NCBI GenBank assembly: GCA_030696315.1
Contig: JAUYSM010000026.1
Location: 1-56,682 of the forward strand
DNA length: 56,682 bases
Direction: 5' to 3'
Source of the DNA: Pseudohongiella sp.
Lineage (GTDB): Bacteria > Pseudomonadota > Gammaproteobacteria > Pseudomonadales > Pseudohongiellaceae
The notes beneath the pieces are model-generated. The model did no database searches, was not told the origin of the DNA, and was given only the letters and a program-made list of their open reading frames with translations. The position numbers were made by a program, and so were the translations under genes. Within the stretch, counting starts at the first letter, position 1; the number at the start of each line of letters is the position of its first letter. This document shows, in pieces, positions 1 to 56,682 of the stretch.

Positions 1-378
1 AACCTCAATACCAACATACATAAAAGCCTGTCTGGCCCACTTTCCTGTCATGGCATCAGTGTGGCTGAGTATTTTGTGCTGAGGCAACTCAACCTGGCAC
101 CCGATAAAAAAATGCGGCGCATTGATCTGGCCAACGAAGTAGGATTGAGTGCTTCCGGCATCACACGCATGTTGGCCCCCATGGAGAAAACCGGCCTGGT
201 CAGCAAGGAAGAAGCACAGCGGGATGCCCGCGTCAGCCTGGTTGCTCTGACAAGTGCCGGCGAGCGAATTTTTAATGACGCCCATGTGTCTTTTGCCCAA
301 GCAGCCAACAATATTTTGGGTGGACTGAGCGCCAACGAACAGGCTTCATTAGACAAAATTGCAAGCAAACTGCTCTGA
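1..378 (+). CDS. MarR-family transcriptional regulator (5' end missing)
   Basis: The reading frame is open from the first base of the window, so the N-terminus lies outside. The visible 125 residues are the winged-helix core of a MarR-type regulator. An HGIS..EYFVLRQL segment corresponds to the start of the first DNA-binding helix. It is followed by the recognition helix region (NEVGLSASGITRMLAPME) and the wing (KEEAQRDARVSLVALTSAGE), where the Asp-x-Arg pair typical of the family is present. A C-terminal dimerisation helix follows. A GTG at 61 could be mistaken for a start, but the upstream codons continue the MarR homology. MarR proteins usually bind small aromatic or oxidising ligands; nothing here identifies the ligand. 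The gene reads toward the S9 peptidase but is separated from it by about 200 bases and a likely promoter, so a shared operon is unlikely. Confidence 0.85.
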   Translation, partial: NLNTNIHKSLSGPLSCHGISVAEYFVLRQLNLAPDKKMRRIDLANEVGLSASGITRMLAPMEKTGLVSKEEAQRDARVSLVALTSAGERIFNDAHVSFAQAANNILGGLSANEQASLDKIASKLL

Positions 379-403
379 GGCATCTGACATATTTTAATGC
401 CCC

Positions 404-420
404 GCTTAGGCAGGCTAAGC
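404..420. other. small hairpin downstream of marR-like gene
   Basis: GCTTAG and CTAAGC arms (404-409 and 415-420) flank a 5-base loop, 26 bases after the regulator stop. No T-run follows, so it is at best a weak terminator or RNA end. Confidence 0.3.
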
Positions 421-492
421 GCAGCAACCGCTAAATAATGTGAAACGCATCACAAGCCAGCAGCTCATGCCCTACTTTTTATTATGGCCTGC

Positions 493-520
493 TTGTTCCT
501 GAATAAAGAGTTGGTATTAT
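493..520 (+). promoter_or_regulatory. putative sigma-70 promoter for the S9 peptidase
   Basis: A TTGTTC box (493-498) and a TATTAT box (515-520) are separated by 16 bases, about 55 bases before the peptidase ATG. A CAGGTT/AACCTG inverted repeat (535-540/550-555) lies in the presumed leader. Recognised by eye only. Confidence 0.35.
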
Positions 521-574
521 CCCTCCAGAGACAACAGGTTCCAGGAAGTAACCTGACAACAATGGAGGGACACC

Positions 575-2542
575 ATGAGCACGTTCAAAGCACTGCTATC
601 TGCGGTCATTCTTGTTACTGCAATAACTCAACAGACTGAGTTGTTTACACAAGAAATCAGCACCGAAAACTTTTTTAAATCTAATGTCATCGACAACATA
701 AAAATTTCACCCGATGGTGAACACCTTGCCATGGTGTCCTCGGATGCTGATGATGTGTATATGCGTATTGTCAACATTGACAGTGGCGAACTGGTGGCCA
801 GCTTCACCACTCGCCGTGGCACGGGCATTTCGGAATTCCATTGGGCGACCAACGAACGCATGCTGTTTTCCACCCATCGTTTTCTGGGCGGTCTGGAACA
901 ACCCATGCTGACCGGTGAGATCTTTGGGCTGAACATCGACAACACCCGCAAGTTTCAGATGGTTGGGCCTGGTGTCGGGGATTTTGCGGCATTTACACTG
1001 GAAAATCTGATTCCCGATACCAGCAACCGCGTACGTGTTACCCGCTATCAGGTCAATCGCAGCTCAATTGCGCGCAGCCGGCCCAGCTCATTCATGCTGG
1101 ACATCAACAATCGACCGCCCGGTGGCAGCAGCGCCATTGTGAATAATCTGATGAATGAGGTACGCAGCCCATTGCCATGGGGGCAACTGCACTCCGATCA
1201 AACTGGCACAGTAAGACTGGCCACCTCGACAGACGATAACATGATGCAGCAAGTGCAATGGCGCGATAACAATGGCAGATGGCAGGACATCAGTGCCGAC
1301 TTCAAACAATCCGTTTTAGAGGGCGGTTTTGAATTTGCAGGCTTTTCCGGCGAACCCAACGTTTTTTATTTTCTGCAACGCAGCGAGTACGGCACCATCG
1401 GCCTGTACCGTTACCAGTTTGAACAGCGCAGTATTGTTGAGTTGTTTGCACACCCGCAGTTTGATATCAGCCGCAATGATCTGGTGATATCAACTGCCCG
1501 TGACGCGATACTCGGCGCCAAATTTTCTGGTTACGGTTTTGAAGTACATTACTTCTCTGATCACCCGGAAGTCAGTCTGCAGCAAAGCCTTGATGCCGCG
1601 CACCCCGGCGAATTGGCGCGCATGACCAGCATGAGCCACGATGGCAGACGCTCGATTGTGGCAGTGTATGGCCCACAACGCGCGGGCGACTTTTTCCTGT
1701 TGGACAACCACGCTCGATTGATGCTGCCAATTGGCAGCATCAATGCGGAACTCCCGGTTGATCAGATGGCACCGGTCACGCCTTTTGGCATCCGCAGCCC
1801 CGATGGGCTTGTTTTAAGCGGCTACCTGACCAAACCTGCCGACTCAAGCTCTGCCTTGCCGTTGGTCATCATTCCCCACGGCGGCCCGATTGGTATACGA
1901 GACAATTTTTTGCTGAATCGTGAGGCACAATTTTTAGCGCATCATGGTTATGCCGTGCTTCAGGTCAATTTTCGTGGGTCCGGTGGTTTTGGCCTCGAAC
2001 ACCAGCAAAAAGGCTTTGGCGAATGGGGCAACGGCATGATCGACGATATCAACATGGCACGGCGCTGGGCAATTCAGGCTGGCCATGCTGATGCCAGCCG
2101 TGTATGTATCTATGGTGCCAGTTACGGTGCGTTTGCAGCACTGGCTTCAGCCGCAAGGTACCCAGACCAGTATCATTGCGCCATCGGTTACGCGGGCATC
2201 TACAATCTGAATACGCTGTCAGAATCCGATGTTCCGTTTATTCCTGGCGGTGAGCACTATCTCACTGCTGTGGTTGGCAGTGATACAGAAACGCTTAGGG
2301 AGCAGTCCCCTGTCAACCTGGCCAGTCAAATAAAAGCACCCGTTTTTCTGGCACATGGCGGTCAGGACAAGCGCGCTCCGCCCGCTCAGGCCGAAGAGAT
2401 GCGTAAGGCCCTGCAGCAGGCTGGACAGGAACCCATATGGTTGTTTCAAACAACCGAAGGCCATGGTTTTTATAATCAGGAATACCGGGTCGATTTCTAC
2501 ACCAAGCTGCTGTCCTTTATTAATCAACACATTGGTGACTAA
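575..2542 (+). CDS. S9-family prolyl oligopeptidase-type serine peptidase, exported
   Basis: This 655-residue protein has a hydrophobic N-terminus that looks like a signal peptide. A long middle region resembles the beta-propeller of S9 enzymes and begins with an IKISPDGEHLAMVSS-type blade. The C-terminal alpha/beta-hydrolase domain spans roughly residues 390-655. The nucleophile lies in YGASYGAFA (Ser516), the acid in HGGQDKRAPP (Asp598) and the catalytic His in TEGHGFY (His630). The HGGP motif of the oxyanion region is also present. Such enzymes cleave short peptides, as dipeptidyl/acylaminoacyl or prolyl oligopeptidases; the exact specificity cannot be read from the sequence. A strong ribosome site (GGAGG) precedes the ATG. 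It sits upstream of the lysine-degradation genes, fitting a peptide-to-amino-acid route, but a 73-base gap separates them. Confidence 0.92.
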   Translation: MSTFKALLSAVILVTAITQQTELFTQEISTENFFKSNVIDNIKISPDGEHLAMVSSDADDVYMRIVNIDSGELVASFTTRRGTGISEFHWATNERMLFSTHRFLGGLEQPMLTGEIFGLNIDNTRKFQMVGPGVGDFAAFTLENLIPDTSNRVRVTRYQVNRSSIARSRPSSFMLDINNRPPGGSSAIVNNLMNEVRSPLPWGQLHSDQTGTVRLATSTDDNMMQQVQWRDNNGRWQDISADFKQSVLEGGFEFAGFSGEPNVFYFLQRSEYGTIGLYRYQFEQRSIVELFAHPQFDISRNDLVISTARDAILGAKFSGYGFEVHYFSDHPEVSLQQSLDAAHPGELARMTSMSHDGRRSIVAVYGPQRAGDFFLLDNHARLMLPIGSINAELPVDQMAPVTPFGIRSPDGLVLSGYLTKPADSSSALPLVIIPHGGPIGIRDNFLLNREAQFLAHHGYAVLQVNFRGSGGFGLEHQQKGFGEWGNGMIDDINMARRWAIQAGHADASRVCIYGASYGAFAALASAARYPDQYHCAIGYAGIYNLNTLSESDVPFIPGGEHYLTAVVGSDTETLREQSPVNLASQIKAPVFLAHGGQDKRAPPAQAEEMRKALQQAGQEPIWLFQTTEGHGFYNQEYRVDFYTKLLSFINQHIGD

Positions 2543-2615
2543 CACACACAACTGCCTCTATACTCCTTTGAAACAAAAGTGAACTCATTCACAGAGTTTC
2601 ATCGGGAGTATTTAC

Positions 2616-4127
2616 ATGTTGCACAAGGAGATATTGGCCTCAGCAGGCTTAAGCGCTGCCGAGCTATATTCAGGCACGCTCGACAACAGCGCCATCACCA
2701 TCTGCTCACCCATTGATGGGGCGGAACTGGCCGTATTAAAGCCGACTAATCCGTCAGCCATGCCGGTTACCATGGAACTGGCGCAAACGGCATTTGAACA
2801 ATGGCGCACGGTGCCCGCGCCTCGCCGGGGTGAACTGGTCAGATTGCTGGGCGAGGAACTGCGCGCCGCCAAAGCTGATCTTGGCGCTTTGGTTACGCTG
2901 GAAGCTGGCAAAATCCGCTCCGAAGGTCTGGGTGAAGTCCAGGAGATGATAGATATCTGCGACTTCGCTGTTGGTTTATCCCGCCAGTTGTATGGATTGA
3001 CGATCGCGTCCGAGCGTCCTGGTCACCGCATGATGGAAAGCTGGCACCCAATGGGGCCTTGCGCAGTGATCTCCGCGTTTAATTTTCCCGTTGCAGTCTG
3101 GGCGTGGAATGCAGCACTGGCCTTGGTGTGTGGCAATCCGGTGATCTGGAAACCCTCTGAAAAAACACCGCTGACCGCCATGGCCACCATGAAGATTGTA
3201 GAACGCGCGCTGGCACGCTTTGGTGACGCACCGGCTGGCCTGTTGCAACTAGTGATAGGTGGTGCTGACATTGGGGACGCCCTTGTCAGCAGCAAAAAAA
3301 TAGCCATTGTGTCAGCCACCGGTTCCACGCGCATGGGCAGCCTTGTGGGGCCCAAAGTGGCCGCACGTTTTGGTCGGTCGATACTGGAACTTGGCGGCAA
3401 TAATGCCATGATTGTTGCACCATCCGCCGATCTGGATATGGCAGTGCGTGCCATCGTCTTTTCAGCCGTGGGCACCGCCGGACAACGCTGCACAACGTTG
3501 CGGCGACTGTTTGTACATGAATCCATCCACGACATTCTGGTTGAAAAAATCAGGAAGGCTTACGCCAGCCTGCCCATTGGTAACCCGCTGGATGCCGGTA
3601 CATTGATAGGGCCGCTGATAGACCAGCCGGCATTACAGCACATGCAAAACGCACTGGAACAGGCACGTCAACAAGGCGGCGGTGTCTTTGGCGGCGAAGT
3701 GGTGACCACGGGAGTTCCAGATGGCGCCTATGTCAAACCTGCTTTGGTGCTGATGCCTGCCCAACGTGAGGTGGTCAAACACGAAACCTTTGCTCCCATT
3801 CTGTATGTCATGAAATACACCACGCTGGATGAAGCCATTCATCTGCAAAACGATGTGCCGCAAGGTTTGTCGTCCTGCATCTTTACCTTGAATTTGCGTG
3901 AAGCCGAGCAATTCCTGTCAGCAGCAGGGTCAGATTGTGGCATCGCCAACGTCAACATCGGGCCATCTGGCGCTGAAATTGGTGGCGCGTTCGGCGGTGA
4001 AAAGGAAACCGGTGGTGGCCGCGAAAGTGGTTCTGACGCCTGGCGTGCTTACATGCGTCGACAAACCAACACCATCAACTACTCGAGCCAGCTACCGTTG
4101 GCGCAGGGTGTCAAATTCGATTTCTGA
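2616..4127 (+). CDS. amaB: L-aminoadipate-semialdehyde dehydrogenase (ALDH7-type)
   Basis: This 503-residue aldehyde dehydrogenase oxidises L-2-aminoadipate 6-semialdehyde to L-2-aminoadipate with NAD(P)+ in lysine breakdown. The catalytic Cys292 lies in GTAGQRCTTLRRLFVHESI, a stretch very characteristic of the ALDH7 (antiquitin) subfamily. The general-base Glu258 lies in ILELGGNN. The FNFPVAVWAWN segment and the KPSEKTPLTA cofactor-binding stretch are also typical. Length is normal for the family. GGGAG with good spacing precedes the ATG. The next gene, 19 bases downstream on the same strand, encodes a lysine-6-dehydrogenase/saccharopine-dehydrogenase-like enzyme that would make the substrate, so the two are very likely co-transcribed. 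The symbol follows the Pseudomonas amaB usage; the subfamily call comes from motif recognition. Confidence 0.9.
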   Translation: MLHKEILASAGLSAAELYSGTLDNSAITICSPIDGAELAVLKPTNPSAMPVTMELAQTAFEQWRTVPAPRRGELVRLLGEELRAAKADLGALVTLEAGKIRSEGLGEVQEMIDICDFAVGLSRQLYGLTIASERPGHRMMESWHPMGPCAVISAFNFPVAVWAWNAALALVCGNPVIWKPSEKTPLTAMATMKIVERALARFGDAPAGLLQLVIGGADIGDALVSSKKIAIVSATGSTRMGSLVGPKVAARFGRSILELGGNNAMIVAPSADLDMAVRAIVFSAVGTAGQRCTTLRRLFVHESIHDILVEKIRKAYASLPIGNPLDAGTLIGPLIDQPALQHMQNALEQARQQGGGVFGGEVVTTGVPDGAYVKPALVLMPAQREVVKHETFAPILYVMKYTTLDEAIHLQNDVPQGLSSCIFTLNLREAEQFLSAAGSDCGIANVNIGPSGAEIGGAFGGEKETGGGRESGSDAWRAYMRRQTNTINYSSQLPLAQGVKFDF

Positions 4128-4146
4128 TTTAGCAAGGGAGTGACGT

Positions 4147-5238
4147 ATGTCAGGCCAAAATGGCAGTTTTAATAAAATAGCGGTTCTGGGATTGGGCAAA
4201 GTCGGGCATCTGGCCGCTGAACTGCTGCACGACAGCGGTTTTAACGTGACCGGCATCGACAGCCGCGTGATCGATGCACCTTTTTCTACTCAGGTCGCAG
4301 ACCTCAACAACACAGCAGGCCTCACCGAGTTATTACGAGATCAACACGCGGTTTTATCCTGCCTACCCTACCACTTGAACAAAGCGTTGAGCAGTGTTGC
4401 TCACCAGTTGGGGATTCACTATTTTGATTTGACCGAAGATGTGCCAACCACCCGACACATCCGTGATCTGGCGCAAACGTCCAAGGGCATTATGGCGCCT
4501 CAATGTGGTTTGGCACCTGGTTTTGTTGGCATTGTCGCGGCAGATCTCGCCAATCAGTTCCAGAAAGTACGTTCCATACGCTTGCGCGTTGGTGCTTTAC
4601 CACAGAACCCGACCGGGTTGCTGGGTTACGCTTTTAACTGGTCTCCCGAAGGTGTTGTGAACGAATATCTGAACGACTGTGAAGTGATCGAAGAAGGCGT
4701 GCTGAAGTCTGTTTCCGCGATGGAATGGATTGAGCAGATTTATATTGATGGCATACAACTGGAAGCATTCACCACCTCAGGTGGCCTCGGCACCATGTGC
4801 GAAACGTATCTGGGTGTGATCGATAACCTGGACTACAAAACCATGCGGTATCCAGGTCACGTCAAGCTGATGAATTTCTTTTTCCACGAGTTGCTGATGC
4901 GCGAAAACCGCACCGAAGCCGGCCGAATATTGACCAACGCCAAACCCCCGGTGGATGAAGACGTAGTGTACGTGCATGTGGCCGCCGAAGGTCAGGCCGA
5001 CAGCGGATTGCGCAGAAAGGAATTTGTGCGCGCCTATTACCCACTCAGTATTAACGGCAAGTCGCGCACGGCAATTGCCTGGACCACGTCTGCTTCCGTG
5101 GTGTCTGTGATTGAAATGGTCAGAGATGGCGCCTTACCGGACAAAGGTTTCCTCAAACAGGAATCGATTCCGCTGGCACCTTATCTGGCAACGCGCACAG
5201 GCCAGTTTTTCAAGCAAGGAAGCCACCAGCGGGCTTGA
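4147..5238 (+). CDS. L-lysine 6-dehydrogenase / saccharopine dehydrogenase-like oxidoreductase
   Basis: This 363-residue protein has an N-terminal Rossmann fold (IAVLGLGKVGHLAAELL) and a C-terminal saccharopine-dehydrogenase-type catalytic domain. Landmarks include the CGLAPGFVGI segment, EAFTTSGGLGT and a YKTMRYPGH stretch. These closely resemble the monofunctional lysine 6-dehydrogenase (LysDH) of Geobacillus as I remember it. That enzyme oxidatively deaminates L-lysine to aminoadipate semialdehyde and ammonia. The alternative is a true saccharopine dehydrogenase (LYS9-like), but no lysine-ketoglutarate reductase is visible here. The gene lies 19 bases after the semialdehyde dehydrogenase, and a glutamate dehydrogenase converges from the other side and could recapture the ammonia. 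AAGGGAG precedes the start. Confidence 0.8.
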   Translation: MSGQNGSFNKIAVLGLGKVGHLAAELLHDSGFNVTGIDSRVIDAPFSTQVADLNNTAGLTELLRDQHAVLSCLPYHLNKALSSVAHQLGIHYFDLTEDVPTTRHIRDLAQTSKGIMAPQCGLAPGFVGIVAADLANQFQKVRSIRLRVGALPQNPTGLLGYAFNWSPEGVVNEYLNDCEVIEEGVLKSVSAMEWIEQIYIDGIQLEAFTTSGGLGTMCETYLGVIDNLDYKTMRYPGHVKLMNFFFHELLMRENRTEAGRILTNAKPPVDEDVVYVHVAAEGQADSGLRRKEFVRAYYPLSINGKSRTAIAWTTSASVVSVIEMVRDGALPDKGFLKQESIPLAPYLATRTGQFFKQGSHQRA

Positions 5239-5241
5239 TCA

Positions 5242-6612
<1,371 letters not shown>

Positions 6613-6809
6613 TCAGATGAACCATGTGGCCAAGATCAAACGGCCGCACAAGCGCGCGATTGCACCATGACAGGGCATTTATCGCAACATTTTGGTGCAC
6701 AAAAACACAGCCATTTGGTGACAGTTTGTATCAACTCAAGGTTTACCTGCCTCGGGACGGTTTACGTACCTCAAGTTTTGTGCCAGCCTTTAGTCAGGTT
6801 AGCATCGAC

Positions 6810-8195
6810 ATGCAGGCAGCCCAGGAGCAGACTTTTTTGAAAAAAAGTAGTTACGTAAACGAGCACGGTCTGCCACAAGCGTCATTTTATGAAGACTCCC
6901 GCGTGGTCAAGTTGCTGGAAAGCATTCCTGCCGGCGTTGTTATTCACGGACCAGATACCAAAGTACTGTATGCCAATCAGCAAGCTTGCAAGATTCTGGG
7001 GCTAAGCGCTGACAATATACATGGTCTGTTGGCGCGCGACCCACAGTGGCAATTTGTTAATGAGCATGATGAGCCTTTGGCGCTGGAGCAATATCCAGTC
7101 AACCGGGTGCTCAAAAACCTCACACCTCTGGAAAACTGCGTGATTGGCGTAGGCGCGCAGTCCGGTGTGCGCTGGACGCTGTGTAACGGGTATGCTGATC
7201 TTGATGACCAAGGTGTGGTGACCGGCGCAGTGATCAGCTTCAGTGATATCACCCAGCTCAGGCGAAGCCAACACGCGCTGATGATGGCAGAAGAACGTTA
7301 CCGTTTGATTCTGGAAGGCGCGCGCGATGGGCTGTGGGATTGGGACATGGCCAACAACCAGGTGTTTTATTCTGACCGCTGGTTTGAAATGCTGGGTTAC
7401 CACCCGGGTGAAATCCCATCAACGCCTGATCTCTGGTTACAACTGTGCCATCCCGATGATTTGCAGCTTATTTCCCGCACGTTTGCACGGGTACTGTCAC
7501 AACCCTCTGAATCCATGGAGTTTGAGGCAAGGCTGCAGCATAAACACGAACACTATGTCCCGGTGCTGACCCGAGCACGGATTGTGCGCGATGCGTCAGG
7601 CAAAGCCATTCGTATGGCAGGTTCAAATCAGGACCTCAGTGAACGAAAGCGTTATGAGCAGCAGATACAGCAATTGGCATTTAATGACCCATTAACCGGA
7701 CTGCCCAATCGTCGTTATCTGCAGGAGCAGATCTCACGAGCCATTCTTGCCTGCGCGCGCTCGCAGCAGTTCGGTGCCTTGATGTTTATTGATCTGGACC
7801 ATTTTAAAGAGCTCAACGACGCGCTGGGGCACCATGAAGGCGATGAGTTGCTGAAAAAGGTCGCGGAGCAATTGCAGTCTCTGGTGCGCGGCACCGATAC
7901 CGTTGCCCGGCTGGGTGGCGACGAATTTATTATGCTGATTGAGAATCTGGGCGCAGATAAATCGCTGGCATTAAAACATGCGCAGGAACTGGGTCAAAAA
8001 GCGCTGAATGCGCTGCACAAAATTGACACGCCACTGGCTGGCTACCAGGTCAAGGCCAGCATTGGCATTACCTTTTTTGATAAGGATGCCAACAGCATCG
8101 ATGATCTGCTCAGGCAAGCAGACACTGCCATGTATCATGCTAAAACCGACGGACGAAATCGACTGTTTGTCTCCGAGCTTAGTCCGTCATCCTGA
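6810..8195 (+). CDS. diguanylate cyclase with two PAS domains
   Basis: The 461-residue protein carries a first PAS domain (about residues 25-140; LLESIPAGVVIHGPDTKVLY), a second PAS/PAC domain (about 155-285; RDGLWDWDMANNQVFY and HPDDLQL) and a C-terminal GGDEF domain. An intact GGDEF motif lies at 369-373. An inhibitory RxxD site (RGTD) sits five residues before it, so the enzyme should make cyclic-di-GMP and be subject to product inhibition. No membrane segment or signal peptide is seen, so it is probably a cytoplasmic sensor. The frame is open further upstream (to 6624), but the extra residues are rich in shadow-like composition; the ATG at 6810 begins just before the first PAS domain. Its ribosome site is weak, so the start is uncertain. 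The 3' end overlaps the convergent aminopeptidase gene by 17 bases. Confidence 0.88.
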   Translation: MQAAQEQTFLKKSSYVNEHGLPQASFYEDSRVVKLLESIPAGVVIHGPDTKVLYANQQACKILGLSADNIHGLLARDPQWQFVNEHDEPLALEQYPVNRVLKNLTPLENCVIGVGAQSGVRWTLCNGYADLDDQGVVTGAVISFSDITQLRRSQHALMMAEERYRLILEGARDGLWDWDMANNQVFYSDRWFEMLGYHPGEIPSTPDLWLQLCHPDDLQLISRTFARVLSQPSESMEFEARLQHKHEHYVPVLTRARIVRDASGKAIRMAGSNQDLSERKRYEQQIQQLAFNDPLTGLPNRRYLQEQISRAILACARSQQFGALMFIDLDHFKELNDALGHHEGDELLKKVAEQLQSLVRGTDTVARLGGDEFIMLIENLGADKSLALKHAQELGQKALNALHKIDTPLAGYQVKASIGITFFDKDANSIDDLLRQADTAMYHAKTDGRNRLFVSELSPSS

Positions 8196-10797
8196 ACAGA
8201 TCGTCAGCAGCTTGCAGCATTTTAGCGCGCAGTGGTGCCGGTAGATCCGAACGCTGTGCCATAAATTGCCTGACCACCTGGGCGGCCTCTTCTGAGCTGT
8301 GCCCATCGAGCGTGGCATTAAGCCAGCGCAGTGGGAAAAAGATATCACCGGTGCGTTGAATCTCTTCCGACAGTGCCAACGCAGCGGGTAGCATCTCAAG
8401 TGAGGTTTGCGCGCGCAAAGGATGATTGATGGCGCGCTGCGCATCCAGCACCCAGGACTCCACACGTCGGTTGCTCAATTGCGCGAATGAATCAAACAAG
8501 GCGCGCCGTTCAGCCGGATCAGCACTAAACGCCGGTCGCACAAACCGGAACCGCGCCAGCCTGTCGGGATTACTGATACGTGTCTGTTGCTCGTCCAGAA
8601 TGGACTGAGCTTGCGGCACTTCACGCAGCGCCAGCGCTTCGGCCAGCGCAATGTATTGCTGTTCTTGCAGCGGCAACCCTGCGGGTGTCACATTCATGCG
8701 CCAGATATTTTCGAGCATGTTGACGCCCTGCTCTGACAAGGTCACATCCACAATGGCATTAAACCAGGCGCCTTTCTGACCAGCAGTCGGGGCTTGTTCC
8801 AGCCCTTGCCATAGCAATTGTTCAACTTGAGGTGCCCGCACCTGTCGTTCCTCTGTGGGCAAAAACCGCCAGAAGGTATTGCGCAGCAGACCCAACATCT
8901 GCTGGGTCAATAACTCATCACGTTCTGTACTTAACGCCAACGTAAGCGCATCAAAAAACCGCGACGCAGACAAGCGTTGATCGAGCACTTCTTCCCACAA
9001 ACTCTGCCAGCTCACCGCGCGATGCAGTGGGTTTTCAAGGCGGGCGGTGACATTCAACAAACTGAGAATGCTCTGCTCATCCAGCTCAAAACGGCCATAA
9101 CTGATACCATCACTGCCGGGCAGAATAAAGTCCGGCTCGGTAGACCCGGGCACTGCCAGCTGCACACTGTCACCCTCGATATCAACAAAATACTCTGAAA
9201 CCGTTTCACCTTTGCCTGTCAGGATACTGACACGTTGCTGCCATCGCAGCCCACGCGTATTGTTGTCATCACGCTGGGTAAGCTCTATGCCATCACCCGT
9301 CCAGCGCGCGTTGATGCGGGGCCGGCCAGGTTCATCTACCCACGCCTGACTCCAGCGCAGCAAATCCTGATCACTGAGTGCATCCAGAATACTGATCAGA
9401 TCTGTCCAGCTGGCATTGCCAAACTGGTAGGCCTGCAAATACTGACGCAGGCCTTCCTGCAGCGCGGCTTCACCTATCAACTGCTCCAGTTGTTGCATGA
9501 CCACGGGTGCTTTTTGATAAATGATGGCGCCGTACAAGGATCCGGCATCCCGTAAATTGGCCAGTACCTGCCGCACCGGATTGGCACCTGCCGTACGATC
9601 AACACCATACGCGGTGGGATGATGCGCCTGGAAAAAACGCAGCGGCATGTTCAGATCCGGAAACGACGGTCCGGCAATTTTGGCGGCCATAAAATTGGCA
9701 AACACTTCTTTCATCCACACATCATCAAACCAGCGCATGGTGACCAGATCACCAAACCACATGTGCGCGGTTTCGTGCGCAATCAGACTGGCCCGCCCCA
9801 GCTCTTGTGTGCGCGACGCCGTGGGATCCAGAAACAAAGTTTCCGCGCGGTACCAGATCGCGCCCGGGTGCTCCATGCCACCAAACTGGAAGGCTGGCAC
9901 GGCAAAAAAATCGAACTTTCCAAACGGGTATTCAATACCGGTGTAGTCCTCCAGCCAGCTCAGCGCGGCAGCATGTAAATCAAAAATGGCATCGCGGTTG
10001 CGGGCGAGTTTTTCTGGATCGGTTTCACGGTGATACATGGTAAATGTGCGACCGTCACGTTCAGCAGTTTCTGTTTGCAGTTCGCCTGCCGCAAACGCAA
10101 ACAAATAACTGCTGATCGGCAAAGTCTGTGCAAAACGCAGCACGTGTCGCGACGCATCAGCCGCCTGCGGTTCACGCGACAACAAGGCACCATTGGCCAG
10201 CGCCTGCCAGCTGGCGGGAATGCTCAGGCTTAACGCATAACGCGCTTTGATGTCCGGTTGTTCGAAGACCGGAAACGCGGTGGACGCACGATCGGGCACA
10301 AACAACGCGTACATAAAGTCCTGTTGTCGGTTGAGCGCAGCATCTGTGCTCTGAAAACTGACCGACACTCTCTGTTCTCCAGGCTGTAACGCAGCGGCAG
10401 GAATCACAATATGATCCGGCACGCTGCTGAATTGCACAGGCTCGCCGTTCAGCAGCACCTGCGTCACTTGCCCGGCCGGCGCTCTGAAATCCAGCACGAT
10501 GGGCAAACTCATATCTGTTTGCGTAAAACGCACGTCCACTTCGCCTTGCACGGGTTCAGTGGCGATGGCCGGCACGTCAAAATGCAGGGTATACACCACA
10601 TCACTGATCGCAGCCGCGCGTGCTTGCGCCAGTGCCAGTGGTACACCGGCGGCCAACAGATCCGGGTTAACCGGCAACGCATTCGCCGATGTCATTTCGT
10701 GCTCCATGGTCGTTTGTTGTGCCGGCTCGCCGCACGCAATCAGACTTGCTGTCACACACAGCACGCAGGCAATCTGCCAGAATTTTTGAGTCACCAC
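8179..10797 (-). CDS. M1-family zinc aminopeptidase, lipoprotein
   Basis: This 872-residue metallopeptidase has a lipoprotein signal (lipobox LIAC, lipidated Cys22), so it is expected on the periplasmic side of a membrane. The zinc motif is HETAH (His341, Glu342, His345), and Glu364 in WMKEVFANF is at the correct distance for the third ligand. The exopeptidase motif that is usually GAMEN appears here as GGMEHPG. The N-terminal beta-saddle domain precedes it, and a long helical C-terminal domain follows. Length matches PepN-like enzymes, but cytoplasmic PepN lacks a lipobox, so this is an exported homologue. It probably trims N-terminal residues from peptides in the envelope. The canonical WLNEGFA is altered to WMKEVFA, though the ligand Glu is kept. 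Confidence 0.92.
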   Translation of the reverse strand: MVTQKFWQIACVLCVTASLIACGEPAQQTTMEHEMTSANALPVNPDLLAAGVPLALAQARAAAISDVVYTLHFDVPAIATEPVQGEVDVRFTQTDMSLPIVLDFRAPAGQVTQVLLNGEPVQFSSVPDHIVIPAAALQPGEQRVSVSFQSTDAALNRQQDFMYALFVPDRASTAFPVFEQPDIKARYALSLSIPASWQALANGALLSREPQAADASRHVLRFAQTLPISSYLFAFAAGELQTETAERDGRTFTMYHRETDPEKLARNRDAIFDLHAAALSWLEDYTGIEYPFGKFDFFAVPAFQFGGMEHPGAIWYRAETLFLDPTASRTQELGRASLIAHETAHMWFGDLVTMRWFDDVWMKEVFANFMAAKIAGPSFPDLNMPLRFFQAHHPTAYGVDRTAGANPVRQVLANLRDAGSLYGAIIYQKAPVVMQQLEQLIGEAALQEGLRQYLQAYQFGNASWTDLISILDALSDQDLLRWSQAWVDEPGRPRINARWTGDGIELTQRDDNNTRGLRWQQRVSILTGKGETVSEYFVDIEGDSVQLAVPGSTEPDFILPGSDGISYGRFELDEQSILSLLNVTARLENPLHRAVSWQSLWEEVLDQRLSASRFFDALTLALSTERDELLTQQMLGLLRNTFWRFLPTEERQVRAPQVEQLLWQGLEQAPTAGQKGAWFNAIVDVTLSEQGVNMLENIWRMNVTPAGLPLQEQQYIALAEALALREVPQAQSILDEQQTRISNPDRLARFRFVRPAFSADPAERRALFDSFAQLSNRRVESWVLDAQRAINHPLRAQTSLEMLPAALALSEEIQRTGDIFFPLRWLNATLDGHSSEEAAQVVRQFMAQRSDLPAPLRAKMLQAADDLFRMTD

Positions 10798-10906
10798 TGT
10801 TTGTCCTGTTCACTAAAGTAAGCACGGCTGTCAGTATACGTGCATGCGCAGGATAACTCACAACCTGCAGGCAAGCGCTTTCCGGAATCTGAAGGAATCA
10901 CTTTAT

Positions 10907-12142
10907 ATGGCAGGCAGCACGCAGACAACACGTCGATGGAGCAGCGGACCTGGCGCCGTCGTGGCGGCCGCATTCATAGGGCCTGGCACGGTCACCGTAT
11001 GCACACTGGCTGGTGTGCAATTTGGCTTTGCCTTGTTATGGGCCATGTTGTTATCCACGGTCGCGACCGTTGTGTTGCAGGATATGTCGGCTCGCATCGG
11101 CATTGTAACCGGGCGAGGTCTGGGCGAAGTGATTCGCGCACAATTGACCCGTCCGGTACTGAGAATTGTTGTGCTGAGTCTGATTATGTTTGCCATTGTG
11201 GCAGGCAACGCAGCCTATGAGGCCGGCAATATCAGCGGGGCCCGACTGGGCCTGGAAACCCTGTTTGCCAACAACCGGCCAGGCCTGGCGCCGCTGCTCA
11301 GCGTCCTGATCGGCGCCATTGCGTTTGGCTTTCTCTATCAGGGCAGCTACCGCGTGTTGGAGCGGGTGATGATCACGCTGGTACTGCTGATGAGTCTGGC
11401 GTTTGTGCTGACCGCCATACTGACCAGACCCGACCTGATGGCCATGGCACGTGGACTGTTAGTGCCGTCTGTCAGCGATGCCAGTGTGTTAACCATCGTG
11501 GGTCTGATTGGCACCACTGTCGTGCCCTACAACCTGTTCCTGCATGCCGCGCTGGTCAAAGAAAAGTGGCAAGGCACACAGCATTTATCTGATGCCCGTT
11601 ATAACAGCCTTATTGCCGTCTCCCTCGGTGGTCTGGTGTCGATGGCCATTATTGTGTCAGCAGCCGCCATCAACAGCGACAGTGTGAACAACGCCGTTGA
11701 CCTGGCACGGGGTTTGGAACCTTTGTTTGGCAGTTTTGCGCGTTATTTTCTCAGTCTGGGGCTGTTTGCAGCCGGCATTACGTCTGCGATGACCGCCCCG
11801 CTTGCCGCCGCCTTTGTTGCGCGCGGCTGCCTGGGATGGAGTGACGCTGAAGGTGGTTTAAAAAGCTGGCGTTTTCGCGCCGTGTGGATGTTTGTGCTGT
11901 TGATGGGGGTGGTGTTTTCGTCACTGGGTATCAACCCGATCGACATCATCCGGGCGGCTCAGGTAGCCAACGGCATCACCTTGCCCTTGGTGGTTGGCAT
12001 CATTTTGTGGCTGGTGAATCAATCATCCGTGTTAGGCGAGCACCGCAACAATCTGTTCCAGAATATTGTGGGCGGGGTGATATTCCTGGTGACGATTGCA
12101 CTGGGTATCCGCGCTATTGTGCTGGTGATCAATGCGCTTTGA
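10907..12142 (+). CDS. Nramp (SLC11)-family transporter with non-canonical metal site
   Basis: The 411-residue integral membrane protein has about eleven hydrophobic segments and the Nramp fold signature in TM1 and TM6. Family resemblance is clear (VVAAAFIGPGT...TLAGVQFG; TTVVPYNLFLHAALVKEKW). The TM1 DPGN motif that normally binds Mn2+/Fe2+ is GPGT (residues 25-28). The TM6 MPH motif is VPY (206-208). The two best-known ligands (Asp, Met) and the TM1 Asn are therefore replaced. Substitutions of this kind are known in Nramp-related transporters that move other ions such as Mg2+, so the substrate should not be assumed to be Mn2+. The ATG at 10907 (AAGGA upstream) is preferred over an ATG at 10844 that lacks a ribosome site. 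Divergent from the M1 peptidase. Confidence 0.88.
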   Translation: MAGSTQTTRRWSSGPGAVVAAAFIGPGTVTVCTLAGVQFGFALLWAMLLSTVATVVLQDMSARIGIVTGRGLGEVIRAQLTRPVLRIVVLSLIMFAIVAGNAAYEAGNISGARLGLETLFANNRPGLAPLLSVLIGAIAFGFLYQGSYRVLERVMITLVLLMSLAFVLTAILTRPDLMAMARGLLVPSVSDASVLTIVGLIGTTVVPYNLFLHAALVKEKWQGTQHLSDARYNSLIAVSLGGLVSMAIIVSAAAINSDSVNNAVDLARGLEPLFGSFARYFLSLGLFAAGITSAMTAPLAAAFVARGCLGWSDAEGGLKSWRFRAVWMFVLLMGVVFSSLGINPIDIIRAAQVANGITLPLVVGIILWLVNQSSVLGEHRNNLFQNIVGGVIFLVTIALGIRAIVLVINAL

Positions 12143-12253
12143 CGCTGCCCAGGCATGAATCCGTATTTTTATGAACGGATTCAAGCTACTGATGGTCAAA
12201 CCCGCAGATTTGGTTTTACACTGGGTCCATCAAAAACCGATAGGGTATCTGCC

Positions 12254-13798
12254 ATGAATAACAAAAACGCTGATCTCCCCCTGCTCTCACGCCGAACTCT
12301 TTTGGCTGGCGCTGCTGCTGTTGCCGGCGCCAGTTTGCTGGCTTCCTCCAATAAGCAAAGTCATGCGCAAACTGCTGCAACACAAAGTACTGCAAGCGAC
12401 GCCGGCACCGTGGTTTTTACCAACACCACCGTGGTTACCAATGACATCGAGCGCCGCACCTTGTTGAACGTAGCGCTGGCGGTGCAAGGCGATCGCATCG
12501 TCGCGATTGGCGACACCAACGAGATTCTGGCGCAATTTCCCAGCGCAGAAATTTATGACGGCAGTCGCAAGGCATTACTGCCCGGACTGGTGAACTGTCA
12601 CGCGCATTTACAGCAGGCACTGGACAAAGGTTTTAACGAAGATTTTGGTTTCCCCAACAGCCTGGTGCTGCCTTTTTCGCCGGCCAGTCTGATTTCACGC
12701 GAAGAGTCCACCATCATGTCCATGGTTGGCGCTCTGGAAGGGCTGCGTTCCGGGACAACCACCATGGTGCAAAACGTGGGCGGCATCGCCAATGACGCCG
12801 CCGCGCTGGTCACCACCGGACAGCGCTGGGTGTTTGCAGAATCTGTGCGAGATATTGAAACCGTCGATGGTCCGATGTCGCCTCCCCGTTTGGCCAACAG
12901 TGTGCCGCCGCGTTTTTCTGACAGATTGCGTGTTGAAGGCATGCAGCGAATTTCTGATCTGTTTGACGCCTGGCACGGCCACGATAATGGCCGCGTGCAG
13001 GTATTTCCGGCCGCGGCGCTGGTGGAATTATCGTCGCCACAACTGCTGCGCGATGTGCGCGAGTTTGCTGACCGGCACAATCTGGGTTACACCATCCACA
13101 TGACACAATCACAAGCAGAAGTGGATTTTATGCTGCGTTACCACGGGGTGCGTCCGGCCATTTTTCTGGAGCAGCATGGTTATCTGGGGCCAAAGCTGTT
13201 TGCGGCGCATGCGCGTTATGTGGATGACACCGAAATTGCTGCGCTGGTCAGAACTCAAACCATCGTCAGTAATCAGGCAGCGATGGCGGCCAACCGGGGT
13301 GTTAGCCCTCCAATTACCGCCCTGCGTGACGCAGGTGTGCGTATTTGTATGGGCACCGACAATAACAACAATGACATGTTGCATGTCATGAAAACCGCGA
13401 TCTCACTGGAGCGCATACAGCGCAATGATGAGATACCCGGCACGCTGCCTCAGCCCGAAGATATGTTAAATGACGCCTGTACCGGAGGTGCGTTCGCGGT
13501 TAACTTACCTGACGATATCGGTTCGCTTGAAGTGGGCAAAAAGGCCGACATTCTGGTGCTGGATGTCATGAAACCGCATCTGACGCCGTCGGGTCGAATT
13601 CTGTCGGCATGGATACACAATGGGCAGCCTTCCGACATCGAAACTGTGATGGTCGACGGCAGGTTTATTATGCGAAACCACCGCGTACTGACGGTGGATG
13701 AAGCAGCGATTATGGAAGAGGCCTACCAGATCGGACAACGGGTGTGGGGCAGAATGCTTGAGAACGGCCCGGTTCCATTGCCCCGTTTTCCAGGCTGA
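12254..13798 (+). CDS. Tat-exported amidohydrolase (AtzA/TrzA/guanine-deaminase-like)
   Basis: This 514-residue metal-dependent hydrolase begins with a twin-arginine signal (SRRTLLAGAAAVAGASLL), so it is exported folded to the periplasm. The metal ligands of the amidohydrolase superfamily are all visible: HxH in NCHAH (His116, His118), His282 in YTIHMTQ, His319 in FAAHARY and Asp369 in MGTDNNN. The overall layout matches the deaminase/chlorohydrolase branch acting on heterocyclic amines or related substrates; the true substrate is unknown. The ATG at 12254 has AGGG upstream and directly precedes the Tat signal; an ATG at 12155 would bury the signal. It lies 191 bases before a gluconate-2-dehydrogenase-subunit-3/GMC pair, which suggests a joint periplasmic pathway. 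The Tat signal is unusual because most relatives are cytoplasmic. Confidence 0.88.
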   Translation: MNNKNADLPLLSRRTLLAGAAAVAGASLLASSNKQSHAQTAATQSTASDAGTVVFTNTTVVTNDIERRTLLNVALAVQGDRIVAIGDTNEILAQFPSAEIYDGSRKALLPGLVNCHAHLQQALDKGFNEDFGFPNSLVLPFSPASLISREESTIMSMVGALEGLRSGTTTMVQNVGGIANDAAALVTTGQRWVFAESVRDIETVDGPMSPPRLANSVPPRFSDRLRVEGMQRISDLFDAWHGHDNGRVQVFPAAALVELSSPQLLRDVREFADRHNLGYTIHMTQSQAEVDFMLRYHGVRPAIFLEQHGYLGPKLFAAHARYVDDTEIAALVRTQTIVSNQAAMAANRGVSPPITALRDAGVRICMGTDNNNNDMLHVMKTAISLERIQRNDEIPGTLPQPEDMLNDACTGGAFAVNLPDDIGSLEVGKKADILVLDVMKPHLTPSGRILSAWIHNGQPSDIETVMVDGRFIMRNHRVLTVDEAAIMEEAYQIGQRVWGRMLENGPVPLPRFPG

Positions 13799-13989
13799 AT
13801 GTTCATTATAAAGGCGGGTTCTGGTGCAGTTTTCTTTTCCCTGCCCGCTTACTGTGCAACAAGATGATTCGGGTATGTTTTTAGTATAAAAACAAGCGCT
13901 TTCCTGCATTGTTATCCAAGCACCAGAGGATTACGCTGGGGGCTATGTAACAAACCAAAACGCCTGGACGTCCAGCCGGAGAAACCACC

Positions 13990-14607
13990 ATGAATAACCA
14001 TGACATGACTGAAAGGGAGCTGTCACGACGACAGTTTCTGGCCGGACTCAGCACTGCCGCCAAAGGCTCATTAATTGTACTGAGTCTGCCCGCGATTCTG
14101 ACTGCCTGCCGCCAAGCGACTGAGCAGACATCTGATGCGTCTGCTACTGCTGACGCAGTCGCCCAATACAGTCTATTGAGTAATGAACTGGCAACGGAAC
14201 TGGATGCCATCAGCGCACGCATTGTTCCCACCGATGACACACCCGGTGCCCGCGAAGCAGGCAGTGTGCGGTTTATGGATATTGTGCTGGCCCAAGGTCG
14301 TCAGGATCAGCTGGAAACGCTGCAAACCGGCGTCACAGAGCTCAACGCCCGCACCAACACTGAGTATGGTGTCGCACTGTTCTCCGCCTTGACCGAAGCC
14401 CAGCAGGATGCGCTGTTGACCGCCATCGAAGCCTCACCATTTTTCAGTACAGTACGTTTTCTGACCGTCGCGTCCTTATTTGCATTGCCACAATACGGCG
14501 GCACCGGTCCGGATGTGGGTTATACGCTGATTGGGATGACCCACGCGCATGCCTATATGCCGCCTTTTGGATATTACGACGCAGACTACACAGCAAGGGG
14601 CGAATAA
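13990..14607 (+). CDS. gluconate 2-dehydrogenase subunit 3-family protein, Tat signal
   Basis: The 205-residue small subunit has an N-terminal twin-arginine signal (SRRQFLAGLSTAAKGSLIV) followed by ILTACRQ, which could also act as a lipobox. The mature part (LSNELATELDAISARIVPTDDTPGAREAG, read in two pieces) is the recognised start of the DUF/Gluconate_2-dh3 family, ending in an alanine/tyrosine-rich segment (YGGTGPDVGYT). These proteins escort or anchor the FAD-containing large subunit that follows. The gap to the GMC oxidoreductase is two bases, so the pair is translationally linked. GGAG precedes the ATG. No cytochrome c subunit, which completes the classical gluconate dehydrogenase complex, is encoded nearby. 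Confidence 0.88.
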   Translation: MNNHDMTERELSRRQFLAGLSTAAKGSLIVLSLPAILTACRQATEQTSDASATADAVAQYSLLSNELATELDAISARIVPTDDTPGAREAGSVRFMDIVLAQGRQDQLETLQTGVTELNARTNTEYGVALFSALTEAQQDALLTAIEASPFFSTVRFLTVASLFALPQYGGTGPDVGYTLIGMTHAHAYMPPFGYYDADYTARGE

Positions 14608-14609
14608 AC

Positions 14610-16277
14610 ATGGCAGAGAACACCTCTTCACCGCGCTACGCAAGCACTGATGAAGTCGATTTTGTAATTGTTGGCTCAGGGTCTGCAGGCGGCATCATGG
14701 CCAAAGAATTATCCACTGCAGGGTTCAGGGTTGTGATCCTTGAACAAGGCCCGCACCTGACAGCCGCCGACTTCCGCCATGATGAGTGGGGTATTGAACA
14801 GAACAACGCGCTGACCTGGAATGCCCGGCAGGGCCATCCACAGACCTTCCGTCGCACTGAAAACGATGTTGCTCAGGCAGGCTCTGGCGGGTTGGGTTAC
14901 GCACATAACGTCGGCGGCAGCAGCATCCATTATTCGGGTAATTTCTGGCGTATGCGGCCGCTGGATTTTAATGAAGCCAGCGTGCGCGGCACCGTGCCCG
15001 GCACCAACTTTGTTGACTGGCCAATCACCTACGAAGAACTTGAACCTTACTACACCAAAGTGGATTGGGAGATTGGTGTGTCCGGGCAACAAGGCCCCTG
15101 GGATCCGCCCCGATCACGAGACTACCCGTGTCCGGCAATGCCAGTGAAGTCTTCCGATGTATTGCTCGAGCGCGGTGCCAAAGCCTTGGGTCTTACCGCA
15201 TATCCAGCGCCAGTTGCCATTCTTTCGCAGCCACACAATGGCCGGCCTGGATGTATTCACTGCGGTTTTTGTAATGGTTACGGCTGTGAAGCCAATGCCA
15301 AGTCGTCCACCATGGTGTCTATGATTCCTTTGGCACTCGCCTCTGGTAATTGTGAACTGCGTACCGGTTGCACGGTGGCGCGGGTCAATACCAATGATGC
15401 CGGCCGTGCCAGCGAAGTTGTGTATTGGGATGCTGACGGTGTTGAACAGTCACAAAGCGCCAAAGCCGTGGTGCTATGTGCCAATGGCGCGGAAACACCG
15501 CGTCTGTTGTTACTGTCAGAATCGGCGCAGCACCCCAACGGACTGGCCAACTCCAGCGGCATGGTCGGAAAGAACTTGATGTTCAACTGCCACGCCTCGG
15601 CCGTGGGTTTGTTTGAACAACCGGTGAATGCCTGGAAAAGTGTGCCGGCCACCCGTGTAATTCACGACTATTACGCACTTGATCCCAATCTGGGGTTTTA
15701 TGGCGGTGGTGGCATAGACGGTCGTCATCCTACACGCGGCACACCCATGGGCTCAGCGATGAACGCCATGTTTGGTGGCCCGAGCTGGGGCGCTGACTAC
15801 AAACGCAACCTGTCCAGAAACTTCAGTTACACCGCAGCATTCAGCGGGCACTGCACGTCACTGCCGCTGGAAACCAATAGTGTGTCACTGGACCCTGAGT
15901 TAAAAGACAAGTTCGGCAGACCAGCACTGCGCACCACCTATCTTGATCATCCGGATGACATCTCAACGGCAAAGTTTTTTATGGAGCGTTGCCTTGAGTT
16001 AATGGATGCCGCTGGCGCCATTCAGAAATATGGTTTTTATCCTGAGAATGGCCAGCGCGGCTCGGTGCATTTGTTGGGCACTTGCCGGATGGGTAATGAC
16101 CCTGCTACCTCGGTGGTAGATCGGTACAATCGGTCGCACGATGTACCGAATCTGTTTATGGTTGATGGCAGTAGTATGGTGACCTCGTCGCGTGGGCAAC
16201 CGACGATGACAATCATGGCGCTGGCATTTCGGGCCGCGGATAACATTATCGGGTTTGCGCGGCGCGGGGAAATCTGA
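14610..16277 (+). CDS. GMC-family FAD oxidoreductase (gluconate 2-dehydrogenase large-subunit type), copy 1
   Basis: The 555-residue flavoprotein has an N-terminal FAD-binding Rossmann motif GSGSAG (residues 22-27) within VDFVIVGSGSAGGIMAKEL, the HNVGGSS GMC signature and the C-terminal active-site region HLLGTCRMG (His487). The final helix is typical (SSRGQPTMTIMALAFRAADN). It oxidises an alcohol or polyol and passes electrons to a partner rather than oxygen; the substrate is unknown. A CxxCxxCxxxxC cluster (Cys215, 218, 221, 226) could hold an iron-sulfur cluster, as in some FAD-dependent glucose dehydrogenases, but spacing differs and this is unproven. It has no export signal of its own, so it probably rides out with the Tat-tagged small subunit two bases upstream. 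A close paralogue lies at 19.9 kb. Confidence 0.9.
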   Translation: MAENTSSPRYASTDEVDFVIVGSGSAGGIMAKELSTAGFRVVILEQGPHLTAADFRHDEWGIEQNNALTWNARQGHPQTFRRTENDVAQAGSGGLGYAHNVGGSSIHYSGNFWRMRPLDFNEASVRGTVPGTNFVDWPITYEELEPYYTKVDWEIGVSGQQGPWDPPRSRDYPCPAMPVKSSDVLLERGAKALGLTAYPAPVAILSQPHNGRPGCIHCGFCNGYGCEANAKSSTMVSMIPLALASGNCELRTGCTVARVNTNDAGRASEVVYWDADGVEQSQSAKAVVLCANGAETPRLLLLSESAQHPNGLANSSGMVGKNLMFNCHASAVGLFEQPVNAWKSVPATRVIHDYYALDPNLGFYGGGGIDGRHPTRGTPMGSAMNAMFGGPSWGADYKRNLSRNFSYTAAFSGHCTSLPLETNSVSLDPELKDKFGRPALRTTYLDHPDDISTAKFFMERCLELMDAAGAIQKYGFYPENGQRGSVHLLGTCRMGNDPATSVVDRYNRSHDVPNLFMVDGSSMVTSSRGQPTMTIMALAFRAADNIIGFARRGEI

Positions 16278-16306
16278 CTCTATGCCCGGCAACATAAACG
16301 GGGAAA

Positions 16307-16359
16307 GCGCAGTTCCTCAAAACGGCGCTGCGCGCCTGATTGTTCTTCGTTCTCTGCGC
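16307..16359 (+). repeat. structured intergenic element, copy 1 (downstream of GMC copy 1)
   Basis: A GCGCAG/CTGCGC outer stem (16307-16312 with 16354-16359) encloses a core similar to that at 21671-21711. The core is TTCCTC, then a GGCGC-TGC-GCGCC hairpin (16324-16336), then TGATTGTT. Relative to copy 2, the second stem pair changes from A-T to G-C, a compensatory change. It could be a terminator-like RNA structure or a mobile palindromic repeat. Confidence 0.55.
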
Positions 16360-16424
16360 CGTCCTCGCTAGTGTTGCAAAAGAGTTCAGATTTTCGCGCC
16401 TTTATGTCGGCGACAGGTACGACG

Positions 16425-18443
16425 TCACGGGCCAAGCAATACTGCCTCGCGCAGCATTAACTTGAGCCCGGCCTCGTCAACCAACTCAAATACGGTTGCA
16501 AAGGTTTGTGCCCCAACTTGAATGACATCCTTGTACATACCAGTTGTCGCTTCAAACTCACCATTACACACGGGTTGCTGGTGCTGCGCATTGGGAGTCT
16601 TTGAAGCATTAAACGCTCTGGATTTAACAATCTGGATAATGCCCTGGTCCATGCTGGTGATGACAAATCCCAGATCAATTTCCGCCAGACCATCCACCGT
16701 TGCCGGCTGCCCGGCATTTAAGATGCGGACACAGGACTGAATGGTCATATCAGCTTCCGTTAACACACCAATATTGTTCAGAGCGGTGTTTATGGATGCC
16801 CCCGGCGCTACGCCCGGGAATGGATAAAGCCAATCTGCGGTCGGGCGATACTGATGTACGGCTGACGAGGCAATTATTACGGGCCCCGGCAAATTATCAG
16901 CAAGTTGCAGGTCAACTCTGAGCAAGGTCTGAAAACCATCACCCGCATCACTCAGACCACCACTTTGCCCCAGATAGCGAGGACCATTGTCATTGATTTG
17001 CACAAACAGACTGTGCTGCCCGCTCCCACCAAAGTTGATTGTCTGCCAATTACCAACATTATTTGAGCCCAGATTTTCCACGAACTCATTGTCCAAAAAC
17101 CGATCACCATCACGATCAATGCGTTGACCCGGCAAATGCCAGACAGCGCGCAGACTGTGTCGTTCAAGATCGCTGGCCAGCACCCGCATTCTGACAGTAC
17201 CTGGCGCTTCACCTGCCACAACCTCGATATTGCCCATGGGCGGATTGTTAAAAACGGGCGTGGTCGCAACATTTAATGACAAAGACAGTAAAAGTTCGGG
17301 AGCTGACAACTGTTGTGTGTCGTCAATGACATACACTTTCCAATCGCCCGGGATGTACTTGATAACACCCGTCTGAACAAAATTGAAGGTTGCAAAACAG
17401 GCATTACGTGCCTTGCAGCTCAATTGCCATTTATCGCGACGATACTCGTAACCACTGGGGTCCACCACCACCACCTGCACAGGCAACTCAATATCCGACT
17501 GATTGTTAAAGTCACCAAGGGGGGCAAAGATTCTGACCCAAAGATCATCAGGCGTAGACGATGTCACTTGCGTTAAGGGCTGATCAAACTGAATTTGATT
17601 GCTGAGCACCAGCATGGCATCGGAGTTAACACGTGAGTTTTGATTATCTTTGAACACGAACTGTGTCCGGCTGGCACTGGCTATCGGTGGCGGAGAAAAC
17701 AGCCATTCGTTTAATACATTGCGCGGATCAATCGGATTGACTGGCGCACCATACATTACCTGCATGGCACGAATATCATCGGCTCTGGGGTATCTGAGAA
17801 ACGTGTAAGGGTCAGCGTACATGATGGAATCCGGATTATCCGAATGACCCAGGCCCAGCAAATGCCCGAGTTCGTGTACCAGTACGCTGGTCATGCCTGA
17901 TTCACAGGTCGCGGAGGTACACGAGGAATTTAACCAGACAAAGCCGTCTGTATACGGAAAATAGCCAGCGGCCTCGTTGTAGTTGCCGGCACGCGGACCG
18001 GCCTGCGCTGCAAACGACCCCGCGCTACTGGCCCAGAACACATTGACTATGCCGTCACGCGACGATTGAGATGCATTGTGATCGACGGGATAATTGCCCG
18101 CCGGCAGTATTTCAAAACGCACACCACTGACGCGCTCCCAGATGGCAGCAGCCTTGCTCAACATCGCCAAAAAATGCTGAGGATCTGTAAACGCCGGTGT
18201 CGCACCCTGCGGGTTGTACCCAAGTCGAATGACATCGGTCCATCGCCCAAAGGTATTACTGATGCCCAACGCCGGCAACACATGAGCATCGCGACCTGCT
18301 TCGGTCTCAATGTCGACCACAGCAAGGGCGGGCGTACCACATGATAGCAACAACAGTAAGCCAGGCAGCAGCTTGCCCATGGCACGTTGTTTCAATCGCG
18401 TATAAAAAGGCGCCAGTCGCACAATCAAATCAGTTTTGCTCAT
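16425..18443 (-). CDS. secreted matrixin-type (M10) metalloprotease with novel C-terminal domain
   Basis: The 672-residue protein has a hydrophobic signal ending near GTPALA, then a metzincin protease domain. The zinc motif is [11 protein letters not shown] (His190, Glu191, His194, His200), with a downstream Met-turn SIMYADPY. Cysteines before the motif ([11 protein letters not shown]) may form a disulfide. The middle of the protein looks like beta-sandwich domains with no firm assignment. The last ~135 residues form a domain that also occurs twice in the BNR protein at 26.0-27.9 kb. The ATG at 18443 has an AGAGG upstream; a shorter start at 18380 (MGKLLPG) gives a more compact signal peptide and remains possible. 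It follows the FadL-type porin by 20 bases on the same strand, so the two probably form an operon. Substrate unknown. Confidence 0.85.
16428..16832 (-). other. shared ~135-residue C-terminal domain (copy in matrixin protease)
   Basis: Begins [10 protein letters not shown] and ends at the protein C-terminus. Conserved marks with the two copies in the BNR protein include F-x-G-V-x-P, LNNIG, a cysteine in SCVRI, DQGII, RAFNAS, PVCNGEF with a second cysteine, YKDVIQVG and a TF..VFEL tail. The two cysteines may form a disulfide. I know no named family for it. Confidence 0.65.
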
Positions 18444-18463
18444 AGCACCTCTCAATGTCTCAT

Positions 18464-19738
18464 TTAAAGTTTAAAGCTATACCCCACCGTCAGGATATCT
18501 TCTTTTAAATGAATATTCGCTTCACCGCCACCAAATGGCATGGGAATAGACCCTTGACCATGAACACTTTCTTTCAGTGCGTGGGTATAAGACAGACTCC
18601 ATTCACCGCCGGAGGCTGTGACCCAGCTCGCGCCGGCACTGATGTGATCGCGGATAGTGCCTGGCGCCAGAATGTTAAAAAAGGTTTCACTGGCCGGAAT
18701 GGGTTGTTCTGATCTGCTGATACCTGCGCGCAAGGTGATGCTATCCGAGAACTGATATACCGCTCCGAGTTTGGTGACGTTGATGTCCTTCCAACCAAAT
18801 CCACCGCCGTAACGTGTGCCCAGTGCATTGCCAGTGAGCAGATTGCTCAAGGGATTGGCAACTGACTTGATGGATGCATATTCGATATGCTGCCAATCAG
18901 CAGCCAGGGTCAGTGCCTCACTGGATTTCCACGCCACACCCAGCCCATAGGTTGCGGGAATATCAAACGCACCTTCTTCAGCAAACAAACCGGCGTAACG
19001 GTCAAATTTGTCCATGTTAATGCGCGATGACCATGCGGCACCCAGTGTCCAGGTGGGGCTCAACTGCCCTGTCCAGCCCAGCTTGACACCGGCTCCTCGA
19101 GCGCTTGCTTCACCATTGTTGGACACCTTGCCCGGACTGGCCGAAAAAAACGGGTTATCAAACGCGCTGACGCCTTTCATTTCAAAGGTCTGGTGCGCGA
19201 AAGTCACTGCAGCACCAAAGGCATGTTTTTCATTGGGCTGCCAGGATATCGAAGGCGTTACAAACAATTGCTCCAGATTCACGCCTGCACTGCCCGTTGA
19301 TCCAAACGCTGCCAGTGGATTAGCGCGGTAGTCGGTATTCATGCCGCCGTTGCCATAAATGGCGAGGCCCACGGTGAGATTGTTTTCCAGAGCGCGCGTG
19401 TAAGCAAATTCAGGAATCAGAAAGTATTGCGTGTCATTGCCGTTGTAGCGGCCATTAGCGCCTGCAAAGTTGCCCGAAATCCCGGCACCTCGGGAAGGAC
19501 GGAACAAACTCACGCCCAGATCCAGCCGATTACCCAGACCCGAGATGCCTGCCGGGTTGGTGGCGGCAATCAGGCCATCTTGCGCCAACGCAATACTGAC
19601 ACCGGCAACCGCTTGTGAGCGCGCCCCAAATCCATGTGAAAAATAACCATTAGTAGCGAGGGCGGTGCCCGGCACCAAGCTTGCTGGTATGACAAGAGCC
19701 GCAATGACGGCAGCTAATCTGGACGATGTTGGACTCAT
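18464..19738 (-). CDS. FadL/OmpP1/TodX-family outer-membrane channel
   Basis: The 424-residue precursor has a signal peptide ending near TALA, then the typical mature start [19 protein letters not shown]. The hatch motif AATNPAGI follows. The rest alternates in beta-strand style with many aromatic residues and ends VGYSFKL, a good outer-membrane C-terminus. FadL homologues let hydrophobic substrates such as fatty acids or aromatic hydrocarbons cross the outer membrane by lateral diffusion. Which substrate is used here cannot be told. GAGGAGG precedes the ATG. The matrixin protease follows 20 bases downstream, an unusual partner. It is divergent from GMC copy 2, with a 185-base AT-rich shared promoter region. 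Confidence 0.9.
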
Positions 19739-19923
19739 GATGGCCTCCTCGCTGAAATAAGGCGCGTAAGATAACCGCGCATCAAAAAATAATAAAGAGA
19801 ATAAATAGAATATCTTTTAGTCCACAAGGGAATATATGATCCAGCTTTTTACGACCGCCTTGAACATGCCCGGACCAAGGCGTACCCTCGGTCATCTGGA
19901 ACAAGCGGCTCAGGAGAAGCAGT
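19739..19923. promoter_or_regulatory. divergent promoter region between fadL-like gene and GMC copy 2
   Basis: The 185 bases hold an AT-rich tract (about 19783-19813) with several TATAAT-like hexamers, and strong ribosome sites at each end. No clear operator was seen. The layout implies a regulatory region shared by both transcripts. Confidence 0.4.
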
Positions 19924-21606
19924 ATGGCTGAAAATCAAACAGTAGCACCCGGCCCGGTCAACTACCCAACACGCGAAGCGGTTGATTTTGTGATTGTTGG
20001 CTCAGGCTCAGCAGGTGGCATCATGGCCAAGGAGTTATCCACCGCTGGATTTTCCGTGGTGGTACTTGAACAGGGTCCGCATCTGACTGCTGCTGATTTC
20101 CGCCACGATGAATGGGGCATAGAGCACAATTTTGATTTGATGTGGGATCACCGCAAAGGGCATCCTCAAACAGAACGGCGGGATGCCAGTGAAGTTGCCC
20201 GACCTGCATCGTATGGCCTGGCATATGCACACAATGTGGGTGGCAGTAGCATTCACTTTTCCGGAAACTTCTGGCGGCTGCGGCCCATTGATTTTGTGGA
20301 AGCCAGTGCTCGGGGCGGAGTGCCCGGCACCAATTTTGTTGACTGGCCCATTACGTATGACGAGCTTGAGCCCTACTACACCAAGGTGGATTGGGAAATT
20401 GGCGTGTCCGGCCTGCAAGGCCCTTGGGATCCGCCGCGCTCGCGGGATTACCCATGCCCGCCCATGCCAATCAAATCATCGGACGTGTTGCTGGAGCGTG
20501 CGGCCAAAGCGCTGGGGCTGAACCCGTATCCGGCGCCGGTCGCTATTCTGTCAAGACCTCACAACGGACGCCCCGCCTGCATTCACTGCGGCTTTTGTAA
20601 CGGTTTTGGCTGTGAAGCCAACGCCAAATCGTCTTCCCTGGTGGCCATGATTCCGCTTGCGCTGGCCTCTGGCAAGTGTGAGTTACGCACCGCCTGCACG
20701 GTATCACGCGTCATCACAAATGATGCCGGTCGTGTCACCGAGGTGGAGTATTGGGATGGCGACGGCCAACAACAGGCACAGCGCGCCAACGCGGTGGTGA
20801 TGTGCGCCAATGGTGCCGAAACGCCACGGTTATTGTTGCTGTCCGCATCCGCACAACACCCGGATGGTTTGGGTAATTCCAGCGCCATGGTCGGCAAAAA
20901 TCTGATGTTTAATGGCTATTCCGCCGCGGTGGGACTGTTTGAACATCCCGTCAATGCCTACAAAAGTATCCCGGCCACACGCGTGATTCACGATTTTTAT
21001 GAACTGGACCCGGCACTGGGTTTTTATGGTGGCGGAGGTATTGATGGGCGTCATCCGCACCGAGGTTTACCCATGGGCACCGCGTTAAGCGCGGGTCTGT
21101 TTGGAGGGGCATCATGGGGCAGCGATTTTAAACGTTCGATGTCTGAGGAATTTACCCATACCGCAGCCTTTGACGGGCACACCACATCACTGCCGCAGGC
21201 GACCAATAATGTGACCCTGGATCCCGACATGAAAGATAAGTTCGGGCGACCAGCAATTCGCACAACGTACAAGGATCACCCGGATGATATCGCCACCATG
21301 AAGTTTTTTATGGAGCGCAGTCTTGAATTGATGGATGCGGCAGGTGCCATCAAAAAAATCGGGTTTTATCCTGAGCAAGGCCAACTCGGATCCGTACATC
21401 TGTTGGGTACATGTCGCATGGGGAATGACCCAACCACCTCGGTGGTCGACAAATTCAACCGTTCACATGATGTCCCCAATCTGTTTATGGTCGATGGCAG
21501 CAGCATGGTGACCTCATCACGCGGGCAACCCACCATGACCATCATGGCGCTGGCCTTTCGGGCGGCGGATAACATCATTCAATTCGCGCGCCGCGGAGAG
21601 ATATAA
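19924..21606 (+). CDS. GMC-family FAD oxidoreductase, copy 2
   Basis: This 560-residue flavoprotein is a close paralogue of the one at 14.6 kb. It shares long identical blocks, including VDFVIVGSGSAGGIMAKEL, the HNVGGSSIH motif, the four-cysteine segment (Cys219, 222, 225, 230) and the C-terminal SSRGQPTMTIMALAF. Differences cluster in the middle (for example FNGYSAAVGLFEHPVNA instead of FNCHASAVGLFEQPVNA), consistent with a related but distinct substrate. Unlike copy 1, no small subunit precedes it, and no export signal is seen. It may use the copy-1 small subunit, or may act in the cytoplasm. GGAGA precedes the ATG. A structured repeat resembling the one after copy 1 follows its stop codon, so the duplication may have included the 3' flank. 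Confidence 0.9.
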   Translation: MAENQTVAPGPVNYPTREAVDFVIVGSGSAGGIMAKELSTAGFSVVVLEQGPHLTAADFRHDEWGIEHNFDLMWDHRKGHPQTERRDASEVARPASYGLAYAHNVGGSSIHFSGNFWRLRPIDFVEASARGGVPGTNFVDWPITYDELEPYYTKVDWEIGVSGLQGPWDPPRSRDYPCPPMPIKSSDVLLERAAKALGLNPYPAPVAILSRPHNGRPACIHCGFCNGFGCEANAKSSSLVAMIPLALASGKCELRTACTVSRVITNDAGRVTEVEYWDGDGQQQAQRANAVVMCANGAETPRLLLLSASAQHPDGLGNSSAMVGKNLMFNGYSAAVGLFEHPVNAYKSIPATRVIHDFYELDPALGFYGGGGIDGRHPHRGLPMGTALSAGLFGGASWGSDFKRSMSEEFTHTAAFDGHTTSLPQATNNVTLDPDMKDKFGRPAIRTTYKDHPDDIATMKFFMERSLELMDAAGAIKKIGFYPEQGQLGSVHLLGTCRMGNDPTTSVVDKFNRSHDVPNLFMVDGSSMVTSSRGQPTMTIMALAFRAADNIIQFARRGEI

Positions 21607-21621
21607 GGGAAATCCAGGAGT

Positions 21622-21637
21622 CGGAGGCATGCCTCCG
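21622..21637. repeat. 16-base perfect palindrome
   Basis: CGGAGGCATGCCTCCG is fully self-complementary and lies 15 bases after the GMC copy-2 stop, next to the larger hairpin. It shares TCGGAGG with the repeat family at 54-56 kb. Confidence 0.5.
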
Positions 21638-21644
21638 GTGGATT

Positions 21645-21737
21645 GAAAGAGCCCGCCATGAGCCGGGAGGTTCCTCGCAACGACGCTTCGCGTCTGATTG
21701 TTGCTCGCTCTCCTCCCGGCTCACGGCGGGCTCTTTC
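21645..21737 (+). repeat. structured intergenic element, copy 2, with 26-base hairpin arms
   Basis: Left arm 21645-21670 and right arm 21712-21737 are complementary over 26 bases with one mismatch (21658/21724). The enclosed core is TTCCTC, a GCAAC/GTTGC stem (21677-21681 with 21700-21704), an inner GACGC/GCGTC stem with a TTC loop (21682-21694) and a TGATT bulge. The core closely matches that at 16313-16353, whereas the outer arms differ entirely. It could act as a terminator for GMC copy 2 or be a transposable palindromic repeat. Confidence 0.65.
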
Positions 21738-21773
21738 ATGGCAAGTTCAGGAGTATGGGTCAGTACGCGTTCG

Positions 21774-21785
21774 CCCTCCGACCCC
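21774..21785 (-). repeat. isolated GGGGTCGGAGGG repeat core
   Basis: CCCTCCGACCCC on the plus strand is the same 12-base core as the repeats at 54.2 and 56.1-56.3 kb. It lies 18 bases beyond the end of the YtcJ-like gene. Confidence 0.45.
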
Positions 21786-21803
21786 TGTGCCACTGGTTTT
21801 ACT

Positions 21804-23546
21804 TCAACGACGGTAAGTAATTTCTCCTCCCACAATAGTCATCACGTTTTCCGCGGTGAGAATCTCCTGCGGCGGCACGGTCATAAAGTCGCGATTAAAG
21901 ACGGTGAAATCGGCGTACTTACCCACCTCAACAGTACCGCGCAGGTTTTCCTGGAAAGAACCATGCGCCGCCCAGCTGGTGAACATTTTTAATGCAGACT
22001 CACGCGATACCGCCAGCTCAGGATGCCAGCCAGCACCATCGGTACCGTCCAGACGTTTGCGCTCAATGGCTGCATAAAATTCAATACGAGGATCACCCAC
22101 TTCCACGGGCGCATCCGAGCCACCCAGAATCATCAGGCCTTTGTCGACCAACTGCTGCCATGGATAGGCATAACCCAGACGATCAGCACCCAAACGATCT
22201 GGCGCAAAATTCAGGTCGCCAATGCCGTGGCTGGGCTGCATGGACGGCAACACACTCATGGTCACGAACCGCTGTTGATCACTGGGCGGAATAATCTGGG
22301 CGTGCTCCATGCGCCAGCGCAGATCCTGACTGATCCACTGATCCTGCGGAATCGCGTCCCAGGCCTCCTGATACCAGTCCAGCAAAGTACGTACCGCACG
22401 GTCACCAATCACGTGTGTCATGATCTGGAAGCCTTGCTGCAGTGAGGCGTGCAACACCGGCACCAGTTCTTCTTTGGTCGTGCGGTTCATAAATCCATTG
22501 TGATCGGCATCGGAATAATTTTCGATCAGCGCTGCGCCACGCGAACCCAGTGTGCCGTCGATATAAACCTTGATGCCACGGACATCAAACATATCGTCAG
22601 CGGTTTTCTCACGACCACGGCGGATAAATTCATTGGCTTCTGCAATCGGCACGGCTGCATAGACGCGATGCGCCATTTGCCCTTCGCTGTGCAATTCCTT
22701 CATCAGATCAACAAGACGCAGTGACATGCCGAGATCGTGCGTTTGTGTCCAGCCCATCGCAGCATTGGCTTGCATGCCACGCAACAAATTGTCCTTGAGG
22801 TACTCGTCGGTTTCCGGCGGCAGAATGTCACGGAATACATTCATGGCGTTGGCGAGCACATAACCGGTGGGGTTGCCATCAATGTCTCGCTCAAATCGCC
22901 CGCCTTCAGGGTCAGGCGTTTCACGTGTCACACCTGCCAGTTCCAGCGCTTTGGAATTCACCAGCGCTGAGACGCCATCCGCACGGGGCATATACAAGGG
23001 TTTGTTTTGAGTAAACGCATCCACGTCGGCTTTGTTCAGAAAGCGCTGTTCATCGGTCCACTCACGCTCGATCCAGCCACGACCTTGAATCCATTCGCCC
23101 TCGGGAATGGTGGCAGCCCATTCTTCAATTCTTGCGACGGTCGCCTCGAGCGTTGGAATACCAAACAGGCTCAAGGTTTTGGTGCGCCGCCCTACCCCTT
23201 CAAGGTGCTGATGGCTGTCAGCAAAACCGGCATACACCGTATTGCCAGCCATATCCAGAATTTCGGCGTCGCCACACATGTAGGCCTGAGCATCTGCATT
23301 GCTGCCCACAAATACAATGCGACCATCCAGCGCTGCAACGGCTTCTGCAGTCCATTGCGCGTCGTTGGCCGTGTAGATGGTGGTGTTGTGGATCACCAGA
23401 TCAGCCGCCTGACAGGCTGTGTCTGTTGCTGATTTTGCCGGTGTTGGCGTTGAAGTAGCGGTGGTCTGTGTTGTTGGCTCGCTGCACGCTGCAGCCAACA
23501 GGCTCAACGCAAAAATGGGGATAATTTTATTGCCGATTCTTTGCAT
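21804..23546 (-). CDS. YtcJ-like amidohydrolase family 3, lipoprotein
   Basis: The 580-residue protein has a lipoprotein signal (AAAC, lipidated Cys21) and a Thr/Pro-rich spacer, then an amidohydrolase-3 domain. The metal-binding HxH is in FADSHQH (His112, His114). Other markers are GIKVYIDGTLGSRGAAL, HVIGDRAVRTLLDW, the RMEHAQI histidine and GGSDAPVE with the catalytic Asp. Length and motif order match the YtcJ group of exported amidohydrolases, whose natural substrates are mostly unknown; N-substituted formamides or amides have been reported for some relatives. It converges with GMC copy 2 and is divergent from the ars operon. Its envelope location parallels the Tat-exported amidohydrolase at 12.3 kb. 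Confidence 0.9.
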   Translation of the reverse strand: MQRIGNKIIPIFALSLLAAACSEPTTQTTATSTPTPAKSATDTACQAADLVIHNTTIYTANDAQWTAEAVAALDGRIVFVGSNADAQAYMCGDAEILDMAGNTVYAGFADSHQHLEGVGRRTKTLSLFGIPTLEATVARIEEWAATIPEGEWIQGRGWIEREWTDEQRFLNKADVDAFTQNKPLYMPRADGVSALVNSKALELAGVTRETPDPEGGRFERDIDGNPTGYVLANAMNVFRDILPPETDEYLKDNLLRGMQANAAMGWTQTHDLGMSLRLVDLMKELHSEGQMAHRVYAAVPIAEANEFIRRGREKTADDMFDVRGIKVYIDGTLGSRGAALIENYSDADHNGFMNRTTKEELVPVLHASLQQGFQIMTHVIGDRAVRTLLDWYQEAWDAIPQDQWISQDLRWRMEHAQIIPPSDQQRFVTMSVLPSMQPSHGIGDLNFAPDRLGADRLGYAYPWQQLVDKGLMILGGSDAPVEVGDPRIEFYAAIERKRLDGTDGAGWHPELAVSRESALKMFTSWAAHGSFQENLRGTVEVGKYADFTVFNRDFMTVPPQEILTAENVMTIVGGEITYRR

Positions 23547-23686
23547 TATTGGTTTCCTGTCCAGAAGGTGTTGCCGGTTTCAGAGCGGCAGTATAACGCC
23601 GCATCGACACAATGTAAGCCTTGATATCAAGCACTTAACTTCTACGATAAATTAGTGCTTGCAGATTTACCGCGACGCGCTACTCT

Positions 23687-23710
23687 ATATTTCAATACTT
23701 ATTGAAATAT
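23687..23710. promoter_or_regulatory. perfect palindromic operator upstream of arsR
   Basis: ATATTTCAATA and TATTGAAATAT form perfect 11-base arms around a CT spacer, 24 bases before the arsR ATG. A further TGAAATATTT half-site follows directly. ArsR/SmtB repressors bind such AT-rich interrupted palindromes over the promoter of their own operon, so this is the likely autoregulatory site. Confidence 0.75.
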
Positions 23711-23733
23711 TGAAATATTTAAATGAGAGACCC

Positions 23734-24099
23734 ATGACGAACTCCGTGATGAATGCGCACACTCACAAGGCTACCGAAGCGCAAGCCCTGCAGCGTTTTT
23801 CGGCCCTATCGCAGGAAACACGCCTGAGAATCGTCCGTCTGCTGGTCGTCGCGGGTGACGAAGGATTGCCTGCTGGCACCATTGCCAGCCAACTTGGCAG
23901 CAGTGATTCGCGGTTGTCATTTCACTTATCCCATCTGGAACATGCTGGCCTGGTGCAATCGCGCCGTGAAGGTCGCTCCATCATTTACAGCGTGGTATTC
24001 CCGGCACTGGCCGCGCTGAGTGAGTTTCTGATCCATGACTGCTGCCAGGGTTTTGAGGAGAACACACATGCACGCTGCAAGTCCCAATCTTGTGACTGA
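23734..24099 (+). CDS. arsR: ArsR-family arsenic-responsive repressor with C-terminal Cys site
   Basis: The 121-residue winged-helix repressor has the ArsR core [15 protein letters not shown] and the recognition helix [16 protein letters not shown]. The CVC motif found in the DNA-binding helix of the E. coli type is absent. Instead a C-terminal cluster is present: Cys103-Cys104 (HDCCQG), Cys115 and Cys120. This resembles the Acidithiobacillus-type As(III) site, so As(III) or methylarsenite sensing is likely. The ATG at 23734 sits just behind a perfect palindrome; an in-frame upstream start at 23659 would place the operator inside the gene and is rejected. The gene overlaps arsH by 32 bases, showing tight co-expression. 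Confidence 0.9.
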
Positions 24100-24781
24100 A
24101 CTGGTCGACTTTCCATCCATCGACAAACTCAGGGCGACCCCGTCAACGCACGCGCCACGGATTCTGTTGTTATACGGCTCGCTGCGCGAGCGCTCTTACA
24201 GCAAGCTGCTGACCTTGGAAGCCGAGCGGCTGCTGCAAATGATGGGCGCGGAAACACGCGTGTTTGATCCGCACGGATTGCCGCTGCCTGATGGAGCAGA
24301 TCCCAGCCATCCCAAAGTCAGAGAATTGTTTGAGCTTTGCATGTGGTCGGAAGGTCAGGTCTGGACCAGCCCGGAACGTCATGGCGCCATGACCGGGGTG
24401 ATGAAATCGCAGATTGACTGGATACCTCTGGCACTGGGCGCCATTCGCCCAACCCAGGGTCGCACGCTCGCTGTGATGCAGGTATGCGGTGGTTCACAGA
24501 GTTTTAACACCGTGAATCAGATGCGGGTCTTGGGCCGTTGGATGCGCATGGTCACCATTCCCAATCAGTCATCGGTCGCCAAAGCCTATGATGAATTTAC
24601 CGAAGAAGGCCGCATGAAGCCATCTTCTTATTATGACCGTGTAGTCGACGTCATGGAGGAACTGATAAAGTTCACGCTGTTAACGCGTGACATTGCTCCC
24701 TATCTGACCAATCGGTACAGCGAACGCAAAGAATCCGCTGAAAAACTCCATCAACGACTCCAACTGGCTACAGCGATTTGA
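24068..24781 (+). CDS. arsH: ArsH, NADPH-dependent FMN organoarsenical oxidase
   Basis: The 237-residue flavodoxin-like protein has the FMN phosphate-binding loop [15 protein letters not shown] and the [18 protein letters not shown] segment diagnostic of ArsH. Known members oxidise toxic trivalent methylarsenite and trivalent aromatic arsenicals to the pentavalent forms, and some reduce quinones or chromate. The chosen ATG at 24068 lies inside the end of arsR; the frame upstream of it is shadow sequence. Its stop codon overlaps the start of the MFS gene. No ArsC reductase or ArsB/Acr3 efflux pump is present, so the operon seems aimed at organoarsenicals rather than arsenate. Confidence 0.93.
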
Positions 24782-26025
24782 ATAACACCGATCAGATTAA
24801 AACCGATGAACTGGTCGGATTGACGCCCACGGGAACCCCGGTTCAGCAACCGCAAAAACGCTGGATAGTCTCGGCGCTCGGCATCATGCAGATTTTTGCC
24901 TGGGGCAGCACCTTTTACCTGCCAGCCATTCTGGCATCGTCGATTGCTGAGGACACCGGCTGGCCGCTGGTGTGGATTGTTGGTTCCTTGTCGATTGGCC
25001 TGGTGGTGGCGGGTCTGGTGTCGCCCAAAGTGGGCGAGCGCATCGATAAAAAAGGTGGCCGCTGGGTGCTGTCGGTCTCTTGTGTGTTGTTGACGCTGGG
25101 ACTGGTGATCACGGGTCTGTCTGTCAACTTGTGGATGTACCTGGCCGGCTGGCTGATCCTGGGCGTTGGCATGGGCACCGGCCTGTACGATGCCGCGTTT
25201 GCCTCGCTTGGCCAGATATATGGACTCAAGGCGCGTTCAGCCATCACGACCTTGACCCTCTGGGGTGGCTTTTCCAGCACGGTATGCTGGCCACTATCAG
25301 CCTGGTTGCTTGCACATGTCGGCTGGCGCAACACCAGCCTGGTCTATGCTGGCATTCTGCTGCTTGTCTGTTTGCCGCTGATCCGCAAGGTGATGCCGGC
25401 GCGTGTCAGACCCGCCATGCGCATGCGCAATGAAGCAAGTTCCAGGGATTTGATACTCAACAACGCTGAACAGCAACAAATGACATTGGTCATGTTGGCC
25501 ATGATGATTGCCGGTGCGATCGGTGCGCTGGTCTCTGTGCACCTGCTATTAATCCTGTCCGAGCGTGAACTGGGCCTGCAGCAAATGGTTGCGCTTGGCG
25601 CCTTGATCGGGCCGGCGCAAGTGGCAGGCAGATTGCTGGAAGCCGCCAACCGCGAACGCCACCATCCTCTGTGGACATTAACCGTCTCAGTAGCACTCAC
25701 TGCGATTGGATTAGTGCTGCTGGCAAGCGGCGCTCAAATCACCGCGCTTGCCATCATACTGTACGGCGCAGGCAATGGCATCTTCAGTATCGCCAAAGGT
25801 GCCCTGCCCTTGTATCTGTTTGGCACAGAACGTTACGCACGCATCATGGGGCGACTCGCCCGGCCCTCGATGTTGGCACAAGCATTGGTACCCGCGCTGG
25901 TCGCCTGGTTACTGGCAGACTATGGCCCCTTGCCATCCCTGCTACTGCTGGCGGCACTGGGGGTCGGTAATGTAGTGATTACCGCCCGCCTGTGGCAGTT
26001 GCGCCGGCAACCGATCAGCGTTTGA
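24778..26025 (+). CDS. MFS transporter in the ars operon
   Basis: The 415-residue protein has about twelve membrane segments, including the motif-A-like loop [14 protein letters not shown] between the second and third. No ATG exists before the first membrane helix, so a TTG at 24778 that overlaps the arsH stop (TTGA) is the likely start; this favours translational coupling. The family resemblance is to general MFS permeases. Its place after arsR-arsH suggests efflux of an arsenical, comparable in role to ArsK or ArsP although it is not clearly either. Substrate is inferred only from neighbours. The 3' end overlaps the convergent BNR gene by 11 bases. Confidence 0.8.
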
Positions 26026-27874
26026 TCAGATCAACCAACCGGAATTCAAACGTATCGGCATTCACCAGATCAAAACGCGCGGTGAAGGTGTCTGGCCCGA
26101 CGCTGATAATGTCCTCGTAACGATTGGTTGAGGTGGCAAACACGCCGCTGCAGGACGGTTGTTCACCGGCAGCCGTCAAGGCATTCCGACTGTTAAACGG
26201 CCGTTGTTTGTTGACGCGGATAATGCCTTGATCCAGATTCACAATATCAAAGGCGATATCAAAACGCTGAGCACTGGCATCATCAGCAGGTGCATTGGTG
26301 TTTTGAATGCGCACACAACTGTAGATACGATTTTCAGGCGCGAAGTAGTTGGCAATGTTGTTCTGCACCAACTGCAACGCCGGGTTGGGTGCCACGCCTG
26401 CAAACGCAGACGGCCAGCCATCAAAGGGCAGTACGTCTTTGATGTCCAGCGTTTTCAACGTTAACGCGGCTTCGCTTAGCAACTCAAACGTAAAGCGTCT
26501 GGTGACATCCCCGACTTTGATCACGTCCGTGTAGCGCCCGGTGGTCGCCTCAAACACACCGCTGCAAGTCGGTAACTGCCCCGAACTGGTCAGTGCATTG
26601 CCGGCATTAAAGGCGCGCTCACGCAGCACCTGAATCTGCTGGATCTGATCACCCTGTTTACCGATGATTTTTAATGCCATATCAAACCGGGGTATGCCGT
26701 TTAACGACGACGGCTGGCCGTTGGCCTGAATGTTGATGCAGGTGTAAATGATGTCGTTGGCCGTATCCAGATGACCAATATTATTCAGATCCAGCCACAA
26801 GGCAGCATCCGGAGTAACACCATTAAAGGCGGAAGGCCACAACGGTGGTGCCGGCGGCTCCGGCTCTTTGGGCGGTTCGGGCTCGACGGGCGGTGCGACT
26901 GTGGCAACGGTGGTGCGGTAATACCCTGAGTTAGCTGCTTTCCCGGTGTTGTGATAGATCACCATCTTGTTTTGGGAAAACGCGATCGCAAAGCGTGTCA
27001 CGCTGGAGACTTCAGGCAACAGTTCCAGCACTTGTGTCCAGTTATCGCCGCGATCGGTTGAGGTCAGCACGTAGGACTTGCGATCAAAGGTTTCGCCAAC
27101 GGCGTACAAGGTTGTGCCCGAGGCCGCGATATCGCGCAAGGTGATTTTGAACAGACCAACAAAATCCGGCAGCGTGTTGGAAATGCTGTACCAGACCCCT
27201 TCATTGTTGTCCCAGCGGCGTGCTCCAAAGTCCATTATGAGATAAACGTCGTTACCCACGGTCACTAATTGCCTTGGCGCCCCACTTAGCCACTGATCGG
27301 CGCCGTGTTTCAGCCACGTCACACCTTGATCAGTGCTGCGGTACAAACCGCCGCTGGAGATCACAAATATACCGCTGCTGGAGATGGTGCCATCGGCGGC
27401 GGATTCACTTCTTGAGGTTGTGTATTTGCGAATCGTCCAGTTCGCACCCTTGTCTGTAGAAATAAATACTTCATCGCGGTTGGAGACACCCAACAGCACT
27501 GAGCCATCGTAGACCAGATCGTTGATCACGCCATTACTGGTGACCTGCGGCCGACTTACCTCTGTCCAGGTCTGGCCATTATCTGAACTTTTCAGAAAGA
27601 TCATCGCCGCCGGCGGTGATTGCATGCGCATGGCGTACACTTCCTGCCCGATACTGACCATCGCGGTCACCCTGTCGGTCAATCCAGTCACTTCCGTCCA
27701 GCTTTGGCCGGCATCGGTCGAACGCAAGGTTTTGTCTTCGTAGTGAAACAGCACATTGCCATGTGCCAGCAGTTTTGAGGTATTGCGCACACTGGCGGGT
27801 GCTTGCAGCACTTCCCAGGACTGCGCGTGCACAAAGACCGGAAACAGCAGAGTGAGGATCAGAAAAAAACGCAT
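26015..27874 (-). CDS. secreted Asp-box (BNR) repeat protein with two novel C-terminal domains
   Basis: The 619-residue protein has a cleavable signal (RFFLILTLLFPVFVHAQ). Residues ~20-325 form a beta-propeller-like domain with at least five Asp-box repeats (STDAGQSW, SSDNGQTW, STDKGANW, STDQGVTW, STDRGDNW), as in sialidase or Vps10/BNR proteins. A proline/glutamate-rich linker (residues ~327-345) leads to two tandem copies of a ~135-residue domain (346-486 and 487-619). The same domain ends the matrixin protease at 16.4 kb. No catalytic sialidase residues were recognised, so binding or surface display is more likely than catalysis. An 11-G homopolymer lies 82 bases upstream of its start. Confidence 0.8.
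   Translation of the reverse strand: MRFFLILTLLFPVFVHAQSWEVLQAPASVRNTSKLLAHGNVLFHYEDKTLRSTDAGQSWTEVTGLTDRVTAMVSIGQEVYAMRMQSPPAAMIFLKSSDNGQTWTEVSRPQVTSNGVINDLVYDGSVLLGVSNRDEVFISTDKGANWTIRKYTTSRSESAADGTISSSGIFVISSGGLYRSTDQGVTWLKHGADQWLSGAPRQLVTVGNDVYLIMDFGARRWDNNEGVWYSISNTLPDFVGLFKITLRDIAASGTTLYAVGETFDRKSYVLTSTDRGDNWTQVLELLPEVSSVTRFAIAFSQNKMVIYHNTGKAANSGYYRTTVATVAPPVEPEPPKEPEPPAPPLWPSAFNGVTPDAALWLDLNNIGHLDTANDIIYTCINIQANGQPSSLNGIPRFDMALKIIGKQGDQIQQIQVLRERAFNAGNALTSSGQLPTCSGVFEATTGRYTDVIKVGDVTRRFTFELLSEAALTLKTLDIKDVLPFDGWPSAFAGVAPNPALQLVQNNIANYFAPENRIYSCVRIQNTNAPADDASAQRFDIAFDIVNLDQGIIRVNKQRPFNSRNALTAAGEQPSCSGVFATSTNRYEDIISVGPDTFTARFDLVNADTFEFRLVDLIKR
26018..26416 (-). other. shared ~135-residue domain, second copy in BNR protein
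   Basis: Residues 487-619, starting WPSAFAGVAPNPAL and running to the C-terminus. Key marks are QNNIANYF, SCVRIQN, RFDIAFDIVN, LDQGIIRV, RPFNSRNAL, PSCSGVF, YEDIISVG and TARFDLV. Confidence 0.65.
26417..26839 (-). other. shared ~135-residue domain, first copy in BNR protein
   Basis: Residues 346-486, starting WPSAFNGVTPDAAL. Marks are LNNIGHL, TCINIQ, RFDMALKI, RAFNAGNAL, PTCSGVF, YTDVIKVG and TFELLS. A few extra residues sit between RFD and RAFN compared with the other copies. Confidence 0.65.
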
Positions 27875-27956
27875 GGTGTTGGCCCCTTTTTTTGCCGCAG
27901 GTATTCATCAGACCGGGATCGTAAATAGCTGCCACCGGACGAACAATGCCACATTC

Positions 27957-27967
27957 GGGGGGGGGGG
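27957..27967. repeat. homopolymeric tract of 11 G
   Basis: Eleven consecutive G lie in the 170-base divergent region between the BNR gene and serB, 83-93 bases before the BNR start (C-tract in that direction). Such tracts slip easily and can tune promoter spacing; an assembly error in length is also possible. Confidence 0.7.
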
Positions 27968-28044
27968 CTATGCCGGGTCATTCAGGGAGCTGACGTAAAA
28001 CCAGCGTTTGCGAGTACAATACCGGCCTCGCAAACGGGGAGCAT

Positions 28045-29274
28045 TTGAACTTGAAGGAAATCATCCTGATTAACATTACGGGACCAGATCGCCCGGGGCT
28101 GACAGCAGCCATTACCGGCATTCTGGCCCGCTCGGATGTCAATATTCTGGACATCGGACAAGCGGTCATTCATGACACGCTGTCATTTGGCATTCTGGTC
28201 GAAATGGCGAGTTCCGCAGCAACAGGGGCCAGCAAAACAGATGTACTGAAAGATGTCTTGTTCCGGGCTTCCGAGCTGGATCAACAGGTAAAATTTACGC
28301 CGATCAGCACCGAAGAGTATGCGCACTGGGTAGGCGGTCAAGGCAAACCGCGTCACATCGTGACCCTGTTGGCACGTCGGGTGACCGCTGATCATATTGC
28401 CAAAGTCAGCACCATCACCGCGCGCCATGGTCTCAACATCGATCATATTGACCGTTTGTCTGGCCGAATTCCGGAAGGCTTACCTGCAGATCAAGGCAAG
28501 GGTTGCATAGAATTTTCAGTGCGCGGCGAGCCAGCCGATCCAGAGCAGCTTCGCGCGGAGTTCCTGACCATCGCTCAAGAGCTGAATGTCGACATCGCGT
28601 TTCAACAGGACAGCATCTTCCGACGCAATCGCCGTTTGGTCGTGTTCGACATGGACTCTACTTTGATTGATGCTGAGGTCATTGACGAGTTGGCCAAAGC
28701 CGCCGGCGTGGGTGAACAAGTGTCAGCCATCACCGAACGCGCCATGCGTGGCGAACTGGATTTTCAGGCCAGCTTCCGTGAACGCATGGCCTTATTGAAG
28801 GGTTTACCTGAATCCACGCTGGAGCAGATTGCGCAGACGCTGCGATTGACGGAAGGTGCTGAGACATTAATTAGCCAGTTGCGACGACTGGGGTACAAAA
28901 CTGCCATTCTTTCCGGCGGTTTCAGCTATTTTGCCGAACGCCTGCAAAAACGGCTGGGTATTGATTATGTCTATGCCAACACCCTGGTGGTCCGTGACGG
29001 CATCGTAACCGGTGAAGTTCAGGAACCCATCGTTGACGGCCAGCGCAAAGCCGATCTGCTGCGCGAACTGGCCGAGCGTGAGCGCATCAGCCTGGAACAG
29101 ACCATTGCGGTAGGTGATGGCGCCAATGATTTACCGATGTTGTCGATTGCCGGCCTGGGTGTGGCATTCCGTGCCAAACCTCTGGTCAAGAAATCGGCCA
29201 AGCAGGCCATTTCCACACTAGGGCTCGACGGCATCCTGTATTTGCTGGGGTTCAGGGATAGAGACGGAATTTAG
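28045..29274 (+). CDS. serB: phosphoserine phosphatase SerB
   Basis: This 409-residue enzyme catalyses the last step of serine synthesis, hydrolysing O-phosphoserine. An N-terminal ACT-type regulatory region starts with EIILINITGPDRPGLTAAI. The HAD catalytic domain follows: motif I FDMDSTLID (Asp202 nucleophile, Asp204), motif II ILSGGFSYF and the motif III/IV region VGDGANDLPML. Length matches the long ACT-containing SerB class. No ATG is near the conserved N-terminus. A TTG at 28045 with GGGGAG upstream fits best; a second TTG at 28051 is an alternative. It is divergent from the BNR gene and stands alone. Confidence 0.94.
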   Translation: MNLKEIILINITGPDRPGLTAAITGILARSDVNILDIGQAVIHDTLSFGILVEMASSAATGASKTDVLKDVLFRASELDQQVKFTPISTEEYAHWVGGQGKPRHIVTLLARRVTADHIAKVSTITARHGLNIDHIDRLSGRIPEGLPADQGKGCIEFSVRGEPADPEQLRAEFLTIAQELNVDIAFQQDSIFRRNRRLVVFDMDSTLIDAEVIDELAKAAGVGEQVSAITERAMRGELDFQASFRERMALLKGLPESTLEQIAQTLRLTEGAETLISQLRRLGYKTAILSGGFSYFAERLQKRLGIDYVYANTLVVRDGIVTGEVQEPIVDGQRKADLLRELAERERISLEQTIAVGDGANDLPMLSIAGLGVAFRAKPLVKKSAKQAISTLGLDGILYLLGFRDRDGI

Positions 29275-29363
29275 CCACAAATCCGACCTGATTACACTTT
29301 ACAAGGCCTTGTGACAGCGATACCGTTGCGCACAAGCAAAACGACACATTCAGGAGATCTGAC

Positions 29364-30398
29364 ATGAAAATGACCCAAAAGCTAGCCGCAGGATTTGTAC
29401 TTGCCAGCTTGTCGCTGGCAATTGCGTCCACGTCCAGTGTTGCTCAAAGCACCCAACGGCCGGATCTGAATGGACTGTGGACCAACGCATCACTTACCAA
29501 TCTGCAACGCCCGCAAGGCGTCGACAAACTGGTCGTTACACCAGAAGAAGCCGCTTTGATTGTTGCCAACACCTCGGTAGCTGGTCTACCGTTGGCTGAA
29601 GTCGATGCGCCTGAAACCACCGTGCCAGGCACCGCACCACCCGCCGGCAGTTTTGACTTTGGTCTGCGCGGTTATAACGATTTCTGGATTGATCCGGGTT
29701 CAAATCTGGCCATGGTCAAAGGGGAATTTCGCAGTTCTTACCTGATTGATCCGCCCACCGGTCGCGTCCCACGTCTGGAGACTCCGCTGGTGCAGGTCAA
29801 CCGCAATTTTGGCGCGCGTTATGTCACGGGTCAGGGCAACGCCGATGGTCCAGAGGCCCTGCCCCTGGCGGAGCGTTGTTTCCTGGGATTTGGTAACACC
29901 GCAGGTCCCGGCATGATGGGCACACTGTACAACAGCACCTATCAGTTTGTGCAGACCGACGATTACCTCACCATTCTGGTGGAGATGAATCACGATGCGC
30001 GCATCATTCCGCTGTACGACAGTGCAGAAGAGGCCCGTGCCAACCTGCGCCCCAAAGAGCTGAACCAATGGTTTGGTGATTCACGTGGCTGGTTCGAAGG
30101 CGAGTGGCTGGTTGTTGAAACGGTCAATATCAACCCGCAGCAAATGGCTGAAAGCTCCGTACCCATATCGCCAGCAGGCAAAATCACCGAGCGCTTCATG
30201 CGTTACTCCGATACTGAAGTGGTCTACCAATTCACTGTTGAAGACTCCAATCTGTACAGTCAGCCATGGACTGCGGAGCTGAGTTACCATGCCACTGAAG
30301 GCCCCATGTACGAGTACGCCTGTCACGAAGGCAACTATGCAATGCCCGGCATTCTGGCTGGCGCTCGTCGTGCAGAGGCGGAAGCTGCCAATCAATAA
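29364..30398 (+). CDS. secreted protein of unknown function
   Basis: The 344-residue protein has a clean signal peptide ending near SSVAQS. The mature part starts QRPDLNGLWTNASLTNLQRP, a PDLxGxW start common in exported proteins of unknown role. It is rich in Gly, Pro and aromatic residues, has five cysteine-poor segments, and contains a NQWFGDSRGWFEGEWLVVETVN stretch, read in two parts, that looks like beta-sheet. No catalytic motif was recognised. GGAG precedes the ATG. It is followed after 85 bases by the POT transporter on the same strand. I cannot assign a function. Confidence 0.75.
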   Translation: MKMTQKLAAGFVLASLSLAIASTSSVAQSTQRPDLNGLWTNASLTNLQRPQGVDKLVVTPEEAALIVANTSVAGLPLAEVDAPETTVPGTAPPAGSFDFGLRGYNDFWIDPGSNLAMVKGEFRSSYLIDPPTGRVPRLETPLVQVNRNFGARYVTGQGNADGPEALPLAERCFLGFGNTAGPGMMGTLYNSTYQFVQTDDYLTILVEMNHDARIIPLYDSAEEARANLRPKELNQWFGDSRGWFEGEWLVVETVNINPQQMAESSVPISPAGKITERFMRYSDTEVVYQFTVEDSNLYSQPWTAELSYHATEGPMYEYACHEGNYAMPGILAGARRAEAEAANQ

Positions 30399-30418
30399 GT
30401 AGTCATGCTGATTCCCAT

Positions 30419-30436
30419 GGCCTCAAGGACGAGGCC
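30419..30436 (+). other. small GC hairpin between secreted protein and POT genes
   Basis: GGCCTC and GAGGCC arms flank a 6-base loop. No T-run follows. It could weaken read-through or stabilise the upstream mRNA end. Confidence 0.3.
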
Positions 30437-30483
30437 TGCGTGAAATACAGCATTCCCCACCCCGGGTTATCCAAGGACCCAAT

Positions 30484-32208
30484 ATGACCAACAATAACAA
30501 CACGATTTTTGGCCATCCCCGCGGCTTGGTAATTCTGTTTCTGACCGAGATGTGGGAGCGCTTTTCCTACTACGGCATGCGTGGTCTGCTGATTTTGTAT
30601 CTGACCCAGCACTTCCTGTTTTCCGATGAACGCTCAACCGTGCTGTACGGGGCTTATACCGCCCTAGTTTATGTGATGACCATTATTGGTGGTGTGCTGG
30701 CGGATCGGTATCTGGGCTCGCGCAAAGCAGTCACCTTTGGCGCCATACTGTTGGTGCTGGGCCATCTTGGCATGGCGTTTGAAGGGAGCGGTTCGCGCCA
30801 GATCATGAGTTTTAATGGCTCCGAATATCAACTGACGCTGGATGGTCGTGGTGGTGATGCCAATCAGATTGTGATCGCGCTGGATATGCCAGGACAACCC
30901 GTTTCGCGCATACAGTTTAATGAAGGTGGTTCGATGCTGCAGGTGTTGGAGCCTGCCGTGGTGGGCATGCCGGCTGCGATCAGCACCAGCGATTACACCT
31001 TGCGCACAGAAACTCAGTCGCTGTATCTGAATATTCTGTATCTCTCGCTGGCGTTAATCATCACCGGCGTGGGTTTTCTGAAGGCTAATATCTCGACCAT
31101 GGTCGGCGATCTCTACGGATTTGGTGATACCCGCCGGGATTCCGGGTTCACGATTTTTTATATGGGCATCAATCTGGGCTCATTTCTGGCGTCCATTTTT
31201 TGTGGTTACCTTGGCATTGTGTATGGCTGGAAATATGGTTTTGGTCTGGCCGGCATCGGCATGCTGGCAGGCCTGATGATTTTCCTGCGTTATCAAAGCT
31301 GGCTTGAGGGGCGCGGTGAGCCGCCAGACCTCAATAAACTCAAGCAGAAAGTCTTAGGCCCCTTGAATGTCGAAAACCTGTGTTATCTGACCGGCCTGGG
31401 CATCATTGCGGTATCGATGCTGCTGGTGATGAATGCTCATCTGGTGCATGAAGGTTATGTCGGTTTGCTGGGTGTCATTATTCTGGTGGTCATGCTGGCG
31501 TACACCTTTCTGTCTCTTCAGGGTGTTGAGCGTAACCGGATGCTGGCGGCGCTGTACTTTATTCTGGCTCAGATTCCGTTCTGGGCCTTGTTTGAGCAAG
31601 GTGGTTCATCGTTGAACCTGTTTACGGATCGACTGGTGGATCGCAGCATGTTTGGCTTGTCGGTTCCGGCACCTGTATTTCAGTCACTCAATGCCGCCTT
31701 TATTGTTGTTTTTGCGCCCATATTGGCTTGGGGCTGGGTGGTGCTTGCGCGTCGAGGTCTGAATCCATCCACACCGGTGAAATTCGCGTTCGGCGTTTTT
31801 ATGGCGGGACTCGGGTTTCTGGCCCTGGTCGCAGGTATGCAGATTTCCGGCGAAGCCGGCATGACTGCCGTGTATTTCATTTTTCTGATCTATTGGATTC
31901 ACACCATTGGCGAACTGATGTTGTCACCTGTGGGTTTGTCCGCCGTCACCAAACTGGCGCCTGCCCGCGCAGTGGGTATGACCATGGGTGCCTGGTTCCT
32001 GTACAGCGGCCTGTCTAATTACCTGGCAGGCGTGATTGCAGCGGGCACGGGTGCCGATACCATTGGCGGGCAATTGACGGACACCGCCGCTGCCAAAGCG
32101 ACGTATATTGAGGTGTACAGCAACGTCGGTTATGTCGCCATGGCCATTGCCTTGGTCATGCTACTGATATCACCGGTCATCAAGAGGTTGATGCAAGATG
32201 CAGACTGA
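30484..32208 (+). CDS. POT-family proton-coupled peptide transporter with large loop insertion
   Basis: The 574-residue protein carries the POT signature ExxER (Glu22, Glu25, Arg26) in TEMWERFSYYGMRGLL in the first membrane helix, needed for proton coupling. It imports di- and tripeptides in known members. After about three helices an ~80-residue hydrophilic stretch (residues 101-180, including SEYQLTLDGRGGDANQ) is inserted where typical bacterial members have only a short loop. The rest of the helices follow, with the FxINLGS and IYWIHTIGELMLSPVGLS motifs of the family. A peptidase lipoprotein lies downstream. AAGGA precedes the ATG. Confidence 0.92.
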   Translation: MTNNNNTIFGHPRGLVILFLTEMWERFSYYGMRGLLILYLTQHFLFSDERSTVLYGAYTALVYVMTIIGGVLADRYLGSRKAVTFGAILLVLGHLGMAFEGSGSRQIMSFNGSEYQLTLDGRGGDANQIVIALDMPGQPVSRIQFNEGGSMLQVLEPAVVGMPAAISTSDYTLRTETQSLYLNILYLSLALIITGVGFLKANISTMVGDLYGFGDTRRDSGFTIFYMGINLGSFLASIFCGYLGIVYGWKYGFGLAGIGMLAGLMIFLRYQSWLEGRGEPPDLNKLKQKVLGPLNVENLCYLTGLGIIAVSMLLVMNAHLVHEGYVGLLGVIILVVMLAYTFLSLQGVERNRMLAALYFILAQIPFWALFEQGGSSLNLFTDRLVDRSMFGLSVPAPVFQSLNAAFIVVFAPILAWGWVVLARRGLNPSTPVKFAFGVFMAGLGFLALVAGMQISGEAGMTAVYFIFLIYWIHTIGELMLSPVGLSAVTKLAPARAVGMTMGAWFLYSGLSNYLAGVIAAGTGADTIGGQLTDTAAAKATYIEVYSNVGYVAMAIALVMLLISPVIKRLMQDAD

Positions 32209-32340
32209 TGGCATCATGCGGGCCGCTTTTTTAGATACTATTCATAGTCTGGACTAAAAATCCAAGCGTACTGAAAAGGCCTGTGTATATCCCACACGGG
32301 CCATTGCCAACTGGCATTTATCCATGCCAAGGAGATCATC

Positions 32341-34539
32341 ATGAAGTATAAAATTCTGATTCCCGCACTGGGACTGTCTGCCGTGCTTGGCGCCTGTTCA
32401 CAAGAGCCCACCACCCCAAGCGAGACTGCCAACAGCGCAGAACAATCAGCACCGGTAGATACACAAGCTACCAGCACAAACGATCAGGACACCATGAATA
32501 ATCCCCTGTTTACCGAAAGCACCTTGCCTTATGGACTGCCTGCGTTTGACCAGATCCGTGACGAACACTTTGCGCCCGCATTGGAGCGCGGCATGGCACT
32601 GGAGATGGCTGAAATTGAGGCCATCATCAGCAACACAGAAACCGCCAATTTCGAAAATACCATTCTGGCCATGGAGCGCACAGGCCAGGACCTGGCGCGC
32701 GTACAACGCGTGTTCAGCAATATCACCGGCACGCACACCAACCCAACGCTGCAGGCGATTCAACGCGAATTCTCCCCTCGCCTGGCCGCGCACAGCGATG
32801 CCATCAGCCTGAACCCGGATCTGTTTGAACGGATCAACCACGTGTATCAGCAGCGCAGCGAACTGGGCCTTGATGCAGAGTCACAGCGTTTGCTGGAACG
32901 GTACCACACTAATTTTGTGCGCTCGGGTGCCCTGCTTGCGCCTGTTGAAAAAGATCGTTTACGCGAAATCAATGGCGAACTGGCTCGTCTTGGCACACTG
33001 TTCAATCAACATGTGCTGGCTGAAGTCAATGACTCCGCCGTACTGGTCGATAGTGCTGAAGAATTGGCAGGCCTGACACCCGCACAGATTCAGGCAGCCG
33101 CTGACCGCGCAAGCGCAGCAGGTCATGAAGGCAAGTATCTGTTGGCGCTGCTGAATACCAGTGGGCAACCGATTCTGAGCTCTCTGGAAAATCGTGCTTT
33201 AAGAGAGCGCATTCACAACATCTCTATCGCTCGTGGTACACGTGGCAATGAATATGACACCCGCGCCATTGTGGCTGATACTGCACGTTTGCGTGCAGAA
33301 CGTGCGCAATTGCTGGGTTACGACACACATGCTGATTTTGGTCTGGAACTGACAACTGCAGGCAGCAAAGAAGCGGTTAATAAAATGCTGGCCGATATTG
33401 CGCCGGTTGCCGTGGTCAACGCACAACGCGAGGCTGACGATATACAACAGCTGATCAACTCAACAGAAGCTGAACCGTTTGAGCTGGCGGCATGGGATTG
33501 GTCTTTTTATGCTGAAAAAGTGCGTCGAGACCGTTACGCCTTTGATGAGGCTGAAGTGCGCCCCTATTTTGAGCTCAATAACGTGCTGACCAATGGCGTG
33601 TTTTATGCCGCGAATCAGATTTTTGGCATCACCTTTACCGCACGCCCTGACCTGCCGGTGTATCACCCTGACGTGCAGGTCTGGGAAGCCAGCGATGCAG
33701 ACGGTACTGCACTGGGTCTGCTGGTCACCGACTTTTTTGCTCGTCCCAGTAAGCGCGGTGGCGCATGGATGAGCAGTTATGCCCTGCCCAGCGGATTATT
33801 GGGTGGCGCGCCGGTGATTGGTATGCACCAGAACATCAGCAAGCCGATAGAAGGTGAACCTGCATTGATCAGTTTTGATGAAGTTACCACCATGTTCCAT
33901 GAATTTGGTCACGTGGTGCACGGCATGCTGACTGACGTGCAATACCCTTTGTTCGCGGGCACGTCGGTTGCGCGTGACTTTGTTGAATTCCCCTCGCAGG
34001 TTTACGAAATGTGGGCGTCATGGCCCGAAGTGCTGGAAAACTACGCCAGGCATTACCAGACAGGCGAGCAAATTCCGCAAGCATTGCTCGACAAGGTGTT
34101 AGCGGCAGAGCAATTTAATCAGGGCTACAGCACCACCGAATATCTGGCGGCATCCATTGTTGATCAGGCGCTGCACCAGTTGTCTCCGGCAGATGTCCCG
34201 TCAGCGGAAGGCTTGATGGATTTTGAACAAAAAGTGCTAACGGATGTGGGGCTCAATTACGCACCTGTGCCTCCTCGTTACCGTTTGTCTTACTTCTCAC
34301 ACATCATGGGTGGTTACTCAGCAGGCTATTACTCCTACATCTGGAGTGAGGTGCTGGATGCCGATGGCGTCGAGTGGTTTAAAGAAAACGGTGGGATGCG
34401 CCGTGAAGCCGGTCAACATTTCCGCGATACCGTGTTATCACGTGGTGGCAGTGTGGATGCCATGCAGATTTACCAGGACTTTGCGGGCCGTTCACCCGAC
34501 ATGGTGCATATGCTGCGACGTCGTGGGCTGGCTGAATAA
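32341..34539 (+). CDS. dcp: M3-family dipeptidyl carboxypeptidase, lipoprotein
   Basis: The 732-residue zinc peptidase has a lipobox (LGAC, lipidated Cys19) and a short Thr/Ser/Gln-rich spacer. The catalytic motif is HEFGH (His520, Glu521, His524), with Glu549 in DFVEFPSQ as the likely third ligand. The helical N-terminal part and the C-terminal RYRLSYFSHIMGGYSAGYYSY region match Dcp rather than thimet-type M3 enzymes. Dcp removes C-terminal dipeptides from peptides, giving substrate for the upstream POT transporter. Bacterial Dcp is often cytosolic or periplasmic, so membrane anchoring is noteworthy. AAGGAG precedes the ATG. The symbol is by family resemblance. Confidence 0.88.
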   Translation: MKYKILIPALGLSAVLGACSQEPTTPSETANSAEQSAPVDTQATSTNDQDTMNNPLFTESTLPYGLPAFDQIRDEHFAPALERGMALEMAEIEAIISNTETANFENTILAMERTGQDLARVQRVFSNITGTHTNPTLQAIQREFSPRLAAHSDAISLNPDLFERINHVYQQRSELGLDAESQRLLERYHTNFVRSGALLAPVEKDRLREINGELARLGTLFNQHVLAEVNDSAVLVDSAEELAGLTPAQIQAAADRASAAGHEGKYLLALLNTSGQPILSSLENRALRERIHNISIARGTRGNEYDTRAIVADTARLRAERAQLLGYDTHADFGLELTTAGSKEAVNKMLADIAPVAVVNAQREADDIQQLINSTEAEPFELAAWDWSFYAEKVRRDRYAFDEAEVRPYFELNNVLTNGVFYAANQIFGITFTARPDLPVYHPDVQVWEASDADGTALGLLVTDFFARPSKRGGAWMSSYALPSGLLGGAPVIGMHQNISKPIEGEPALISFDEVTTMFHEFGHVVHGMLTDVQYPLFAGTSVARDFVEFPSQVYEMWASWPEVLENYARHYQTGEQIPQALLDKVLAAEQFNQGYSTTEYLAASIVDQALHQLSPADVPSAEGLMDFEQKVLTDVGLNYAPVPPRYRLSYFSHIMGGYSAGYYSYIWSEVLDADGVEWFKENGGMRREAGQHFRDTVLSRGGSVDAMQIYQDFAGRSPDMVHMLRRRGLAE

Positions 34540-34553
34540 ACGCGGATGTTCTA

Positions 34554-34586
34554 GCGGTGGGCAGCACAACCTGTGTTGCCCACCGC
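34554..34586 (+). terminator. long hairpin after dcp-like gene
   Basis: Arms of 15 bases (34554-34568 and 34572-34586) pair with one G-T wobble around an ACC loop, directly after the peptidase stop and before the convergent cyclase gene. No T-run follows, so it is a hairpin-type barrier or processing site rather than a textbook terminator. Confidence 0.55.
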
Positions 34587-34618
34587 CTGCCGATGCATTG
34601 CACCCGCCCAAAAAACTG

Positions 34619-36484
34619 TCAGGCGTATTCAACCCGATTTCTGCCTGTCGCTTTGGCACGGTAAAGGGCATGGTCTGCGGCGCGCAACAATTCATCACTG
34701 TCGCCACGAATTGACGGCACTAAGGCTGCAACGCCGATGCTGACGGTGACAACGCCGTGACTGGAATCCTCGTGTGGTATGCCTGTCGCCTGAAAACTGG
34801 CCCGTATTTTTTCAGCAAGCACCAGTACTCCACTCATATCAGAGTCAGTGCAAATAATACAAAACTCCTCCCCACCATAACGCGCAGCCAGATCTGTTGC
34901 GCGGCCAACATGTTGCTTGAGCACCTCTGCCAACTTGCGCAGACAATTGTCGCCCGCCTGATGACCGTAGCGATCATTAAACAGTTTAAAGTGATCAACA
35001 TCCAACATGATGATAGCCAATGCACTGCCGGTGCGTGTTGCCCGTGCCCATTCGATGCTCAACACATCGTCGAATCGCCGGCGATTTGCCAGTCCGGTTA
35101 AAAAATCAGATGTCGACAGCTCAGCCAGCTTGATATTCAGCGCCTCCAACTCCTGCGCTTTTTGCTCAAGGGCAGCCAGCGCTTCCTCAGCCTTTTTGTG
35201 ACTGGATTGCAGTTCTGCTTCACGCCTGCCAGCATCGAGCGCGATTGTTCTGAACTGCCTGACCGCCGCGCCTAGCCGGCCCAGTTCATCATCGCCCTCC
35301 GCTGCCAATGTGATATCAAAATTGCCGGCAGCAATTTGCTGCATATTGCTGCTCAACAAACTCATGCGTGCAATCAGGTATTGCAGAACATGTCGGTACA
35401 TAAACACCGCGATCCCAAACACAGCAAACGCCGTTAGCAGCGCAAGCGCCCATTGATAACGTAATTGCAGCAACGCTGCCGCCTCGCCAGCTTGCGCAAT
35501 TTCGTTCAGTTCCCGACCAACCAACACACTGGTTGCATCATTGACACGTGCAGTAATCTGCTGATTGGCAAGCTCCAACGATTCACTCTGCATCAACAAT
35601 ATCAACTCTTGCTCACGCAAACCCAGCAGCCCGGCTGGCGAGTGCACCATGTCATTAAGCTGAGCAAACGGTTGCTCCAGTGCAGTGGCCAGTTCCGGTG
35701 GCAGTTTATTGAGCGTCGTGGTGGCATTGGTCAAAGCAGTACTGACGATTTGCCGCGACAGACTCAGGGAGGTGAGTGATGCATCCTGTGCGCCGGCCAA
35801 TTGTCGGCTGCCGATGGCTTCGATCTCGGCATAAAAGCGCGCTAAAGGCATCATCGGTGCGGTTTCACGGGCCATGTCACCCACGCTCTCCAGTGGCGGT
35901 GATGGCAAGGACATCATCAAGGCAATCACATCGGTATCACTCTCCAGGATGCGCATGCGATAGGTCAGTAATTGCTGAAAAACCTGCAGGTTGGAAATCA
36001 GGCTATCACTGGCAGATTCTTTGGCACGCACCAAAGCAACACGCTGATTCGCAAGCAAACGCAACTGATTCAGATTGTCTGTCAACTCTGCACCAAGGCC
36101 TATGATACGTTCTACATCGTGCGCAACGGACTCATCACTGATCGGCTGCAGATCTAGCAATGTCTTATCAAAAAGCTGCTGGGTATGGTCTACCCGCTCA
36201 AATGCGGTGGTGCGCGCAGTTTCTGTCATCACCGACATCAATGGCCCGCCAGTGCCTGCTAGCGCATCAAAGGCTTGTGCTGCGCGTAACACACCCAAGG
36301 TATCAGGCAGGCGCTGATCGAGTATCTCACTGGTCGCGCGTCCGGTGCTGGCGGTGATAAAAAAGGCAGCCGAAGACACCAGCACCATCAAGACGCCCAT
36401 CACACCAAAACCCAGCAAAAAACTGGCTCTGATACCCAAATCGGTAAACGAGCGACGTACAGACTGATTAGTCAATGGGTACAC
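34619..36484 (-). CDS. membrane diguanylate cyclase with TorS-like periplasmic sensor, HAMP and GGDEF
   Basis: With the chosen start the protein has 621 residues. A first membrane helix (about 15-45) leads into a ~300-residue all-helical periplasmic region with heptad-like leucines and an LANQRVALVRAKE segment, resembling the TorS sensor domain. A second membrane helix, a HAMP domain (SSNMQQIAAGNFDITL) and a coiled coil follow, then the GGDEF domain. The active-site motif is GGEEF (537-541), with an RATD inhibitory site five residues before. It should make cyclic-di-GMP in response to a periplasmic signal. The start chosen is a GTG at 36484 because GGAGGT sits 9 bases upstream; ATG codons at 36505 and 36568 lack one. 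It overlaps the upstream binding-protein gene by 17 bases, so the pair is coupled. Confidence 0.85.
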   Translation of the reverse strand: MYPLTNQSVRRSFTDLGIRASFLLGFGVMGVLMVLVSSAAFFITASTGRATSEILDQRLPDTLGVLRAAQAFDALAGTGGPLMSVMTETARTTAFERVDHTQQLFDKTLLDLQPISDESVAHDVERIIGLGAELTDNLNQLRLLANQRVALVRAKESASDSLISNLQVFQQLLTYRMRILESDTDVIALMMSLPSPPLESVGDMARETAPMMPLARFYAEIEAIGSRQLAGAQDASLTSLSLSRQIVSTALTNATTTLNKLPPELATALEQPFAQLNDMVHSPAGLLGLREQELILLMQSESLELANQQITARVNDATSVLVGRELNEIAQAGEAAALLQLRYQWALALLTAFAVFGIAVFMYRHVLQYLIARMSLLSSNMQQIAAGNFDITLAAEGDDELGRLGAAVRQFRTIALDAGRREAELQSSHKKAEEALAALEQKAQELEALNIKLAELSTSDFLTGLANRRRFDDVLSIEWARATRTGSALAIIMLDVDHFKLFNDRYGHQAGDNCLRKLAEVLKQHVGRATDLAARYGGEEFCIICTDSDMSGVLVLAEKIRASFQATGIPHEDSSHGVVTVSIGVAALVPSIRGDSDELLRAADHALYRAKATGRNRVEYA

Positions 36485-37601
36485 GTTCGCCCGACCTCCA
36501 GACATACCAAGAGAACGGCGGGTAACTGGTCTGGATATCGCCTTTTGCATCAAAGGAAACCACACCAATGATGGTGTTTATGGGGTCTGAGCGGATGGCA
36601 TCGGCAACAATATCTGCTTCCAGTGACTGCGCGCGGGTAACGCCTTCTATCCAGACTTGTGTAGCGGCATAAGATAACAAGGTATATCCGTTGGGTTCAT
36701 GACCAGCCGCTCTTAATGAGGAAATGGCATCCTGAGCGGAACTGAGCTGTGAAGCCTCGGTTGGAAAGGTAAACGGGATATCTTCCGCCGCAGCGCCGGC
36801 AGCCTCATAAAAGATTGACGAAACCAGTGTGTCTCCACTGATCACTTTAAACGGAGCATTCAACAAGCGCGACTGTCGCATAAACACCCCAGTGTCCAGG
36901 CCGCCACCTACGATATAGAGCACCTCTATGCCCGCCGTCATCAACTCTTGAATTTCTGCCAGATACGATGTCGCAGACGGAGAGCTTAAAATCACTTTGG
37001 CGGGTTCCATACCACGTGACCTGAGCCCACTGATAGCCATCTCCGTCAGGCCAATGGAATAATCACTGCGAAAGTGCAGCACACCGATCCGTTGGTCTTG
37101 ATGCAATCGGGCCATACGCTCTGCGGCCATATCGGCTTGCACATCATCCCGGCCAATCATCCGGAAAATCGTGTTGATGCCCATCTCGGTAACCAGTGGG
37201 TTGGTCGACGCGGGCGAGATCTGCAACACCTTGTGTTCCGCATAAACCGGCGCGGCTGAAATAGTTGCCGCCGAACAGGAATGGCCGATGACAACGGCTG
37301 GAGGGGACTGAACAAGATCTTGTGCAACTTTCTCAGCAATGGCTTTGCTGCATCCATCATCCAGGATACTGACACGGACCGGACGACCTAGCAGCCGTCC
37401 GTCGGTAAGCGTGTCTAAGGCCACACCTACACCTGTTTTCAGCTGAACTCCTACCGAAAAACTGGTGCCCACCATCGGGCCCACAACAACCAGATCAATA
37501 GGCGTCGGCATCGCGTCTTCGCCCTGCGCCAGAATCGGCAATGGACACAGCGCCGTGGCGACGAACACAAATCGATTGATCAGCACGTTGACTCTTTTCA
37601 C
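36468..37601 (-). CDS. periplasmic ligand-binding protein (branched-chain amino-acid type)
   Basis: The protein is 377 residues from a GTG at 37601, with GGAG upstream and a good signal peptide (INRFVFVATALCPLPILAQ). A longer form from 37640 would add 13 residues before it. The fold is the type-I periplasmic binding protein used by LivJ-type receptors: LVVVGPMVGTSFSVGVQLKTG, VVIGHSCSAATISAAPVYAEH and LLSYAATQVWIEGV. No ABC permease or ATPase is nearby. Instead it overlaps a membrane diguanylate cyclase, so it is more likely a sensory co-receptor than a transport component, as TorT serves TorS. Ligand unknown; a TorT-like role is inferred. Confidence 0.82.
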   Translation of the reverse strand: MKRVNVLINRFVFVATALCPLPILAQGEDAMPTPIDLVVVGPMVGTSFSVGVQLKTGVGVALDTLTDGRLLGRPVRVSILDDGCSKAIAEKVAQDLVQSPPAVVIGHSCSAATISAAPVYAEHKVLQISPASTNPLVTEMGINTIFRMIGRDDVQADMAAERMARLHQDQRIGVLHFRSDYSIGLTEMAISGLRSRGMEPAKVILSSPSATSYLAEIQELMTAGIEVLYIVGGGLDTGVFMRQSRLLNAPFKVISGDTLVSSIFYEAAGAAAEDIPFTFPTEASQLSSAQDAISSLRAAGHEPNGYTLLSYAATQVWIEGVTRAQSLEADIVADAIRSDPINTIIGVVSFDAKGDIQTSYPPFSWYVWRSGERVPID

Positions 37602-37795
37602 CAGACTCTCCAATACAGGCGCTACCTGATAGTTTGCCATGACCTAACAATAATCCATCTATTGTCTACATAGAACCGTTATCGGCTACAGCCCTTTAAA
37701 ATAAAGGACATGCAGCGAGCGTCTTTTGGAAAATCAGCTTCTCACCAAAGAGAACACCTGCATCACAAAACTACCTTACTGTTCCGAACTGACAA

Positions 37796-39463
37796 CTACT
37801 TCTTCTCGGGCAACCCGGTATGCAGCGGTATCACCGGGATAAACAGCGTAATCAAAAACCCTAACAGAATAATCCAAAGACTGGCGCTGAACATGGCAGT
37901 GATTGCATTGGAAAATGCCAGCCGCAATCCTGTTTCGAGTGTGTTCACAACACGGTCAATATCTGCAGCTGGCATGTTGACCATCGCGGTGGCCACACGT
38001 TCCCGCAATGCACCCGGATTCATCACACTGGTTTGCGCCTGACTGAGACTGAAACTGCTGCCTGCAGCCTGCGCCAGCATCGGCACTTGTTTTGGCAATT
38101 CAGCGGTCAGGTTCAGTGTCAACAAGGTGCCAAACACCGCGACCCCGACCGTGTTGCCGATCTGCCGGAAAAACTGGGTTGAACTGGTAGCCACACCAAT
38201 CTGCGACATGGGAAATGCCGCCTGCACAATCAGATTGACCAGACTTTGTGAAGGCCCCAGACCCAAGCCTATCACCACCATACGCCAGCTCAAGTCAGCC
38301 AGTGTGGTGTCCGGATTTATACCACTTAACAGGAATACGCCTAGCACCAGAATCGCAGCACCACCCACCATGTACGGCTTGTAATGCCCGCTTTTTGACA
38401 CCAGACGTCCACTGACGATGCTGCCGATCATCAAGCCGGCCATCAACGGGAACATGGAGAAACCGCTGTTGGTGGCATTGACGCCCAACACAACTTGCAT
38501 AAACAGCGGCATAAACATCACCACACCCAGAAACGCCATGCCAATCACAAAACCACTGAGATTGGTGATCACAAACACCTTGCTGCGGAACAAAGACAAG
38601 GGCATCACGGCATCCGGAGTGCGCGCCTCGACCCAGATAAAAATCACCAGCGCCACCAGACTCAGAGCAAACATGGATAACAAAATGGCAGAGTTCCACG
38701 GGTATTTACTGCCGCCCCAGGTGAGCGCCAACAGGAAGGGAATAAACACCACCAACAATAAAAAAGCCCCCGCAAAGTCGATTTTTCCGCGGGTGCCATG
38801 GTTAAGTTTTGGGGTTTTGAATGCAATCATGAACAGCGACAAAATCCCCAGCGGAATATTCGCGTAGAACACCCAGCGCCAACCGGCAATTTCATGACCA
38901 AACAGGGTGACAGTGGCAAAGTCAGTCAGAAAACCGCCCAATGCCGGCCCAACAATGCTGGCAATACCAAACACCGCGCCGAACAACCCCATAAATTTTG
39001 CGCGTTGCAGGGGCGGATACAGATCCGCGATGATACCAATAGCGCTGGTGAATAATGCAGCACCACCAATACCCTTGATCGCGCGGAAAATGATCAGCTG
39101 ATGCATACCATCGCCCAGCAATGGCAAGGTGCCAAATTCACCGCTGATACCACACAGAGCCGAGCCCAGTAGAAAAATACTGATGCCAATAATCAGAATC
39201 CGCTTGCGGCCATACAGATCACCGAGTTTGCCGTAGATGGGCACCAGCACCGTGGACGCCAGCATATACGCGGTGGTGACCCAAGCGTACAGCTCCAGGC
39301 CATTCAACTCTGACACAATGCGCGGCATCGCAGTGGACAGAATGGTCATGTCGAGTGCTGCCAGCAGAAATACAATCAACAATGCAATCAGCGTGGTGCG
39401 GCGGTCTTTGTCAGAAACCGTCAGTGAGACTTGCTCGGGACTCTCGTGTGTCTGTGTATTCAA
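37796..39463 (-). CDS. DHA2-family MFS drug/proton antiporter (14 helices)
   Basis: The 555-residue protein has about fourteen membrane helices and the DHA2 signature LDMTILSTAMPRIVSEL in the first. The YGKLGDLYGRKR loop carries motif A, and a GPALGGFLTD motif-C-like segment lies in the fifth helix region. Such pumps export toxic compounds in exchange for protons. The C-terminal part includes a longer periplasmic loop (NLTAELPKQVPMLAQAAGSS) before the last helix. It lies 49 bases downstream of the methyltransferase-like gene on the same strand and may be co-transcribed with it. No adaptor (EmrA-type) protein is nearby, so single-component export is likely. Confidence 0.9.
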   Translation of the reverse strand: MNTQTHESPEQVSLTVSDKDRRTTLIALLIVFLLAALDMTILSTAMPRIVSELNGLELYAWVTTAYMLASTVLVPIYGKLGDLYGRKRILIIGISIFLLGSALCGISGEFGTLPLLGDGMHQLIIFRAIKGIGGAALFTSAIGIIADLYPPLQRAKFMGLFGAVFGIASIVGPALGGFLTDFATVTLFGHEIAGWRWVFYANIPLGILSLFMIAFKTPKLNHGTRGKIDFAGAFLLLVVFIPFLLALTWGGSKYPWNSAILLSMFALSLVALVIFIWVEARTPDAVMPLSLFRSKVFVITNLSGFVIGMAFLGVVMFMPLFMQVVLGVNATNSGFSMFPLMAGLMIGSIVSGRLVSKSGHYKPYMVGGAAILVLGVFLLSGINPDTTLADLSWRMVVIGLGLGPSQSLVNLIVQAAFPMSQIGVATSSTQFFRQIGNTVGVAVFGTLLTLNLTAELPKQVPMLAQAAGSSFSLSQAQTSVMNPGALRERVATAMVNMPAADIDRVVNTLETGLRLAFSNAITAMFSASLWIILLGFLITLFIPVIPLHTGLPEKK

Positions 39464-39512
39464 AATTGTTATCCACTGTGTTTTTAAAATAAGCCGCTGT
39501 TTTCAAACGCCG

Positions 39513-40292
39513 TCAGGCAATTATTTGCACCAATCGAATAAATGAAGGCATCAACACTTCATCCAAGGTTTTTTCCATCTTTTTGAGTTTTGCCGCCGCA
39601 CGGTCAAAATCTAACGTCGGTGATTTGCTTGCAAACAGTATGAAATTGCCGGATTTGCAGGGACACACCAACAGGGTACTGAAGCAATCGAAAAGGCTCT
39701 CAAACACCGGCGAATGCCTGTCAGGCATCGTGTGGTAGTTAATCACCAAGCACCCTTTTTTACTGAGTGCGCGCCAACATGCTTGTACAAATTGTTGCTG
39801 CAGCAAGATCGGGCTCATACGGTAGGCATCGTACATATCGGCAAAAATAATATCGGTACTGGCATCTTTGATACCGATCATGTGCAGTGCTGCATCATCA
39901 ATACTCACACTCACGCGGGTATCATCGGGGATATCAAAATACTCCAGCGCGATGTCATATACCTTGGGCCGCAATTCAACCACATGAAAGTGGCAGCGCG
40001 ACAAGTGATGATGCAGAGTTCTCAACAGGCTGCCGCCACCCAGCCCGAGCAAGGTAATATGGCGCGGCTGTATGAAGCCTAATACCAACAGCATGATGCG
40101 CGTGTATTCATGGGCTAGCGCGTAAGGTCGTTCCACATAAAACCCGCTCTGTTCATAGACAGAATCAAAACTCAACACCCGGTAACGCGGGTAGTCCACC
40201 ACCAGAATATTGCCGTAGTCATCGCTGGTGCTGAGCACAATTTTCCCGTCATCCAGTACTGGATCGTCTGAAAACAAGTCTTTTAGTTTCAT
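39513..40292 (-). CDS. spermidine-synthase-like SAM-fold protein
   Basis: The 259-residue protein has a SpeE-type Rossmann fold: LGLGGGSLLRTLHHHL for the cofactor loop and VVELRPKVYDIALEYF for strand two. In SpeE the catalytic segment has an Asp followed by a GP-containing loop. Here it reads FADMYDAYRMSPI, without the GP pair, so classical aminopropyl transfer is doubtful. Its substrate is unknown; methyl transfer or loss of activity are options. It overlaps the end of the SulP gene by ATGA, so the two are translated together, an odd pairing. Confidence 0.75.
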   Translation of the reverse strand: MKLKDLFSDDPVLDDGKIVLSTSDDYGNILVVDYPRYRVLSFDSVYEQSGFYVERPYALAHEYTRIMLLVLGFIQPRHITLLGLGGGSLLRTLHHHLSRCHFHVVELRPKVYDIALEYFDIPDDTRVSVSIDDAALHMIGIKDASTDIIFADMYDAYRMSPILLQQQFVQACWRALSKKGCLVINYHTMPDRHSPVFESLFDCFSTLLVCPCKSGNFILFASKSPTLDFDRAAAKLKKMEKTLDEVLMPSFIRLVQIIA

Positions 40293-42049
40293 GGTGCAAG
40301 CGATACCGAACGGGAGTCAGCAGCGAGGGTGTCATTGAGCGCCTGCTGCGCATCAACTAGTCTTGGGTATAAACGAAAGACACCGGCGACCGGTTCGATG
40401 CCTGCCTTTTTCATGGTTTTTAATGGCTGAAACTGGACGTCCGTCAGAATGAGCTGAGCGCCTGTGCGTTGGCAATGAGTGATCAGTCTGGTGAGTGCCG
40501 ACAAGCCACCTGCATCCAGCATGCTGACATTATCGAGATACAGGATGACGCCTTTATCACGTTCGCAGTAGCGCGTAAGCTCCCCAAATATTTTGTCGGC
40601 GGCAGCAAAAAATAAAGGCCCTGTTACCTTAAATACCCGGTAATTGGCTGGCACATCCTTTGGCAGATATTGTTTGTTTTGCGTGATTTCAACCACGCGG
40701 GTCATGTCGGCAATTTCTTTCATGAACAGGATGGCAGCCAGCACAATACCAGCGGTAATCGCTATCACCATGTCAAACAGAACCGTTAAGGAGAAACAGG
40801 TCAAAAAAATCAAAATGTCACTGCGCTGTGTGGTTCTGAGCAGATGCAAACTCTTGGGTGCCTCACTCATGTTCCAGGCCACAACCATTAACAATGCTGC
40901 CATGGCAGGCATTGGTAAATATCCCAGCAGACGAGCAAAACTGACCAGCCCCAGCACCACGACCAGCGCGTGAATTACCGCGGCAACTGGCGATTCCGCA
41001 CCCGCTTTATAGTTGGCAGCAGAACGGGCGATGGCTGCGGTGGCCGTGATACCACCAAAAAATGGCGTCACGATATTGCCAATGCCCTGCCCCAGTAACT
41101 CACTATTTGCACTGTGACGTTTACCCGTCATGCCATCCAGTACCACGGCACACAGCAACGATTCAATTGCGCCCAACATGGCAATCGCAAACGCGGCGGG
41201 TATTAAATCGCGCATCAGACTCCAACTGATGACAAGTGGCGATCCATCCGCCCCAGCTTGCAACCACGGCCATTGGAATCCCGGCAATATGGGTGGAATA
41301 CCTTGTGCAACACTGCCGTCAGCGGCGACATAACTGAAGCGCGAGTAAATCGTGTCGACGCCCATGCCTGCATTATTCAGCAGCAAGGCCACCAGACTGC
41401 CAATAATCACGGCAGGCAAATGGGCGGGAACCGGTGTTTTAAGGCGAGGCCATAACAACATCGTTACCAGGGTGATGATGGCGACTAACACACTTGGCCA
41501 ATGCAGATGCCCAAAGGATTGCGCGAGCAGAGTCACCTTCTCAATATAATGCTCAGGCATGGACTCAATCGGCAGCCCAAAAAAGTCTTTAACTTGCAGC
41601 GTGGCGATGACCACGCCAATACCGCCGGTAAACCCCAGCGTGACCGGTTCAGGTATGTACTCAATCAGACGTCCCAATCGAAACAGCGCCATCACAACCA
41701 GCATCATGCCCGCCATGACGCTGGCGAGCAGCAGGCCACTGAGTCCGTACTTTTGTGTGATGGGATAAAGAATAACAACAAAGGCCGCGGTTGGACCGGA
41801 GATACTGAAACGCGAGCCGCCGGTTAGCGCAATCACAAAACCGGCTATCGCCGCAGTATACAGACCATATTGCGGCGGCACTCCGCTGGCAATCGCCAGC
41901 GCCATCGCCAAAGGGATAGCAATAATGCCTACCGTCAGTCCGGCAAGCAGATCTTTCCGGAAGCGAAGACCAGTGTAAGGCTCAGCAAAACAACTCTCTC
42001 GAAAGGCATGCCCAATACGCAAGGAAAACAAATGGGCTCGATGTGACAT
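40289..42049 (-). CDS. SulP-family anion transporter with STAS domain
   Basis: The 586-residue protein has about 12-14 membrane segments, the SulP marker VPPQYGLYTAAIAGFV and a C-terminal STAS domain (about 440-575; GVILYLDNVSMLDAGGLSAL). Members carry sulfate, bicarbonate or dicarboxylates; a SulP such as DauA moves C4-dicarboxylates. No carbonic anhydrase or sulfur gene lies nearby, so the substrate cannot be fixed. The ATG at 42049 with GAGGG upstream is preferred over a TTG at 42067. It is translationally coupled to the spermidine-synthase-like gene. It is divergent from the RHH-yjdM pair. Confidence 0.9.
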   Translation of the reverse strand: MSHRAHLFSLRIGHAFRESCFAEPYTGLRFRKDLLAGLTVGIIAIPLAMALAIASGVPPQYGLYTAAIAGFVIALTGGSRFSISGPTAAFVVILYPITQKYGLSGLLLASVMAGMMLVVMALFRLGRLIEYIPEPVTLGFTGGIGVVIATLQVKDFFGLPIESMPEHYIEKVTLLAQSFGHLHWPSVLVAIITLVTMLLWPRLKTPVPAHLPAVIIGSLVALLLNNAGMGVDTIYSRFSYVAADGSVAQGIPPILPGFQWPWLQAGADGSPLVISWSLMRDLIPAAFAIAMLGAIESLLCAVVLDGMTGKRHSANSELLGQGIGNIVTPFFGGITATAAIARSAANYKAGAESPVAAVIHALVVVLGLVSFARLLGYLPMPAMAALLMVVAWNMSEAPKSLHLLRTTQRSDILIFLTCFSLTVLFDMVIAITAGIVLAAILFMKEIADMTRVVEITQNKQYLPKDVPANYRVFKVTGPLFFAAADKIFGELTRYCERDKGVILYLDNVSMLDAGGLSALTRLITHCQRTGAQLILTDVQFQPLKTMKKAGIEPVAGVFRLYPRLVDAQQALNDTLAADSRSVSLAP

Positions 42050-42070
42050 GTGCCAACCCTCTAACAAGTC

Positions 42071-42098
42071 TTGACCGGGCCAGTATAGTCCGTATTAT
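42071..42098 (+). promoter_or_regulatory. putative sigma-70 promoter for RHH-yjdM
   Basis: TTGACC (42071-42076) and TATTAT (42093-42098) are spaced by 16 bases, pointing to the RHH gene about 90 bases downstream. Recognised by eye. Confidence 0.4.
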
Positions 42099-42189
42099 CA
42101 TTGTTCGCTAATTTCATTATCATGTAATTGTAATAAGGCCACGATGTTATTACCTGTCGCCGCCAAGCCTTTGACGAGGAGACGGAGAA

Positions 42190-42381
42190 ATGGAACAAAA
42201 AACTGCACGCCTCACGATTCTTATTGATCCCACCAAGAAAAATGCCTTTGAACAGCTGTGTGCCTTACAAGATGTCACGCCCTCACAAGTCGTACGTCAG
42301 TTAATTCGCGAATACCTTGAAAAGCACGGGGTCAGCTATGCCAATCAGGCACAGCCCCGTCATGACACGCCGGAGATTTGA
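42190..42381 (+). CDS. small ribbon-helix-helix (CopG-like) protein
   Basis: The 63-residue protein has a beta-strand start ([19 protein letters not shown]) and two helices ([17 protein letters not shown]), the fold of CopG/MetJ-type DNA binders. GGAGA lies upstream. It ends two bases before the YjdM gene, so they are co-transcribed; it may regulate itself and its neighbour. It is not accompanied by a toxin, so a toxin-antitoxin role has no support. Confidence 0.75.
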
Positions 42382-42383
42382 TT

Positions 42384-42728
42384 ATGTCGCAATTGCCACC
42401 CTGCCCGGCGTGTAACTCGCCATACACCTACGAGGATCAGGAATTTCTGATTTGTCCGGAGTGTGCACACCAATGGTCGCCCAATTCCCCTGCGGGTGAT
42501 GAGCCAGAAACCGCCATGCAAGTGCGTGATTCCAACGGTAATCTGTTGGCAGACGGTGATTTTGTGACCGTTATCAAGGATTTAAAAATTAAAGGCGCCT
42601 CGTCGGTGCTGAAGGTCGGCACCAAGGTAAAAATTCTGCGACTGGTCGATGGCGACCATGACATTGACTGTCGCATTGAAGGCATTGGCCCGATGATGCT
42701 GAAATCCGAATTTGTGAAAAAGGTTTAA
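42384..42728 (+). CDS. yjdM: YjdM/PhnA-like zinc-ribbon protein
   Basis: The 114-residue protein has an N-terminal zinc ribbon with CPAC and CPEC pairs. A beta-rich domain follows ([20 protein letters not shown] and [20 protein letters not shown]), matching YjdM closely in length. The family was once named PhnA but is not phosphonoacetate hydrolase. The exact role is unknown. The ATG at 42384 with CGGAG upstream is chosen. It converges with the redoxin/cytochrome fusion gene. Confidence 0.92.
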
Positions 42729-42734
42729 AACCTG

Positions 42735-44450
42735 TCACTCAGCCATACGGATAAAATGGCTGAACATCTCAGAATCAACCCGATAACCCTGCCCCGTCGT
42801 TTGCTCAGGTGCAGGGTTAAACGGATTGGATGCAGAGTTGTCGTACACCGTTTCCACTTTAAAAACGGAGCCTGCCGGGATCAGTATCTGCTCGCTCGTG
42901 CGGTAGGCAAGCTGCCAGTTGTAGTTAAAGTTGGGAATGTTAATCAGTGCTTCTTCGCGCCCATCCGGGTACCTGACACTGACCGCCATGCTACGACCCC
43001 GGCTATGTGCATGTGGTGAGTAACTGTCCAGCAGCATGTCACTGGCCAGTGGCTCAGACTCCATGACTTCCCGGTGCAGGGCGGTGTTAGCCGGAATCGT
43101 AAACTCAGGCTTTTCAAGGGCCAGTGTTCTGATGCGGCGCTCAGGTGTACCATCACTGAAATAAAGACCGATACGGGTACGATCCAGCGTTTCACGCCCT
43201 GATGTCAGATAGCGCAGCTTGAACACCAGATCTTTGTTTTTGCCCAGCAGATATCCAGCCTGCTCACCAAACGCATCATCACTTTCACCCGGCACGTAAA
43301 CACTGATAAATTCAGCGTGCTCGCCAGCAATCATAGTGTCCGGGTCAGTGCTTTGCATGGACTTGTCCACTGCGTACACCAGCAGACTGTGCAGGACACT
43401 TTTGTCGCCCACTTGGTAGGCGATGGCGCTTACCCAGCGATCATCTGGCAAATCCAGCGCAACACGTTTCACCAGGAAATCGATGTTACCGGTAGCCGGG
43501 ATAAATTGTTCCGGCACATCAATGATCAGGTCAGGCTGCCCGCGCGGCCACTCCGTAGCAACTGGCAAAGGTTCTGCCAAGGGATCGGACTCGCTAGCCT
43601 CTCTGGGCCCACGTTGATCGATCCATTCGACCAGCAAAGCCATTTCCTCATCGCTGAGTTCATGGGTGTTCAGCCAATTACCCACAGAATTATCGATTTG
43701 CCCGGGTGGCATGCGTCGTGTAATCACGACTTCGCGCATCATCGGACTCCAGCCCAGCACCATGATGTAACGGTTCATCGCCCAGGGCGCGAGGCCATTT
43801 TCGACGTGGCAATAAGCACAGCGTGCCTTGAGCAGCGGCGCGATTTCAGTCTGATAAGAGATTTTGCGACCGGCCAATTGTTCAATAAACCGATAAGTCA
43901 GTGTGGTGCCGTCCAGCGCGTCCGTGGATTGCTCCAGGCGGCTGGGGCGACCAATTGATTTGGCAGCCAGCGCTTCTGTCAACACGCTTTCCAGCAGACT
44001 GATATCATCAAAGCCGCGGTACAACACCCCCATGGAAATCGGATCCAGTATCAAAAACTCGCCCAGGTGCTTGACTTCAAGAGTTTTGGCAACGGTTTGT
44101 GAGCTATCGATCAAGACTGGAAAATTTCCGGGGGACGCAGTGCGCGATCGAATGAGCGCCGGCTCATCGCTGGCATTCAGCAACCAGACTAAAACGGATT
44201 GTTCTGACAATTGCGGCGCCAGCGCTGAAACCTGCCCGGCCAGTCGCAAGGATGCTTCATCGTTGTAAGAAAACGGCAGCACAATAACCGCAGCGTGATC
44301 ACGATAGCGACTGAGTTGATGGAAGTTCCCACGATGATCCAGCAATCCAAAATCACCATCAGCAAATGTGATATGAGGCGCGAGCAGCAAACTCAACAGT
44401 AGCAAGGCTACCGATGTGACACGACGGACAGGCATATCATTGAATTGCAT
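42735..44450 (-). CDS. exported redoxin / cytochrome-c-like / PHM-like fusion protein
   Basis: The 571-residue precursor has a signal ending near HITFADG. Residues ~30-170 look like a thioredoxin-fold (redoxin) domain, but no CxxC or peroxidatic Cys was seen in it. A heme-binding CAYCH (Cys211, Cys214, His215) with a later Met-containing stretch (RRMPPG) follows. The C-terminal half resembles the copper type II ascorbate-dependent monooxygenase (PHM) fold: an HxH at His480/His482 (SPHAHSRGRSM) fits the CuM site, while the usual His-His of CuH is reduced to LHSLL (His354). Single heme plus copper could make an electron-fed oxygenase, or a redox sensor. The ATG at 44450 is preferred over the first codon at 44492. 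Confidence 0.72.
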   Translation of the reverse strand: MQFNDMPVRRVTSVALLLLSLLLAPHITFADGDFGLLDHRGNFHQLSRYRDHAAVIVLPFSYNDEASLRLAGQVSALAPQLSEQSVLVWLLNASDEPALIRSRTASPGNFPVLIDSSQTVAKTLEVKHLGEFLILDPISMGVLYRGFDDISLLESVLTEALAAKSIGRPSRLEQSTDALDGTTLTYRFIEQLAGRKISYQTEIAPLLKARCAYCHVENGLAPWAMNRYIMVLGWSPMMREVVITRRMPPGQIDNSVGNWLNTHELSDEEMALLVEWIDQRGPREASESDPLAEPLPVATEWPRGQPDLIIDVPEQFIPATGNIDFLVKRVALDLPDDRWVSAIAYQVGDKSVLHSLLVYAVDKSMQSTDPDTMIAGEHAEFISVYVPGESDDAFGEQAGYLLGKNKDLVFKLRYLTSGRETLDRTRIGLYFSDGTPERRIRTLALEKPEFTIPANTALHREVMESEPLASDMLLDSYSPHAHSRGRSMAVSVRYPDGREEALINIPNFNYNWQLAYRTSEQILIPAGSVFKVETVYDNSASNPFNPAPEQTTGQGYRVDSEMFSHFIRMAE

Positions 44451-44598
44451 AACAGAGTTCTCTAAACAACACAGAGGACTGTATTTAACCACAACGTCCA
44501 GGTTTCACCTGACGCTTTATAAAAAATTGCTTGTTGATTCTGAAATTATTCAACATTAAAAATCAAAGACACTTTTGCTGAGCCCGGACCGAGACAAA

Positions 44599-46320
44599 CT
44601 AGCGTCCACCTCCGCCACCCCCACCGCCACCACCGCCGGAAAACCCACCCCCACCCGCACCAGACGTGCTTCCGGGCGCAGTTGCCGCAGAGGAAATCGC
44701 GCTATCAAAACTGCTGCCAATCGTTTTGGTAAAGGCAGAAATGCGTGCCGCATCAAAACTGCCCGCATACCAGCGTGGTTGATAGTCAACGCCCTGCTGC
44801 CCTTTGATATCTGCAAATAGTCGGGCAAACTTTTTACCCCAGGCCAGCTCCACACCCAACGCAATGGCGAAGGGTAGATAGCGCTCAAACAAGGCAGGGG
44901 TCAATTCTGGCGGGTGTTTGATGTCCAAATCCTCTTTTTCTGCCACTTCCAGATAGAGTTTAAAACCCTCCAGTTTGTCCATCAGGTCGCGCCCCAAGGC
45001 GGTTGGCTGATGCAGCAACCAGGCGAATAGCAAGTGCAACGGGATCAGTGATCCAAATACCAGCAATGACACCGGTGTCATTGCTGCTTGAGAAAACGTC
45101 AACAACAACATCAACACGGCAGCAAGTATAGAAGGACCCAAGTACCAGGCATTGCGAACAAAATACGGCCCCTTGAATTCTTTGCTCAAAGCACGCGCAT
45201 GGGCACTCCTGGCTTTTGAGAGCAATGTATGATTCTCGTTTTCCAACACCAAGGTGTCGGACTTTCGAAACAACTGCGCATAAAGCGCTGCCTCTCCCGG
45301 TGACAGAACCTGGTCAGATTCTCGTTTGAGTAATGTGTAGGTATTGCCCTGTTGCGAGATCAACAATCTGCCTTTGACAGCCAGACTCACAATCGCTGCT
45401 GTCAGTGTTTTGTTGTCGTAATGCATTTGCATGATGTACCGCGCTGCCGCTGGCGAAAACCCGGTGGGCGGTTCGTAATGTGGAAAAATCACCCCGCGCG
45501 GTGGGTCGCGACCAACGCGCAGCCAACACAAACAGAGATAAATCATGCATGCAGACAAGGTAAGCAGGGCCAATAAAACCGCCAGATTGTCCGAGAAAAA
45601 CCAGTCGGCGCGCTGCCCCGCATCAGGTTCACTCACAATGCCTTTAGGCCAACTCAGCACCAGCGTCAGCCCGTGTGCTGGCATCAAAGCCATCGTGGTG
45701 CTTATCTCAGCTTCTGAAAAGGCGTTCGAGACTGAATAGTCCTGACCAGAGTCACCAAAAGCGCCGGTATATCCTTCAATACGGAGCAGATTCGGGTCGA
45801 TCTGGCCCGGTAAAAAGACGCGCGCACTTGCCTGTTCAATAACAAAACCCCAGCCATTACCGGTTACGTTCCAATACAATTCATCGTGTGCTTCGAAAAA
45901 ACCTATCTGGCGATGGGTACGATATTGCAGCTGGTACTCGTAATCGCGTGGCACCTGCAAAAAATCATCATCACCAAAATCAATACGCACGCCATTGCGG
46001 GACTCATCCATGCTCCAGGGCTCAGGCTGTCCATCACGCAGCAACTGCAGCACCTCAAACTCAACACGGTAGGCATTGCCAGCCCGGTCGCGGTATCGGG
46101 TGGGAAATTCCCGGTACAGGCCGCGCCGAATCATGACACCTTCGGCTCTGACACGAATGGTTTCCGTTACCGTCATACTGGCGTCGGCTGCGATCTCGAT
46201 ATCACTGTGAAACGACAGAATGCGTTCCTGCGCAGTGGTATTCACACTGACCAAGAGCAGAACCAGCGCGGCGATGCTTCTCAAAACACCTTGAAGTTGT
46301 GTCAATGCGGCGGGGGTCAT
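44599..46320 (-). CDS. DUF2207 membrane protein with glycine-rich tail
   Basis: The 573-residue protein starts with a signal-like helix. An extracytoplasmic DUF2207 domain follows (SFHSDIEIAADASMTVTETI; IRRGLYREFPTRYRDRAG). Two or more membrane helices and a cytoplasmic part come next, ending in a low-complexity tail of nearly all Gly (GGGFSGGGGGGGGG). The start ATG at 46320 sits one base after the LemA stop, so translation is coupled. The DUF2207-LemA pairing is common in Proteobacteria, of unknown role, perhaps in envelope stress. The Gly-rich tail may be disordered, as in TPM-domain proteins. Confidence 0.88.
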   Translation of the reverse strand: MTPAALTQLQGVLRSIAALVLLLVSVNTTAQERILSFHSDIEIAADASMTVTETIRVRAEGVMIRRGLYREFPTRYRDRAGNAYRVEFEVLQLLRDGQPEPWSMDESRNGVRIDFGDDDFLQVPRDYEYQLQYRTHRQIGFFEAHDELYWNVTGNGWGFVIEQASARVFLPGQIDPNLLRIEGYTGAFGDSGQDYSVSNAFSEAEISTTMALMPAHGLTLVLSWPKGIVSEPDAGQRADWFFSDNLAVLLALLTLSACMIYLCLCWLRVGRDPPRGVIFPHYEPPTGFSPAAARYIMQMHYDNKTLTAAIVSLAVKGRLLISQQGNTYTLLKRESDQVLSPGEAALYAQLFRKSDTLVLENENHTLLSKARSAHARALSKEFKGPYFVRNAWYLGPSILAAVLMLLLTFSQAAMTPVSLLVFGSLIPLHLLFAWLLHQPTALGRDLMDKLEGFKLYLEVAEKEDLDIKHPPELTPALFERYLPFAIALGVELAWGKKFARLFADIKGQQGVDYQPRWYAGSFDAARISAFTKTIGSSFDSAISSAATAPGSTSGAGGGGFSGGGGGGGGGGGR

Positions 46321-46321
46321 G

Positions 46322-46882
46322 TCAGTGTAAGTCCAGTGTGGGCGCCGCTCGGGCAGCGGCATCAGAGACCTCAAAAAACTCGGCGGGTTTGAAGCCCAGG
46401 GGCTTTGCCAACAGCAAGTGCGGAAAACTTTGAATACGCGTGTTCAGTATACGCACAGCGCCGTTATAGAACCGGCGGGCATACTGAATATGATTCTCAA
46501 TGTCTGTTAACTCACTTTGCAACTGTCTGAAATTGAGATCAGCCTTGAGATCGGGATAATCTTCGGCCACCACAATCAGTTTTTGCACGGCATTGTGCAA
46601 TGCTGACTCAAGGGCTGCTTTATCGGGCAGGTGCTCAGCCGCGTCACTGCGAGCGCGCAACTCAGTCACTGCCGTCATCGTGGCTTTTTCATGGGAGGCG
46701 TACGCCTTGACGGTATTGACCAATTGAGGCACCAACTCATGGCGTCTCATCAGTTGAACGTCGATATCACTCCAGGACGCCAGCACCTGATTACGATCAG
46801 CGACCAGCCGATTGTAGATCCAGATCGCTGTTACCAGGGTTAACAGCAACACCCCCACTGTGACAATCACCAGTTCGCCCAT
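46322..46882 (-). CDS. lemA: LemA-family membrane protein
   Basis: The 186-residue protein has one N-terminal membrane helix (LVIVTVGVLLLTLVTAIWIYN), then the LemA coiled helices: VLASWSDIDVQLMRRHELVPQLVNTVKAYASHE, read in parts, and QLQSELTDIENHIQYARRFYN. LemA proteins are found with DUF2207 or TPM proteins; function is not established. GGATA and a GGATA/TATCC palindrome (46884-46895) overlap its leader. Confidence 0.93.
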   Translation of the reverse strand: MGELVIVTVGVLLLTLVTAIWIYNRLVADRNQVLASWSDIDVQLMRRHELVPQLVNTVKAYASHEKATMTAVTELRARSDAAEHLPDKAALESALHNAVQKLIVVAEDYPDLKADLNFRQLQSELTDIENHIQYARRFYNGAVRILNTRIQSFPHLLLAKPLGFKPAEFFEVSDAAARAAPTLDLH

Positions 46883-47016
46883 CGGATAGTTATCCTTGCC
46901 TTATCCAAGAGCAATCAGAATAGCAATAAAGTGTGGCAATTGCCTACGCTTGACCTGGCAACTTGGTAGCGTTAGGCTGACAGTTGACTCAACCGCATGA
47001 AGGAAAGCGCAAACCC

Positions 47017-47274
47017 GTGAGCAGTTCCGCTGTCAGCATCAATAGCATGCAATTTGCCTGGCAAGGCATGGCGCAGTCTGCGCAGCAGATAGCATCAGCT
47101 GGCACAACGGCACGCGATAGCGGCGCGGACATCAATGCCGCATTATCAGGAAATGTGAACACCGCAGAGCCAATTGTAAACCTGAAAATCAATCTTCAGC
47201 TGTTTAACGCATCGGCAAAAGTGTTTGATACAGCAGACAACATGATTGGAAGTCTGCTGGACGTCAGGGTTTAA
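47017..47274 (+). CDS. small protein resembling a flagellar rod C-terminal segment
   Basis: The 85-residue protein has the pattern seen at the ends of flagellar rod/hook proteins: SINSMQFAWQGMAQSAQQIAS, a variable middle, then an EPIVNLKINLQLFNASAKVF helix and a DTADNMIGSLLDVRV tail. Similar orphan small proteins are known in Pseudomonas and Vibrio relatives. No other flagellar genes are here. The GTG at 47017 aligns best; a TTG at 46984 would add 11 residues with little merit. It converges with the M15-like gene, overlapping by 4 bases. Confidence 0.6.
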   Translation: MSSSAVSINSMQFAWQGMAQSAQQIASAGTTARDSGADINAALSGNVNTAEPIVNLKINLQLFNASAKVFDTADNMIGSLLDVRV

Positions 47275-48242
47275 GACTCATCCATCGCTACGCGCAGCAC
47301 TTGGCCGACACGCAACAGATCGTTTCGAAGGCCATTTTGCACACGCAGCGCTTCTACGCTGGTTCGATAACTTCGTGCAATACGCCAGAGTGTTTCACCG
47401 GGACGCACTTTGTGCTCCAGTTCAGTCATCACTGTACGCTGCTGCGCACTGGTTTGTGCACTTGTCGGTGCACTGGTTGCATTGGTGGCAATCAGGCGTG
47501 CACCGCTGGCAGACGCAATACCACCGGATCCTGGCACAACAAGCTTTTGTCCAATATTGATCAGATCACTGCGCAGACCATTTGCAGCGCGCAATTGCGC
47601 CACGGTGGTATCCATGCGCGACGCAACCGCAGACAGCGTATCACCACGACGCACCGTGTACTCACGGCTCTGTCCTGACTCGCCGGCCAGATAATTCACG
47701 TAATGATCCGGGAATACTGCCACATGGTAATGCGGCGGGTTGCGCTCGCGGGTCACGTCCAGAATATTGTTGTCTTCCAGCGACAACAGCGTTTTTTCCA
47801 GCCAATTGCGGCAGCTTTGTTTGGAAGGAATGCGAAGATCAACCGCCATACCGGTCGGATGCACGGAATCGCTGTGTGCATTGGCTGGTTGGCGCTCGAT
47901 CGGCCGGGTCAGACTGGTCACGGTCAGTTTTTCACCACAGGCGTTGAAATACTGGGAACCCAGACGCTCGATCAGTGTTTTTACGGCCGGTTTGGCGTAG
48001 GGATAAGACACGTTGTGGATTTCCACAAACTGATTGGCGGAAACACGCACCAGTTCACCCGCTTCAACGAGTTCGTTGACTCCACGTGAAGTTCTTACAA
48101 AGGTATAACCGGCTTGCACTGCGTGCGCGTGTTGCTGCGTCATGGACGCACTTGAGCCCGACAGACTCGATTGTTGAGCCTGAATCGGAAAATTCAGAAT
48201 AGATAACGTTGCCGCCACAAGTGCTGCTGTCAGGTTTTTCAT
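47271..48242 (-). CDS. M15-like (DUF5715) peptidase-fold protein with two LysM domains
   Basis: The 323-residue precursor has a signal peptide (TAALVAATLSILNFPIQAQ). Next is a DUF5715-like region with HPTGMAVD (H-x6-D) and a later HYH, together the metal-site pattern of M15/LAS peptidases. Two LysM repeats close it: TVRRGDTLSAVASRMDTTVA and KVRPGETLWRIARSY. LysM binds peptidoglycan, so a cell-wall hydrolase or remodelling role is likely. The start at 48242 is used because the codons before it, back to 48407, look like shadow sequence. Activity is not proven by the motif alone. Confidence 0.8.
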   Translation of the reverse strand: MKNLTAALVAATLSILNFPIQAQQSSLSGSSASMTQQHAHAVQAGYTFVRTSRGVNELVEAGELVRVSANQFVEIHNVSYPYAKPAVKTLIERLGSQYFNACGEKLTVTSLTRPIERQPANAHSDSVHPTGMAVDLRIPSKQSCRNWLEKTLLSLEDNNILDVTRERNPPHYHVAVFPDHYVNYLAGESGQSREYTVRRGDTLSAVASRMDTTVAQLRAANGLRSDLINIGQKLVVPGSGGIASASGARLIATNATSAPTSAQTSAQQRTVMTELEHKVRPGETLWRIARSYRTSVEALRVQNGLRNDLLRVGQVLRVAMDES

Positions 48243-48487
48243 GCCGCCTGCCCCACAATTTGTAGTCTTTGTTATGCACAGTATTTGCGCGAGTGACCGC
48301 ATTCTCACGTGAAATATTCGTTTTGTCCAGCATAAGTATGATTTTATTGATAAAAAGCAATTTCGCCGCATTTGTATGGTCAATCGTATGCTGGCCGGGC
48401 AAGTCATTCAGTTCAATCGAAAGGACTTATCCTATTGTTTTTAGGATACTTTCACCTATATCAGGGCCAATTTGGCATTCAAGATTA
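48243..48487. other. 245-base intergenic region with an AT hairpin
   Basis: Between two minus-strand genes. A TATCCTA/TAGGATA hairpin (48428-48434 with 48442-48448) has a 7-base loop. It may terminate or mark the promoter of the LysM gene. Nothing else was recognised. Confidence 0.35.
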
Positions 48488-49888
48488 TTAGCGCCACACC
48501 ATACCATCCCAGCAACGCCCTGGCCTCGGGGTTCCGCTTGCATCAACTTGAGCGGGGACCTGACCTGCATTGCTGCAAACTGACCTTGGCGACTTGACTG
48601 AAGGAGTAAGATCATCCATCAGTGTTTTTCCTCCACCAGGCAATTGCTCCAATACAAATCTATCGTACACCTCCCCAGTCACGGTTCTCGCTTCAAAACG
48701 GAGTTGCGAGCTCGAAAGCGTGATTGATTGGTACAACTGAACATCCTCACCAGTGACCGCCAGTGTGTTCGTCGCAGCCTCGGACACCAGGTTCATTTTA
48801 GGCCCCGCCACCGACACAACATAAACCGGGCCAACTTCCTCAGTGTCAGGGAATCCACTGCGACCATACACATGGTCATGCCCCTGCAAGACCAGATCAA
48901 CTCCATACTGTTCAAACAATGGACGCCAGTGCTCTGTCAGTATCTGATTCGGAGTACCGTGCGAAACAGACATCATAGGATGATGGTAAATCACGATAGT
49001 CCATTGAGCTTTGTTGGTGGAAAGCACCTGTGTCAACCATTGTGCTTGCACAATTGCGGCAGATTCATCGTGAATTGCTCGGGTTGAATCAAGCACAATA
49101 AACCTGACATTCTGGTAATCAGTATAAAACACCGTCTGCTCGAAACCTGCCGGACCGTTTTTTGCTGAGACAAATTGAGCATCCCACTGTGGCACTCTTT
49201 GCGGCGGCATAGTGGTTTCGTTGTATTCGTGGTTACCAGGAACCGGCAACTGCAATATCGAAGGAGCAATCCAGCTCATTGCCTCAAACCATTCGCCCCA
49301 ATTATTGTCCTGAACTCCCAGGCGATCGATCATATCGCCGGCATGAATCATCAATGAGGGACTCCTGGTACTTAATACTGCTTGTCTTACAACTCTCGAG
49401 AACAGTGATTTGACTGAGTTCTGCGCATCACCAAAGTACAACACCTCAAACGGAAACGGATTAACTGCATCTGGTGTTCTGAACTGAAACCACTCACTCC
49501 AGACACCTGCCCCTTTGACGCGGTAGACGTAAAGCGTGTCACTTTTCAACTGCGAAAACTCTACTGCATGATGGTGAGCAAGGCCATTGCCCGCTGTTAA
49601 AGGCAAGGTGTTTCCTTGAACTGTTTTGGCATCCACAGACAACGAGGGACTATAGCTGGCCAGGGCAATTTCCGCCTCCGCCATCGCAACGGATTCATCC
49701 GTACGCCAACTGACCTGATAACTAAGTTCCCCCTGTGTACCGGGCAGCAGAATTATCCGGTCGGGGTATGGTGAAGCCTGGTATCGAGGATACTCATCAA
49801 GAATCAAGGTATTCTGTGCAAAAATCTTCAATGGAAAACTTATTACTACAGCACAGGCAAAAATTGCCAAAAGAGCTTTGGTACACAT
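48488..49888 (-). CDS. secreted metallophosphoesterase (purple acid phosphatase-like)
   Basis: The 466-residue precursor has a signal peptide (LAIFACAVVISFPLKIFAQ). An Fn3-like N-terminal domain (about 30-140) ahead of a calcineurin-like phosphoesterase domain matches the layout of purple acid phosphatases. Metal ligand motifs are FGDAQ, HAGDMIDRLG, PGNHEYNE, YHHPM and GHDHVYGRSG. It likely releases phosphate from organic phosphate esters outside the cell. The ATG at 49888 has GGAG with good spacing, while the ATG at 49912 has none. It is downstream of a TonB-dependent receptor across a hairpin, suggesting a shared function in uptake of phosphorylated or phosphate-linked substrate. Confidence 0.85.
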   Translation of the reverse strand: MCTKALLAIFACAVVISFPLKIFAQNTLILDEYPRYQASPYPDRIILLPGTQGELSYQVSWRTDESVAMAEAEIALASYSPSLSVDAKTVQGNTLPLTAGNGLAHHHAVEFSQLKSDTLYVYRVKGAGVWSEWFQFRTPDAVNPFPFEVLYFGDAQNSVKSLFSRVVRQAVLSTRSPSLMIHAGDMIDRLGVQDNNWGEWFEAMSWIAPSILQLPVPGNHEYNETTMPPQRVPQWDAQFVSAKNGPAGFEQTVFYTDYQNVRFIVLDSTRAIHDESAAIVQAQWLTQVLSTNKAQWTIVIYHHPMMSVSHGTPNQILTEHWRPLFEQYGVDLVLQGHDHVYGRSGFPDTEEVGPVYVVSVAGPKMNLVSEAATNTLAVTGEDVQLYQSITLSSSQLRFEARTVTGEVYDRFVLEQLPGGGKTLMDDLTPSVKSPRSVCSNAGQVPAQVDASGTPRPGRCWDGMVWR

Positions 49889-49932
49889 GCTGAACTCCAC
49901 TGATTTTTTCATACAGATGTTTTATAAAAGTG

Positions 49933-49963
49933 AAACGGAGGGCATAAATTATGCCCTCCGTTT
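49933..49963 (-). terminator. strong hairpin between TonB receptor and phosphoesterase
   Basis: AAACGGAGGGCAT and ATGCCCTCCGTTT are perfect 13-base arms (49933-49945, 49951-49963) around a 5-base loop. On the minus strand a T-rich stretch follows a few bases later. It probably ends most receptor transcripts and attenuates the phosphoesterase. Confidence 0.8.
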
Positions 49964-50024
49964 TGTGTGACGCAGTTTCCTGTCCGCAAAACAACCAGCC
50001 CGGTCAGAACTGGTCCGTTCAGCA

Positions 50025-52835
50025 TCAGAAATTCATTTTTACGCCGGCATTAAACTGACGACCGTAATAAACAACTGATGTCGGATTGCCACGGCTGCCC
50101 TGATACTGAACTGATGGCATGTCCGTCAGATTTTTCACGTTCAGGAATGCACTGGTCGTATCACTGATGGTGTAGTTAAACGCCAGATCCCAGACTGAGG
50201 ATGCTGCATTGTAACGATCCAGTGCCTGACGTCCACCAACCGCTTCCAGACGCTCTGGCAATCTGTTGTATGAAACACGCGCACTGAACGGGCCGTCGGC
50301 ATACGACACGATACCGTTGTAAATGTATTTGGGTGAGTTCACCAGCGCCAGGTCATCTGCTGAACGGCCAGGATAGGAACCCTGTGAATCCAGCCAGGTG
50401 TAGTTGGCTTCCACTCCAAGACCGGATAACAATCCCGGCAGGAATGACAGCTGTTGCATCCATACCAGCTCCAGACCTTTTACTTTGCCGCCGTCACCGT
50501 TTACGCGGGTACGCTCGTCAACACCATCGGACCCGATACGACTGGAGCTGAATACAAAGTTATCAATTTCTTTGTAGAAAGCACCGGCAGACAATACACC
50601 CAGTGGCGGAAGGAAATACTCAGCCGTCACATCAAAATTGTCCGACTCGGCCGGCTTGAGGTTCGGGTTGCCAATGATGCGCTGATTGAGCTGCGCATTT
50701 TCCTGACGTGAAGGAATCAGGTCACCGGGCGGAGGACGTGAGATTGCCTTGGTGACAGAGCTGCGCAATACCAGCCTGTCATCAATCATGGAGTAGCGCG
50801 CATGCACACCGGGCAACACGTTGGTGTAGCTGGCTGAATCGCTGACTCTGGTGATCGCGGTGATCTGGCCATTAGAGACGGTTACCGCGTTGGCTTCACT
50901 GCTGATCTCGGTACCTTCGACACGAACACCAGTCAGAATCTGCAGACCGTTGAAGTCGATGTCAGCCATCAGATAACCGGCATAAATATCTTCAGCAATA
51001 GTAAAGTCGGCATTCGCCATGGTTTCTGCACTGAACAATCTGGCAGCAGCGGTTTGTGTGAACGATTGTGGGCTGGTTTTCTGCAGATTCAGATACTGCG
51101 TCCAATCCGGAAATACCGGAATCAGTACAGCACGGCCACCAGACTCGCTCATGTAATCCGCGTTGGAATAGCGTTCTGCCAGACTTGCTGCTGTAGCACC
51201 TGTCAACCCGGTGTAACGCACGGTATCAGGTTGCGCCTGTGATGCATCCTTGAACGTTGCACGCAGACCGGTTTTTAATGTCCACGGGATAGAGGCATAA
51301 CCAAAATCTCTTTCAGCGTGAGTATCGATACTCCATTCGTCTTCAACACGTGGCACCTGGTTGGTGTCGAACTGACGGAACTGCAGACGTGCCGGGTCGC
51401 TGATGTCGACACCGTTATTCACCTGGAAAGTCGGGAAATCCGGGTTGCTGCGATCGTACGTCATATTGACGCCGTTCCATGAGTTCACGACTTGCAAGGT
51501 CACCGGATACTCTTTTGTTGCCTTAGAGTATGCAAGACGACCTTCAAGATTCCAGTCGCCGGCGCGGTGTGTAATGTTACCGGTGTAAAGCTCGAAAACG
51601 TTTTTGGGTTCACGGTAAAAAACGATGGAGTCAACACGGCCGCCCGTTGAAGTGCCTGTCGTTGGACTTACATTGGATTGGGTAGCAGGATTGGGGCGAT
51701 AGTCGATCGCACGACGGTGCAAATCGCGGTAATCGTAGTGGTAAATACCGCTGAAGCTTAACTGCGTGTCGTCACTGGGGCGGTAATCGAATGCCAGACC
51801 GGCACCGACTTTGTCTTTGGTTTCTTTACGGTCATAGTACAGCGACCGGTTGATGAAATAGGAGTTGGCGGCGCTGACCGTGTAGGCAGTGTCCACCACG
51901 TCATAACCACGGTGATCGCGGAAGTAAAACAGTGACGCCAACAGACCAAACTGCTCCTGCTCGCCAAAGGTATCTCCGAAGGTGACGCCGGCCTGACGGT
52001 TCCAGGTGTCACGGTTATCGTTGTAAGTTGTGCCGACTTCTACATCAAAAGTGCGACCGACCTTATCATACGCAGACTTGGTCACCAGATTAACGGTGCC
52101 ACCAATGGCATCAGCAGACATATCCGGAGTTGGTGATTTGATGACATCAACTCGCGCCAGCATGTTGGCCGGGAAACTATCGAGCGCGATATCACGGTTA
52201 CCATCTACGTTAGTCATACGCAAACCGTTGACTGTAACAGTGTTGTATTGGGGCGCCAGACCACGGATGGTCGCAGTACGCTGCACACCCGCGCGTGTTT
52301 CTACTGACAACCCGGGAAGTCTGACCAGTGCATCACCAATGTTACCTTCACGGATCTGACCGAGCGCATCGGCTGATACTACTGTGCGCACGCTGGGAGC
52401 GTTGCGCTGCATGTTAATGCTGGATGCAAAACCGGACAGGCGTGATAACACCAGAATTTCTTGCGGCAACACGCTTGAATTCGCCAGTCTGAAGTCGCGG
52501 CGTGCAGAGCTGCCTGGCTGTACCTGAATTGCAACGCGCTGCTGCTCCAGACCTTCATAGCTGATAACCACTGTGTAACTGCCGGCCGGAAGATTATTAA
52601 ATAGAAAGCTACCGTCGCCTGAAGCAACCAACTCCCGACCCGCACCTTCAAGTCTGATACTTGCCCCAGGCAGGACATCGCCACTTGCGTCATTGATGAC
52701 ACGGCCAGCGATGCTACCCTGTCCTTGAGTCTGCACTGAACCTGAAGTTGTTTGGGGGAACGCCTGTTGTGGGAAGGCTGAACCAATGATAGCTGAGCTA
52801 ACCGCAAGTGTTAGCGCAAGTTTTTTGAATTCCAT
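50025..52835 (-). CDS. TonB-dependent receptor with N-terminal carboxypeptidase-like domain
   Basis: The 936-residue outer-membrane receptor has a signal peptide. A CarboxypepD-type beta-sandwich follows (about 40-115; GSIAGRVINDASGDVLPGASI). Then come a plug domain (ATIRGLAPQYNTVTVNGLRM; SADAIGGTVNLVTK) and a 22-strand barrel ending in FNAGVKMNF with the terminal Phe. Such receptors import complex sugars, siderophores or phosphorylated substrates by TonB energy. The neighbouring secreted phosphoesterase hints at a phosphate-ester substrate. No regulator (FecR/anti-sigma) is nearby. The 122-base upstream gap holds its promoter region. Confidence 0.93.
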   Translation of the reverse strand: MEFKKLALTLAVSSAIIGSAFPQQAFPQTTSGSVQTQGQGSIAGRVINDASGDVLPGASIRLEGAGRELVASGDGSFLFNNLPAGSYTVVISYEGLEQQRVAIQVQPGSSARRDFRLANSSVLPQEILVLSRLSGFASSINMQRNAPSVRTVVSADALGQIREGNIGDALVRLPGLSVETRAGVQRTATIRGLAPQYNTVTVNGLRMTNVDGNRDIALDSFPANMLARVDVIKSPTPDMSADAIGGTVNLVTKSAYDKVGRTFDVEVGTTYNDNRDTWNRQAGVTFGDTFGEQEQFGLLASLFYFRDHRGYDVVDTAYTVSAANSYFINRSLYYDRKETKDKVGAGLAFDYRPSDDTQLSFSGIYHYDYRDLHRRAIDYRPNPATQSNVSPTTGTSTGGRVDSIVFYREPKNVFELYTGNITHRAGDWNLEGRLAYSKATKEYPVTLQVVNSWNGVNMTYDRSNPDFPTFQVNNGVDISDPARLQFRQFDTNQVPRVEDEWSIDTHAERDFGYASIPWTLKTGLRATFKDASQAQPDTVRYTGLTGATAASLAERYSNADYMSESGGRAVLIPVFPDWTQYLNLQKTSPQSFTQTAAARLFSAETMANADFTIAEDIYAGYLMADIDFNGLQILTGVRVEGTEISSEANAVTVSNGQITAITRVSDSASYTNVLPGVHARYSMIDDRLVLRSSVTKAISRPPPGDLIPSRQENAQLNQRIIGNPNLKPAESDNFDVTAEYFLPPLGVLSAGAFYKEIDNFVFSSSRIGSDGVDERTRVNGDGGKVKGLELVWMQQLSFLPGLLSGLGVEANYTWLDSQGSYPGRSADDLALVNSPKYIYNGIVSYADGPFSARVSYNRLPERLEAVGGRQALDRYNAASSVWDLAFNYTISDTTSAFLNVKNLTDMPSVQYQGSRGNPTSVVYYGRQFNAGVKMNF

Positions 52836-52957
52836 ATTACACCCTTGATTTTATGTATTGGCTCGTCGCCAATACTGAGTTTAAGGGCGCAATATGACAG
52901 TGCCACGTCACATTTATGTCATTGACGTGACCGTTCTGTGAATCTGATCGCTCTGTT

Positions 52958-53761
52958 TCAGAAAATAAAAAACCCACCATCAATCAAAAATTTGTCACCT
53001 GTATGATAACTGCTGGCATCACTCGCCAGATACACTGCAATACCACCAAAATCATCCGGGGAACCCCATCGTTGCATGGGAATTCTGGGCAGAATAGCCT
53101 TGGCAAACTTCTCATTCTGGTAGTTTCTGTCGGTCATGTCGGTGTGGATATGCCCCGGCAGAATGCTGTTGGCGGTGATGCCATAACGCGCATATTCCAC
53201 CGCGAGACCCTGCATAATCGAAATCACTGCGCCTTTGCTGCCAGCGTAGTGTTCGGCTCTGGCCATGCCACACAAGGCGCCCAGCGAAGACACGCCGATC
53301 AAGCGGCCACCGGCATCACCTTGTTCGGCGCGCTCAACCATGTGAGCTGCCGCTGCGCGCAAGGTGTAAAACAGGCCATCTAGATTCACATCCAGCACAC
53401 CACGCCAGTTTTCTTTGGTCATCTCATGAAAACGATTAAAACCGTTGGCTACGCCGGCATTGGCAATACAGGTATCAACCCGGCCAAACATCGCCAGGGT
53501 TTGCTGAAAACGGGTGTTGACCTGGTGCTCATCGGCAACATCACAGACCAACGCTTCTGCTTTTACCCGAGGGGCATGGGCGCGCAGTTCTGCCATGGCC
53601 TCGGCATTCTTGCTTGCGTTGCGTCCCCAGATGCAGACATCCGCCCCTGCCGCTGCCAGTGCCTTTGCAAAACCGAGTCCGATTCCGCCATTGCCACCGG
53701 TCACCAGCGCCACTTTTCCAGTCAAATCAAACGGGTTGTAGCTTGCGTGACTACTGTTCAT
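52958..53761 (-). CDS. short-chain dehydrogenase/reductase (SDR)
   Basis: The 267-residue enzyme has the classical SDR cofactor motif TGGNGGIG (residues 21-28), the NAG-type segment ANAGVA, and the catalytic SSLGAL plus YxxxK (HYAGSKGA). It oxidises or reduces an alcohol/ketone with NAD(P); substrate not determinable. The ATG at 53761 is embedded in the GGGGACGGAGGGATCAAAAAATG repeat, read in parts, and overlaps the stop of the membrane protein upstream. A longer start at 53809 adds 16 residues but lies within that gene. It is likely in one operon with the PQQ dehydrogenase. Confidence 0.9.
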   Translation of the reverse strand: MNSSHASYNPFDLTGKVALVTGGNGGIGLGFAKALAAAGADVCIWGRNASKNAEAMAELRAHAPRVKAEALVCDVADEHQVNTRFQQTLAMFGRVDTCIANAGVANGFNRFHEMTKENWRGVLDVNLDGLFYTLRAAAAHMVERAEQGDAGGRLIGVSSLGALCGMARAEHYAGSKGAVISIMQGLAVEYARYGITANSILPGHIHTDMTDRNYQNEKFAKAILPRIPMQRWGSPDDFGGIAVYLASDASSYHTGDKFLIDGGFFIF

Positions 53762-54170
53762 TTTTTGATCCCTCCGTCCCCGTCTTTTGATTTTTAAGCT
53801 CAAAACCACGCACGATGACGTAAGCGATCAGCGCCACAATAAACACCAGCAGATACATCCAGGCGATGCTCTGAAGGCTGGCGATCAGCGTGCGATAAAT
53901 CTCCAGAATCCAGCGTTCGCCCGACAACTCAAGCACACCAAACTCCTGCACTTGCGGGGTGATGTAGCGTTCCAACTCGTAAAGCCGCACACCACCGGAA
54001 ATGCCAACCACGTAGGTGGCGAACATAATGTATCGCTGCCACGCCGCGCTGATACTGTCCTGAATGATGCGACTGAATATCTCGCCCATTGGTTTTCTGA
54101 ACACGCGCGCGGCGGTGTACGACACCATCACAGATAAACTCAAGGTCACCAGCAGCAAGGTCAGAAACAT
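53751..54170 (-). CDS. small membrane protein of unknown function
   Basis: The 139-residue protein has an N-terminal membrane helix, a second at about 45-62, and a third near the C-terminus (IAWMYLLVFIVALIAYVIV). The tail NQKTGTEGSKNEQ is partly encoded by the palindromic repeat at 53761-53782. It lies between the PQQ dehydrogenase and the SDR, overlapping the latter by 11 bases. No family was recognised; it might anchor or accept electrons for the dehydrogenase, but no heme ligand motif is seen. AAGGA precedes the ATG. Confidence 0.7.
   Translation of the reverse strand: MFLTLLLVTLSLSVMVSYTAARVFRKPMGEIFSRIIQDSISAAWQRYIMFATYVVGISGGVRLYELERYITPQVQEFGVLELSGERWILEIYRTLIASLQSIAWMYLLVFIVALIAYVIVRGFELKNQKTGTEGSKNEQ
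53761..53782 (-). repeat. repeat core at the SDR start
   Basis: Minus-strand CGGGGACGGAGGGATCAAAAAA, a one-base variant of the GGGGTCGGAGGGATCA family. It supplies the SDR ribosome-site region (GGAGG) and the tail of the preceding gene. Confidence 0.6.
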
Positions 54171-54185
54171 GTGTTTTCCTTTTTT

Positions 54186-54222
54186 GGGGTCGGAGAGATC
54201 ATTTTTTGATCTCTCCGACCCC
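54186..54222. repeat. perfect inverted repeat of the GGGGTCGGAGAGATCA family
   Basis: Two 16-base arms (54186-54201, 54207-54222) around TTTTT. It encodes the last residues (GVGEIKK) and stop of the PQQ dehydrogenase. Confidence 0.75.
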
Positions 54223-56124
54223 GATTTTAAATGCCATCAGGTAATCACCAGCCTGGGTACCCAAGCCCTCATGCCCACCGACCGCAATAGCAATGTATTG
54301 AACGCCATCGACGGCATAACTCATCGGCGTTGCGTTAGCGGATGTTGGCAACCGATGAGACCATAGCTCTTCCCCGCTGTGAATGTCAAAGATGCGCAAC
54401 AGGTGCTCCGTTGCGGCCCCAATCACAACCAAACCTGAAGCCGTTACCATGGCGCCACCAATGTTGGGCACTCCCCACTTGAAGTTCGGCACAAAGGCGG
54501 GCGCCAGATCAGCGATGGTGCCGAGCGGGATGTCCCACAAAATCTCTCCGCCAAGCAGATCAACGGCAACCAGCTTGCCCCAGGGAGGAGTGGTGCATGG
54601 CATGCCCAGCGAGGATAAAAATATACGCCTCGCCATGACATAGGGTGTACCGGTCTGCCGTGAGATCTGCCAGCCTTCCAACTCACCGCTTGCGCGCAGA
54701 TCGTCCAGTTCATCTCGCGGAATCAGTTTGACCAATCCCGGAATCTGGTTGACATTGGTGATCGCGATCTGGCGGACTGGATCAACGGCAACCCCTCCCC
54801 AGTTCGCACCACCTGCGTAACCCGGTGACTGTACAGTTCCACGCAAAGAGGGTGGCGTAAAAATACCCTCTGATCTGAACTCCCGTAGAATGTTGCGGCA
54901 TTCGCGTTTATCAAAAAATGCAACACCAAACGCATCGTCCTCAGTCAATGCTGCGTGGCTTGCCAAGGGTGGAATGCTTGAAAAAGGCTGTGTCCGTGAT
55001 AGCTCTTCACCGGGCACATCCGACACCGGAACCGGTCGTTCTTCGACGTCAAACAATGGCATACCCGTGCGACGGTCAAACGCATACAGCATGGCGGTTT
55101 TGGTGACGATGATGACGGCGGGGATACTCACATCGCCACGCCTGATGTCCGTCAGCGTTGGCTGTGCGGGGATGTCGTAATCCCAGACATCGTGATGAAT
55201 CAGCTGAAAATGCCATGCAACCGTGCCGGTTTTAACGTCAAGCGCCACCAGTGAGTTTGCATATCGATTGTCGCCAAGACGCTCCCCGCCATAAAAGTCC
55301 GGGCTTGGTGACGAGGTAGACACGTAGACAAGACCAAGCTCCTCATCAACAGACATCGGTGCCCAGACGTTCGCAGCACCGGTGATATCGGCACTGTTTC
55401 CTGCCCATTCAGACCGCATCGGATCATTGGCTGCCCGAGGAATCGGATCCCAGATCCAATTTGTAGAGCCCGTTCTCACATCCAGCGCCCGCACAATCCC
55501 CAGTGGCGACTCGACTGCCTGATTGTCACCGATGGCAGAACCAACAATCAGTTGATCACCCACGACGACTGGCGGTGACGTAACACTGTAATCACCCAGC
55601 CAATCGCCGCTTGCGCCCGCCGTCGCACCCAGATCTACCCAGCCTTTTTGATCACCAAAATCGCTGCACAACTGCCCGGTTTCAGCATTCAGCGCGTAGA
55701 CCATGCCGGTCAATGTCCCCAGCAAAACCCGATCCGGACAGACAGACGACGCACCATGCCAAAGGCTGACACCACGGGATGCGCTTTCCGAATAGGCGAT
55801 CTCGCGAGGCAATTCAGGATCAAACGCCCACAACTGCTCACCGGTCGCTGCATCCACTGCAATGGCCGTGTTGGCGCTGGTGCTGATAAACAACTTGTCC
55901 TCCCAAAACACCGGATTGGCCTGAAAGGAATGAGCCTTATACGTAAAGCCCTCATTCAAATCACCTGACCGATAGGTCCATGCGGGCGTCAAGTGCTGCA
56001 GATTATCCGCGCGAATCTGATCCAGCGAGGTGTACTGCTGACCACCCTCGCCCCCATACTGATTCCACTCTGCAGCGATGGCGCTACCTGCCATCAACAT
56101 CAACACCCATACTCCTGCGCGCAT
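54199..56124 (-). CDS. PQQ-dependent dehydrogenase (quinoprotein), periplasmic
   Basis: The 641-residue precursor has a signal peptide (LMLMAGSAIAAE). An eight-bladed propeller of quinoprotein type follows: EWNQYGGEGGQQYTSLDQI at the start, a repeated AVDAATGEQLWAFD motif, and IFDIHSGEELWSHRLP at the end. It would oxidise alcohols or sugars with PQQ and pass electrons to quinone or cytochrome. There is no CxxCH heme domain and no membrane helices, unlike Gcd, so it probably needs a separate acceptor. PQQ synthesis genes are not in the window. GGAGA lies upstream. The C-terminus is formed by a palindromic repeat. Confidence 0.9.
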   Translation of the reverse strand: MRAGVWVLMLMAGSAIAAEWNQYGGEGGQQYTSLDQIRADNLQHLTPAWTYRSGDLNEGFTYKAHSFQANPVFWEDKLFISTSANTAIAVDAATGEQLWAFDPELPREIAYSESASRGVSLWHGASSVCPDRVLLGTLTGMVYALNAETGQLCSDFGDQKGWVDLGATAGASGDWLGDYSVTSPPVVVGDQLIVGSAIGDNQAVESPLGIVRALDVRTGSTNWIWDPIPRAANDPMRSEWAGNSADITGAANVWAPMSVDEELGLVYVSTSSPSPDFYGGERLGDNRYANSLVALDVKTGTVAWHFQLIHHDVWDYDIPAQPTLTDIRRGDVSIPAVIIVTKTAMLYAFDRRTGMPLFDVEERPVPVSDVPGEELSRTQPFSSIPPLASHAALTEDDAFGVAFFDKRECRNILREFRSEGIFTPPSLRGTVQSPGYAGGANWGGVAVDPVRQIAITNVNQIPGLVKLIPRDELDDLRASGELEGWQISRQTGTPYVMARRIFLSSLGMPCTTPPWGKLVAVDLLGGEILWDIPLGTIADLAPAFVPNFKWGVPNIGGAMVTASGLVVIGAATEHLLRIFDIHSGEELWSHRLPTSANATPMSYAVDGVQYIAIAVGGHEGLGTQAGDYLMAFKIGVGEIKK

Positions 56125-56144
56125 GACATTTCTCCTGTTTTATT

Positions 56145-56165
56145 GGGGTCGGAGGGATCAAAAAA
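56145..56165 (+). repeat. repeat core upstream of PQQ dehydrogenase
   Basis: GGGGTCGGAGGGATCA followed by AAAAA, 21 bases beyond the PQQ gene start. Confidence 0.6.
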
Positions 56166-56220
56166 CGTACAGTTGTAAACCTCTCCAACCAAGACTGGTT
56201 TTCATCTGTACAAATAATAA

Positions 56221-56233
56221 TCCCTCCGACCCC
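56221..56233 (-). repeat. repeat core (inverse)
   Basis: TCCCTCCGACCCC on the plus strand; forms an inverted pair with 56145-56165 and with 56250-56262. Confidence 0.55.
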
Positions 56234-56249
56234 AAGTCAGATATTGGTC

Positions 56250-56262
56250 AGGGTCGGAGGGA
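56250..56262 (+). repeat. repeat core next to LytTR gene
   Basis: AGGGTCGGAGGGA, 26 bases beyond the end of the LytTR gene. The spacing of the pair at 56221-56262 would allow a hairpin acting as terminator. Confidence 0.55.
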
Positions 56263-56288
56263 CGAAGTGTGGGATCAAGTCACTGGTT

Positions 56289-56682
56289 TCAGGGACGAAG
56301 ACTCAGTGCTTGTCTGAGTTCTTGCTGGTAGGTCTTGCTGACGGGCAACGTTGCACCTGTTGTTAACTCCACCTGAGCATCGGCGCCGTCTTTGATCGCC
56401 AGGATACTTTGAATGTTGACGATGGCTGTGCGGTGTATGCGCACAAACTGGCGAGGATCCAGCTGTTCCGTGACCGCCGTCATCGTCAGGCGCATCGGAT
56501 AACTGCGATCGGCACAGTGAAGAATGACGTAGTTACTCGCCGATTGAACCCAATCGATGGCATCGGCTCTGACCAGAAACTGCCTGTTCAGCATTTTGAC
56601 CAAAAACTGGTGAGGATACTGAGGCGGCGAATCCGGCGAGGATTCCACGAGGTCCGCCTGGCCCTGCAAGCGATCAACAATA
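56289..56682 (-). CDS. LytTR-type DNA-binding regulator (5' end missing)
   Basis: The frame is open to the window edge, so the N-terminal part lies outside. The visible ~130 residues contain a full LytTR domain: FLVKMLNRQFLVRADAIDWV, ASNYVILHC, MRLTMTAVTEQLDPRQFVRIHR and the closing TLPVSKTYQQELRQAL. The full protein is likely a response regulator (REC-LytTR) or a membrane-linked LytTR; which one is unclear. It follows the PQQ gene across repeats and may not regulate it. Confidence 0.88.
   Translation of the reverse strand, partial: IVDRLQGQADLVESSPDSPPQYPHQFLVKMLNRQFLVRADAIDWVQSASNYVILHCADRSYPMRLTMTAVTEQLDPRQFVRIHRTAIVNIQSILAIKDGADAQVELTTGATLPVSKTYQQELRQALSLRP

What the first reader, a model, noticed from the sequence alone, without database searches (positions are those of the whole stretch)
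16428..26839. Unassigned ~135-residue C-terminal domain shared by two different secreted proteins
The last ~135 residues of the matrixin metalloprotease (16428-16832) align almost without gaps to two tandem copies at the end of the BNR protein (26417-26839 and 26018-26416), 9 kb away. Shared positions include F-x-G-V-x-P, NNI, a Cys before an (V/I)x(I) strand, RxFN, P-x-C-x-G-x-F, Y-x-D-x-I-x-V-G and a final F-x-L. Two cysteines are constant. A C-terminal position on a protease and on a propeller suggests a sorting, surface-anchoring or binding module. I recognise no named family.
Basis: partly seen in the sequence, partly recalled or inferred. Interest (0 to 1): 0.75.

Follow-up and report, generated by a model that had tools for sequence, protein, structure and literature searches.

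The report
Unnamed stick-on module of secreted proteins
A roughly 137-residue, two-cysteine module with no family name sits on many unrelated, probably exported proteins of one family of mostly aquatic bacteria, and most likely serves as a binding handle for proteins released outside the cell.

Summary
Three related segments of about 137 residues end the matrixin (16428-16850, minus strand) and, in tandem, the BNR protein (26432-26851, 26018-26434, minus). Alignment scores are 226-244, against at most 58 in 1000 shuffles. A fourth copy lies elsewhere in the genome on a DUF5122 propeller.

No Pfam, NCBIfam or PHROGs family fits: among 51 diverse copies only single chance-level matches appear. 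Two AlphaFold2 models (pLDDT 87 and 81) give the same eight strands; three Foldseek searches found nothing at E 0.001. All 51 copies have exactly two cysteines.

Good matches were found only in one bacterial family (41 of 137 genomes, 2 of 8 genera). Partners include esterases, peptidases, lectins, LRR and PKD proteins, propellers, G8/CEMIP and PPDK_N. The domain is C-terminal in 47 of 62 ORFs and N-terminal or interior in 15. In one genus 17 of 89 esterase rows carry it and 72 show no copy. This argues against a general C-terminal sorting tag and for a mobile binding module, comparable in role to PPC domains.

The ligand is unknown and binding is inferred, not shown. A new domain family of a known kind, with a possibly new fold.

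The parts
16428..16850 (-). domain copy at the C-terminus of the matrixin
   Evidence: hmmsearch with the 4-copy profile, envelope 16434-16850; stop codon at 16425-16427
26432..26851 (-). domain copy 1 of the tandem pair in the BNR protein
   Evidence: hmmsearch; shuffle test
26018..26434 (-). domain copy 2, C-terminal end of the BNR protein
   Evidence: hmmsearch; shuffle test
16425..18455 (-). host ORF: matrixin-type metalloprotease (start codon uncertain; Met26 at 18380 fits a signal peptide)
   Evidence: PF00413 E 2e-10 over residues 91-236; ORF
18321..18380 (-). likely signal peptide of the matrixin, from Met26
   Evidence: crude hydrophobic-core and cleavage-site rule
26015..27874 (-). 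host ORF: BNR/sortilin-like propeller protein
   Evidence: PF15902 and PF02012 above their cut-offs; ORF
27818..27874 (-). likely signal peptide of the BNR protein
   Evidence: rule, 19 residues; cleavage after residue 17 looks equally possible
26840..26893 (-). Pro/Glu-rich linker between the propeller and domain copy 1
   Evidence: read from the translation

Best explanation
The segment is an independently folding, disulphide-clamped, all-beta accessory module that works as a binding handle. Appended to exported hydrolases, lectin-like and propeller proteins, it would hold the partner on a particulate or polymeric substrate, as PPC domains do for other marine proteases. The conserved stretch R-x-F-N ... 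P-x-C-S-G (residues 78-97 of the matrixin copy, mostly loop), pinned by the Cys40-Cys95 pair, and the Y-x-D strand after it are the best candidates for the binding face. Shown: homology, modularity, presence and absence on homologous enzymes with a sharp junction, two invariant cysteines, near restriction to one bacterial family in the samples searched, and a recent sharing of domain DNA between unrelated genes. Supported by prediction only: export and the eight-strand fold. Inferred: the disulphide, the binding face, that it binds at all, and the ligand.
For: (1) Many unrelated partners, mostly types that usually act outside the cell (recalled): matrixin, M23 peptidase, a reprolysin-like protease (below Pfam's cut-off) with a C-type lectin, PHB-depolymerase-like esterase, G8/CEMIP, C-type lectin, LRR, PKD-type, BNR and DUF5122 propellers. 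(2) Export signals are commoner than in neighbouring ORFs: 31 of 58 against 32 of 163 by a strict rule, Fisher p 2e-6; 47 of 58 against 89 of 153 by a loose one. (3) The partner does not always need it: of 89 esterase rows at E 1.1e-54 or better in 84 genomes of one genus, 17 are long ORFs whose places agree with domain hits, and 72 have no such hit (the 72 include a few fragments or broken ORFs). At least 8 genomes hold both forms. In 30 esterase loci read, 4 run on into the domain, 25 stop within 15 residues of the end of the aligned catalytic part, and 1 is cut short. (4) Mobility: an esterase (L028) and a PKD-type protein (L030) from different records share 89.3% DNA identity over 356 bases, from 73 bases inside the domain to 5 bases past its end; host classes change 17 times on the domain tree, the least possible being 11. 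(5) Position-independent: 47 ORFs C-terminal, 15 N-terminal or interior, tandem in BNR. (6) The long loop averages 2.03 bits of conservation against 1.88 for strands. (7) PPC domains, the closest analogue in role, were shown to bind protein substrates (PMC3327674, abstract and passages).
Against: No binding was measured. No structural match to any binding-module fold was found, and nothing points to one ligand. Partners act on chemically different substrates, so one substrate-binding module for all is odd; a shared place, such as the cell surface, would fit that better. Some partners are not enzymes (propellers, LRR), and PPDK_N is usually cytoplasmic (recalled), although that ORF has a signal-like start. 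Strands b5-b6 are more conserved (2.38 bits) than the loop, so the conservation may be structural. In all 8 genomes of the window's genus with a matrixin match the domain goes with it, so there it may be obligatory. The strict export rule missed 27 of 58 domain ORFs.
Confidence: 0.48

Rival explanations
1. Surface-retention module: the domain binds a component of the producer's own outer surface (O-antigen, capsule or an outer-membrane protein), so that different exported proteins stay on the cell.
For: One domain on partners with different substrates is well explained by a common destination; lineage restriction (41 of 137 genomes, 2 of 8 genera) fits a lineage-specific surface; non-enzymatic partners also fit.
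Against: Related esterases of the same genus, in at least 8 cases in the same genome, lack it; position varies. No candidate receptor gene was found, but this was hardly searched: most fetched flanks are short.
Confidence: 0.27
2. C-terminal sorting signal for a dedicated secretion or anchoring machine (like T9SS C-terminal domains, PEP-CTERM or GlyGly-CTERM tags).
For: 47 of 62 ORFs end within 6 residues of the domain.
Against: 15 of 62 carry it at the N-terminus or inside; no NCBIfam or Pfam sorting-tag family matches; the copies shown end without a hydrophobic helix and basic tail; few copies per genome, at most 7 places. The secretion-machine search did not complete.
Confidence: 0.08
3. 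Stability, folding or activity-control domain (a shield or inhibitor of its partner), without binding of an outside ligand.
For: PPC domains of another protease, MCP-03, were reported as inhibitory and stabilising (passage in PMC3327674); matrixin and domain co-occur in 8 of 8 genomes.
Against: The same domain on esterases, lectins, LRR proteins and propellers makes a partner-specific role unlikely; esterases without a copy exist.
Confidence: 0.12

Closest known systems
PPC domain (pre-peptidase C-terminal, PF04151) of marine gammaproteobacterial proteases
   Same: C-terminal, sometimes tandem, accessory module on exported metalloproteases; bound protein substrates in tests (PMC3327674, abstract and passages)
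   Different: No PPC match in any of 51 members; longer (about 137 residues; PPC recalled as about 70); also on esterases, LRR proteins and propellers; may stand at the N-terminus
PKD and bacterial Ig-like domains
   Same: Beta-rich spacers or binding modules on exported proteins; PKD_4, K319L-like PKD or Big_5 segments stand beside this domain in several hosts, some below Pfam's cut-off
   Different: Separate domain with its own two cysteines; no member matches these families
T9SS C-terminal sorting domain, PEP-CTERM, GlyGly-CTERM (recalled)
   Same: Shared C-terminal segment on unrelated exported proteins
   Different: No library match; not always C-terminal; no membrane tail in the copies shown
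Carbohydrate-binding modules
   Same: Modular, shuffled appendages of hydrolases
   Different: No CBM family of Pfam matches; no PDB fold match at E 0.001

Membership tests
PPC (PF04151) | match to the Pfam profile | tested here: not met
   0 of 51 members at E 0.1
PPC (PF04151) | accessory module on exported proteases | tested here: met
   matrixin with a signal-like start; also on non-proteases
PPC (PF04151) | binds protein substrate | not testable with these tools
   needs a bench assay
T9SS / PEP-CTERM / GlyGly-CTERM sorting tags | always at the C-terminus | tested here: not met
   15 of 62 ORFs have it at the N-terminus or inside
T9SS / PEP-CTERM / GlyGly-CTERM sorting tags | match to the NCBIfam or Pfam tag model | tested here: not met
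   0 of 51 members at E 0.1
T9SS / PEP-CTERM / GlyGly-CTERM sorting tags | partner sortase or translocon in the genome | not tested
   the only machinery search asked for (T2SS secretin) did not complete in five tries; sortases were not searched
Carbohydrate-binding modules | known CBM profile or fold | tested here: not met
   no profile match, no fold match at E 0.001
Carbohydrate-binding modules | binds a glycan | not testable with these tools
   needs a bench assay
any family with a solved relative | sequence match in the PDB | tested here: not met
   best E 0.31 and 0.36

The most novel reading that the evidence does not exclude
A family-specific address or glue domain with a new eight-strand fold, which moves by recombination onto unrelated exported proteins of Pseudohongiellaceae and gathers them at one shared place (one ligand on the cell or on particles): a lineage's own common tag for its extracellular proteins.
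Probability: 0.25. Interest if true: 0.7.

Novelty: new variant of a known kind. Interest (0 to 1): 0.5.

Why it matters
It would be a new, nameable domain family that lets many uncharacterised exported proteins of little-studied aquatic bacteria (Pseudohongiella, OM182 and relatives) be recognised. The esterases with and without the domain make its role directly testable. A cultured strain, LSUCC0112, carries the matrixin form (paper PMC6606908, search listing and start of the abstract only).

Tried and rejected
Pfam, NCBIfam, PHROGs and PDB-sequence searches gave only chance-level matches; in the three family libraries each was to a single member (E 0.017 at best). Foldseek against PDB (two models) and BFVD (first model) gave nothing at E 0.001. 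The matrixin copy found nothing in plasmids. Of 8 candidate stretches in the viral-contig scan one was a relative, L063; the phage hits of its host protein lie in the LRR part and were set aside. A conserved operon with the FadL-like gene was considered: no FadL row was found in the fetched relatives, but most flanks are short; in L027 a 512-aa ORF of the other strand lies upstream of the matrixin instead. One neighbour is shared there: a relative of the window's gluconate 2-dehydrogenase subunit 3 about 2 kb from the matrixin. Around the BNR gene the order is kept in the close relative L022.

The signal-peptide rules are crude; the loose form also called 89 of 153 controls, so a stricter form was run. 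Taxonomic restriction rests on samples, and in the order and class scans the second look took at most 10 or 11 candidates a genome. A5 over the order gave 8 of 390 at E 0.01, of which 3 are weak (0.002-0.0085), two of them outside the family; over the class 1 of 369, the own genome. A3 over the order gave 5 of 390 at E 0.001. only repeated part. Paper searches: one search found one paper with both terms (not read); the listings of 78 (10 of 550 shown) and 79 (1 paper) showed nothing on such a domain. The library lacks most subscription journals, so this is weak evidence of absence.

The set of 76 ORFs was freed of exact containments only and still holds close orthologues. Fourteen of them, with partial or weak copies, were left out of the position count. 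For A5, three copies with X letters were left out and copies over 85% identical to one kept were dropped (61 to 52); one more (short ORF L057) was not used, giving 51. In one search X letters were removed from rows before the tree. In one search the domain was masked by X to cluster the hosts.
Full report
OBSERVATION. The three segments are real and homologous (scores 226-244, at most 58 in 1000 shuffles). A fourth copy in the same genome ends a protein with the DUF5122 propeller family. With the four as a profile, further copies turned up in the genus (9 of 56 genomes, all of one genus) and in ten loci of named records.

DISTRIBUTION. In the family scan 41 of 137 genomes have a match at E 0.001, in 2 of 8 genera: 9 of 15 in the window's genus, 32 of 84 in a second genus, and 0 of the 38 others. 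Up to 7 places occur in one genome (G447), where two pairs look like duplicate contigs. Across a sample of the order 5 of 390 have a match with A3, all of the window's genus; with the wider A5, 8 of 390 at E 0.01, the three additions being weak. Across a sample of the class 1 of 369, the own genome. Plasmids: no match. Viral contigs: one relative, L063. The order and class scans scored at most 10 or 11 candidates a genome, so misses are possible.

ARCHITECTURE. Seventy-six non-identical ORFs were gathered from the fetched loci. The parts outside the domain fall into 15 groups by mutual similarity, single ORFs included; eight short ORFs had too little outside the domain to group. Not every member was scanned against Pfam; names come from these: of 16 esterases one was scanned (PF02230, PF10503); of 15 ORFs linked by C-type lectin, LRR and PKD-type parts twelve were; of 14 proteins with the domain at the N-terminus or inside four were (Big_5 in L071, L075 and L082, a matrixin-like segment just below the cut-off in L071, nothing in L098); of 8 matrixins the window's. 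One matrixin, L010, is a piece of a gene split over two frames. Smaller groups: G8/CEMIP (2), BNR (2), DUF5122 (2), a beta-lactamase-fold pair with a weak copy, and single ORFs with PPDK_N, M23, an SBBP/NHL propeller (weak copy), no family (L056, L064, L101), or a BNR remnant (L011). Of 62 ORFs with a full copy (64 copies), 47 end within 6 residues of it and 15 do not.

NATURAL EXPERIMENT. The esterase catalytic part was sought in the 84 genomes of the second genus: 77 have a match. Of 89 rows at E 1.1e-54 or better, 17 belong to long ORFs (427-491 aa, one with an inner stop, two on duplicate-looking contigs) whose places agree with domain hits, and 72 have no such hit; the 72 include a few fragments and broken ORFs (counted by hand from the table). 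At least 8 genomes hold both forms. Thirty loci returned by that search were read: in 4 the domain follows directly on the catalytic end (EWLYAHPK|SEWPSLYSGVTP in L023); in 25 the protein stops within 15 residues of the end of the aligned part, and one is cut by an early stop. By the strict rule 22 of the 30 have a signal peptide, 21 of them among the 26 without the domain. So the partner probably folds and is exported without the domain. In the window's genus the case differs: 8 of 15 genomes have a matrixin match, and all 8 carry the domain in the same or a split frame. In three close orthologues the domain is about as conserved as the middle region (69-76% against 71-74%) and less than the catalytic part (79-82%); in two distant ones the figures are 32-35%, 31-36% and 48-50%.

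MOBILITY. In a 64-row tree host classes need 17 changes, 11 being the least and 40.8 the shuffled mean: domains mostly stay with their host type but have jumped several times (the lectin/PKD/LRR class is mixed and several branches are long, so details are unsure). The clearest case is an esterase (L028) and a PKD-type protein (L030) with 89.3% identical DNA over 356 bases, beginning 73 bases inside the domain and ending 5 bases past its end. L063 is a contig of the IMG/VR collection whose LRR protein ends in the domain; a gene nearby matches PHROG 6278 (4e-48, function unknown). A phage vehicle is possible, not shown.

FOLD. Two models from different query copies give the same eight strands in the same order, from shallow alignments (13 and 14 rows). 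No Foldseek match reached E 0.001. Cys40 lies in strand 2 and Cys95 just before strand 5; both are in 51 of 51 copies, and no copy has another, which in exported proteins suggests a disulphide (inference).

FUNCTION. Modular, dispensable in one partner family, position-independent, on probably exported proteins: this is how binding appendages behave. In protease E495 of Pseudoalteromonas a PPC domain binds protein substrates and goes with higher activity on proteins but not on small peptides (PMC3327674, abstract and passages). A study of North Sea Gammaproteobacteria says that Halieaceae and HTCC2089/Pseudohongiellaceae possibly prefer large biopolymers other than polysaccharides, expected to be largely protein (PMC8371827, passages). 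Both fit a substrate-binding role; neither tests it. Retention on the producer's surface is the main rival, since the partners' substrates differ. A strict C-terminal sorting signal is unlikely.

NOVELTY. I found no family, solved relative or paper for it in the searches made. It is a new family within the known kind 'accessory module of exported proteins'; the fold may be new, but AlphaFold DB could not be searched.

Noticed in passing
window 18464-19738 (-) and 16425-18455 (-): An OMPP1/FadL/TodX outer-membrane transporter gene (PF03349) lies 8 bases upstream of the matrixin ORF on the same strand, as in an operon; no FadL row in the relatives fetched, mostly with short flanks.
   Followed up: partly
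window 13990-16277 and 19924-21606 (+); L027 1-438 (-): Two similar GMC oxidoreductase genes, the first preceded by a gluconate 2-dehydrogenase subunit 3 gene, flank the FadL-matrixin pair; a relative of the subunit 3 gene also lies about 2 kb from the matrixin of LSUCC0112.
   Followed up: partly
L063 1031-2236: A contig of the IMG/VR viral collection encodes an LRR protein ending in the same domain, near a gene matching PHROG 6278.
   Followed up: partly
L098 2573-4594 and L099 3877-5895: Diverged copies just behind the signal-like start of a protein in which no Pfam family was found (L098 scanned); it holds an HExxH motif.
   Followed up: partly
L011 1318-1833: A truncated BNR-type copy runs into a stretch resembling the neighbouring amidohydrolase of the window: a rearranged remnant or an assembly chimera.
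   Followed up: no
L097 3014-6109: A PPDK_N (pyruvate phosphate dikinase ATP-binding) domain in an ORF with a signal-like start, ending in this domain; an odd partner for an exported module.
   Followed up: no
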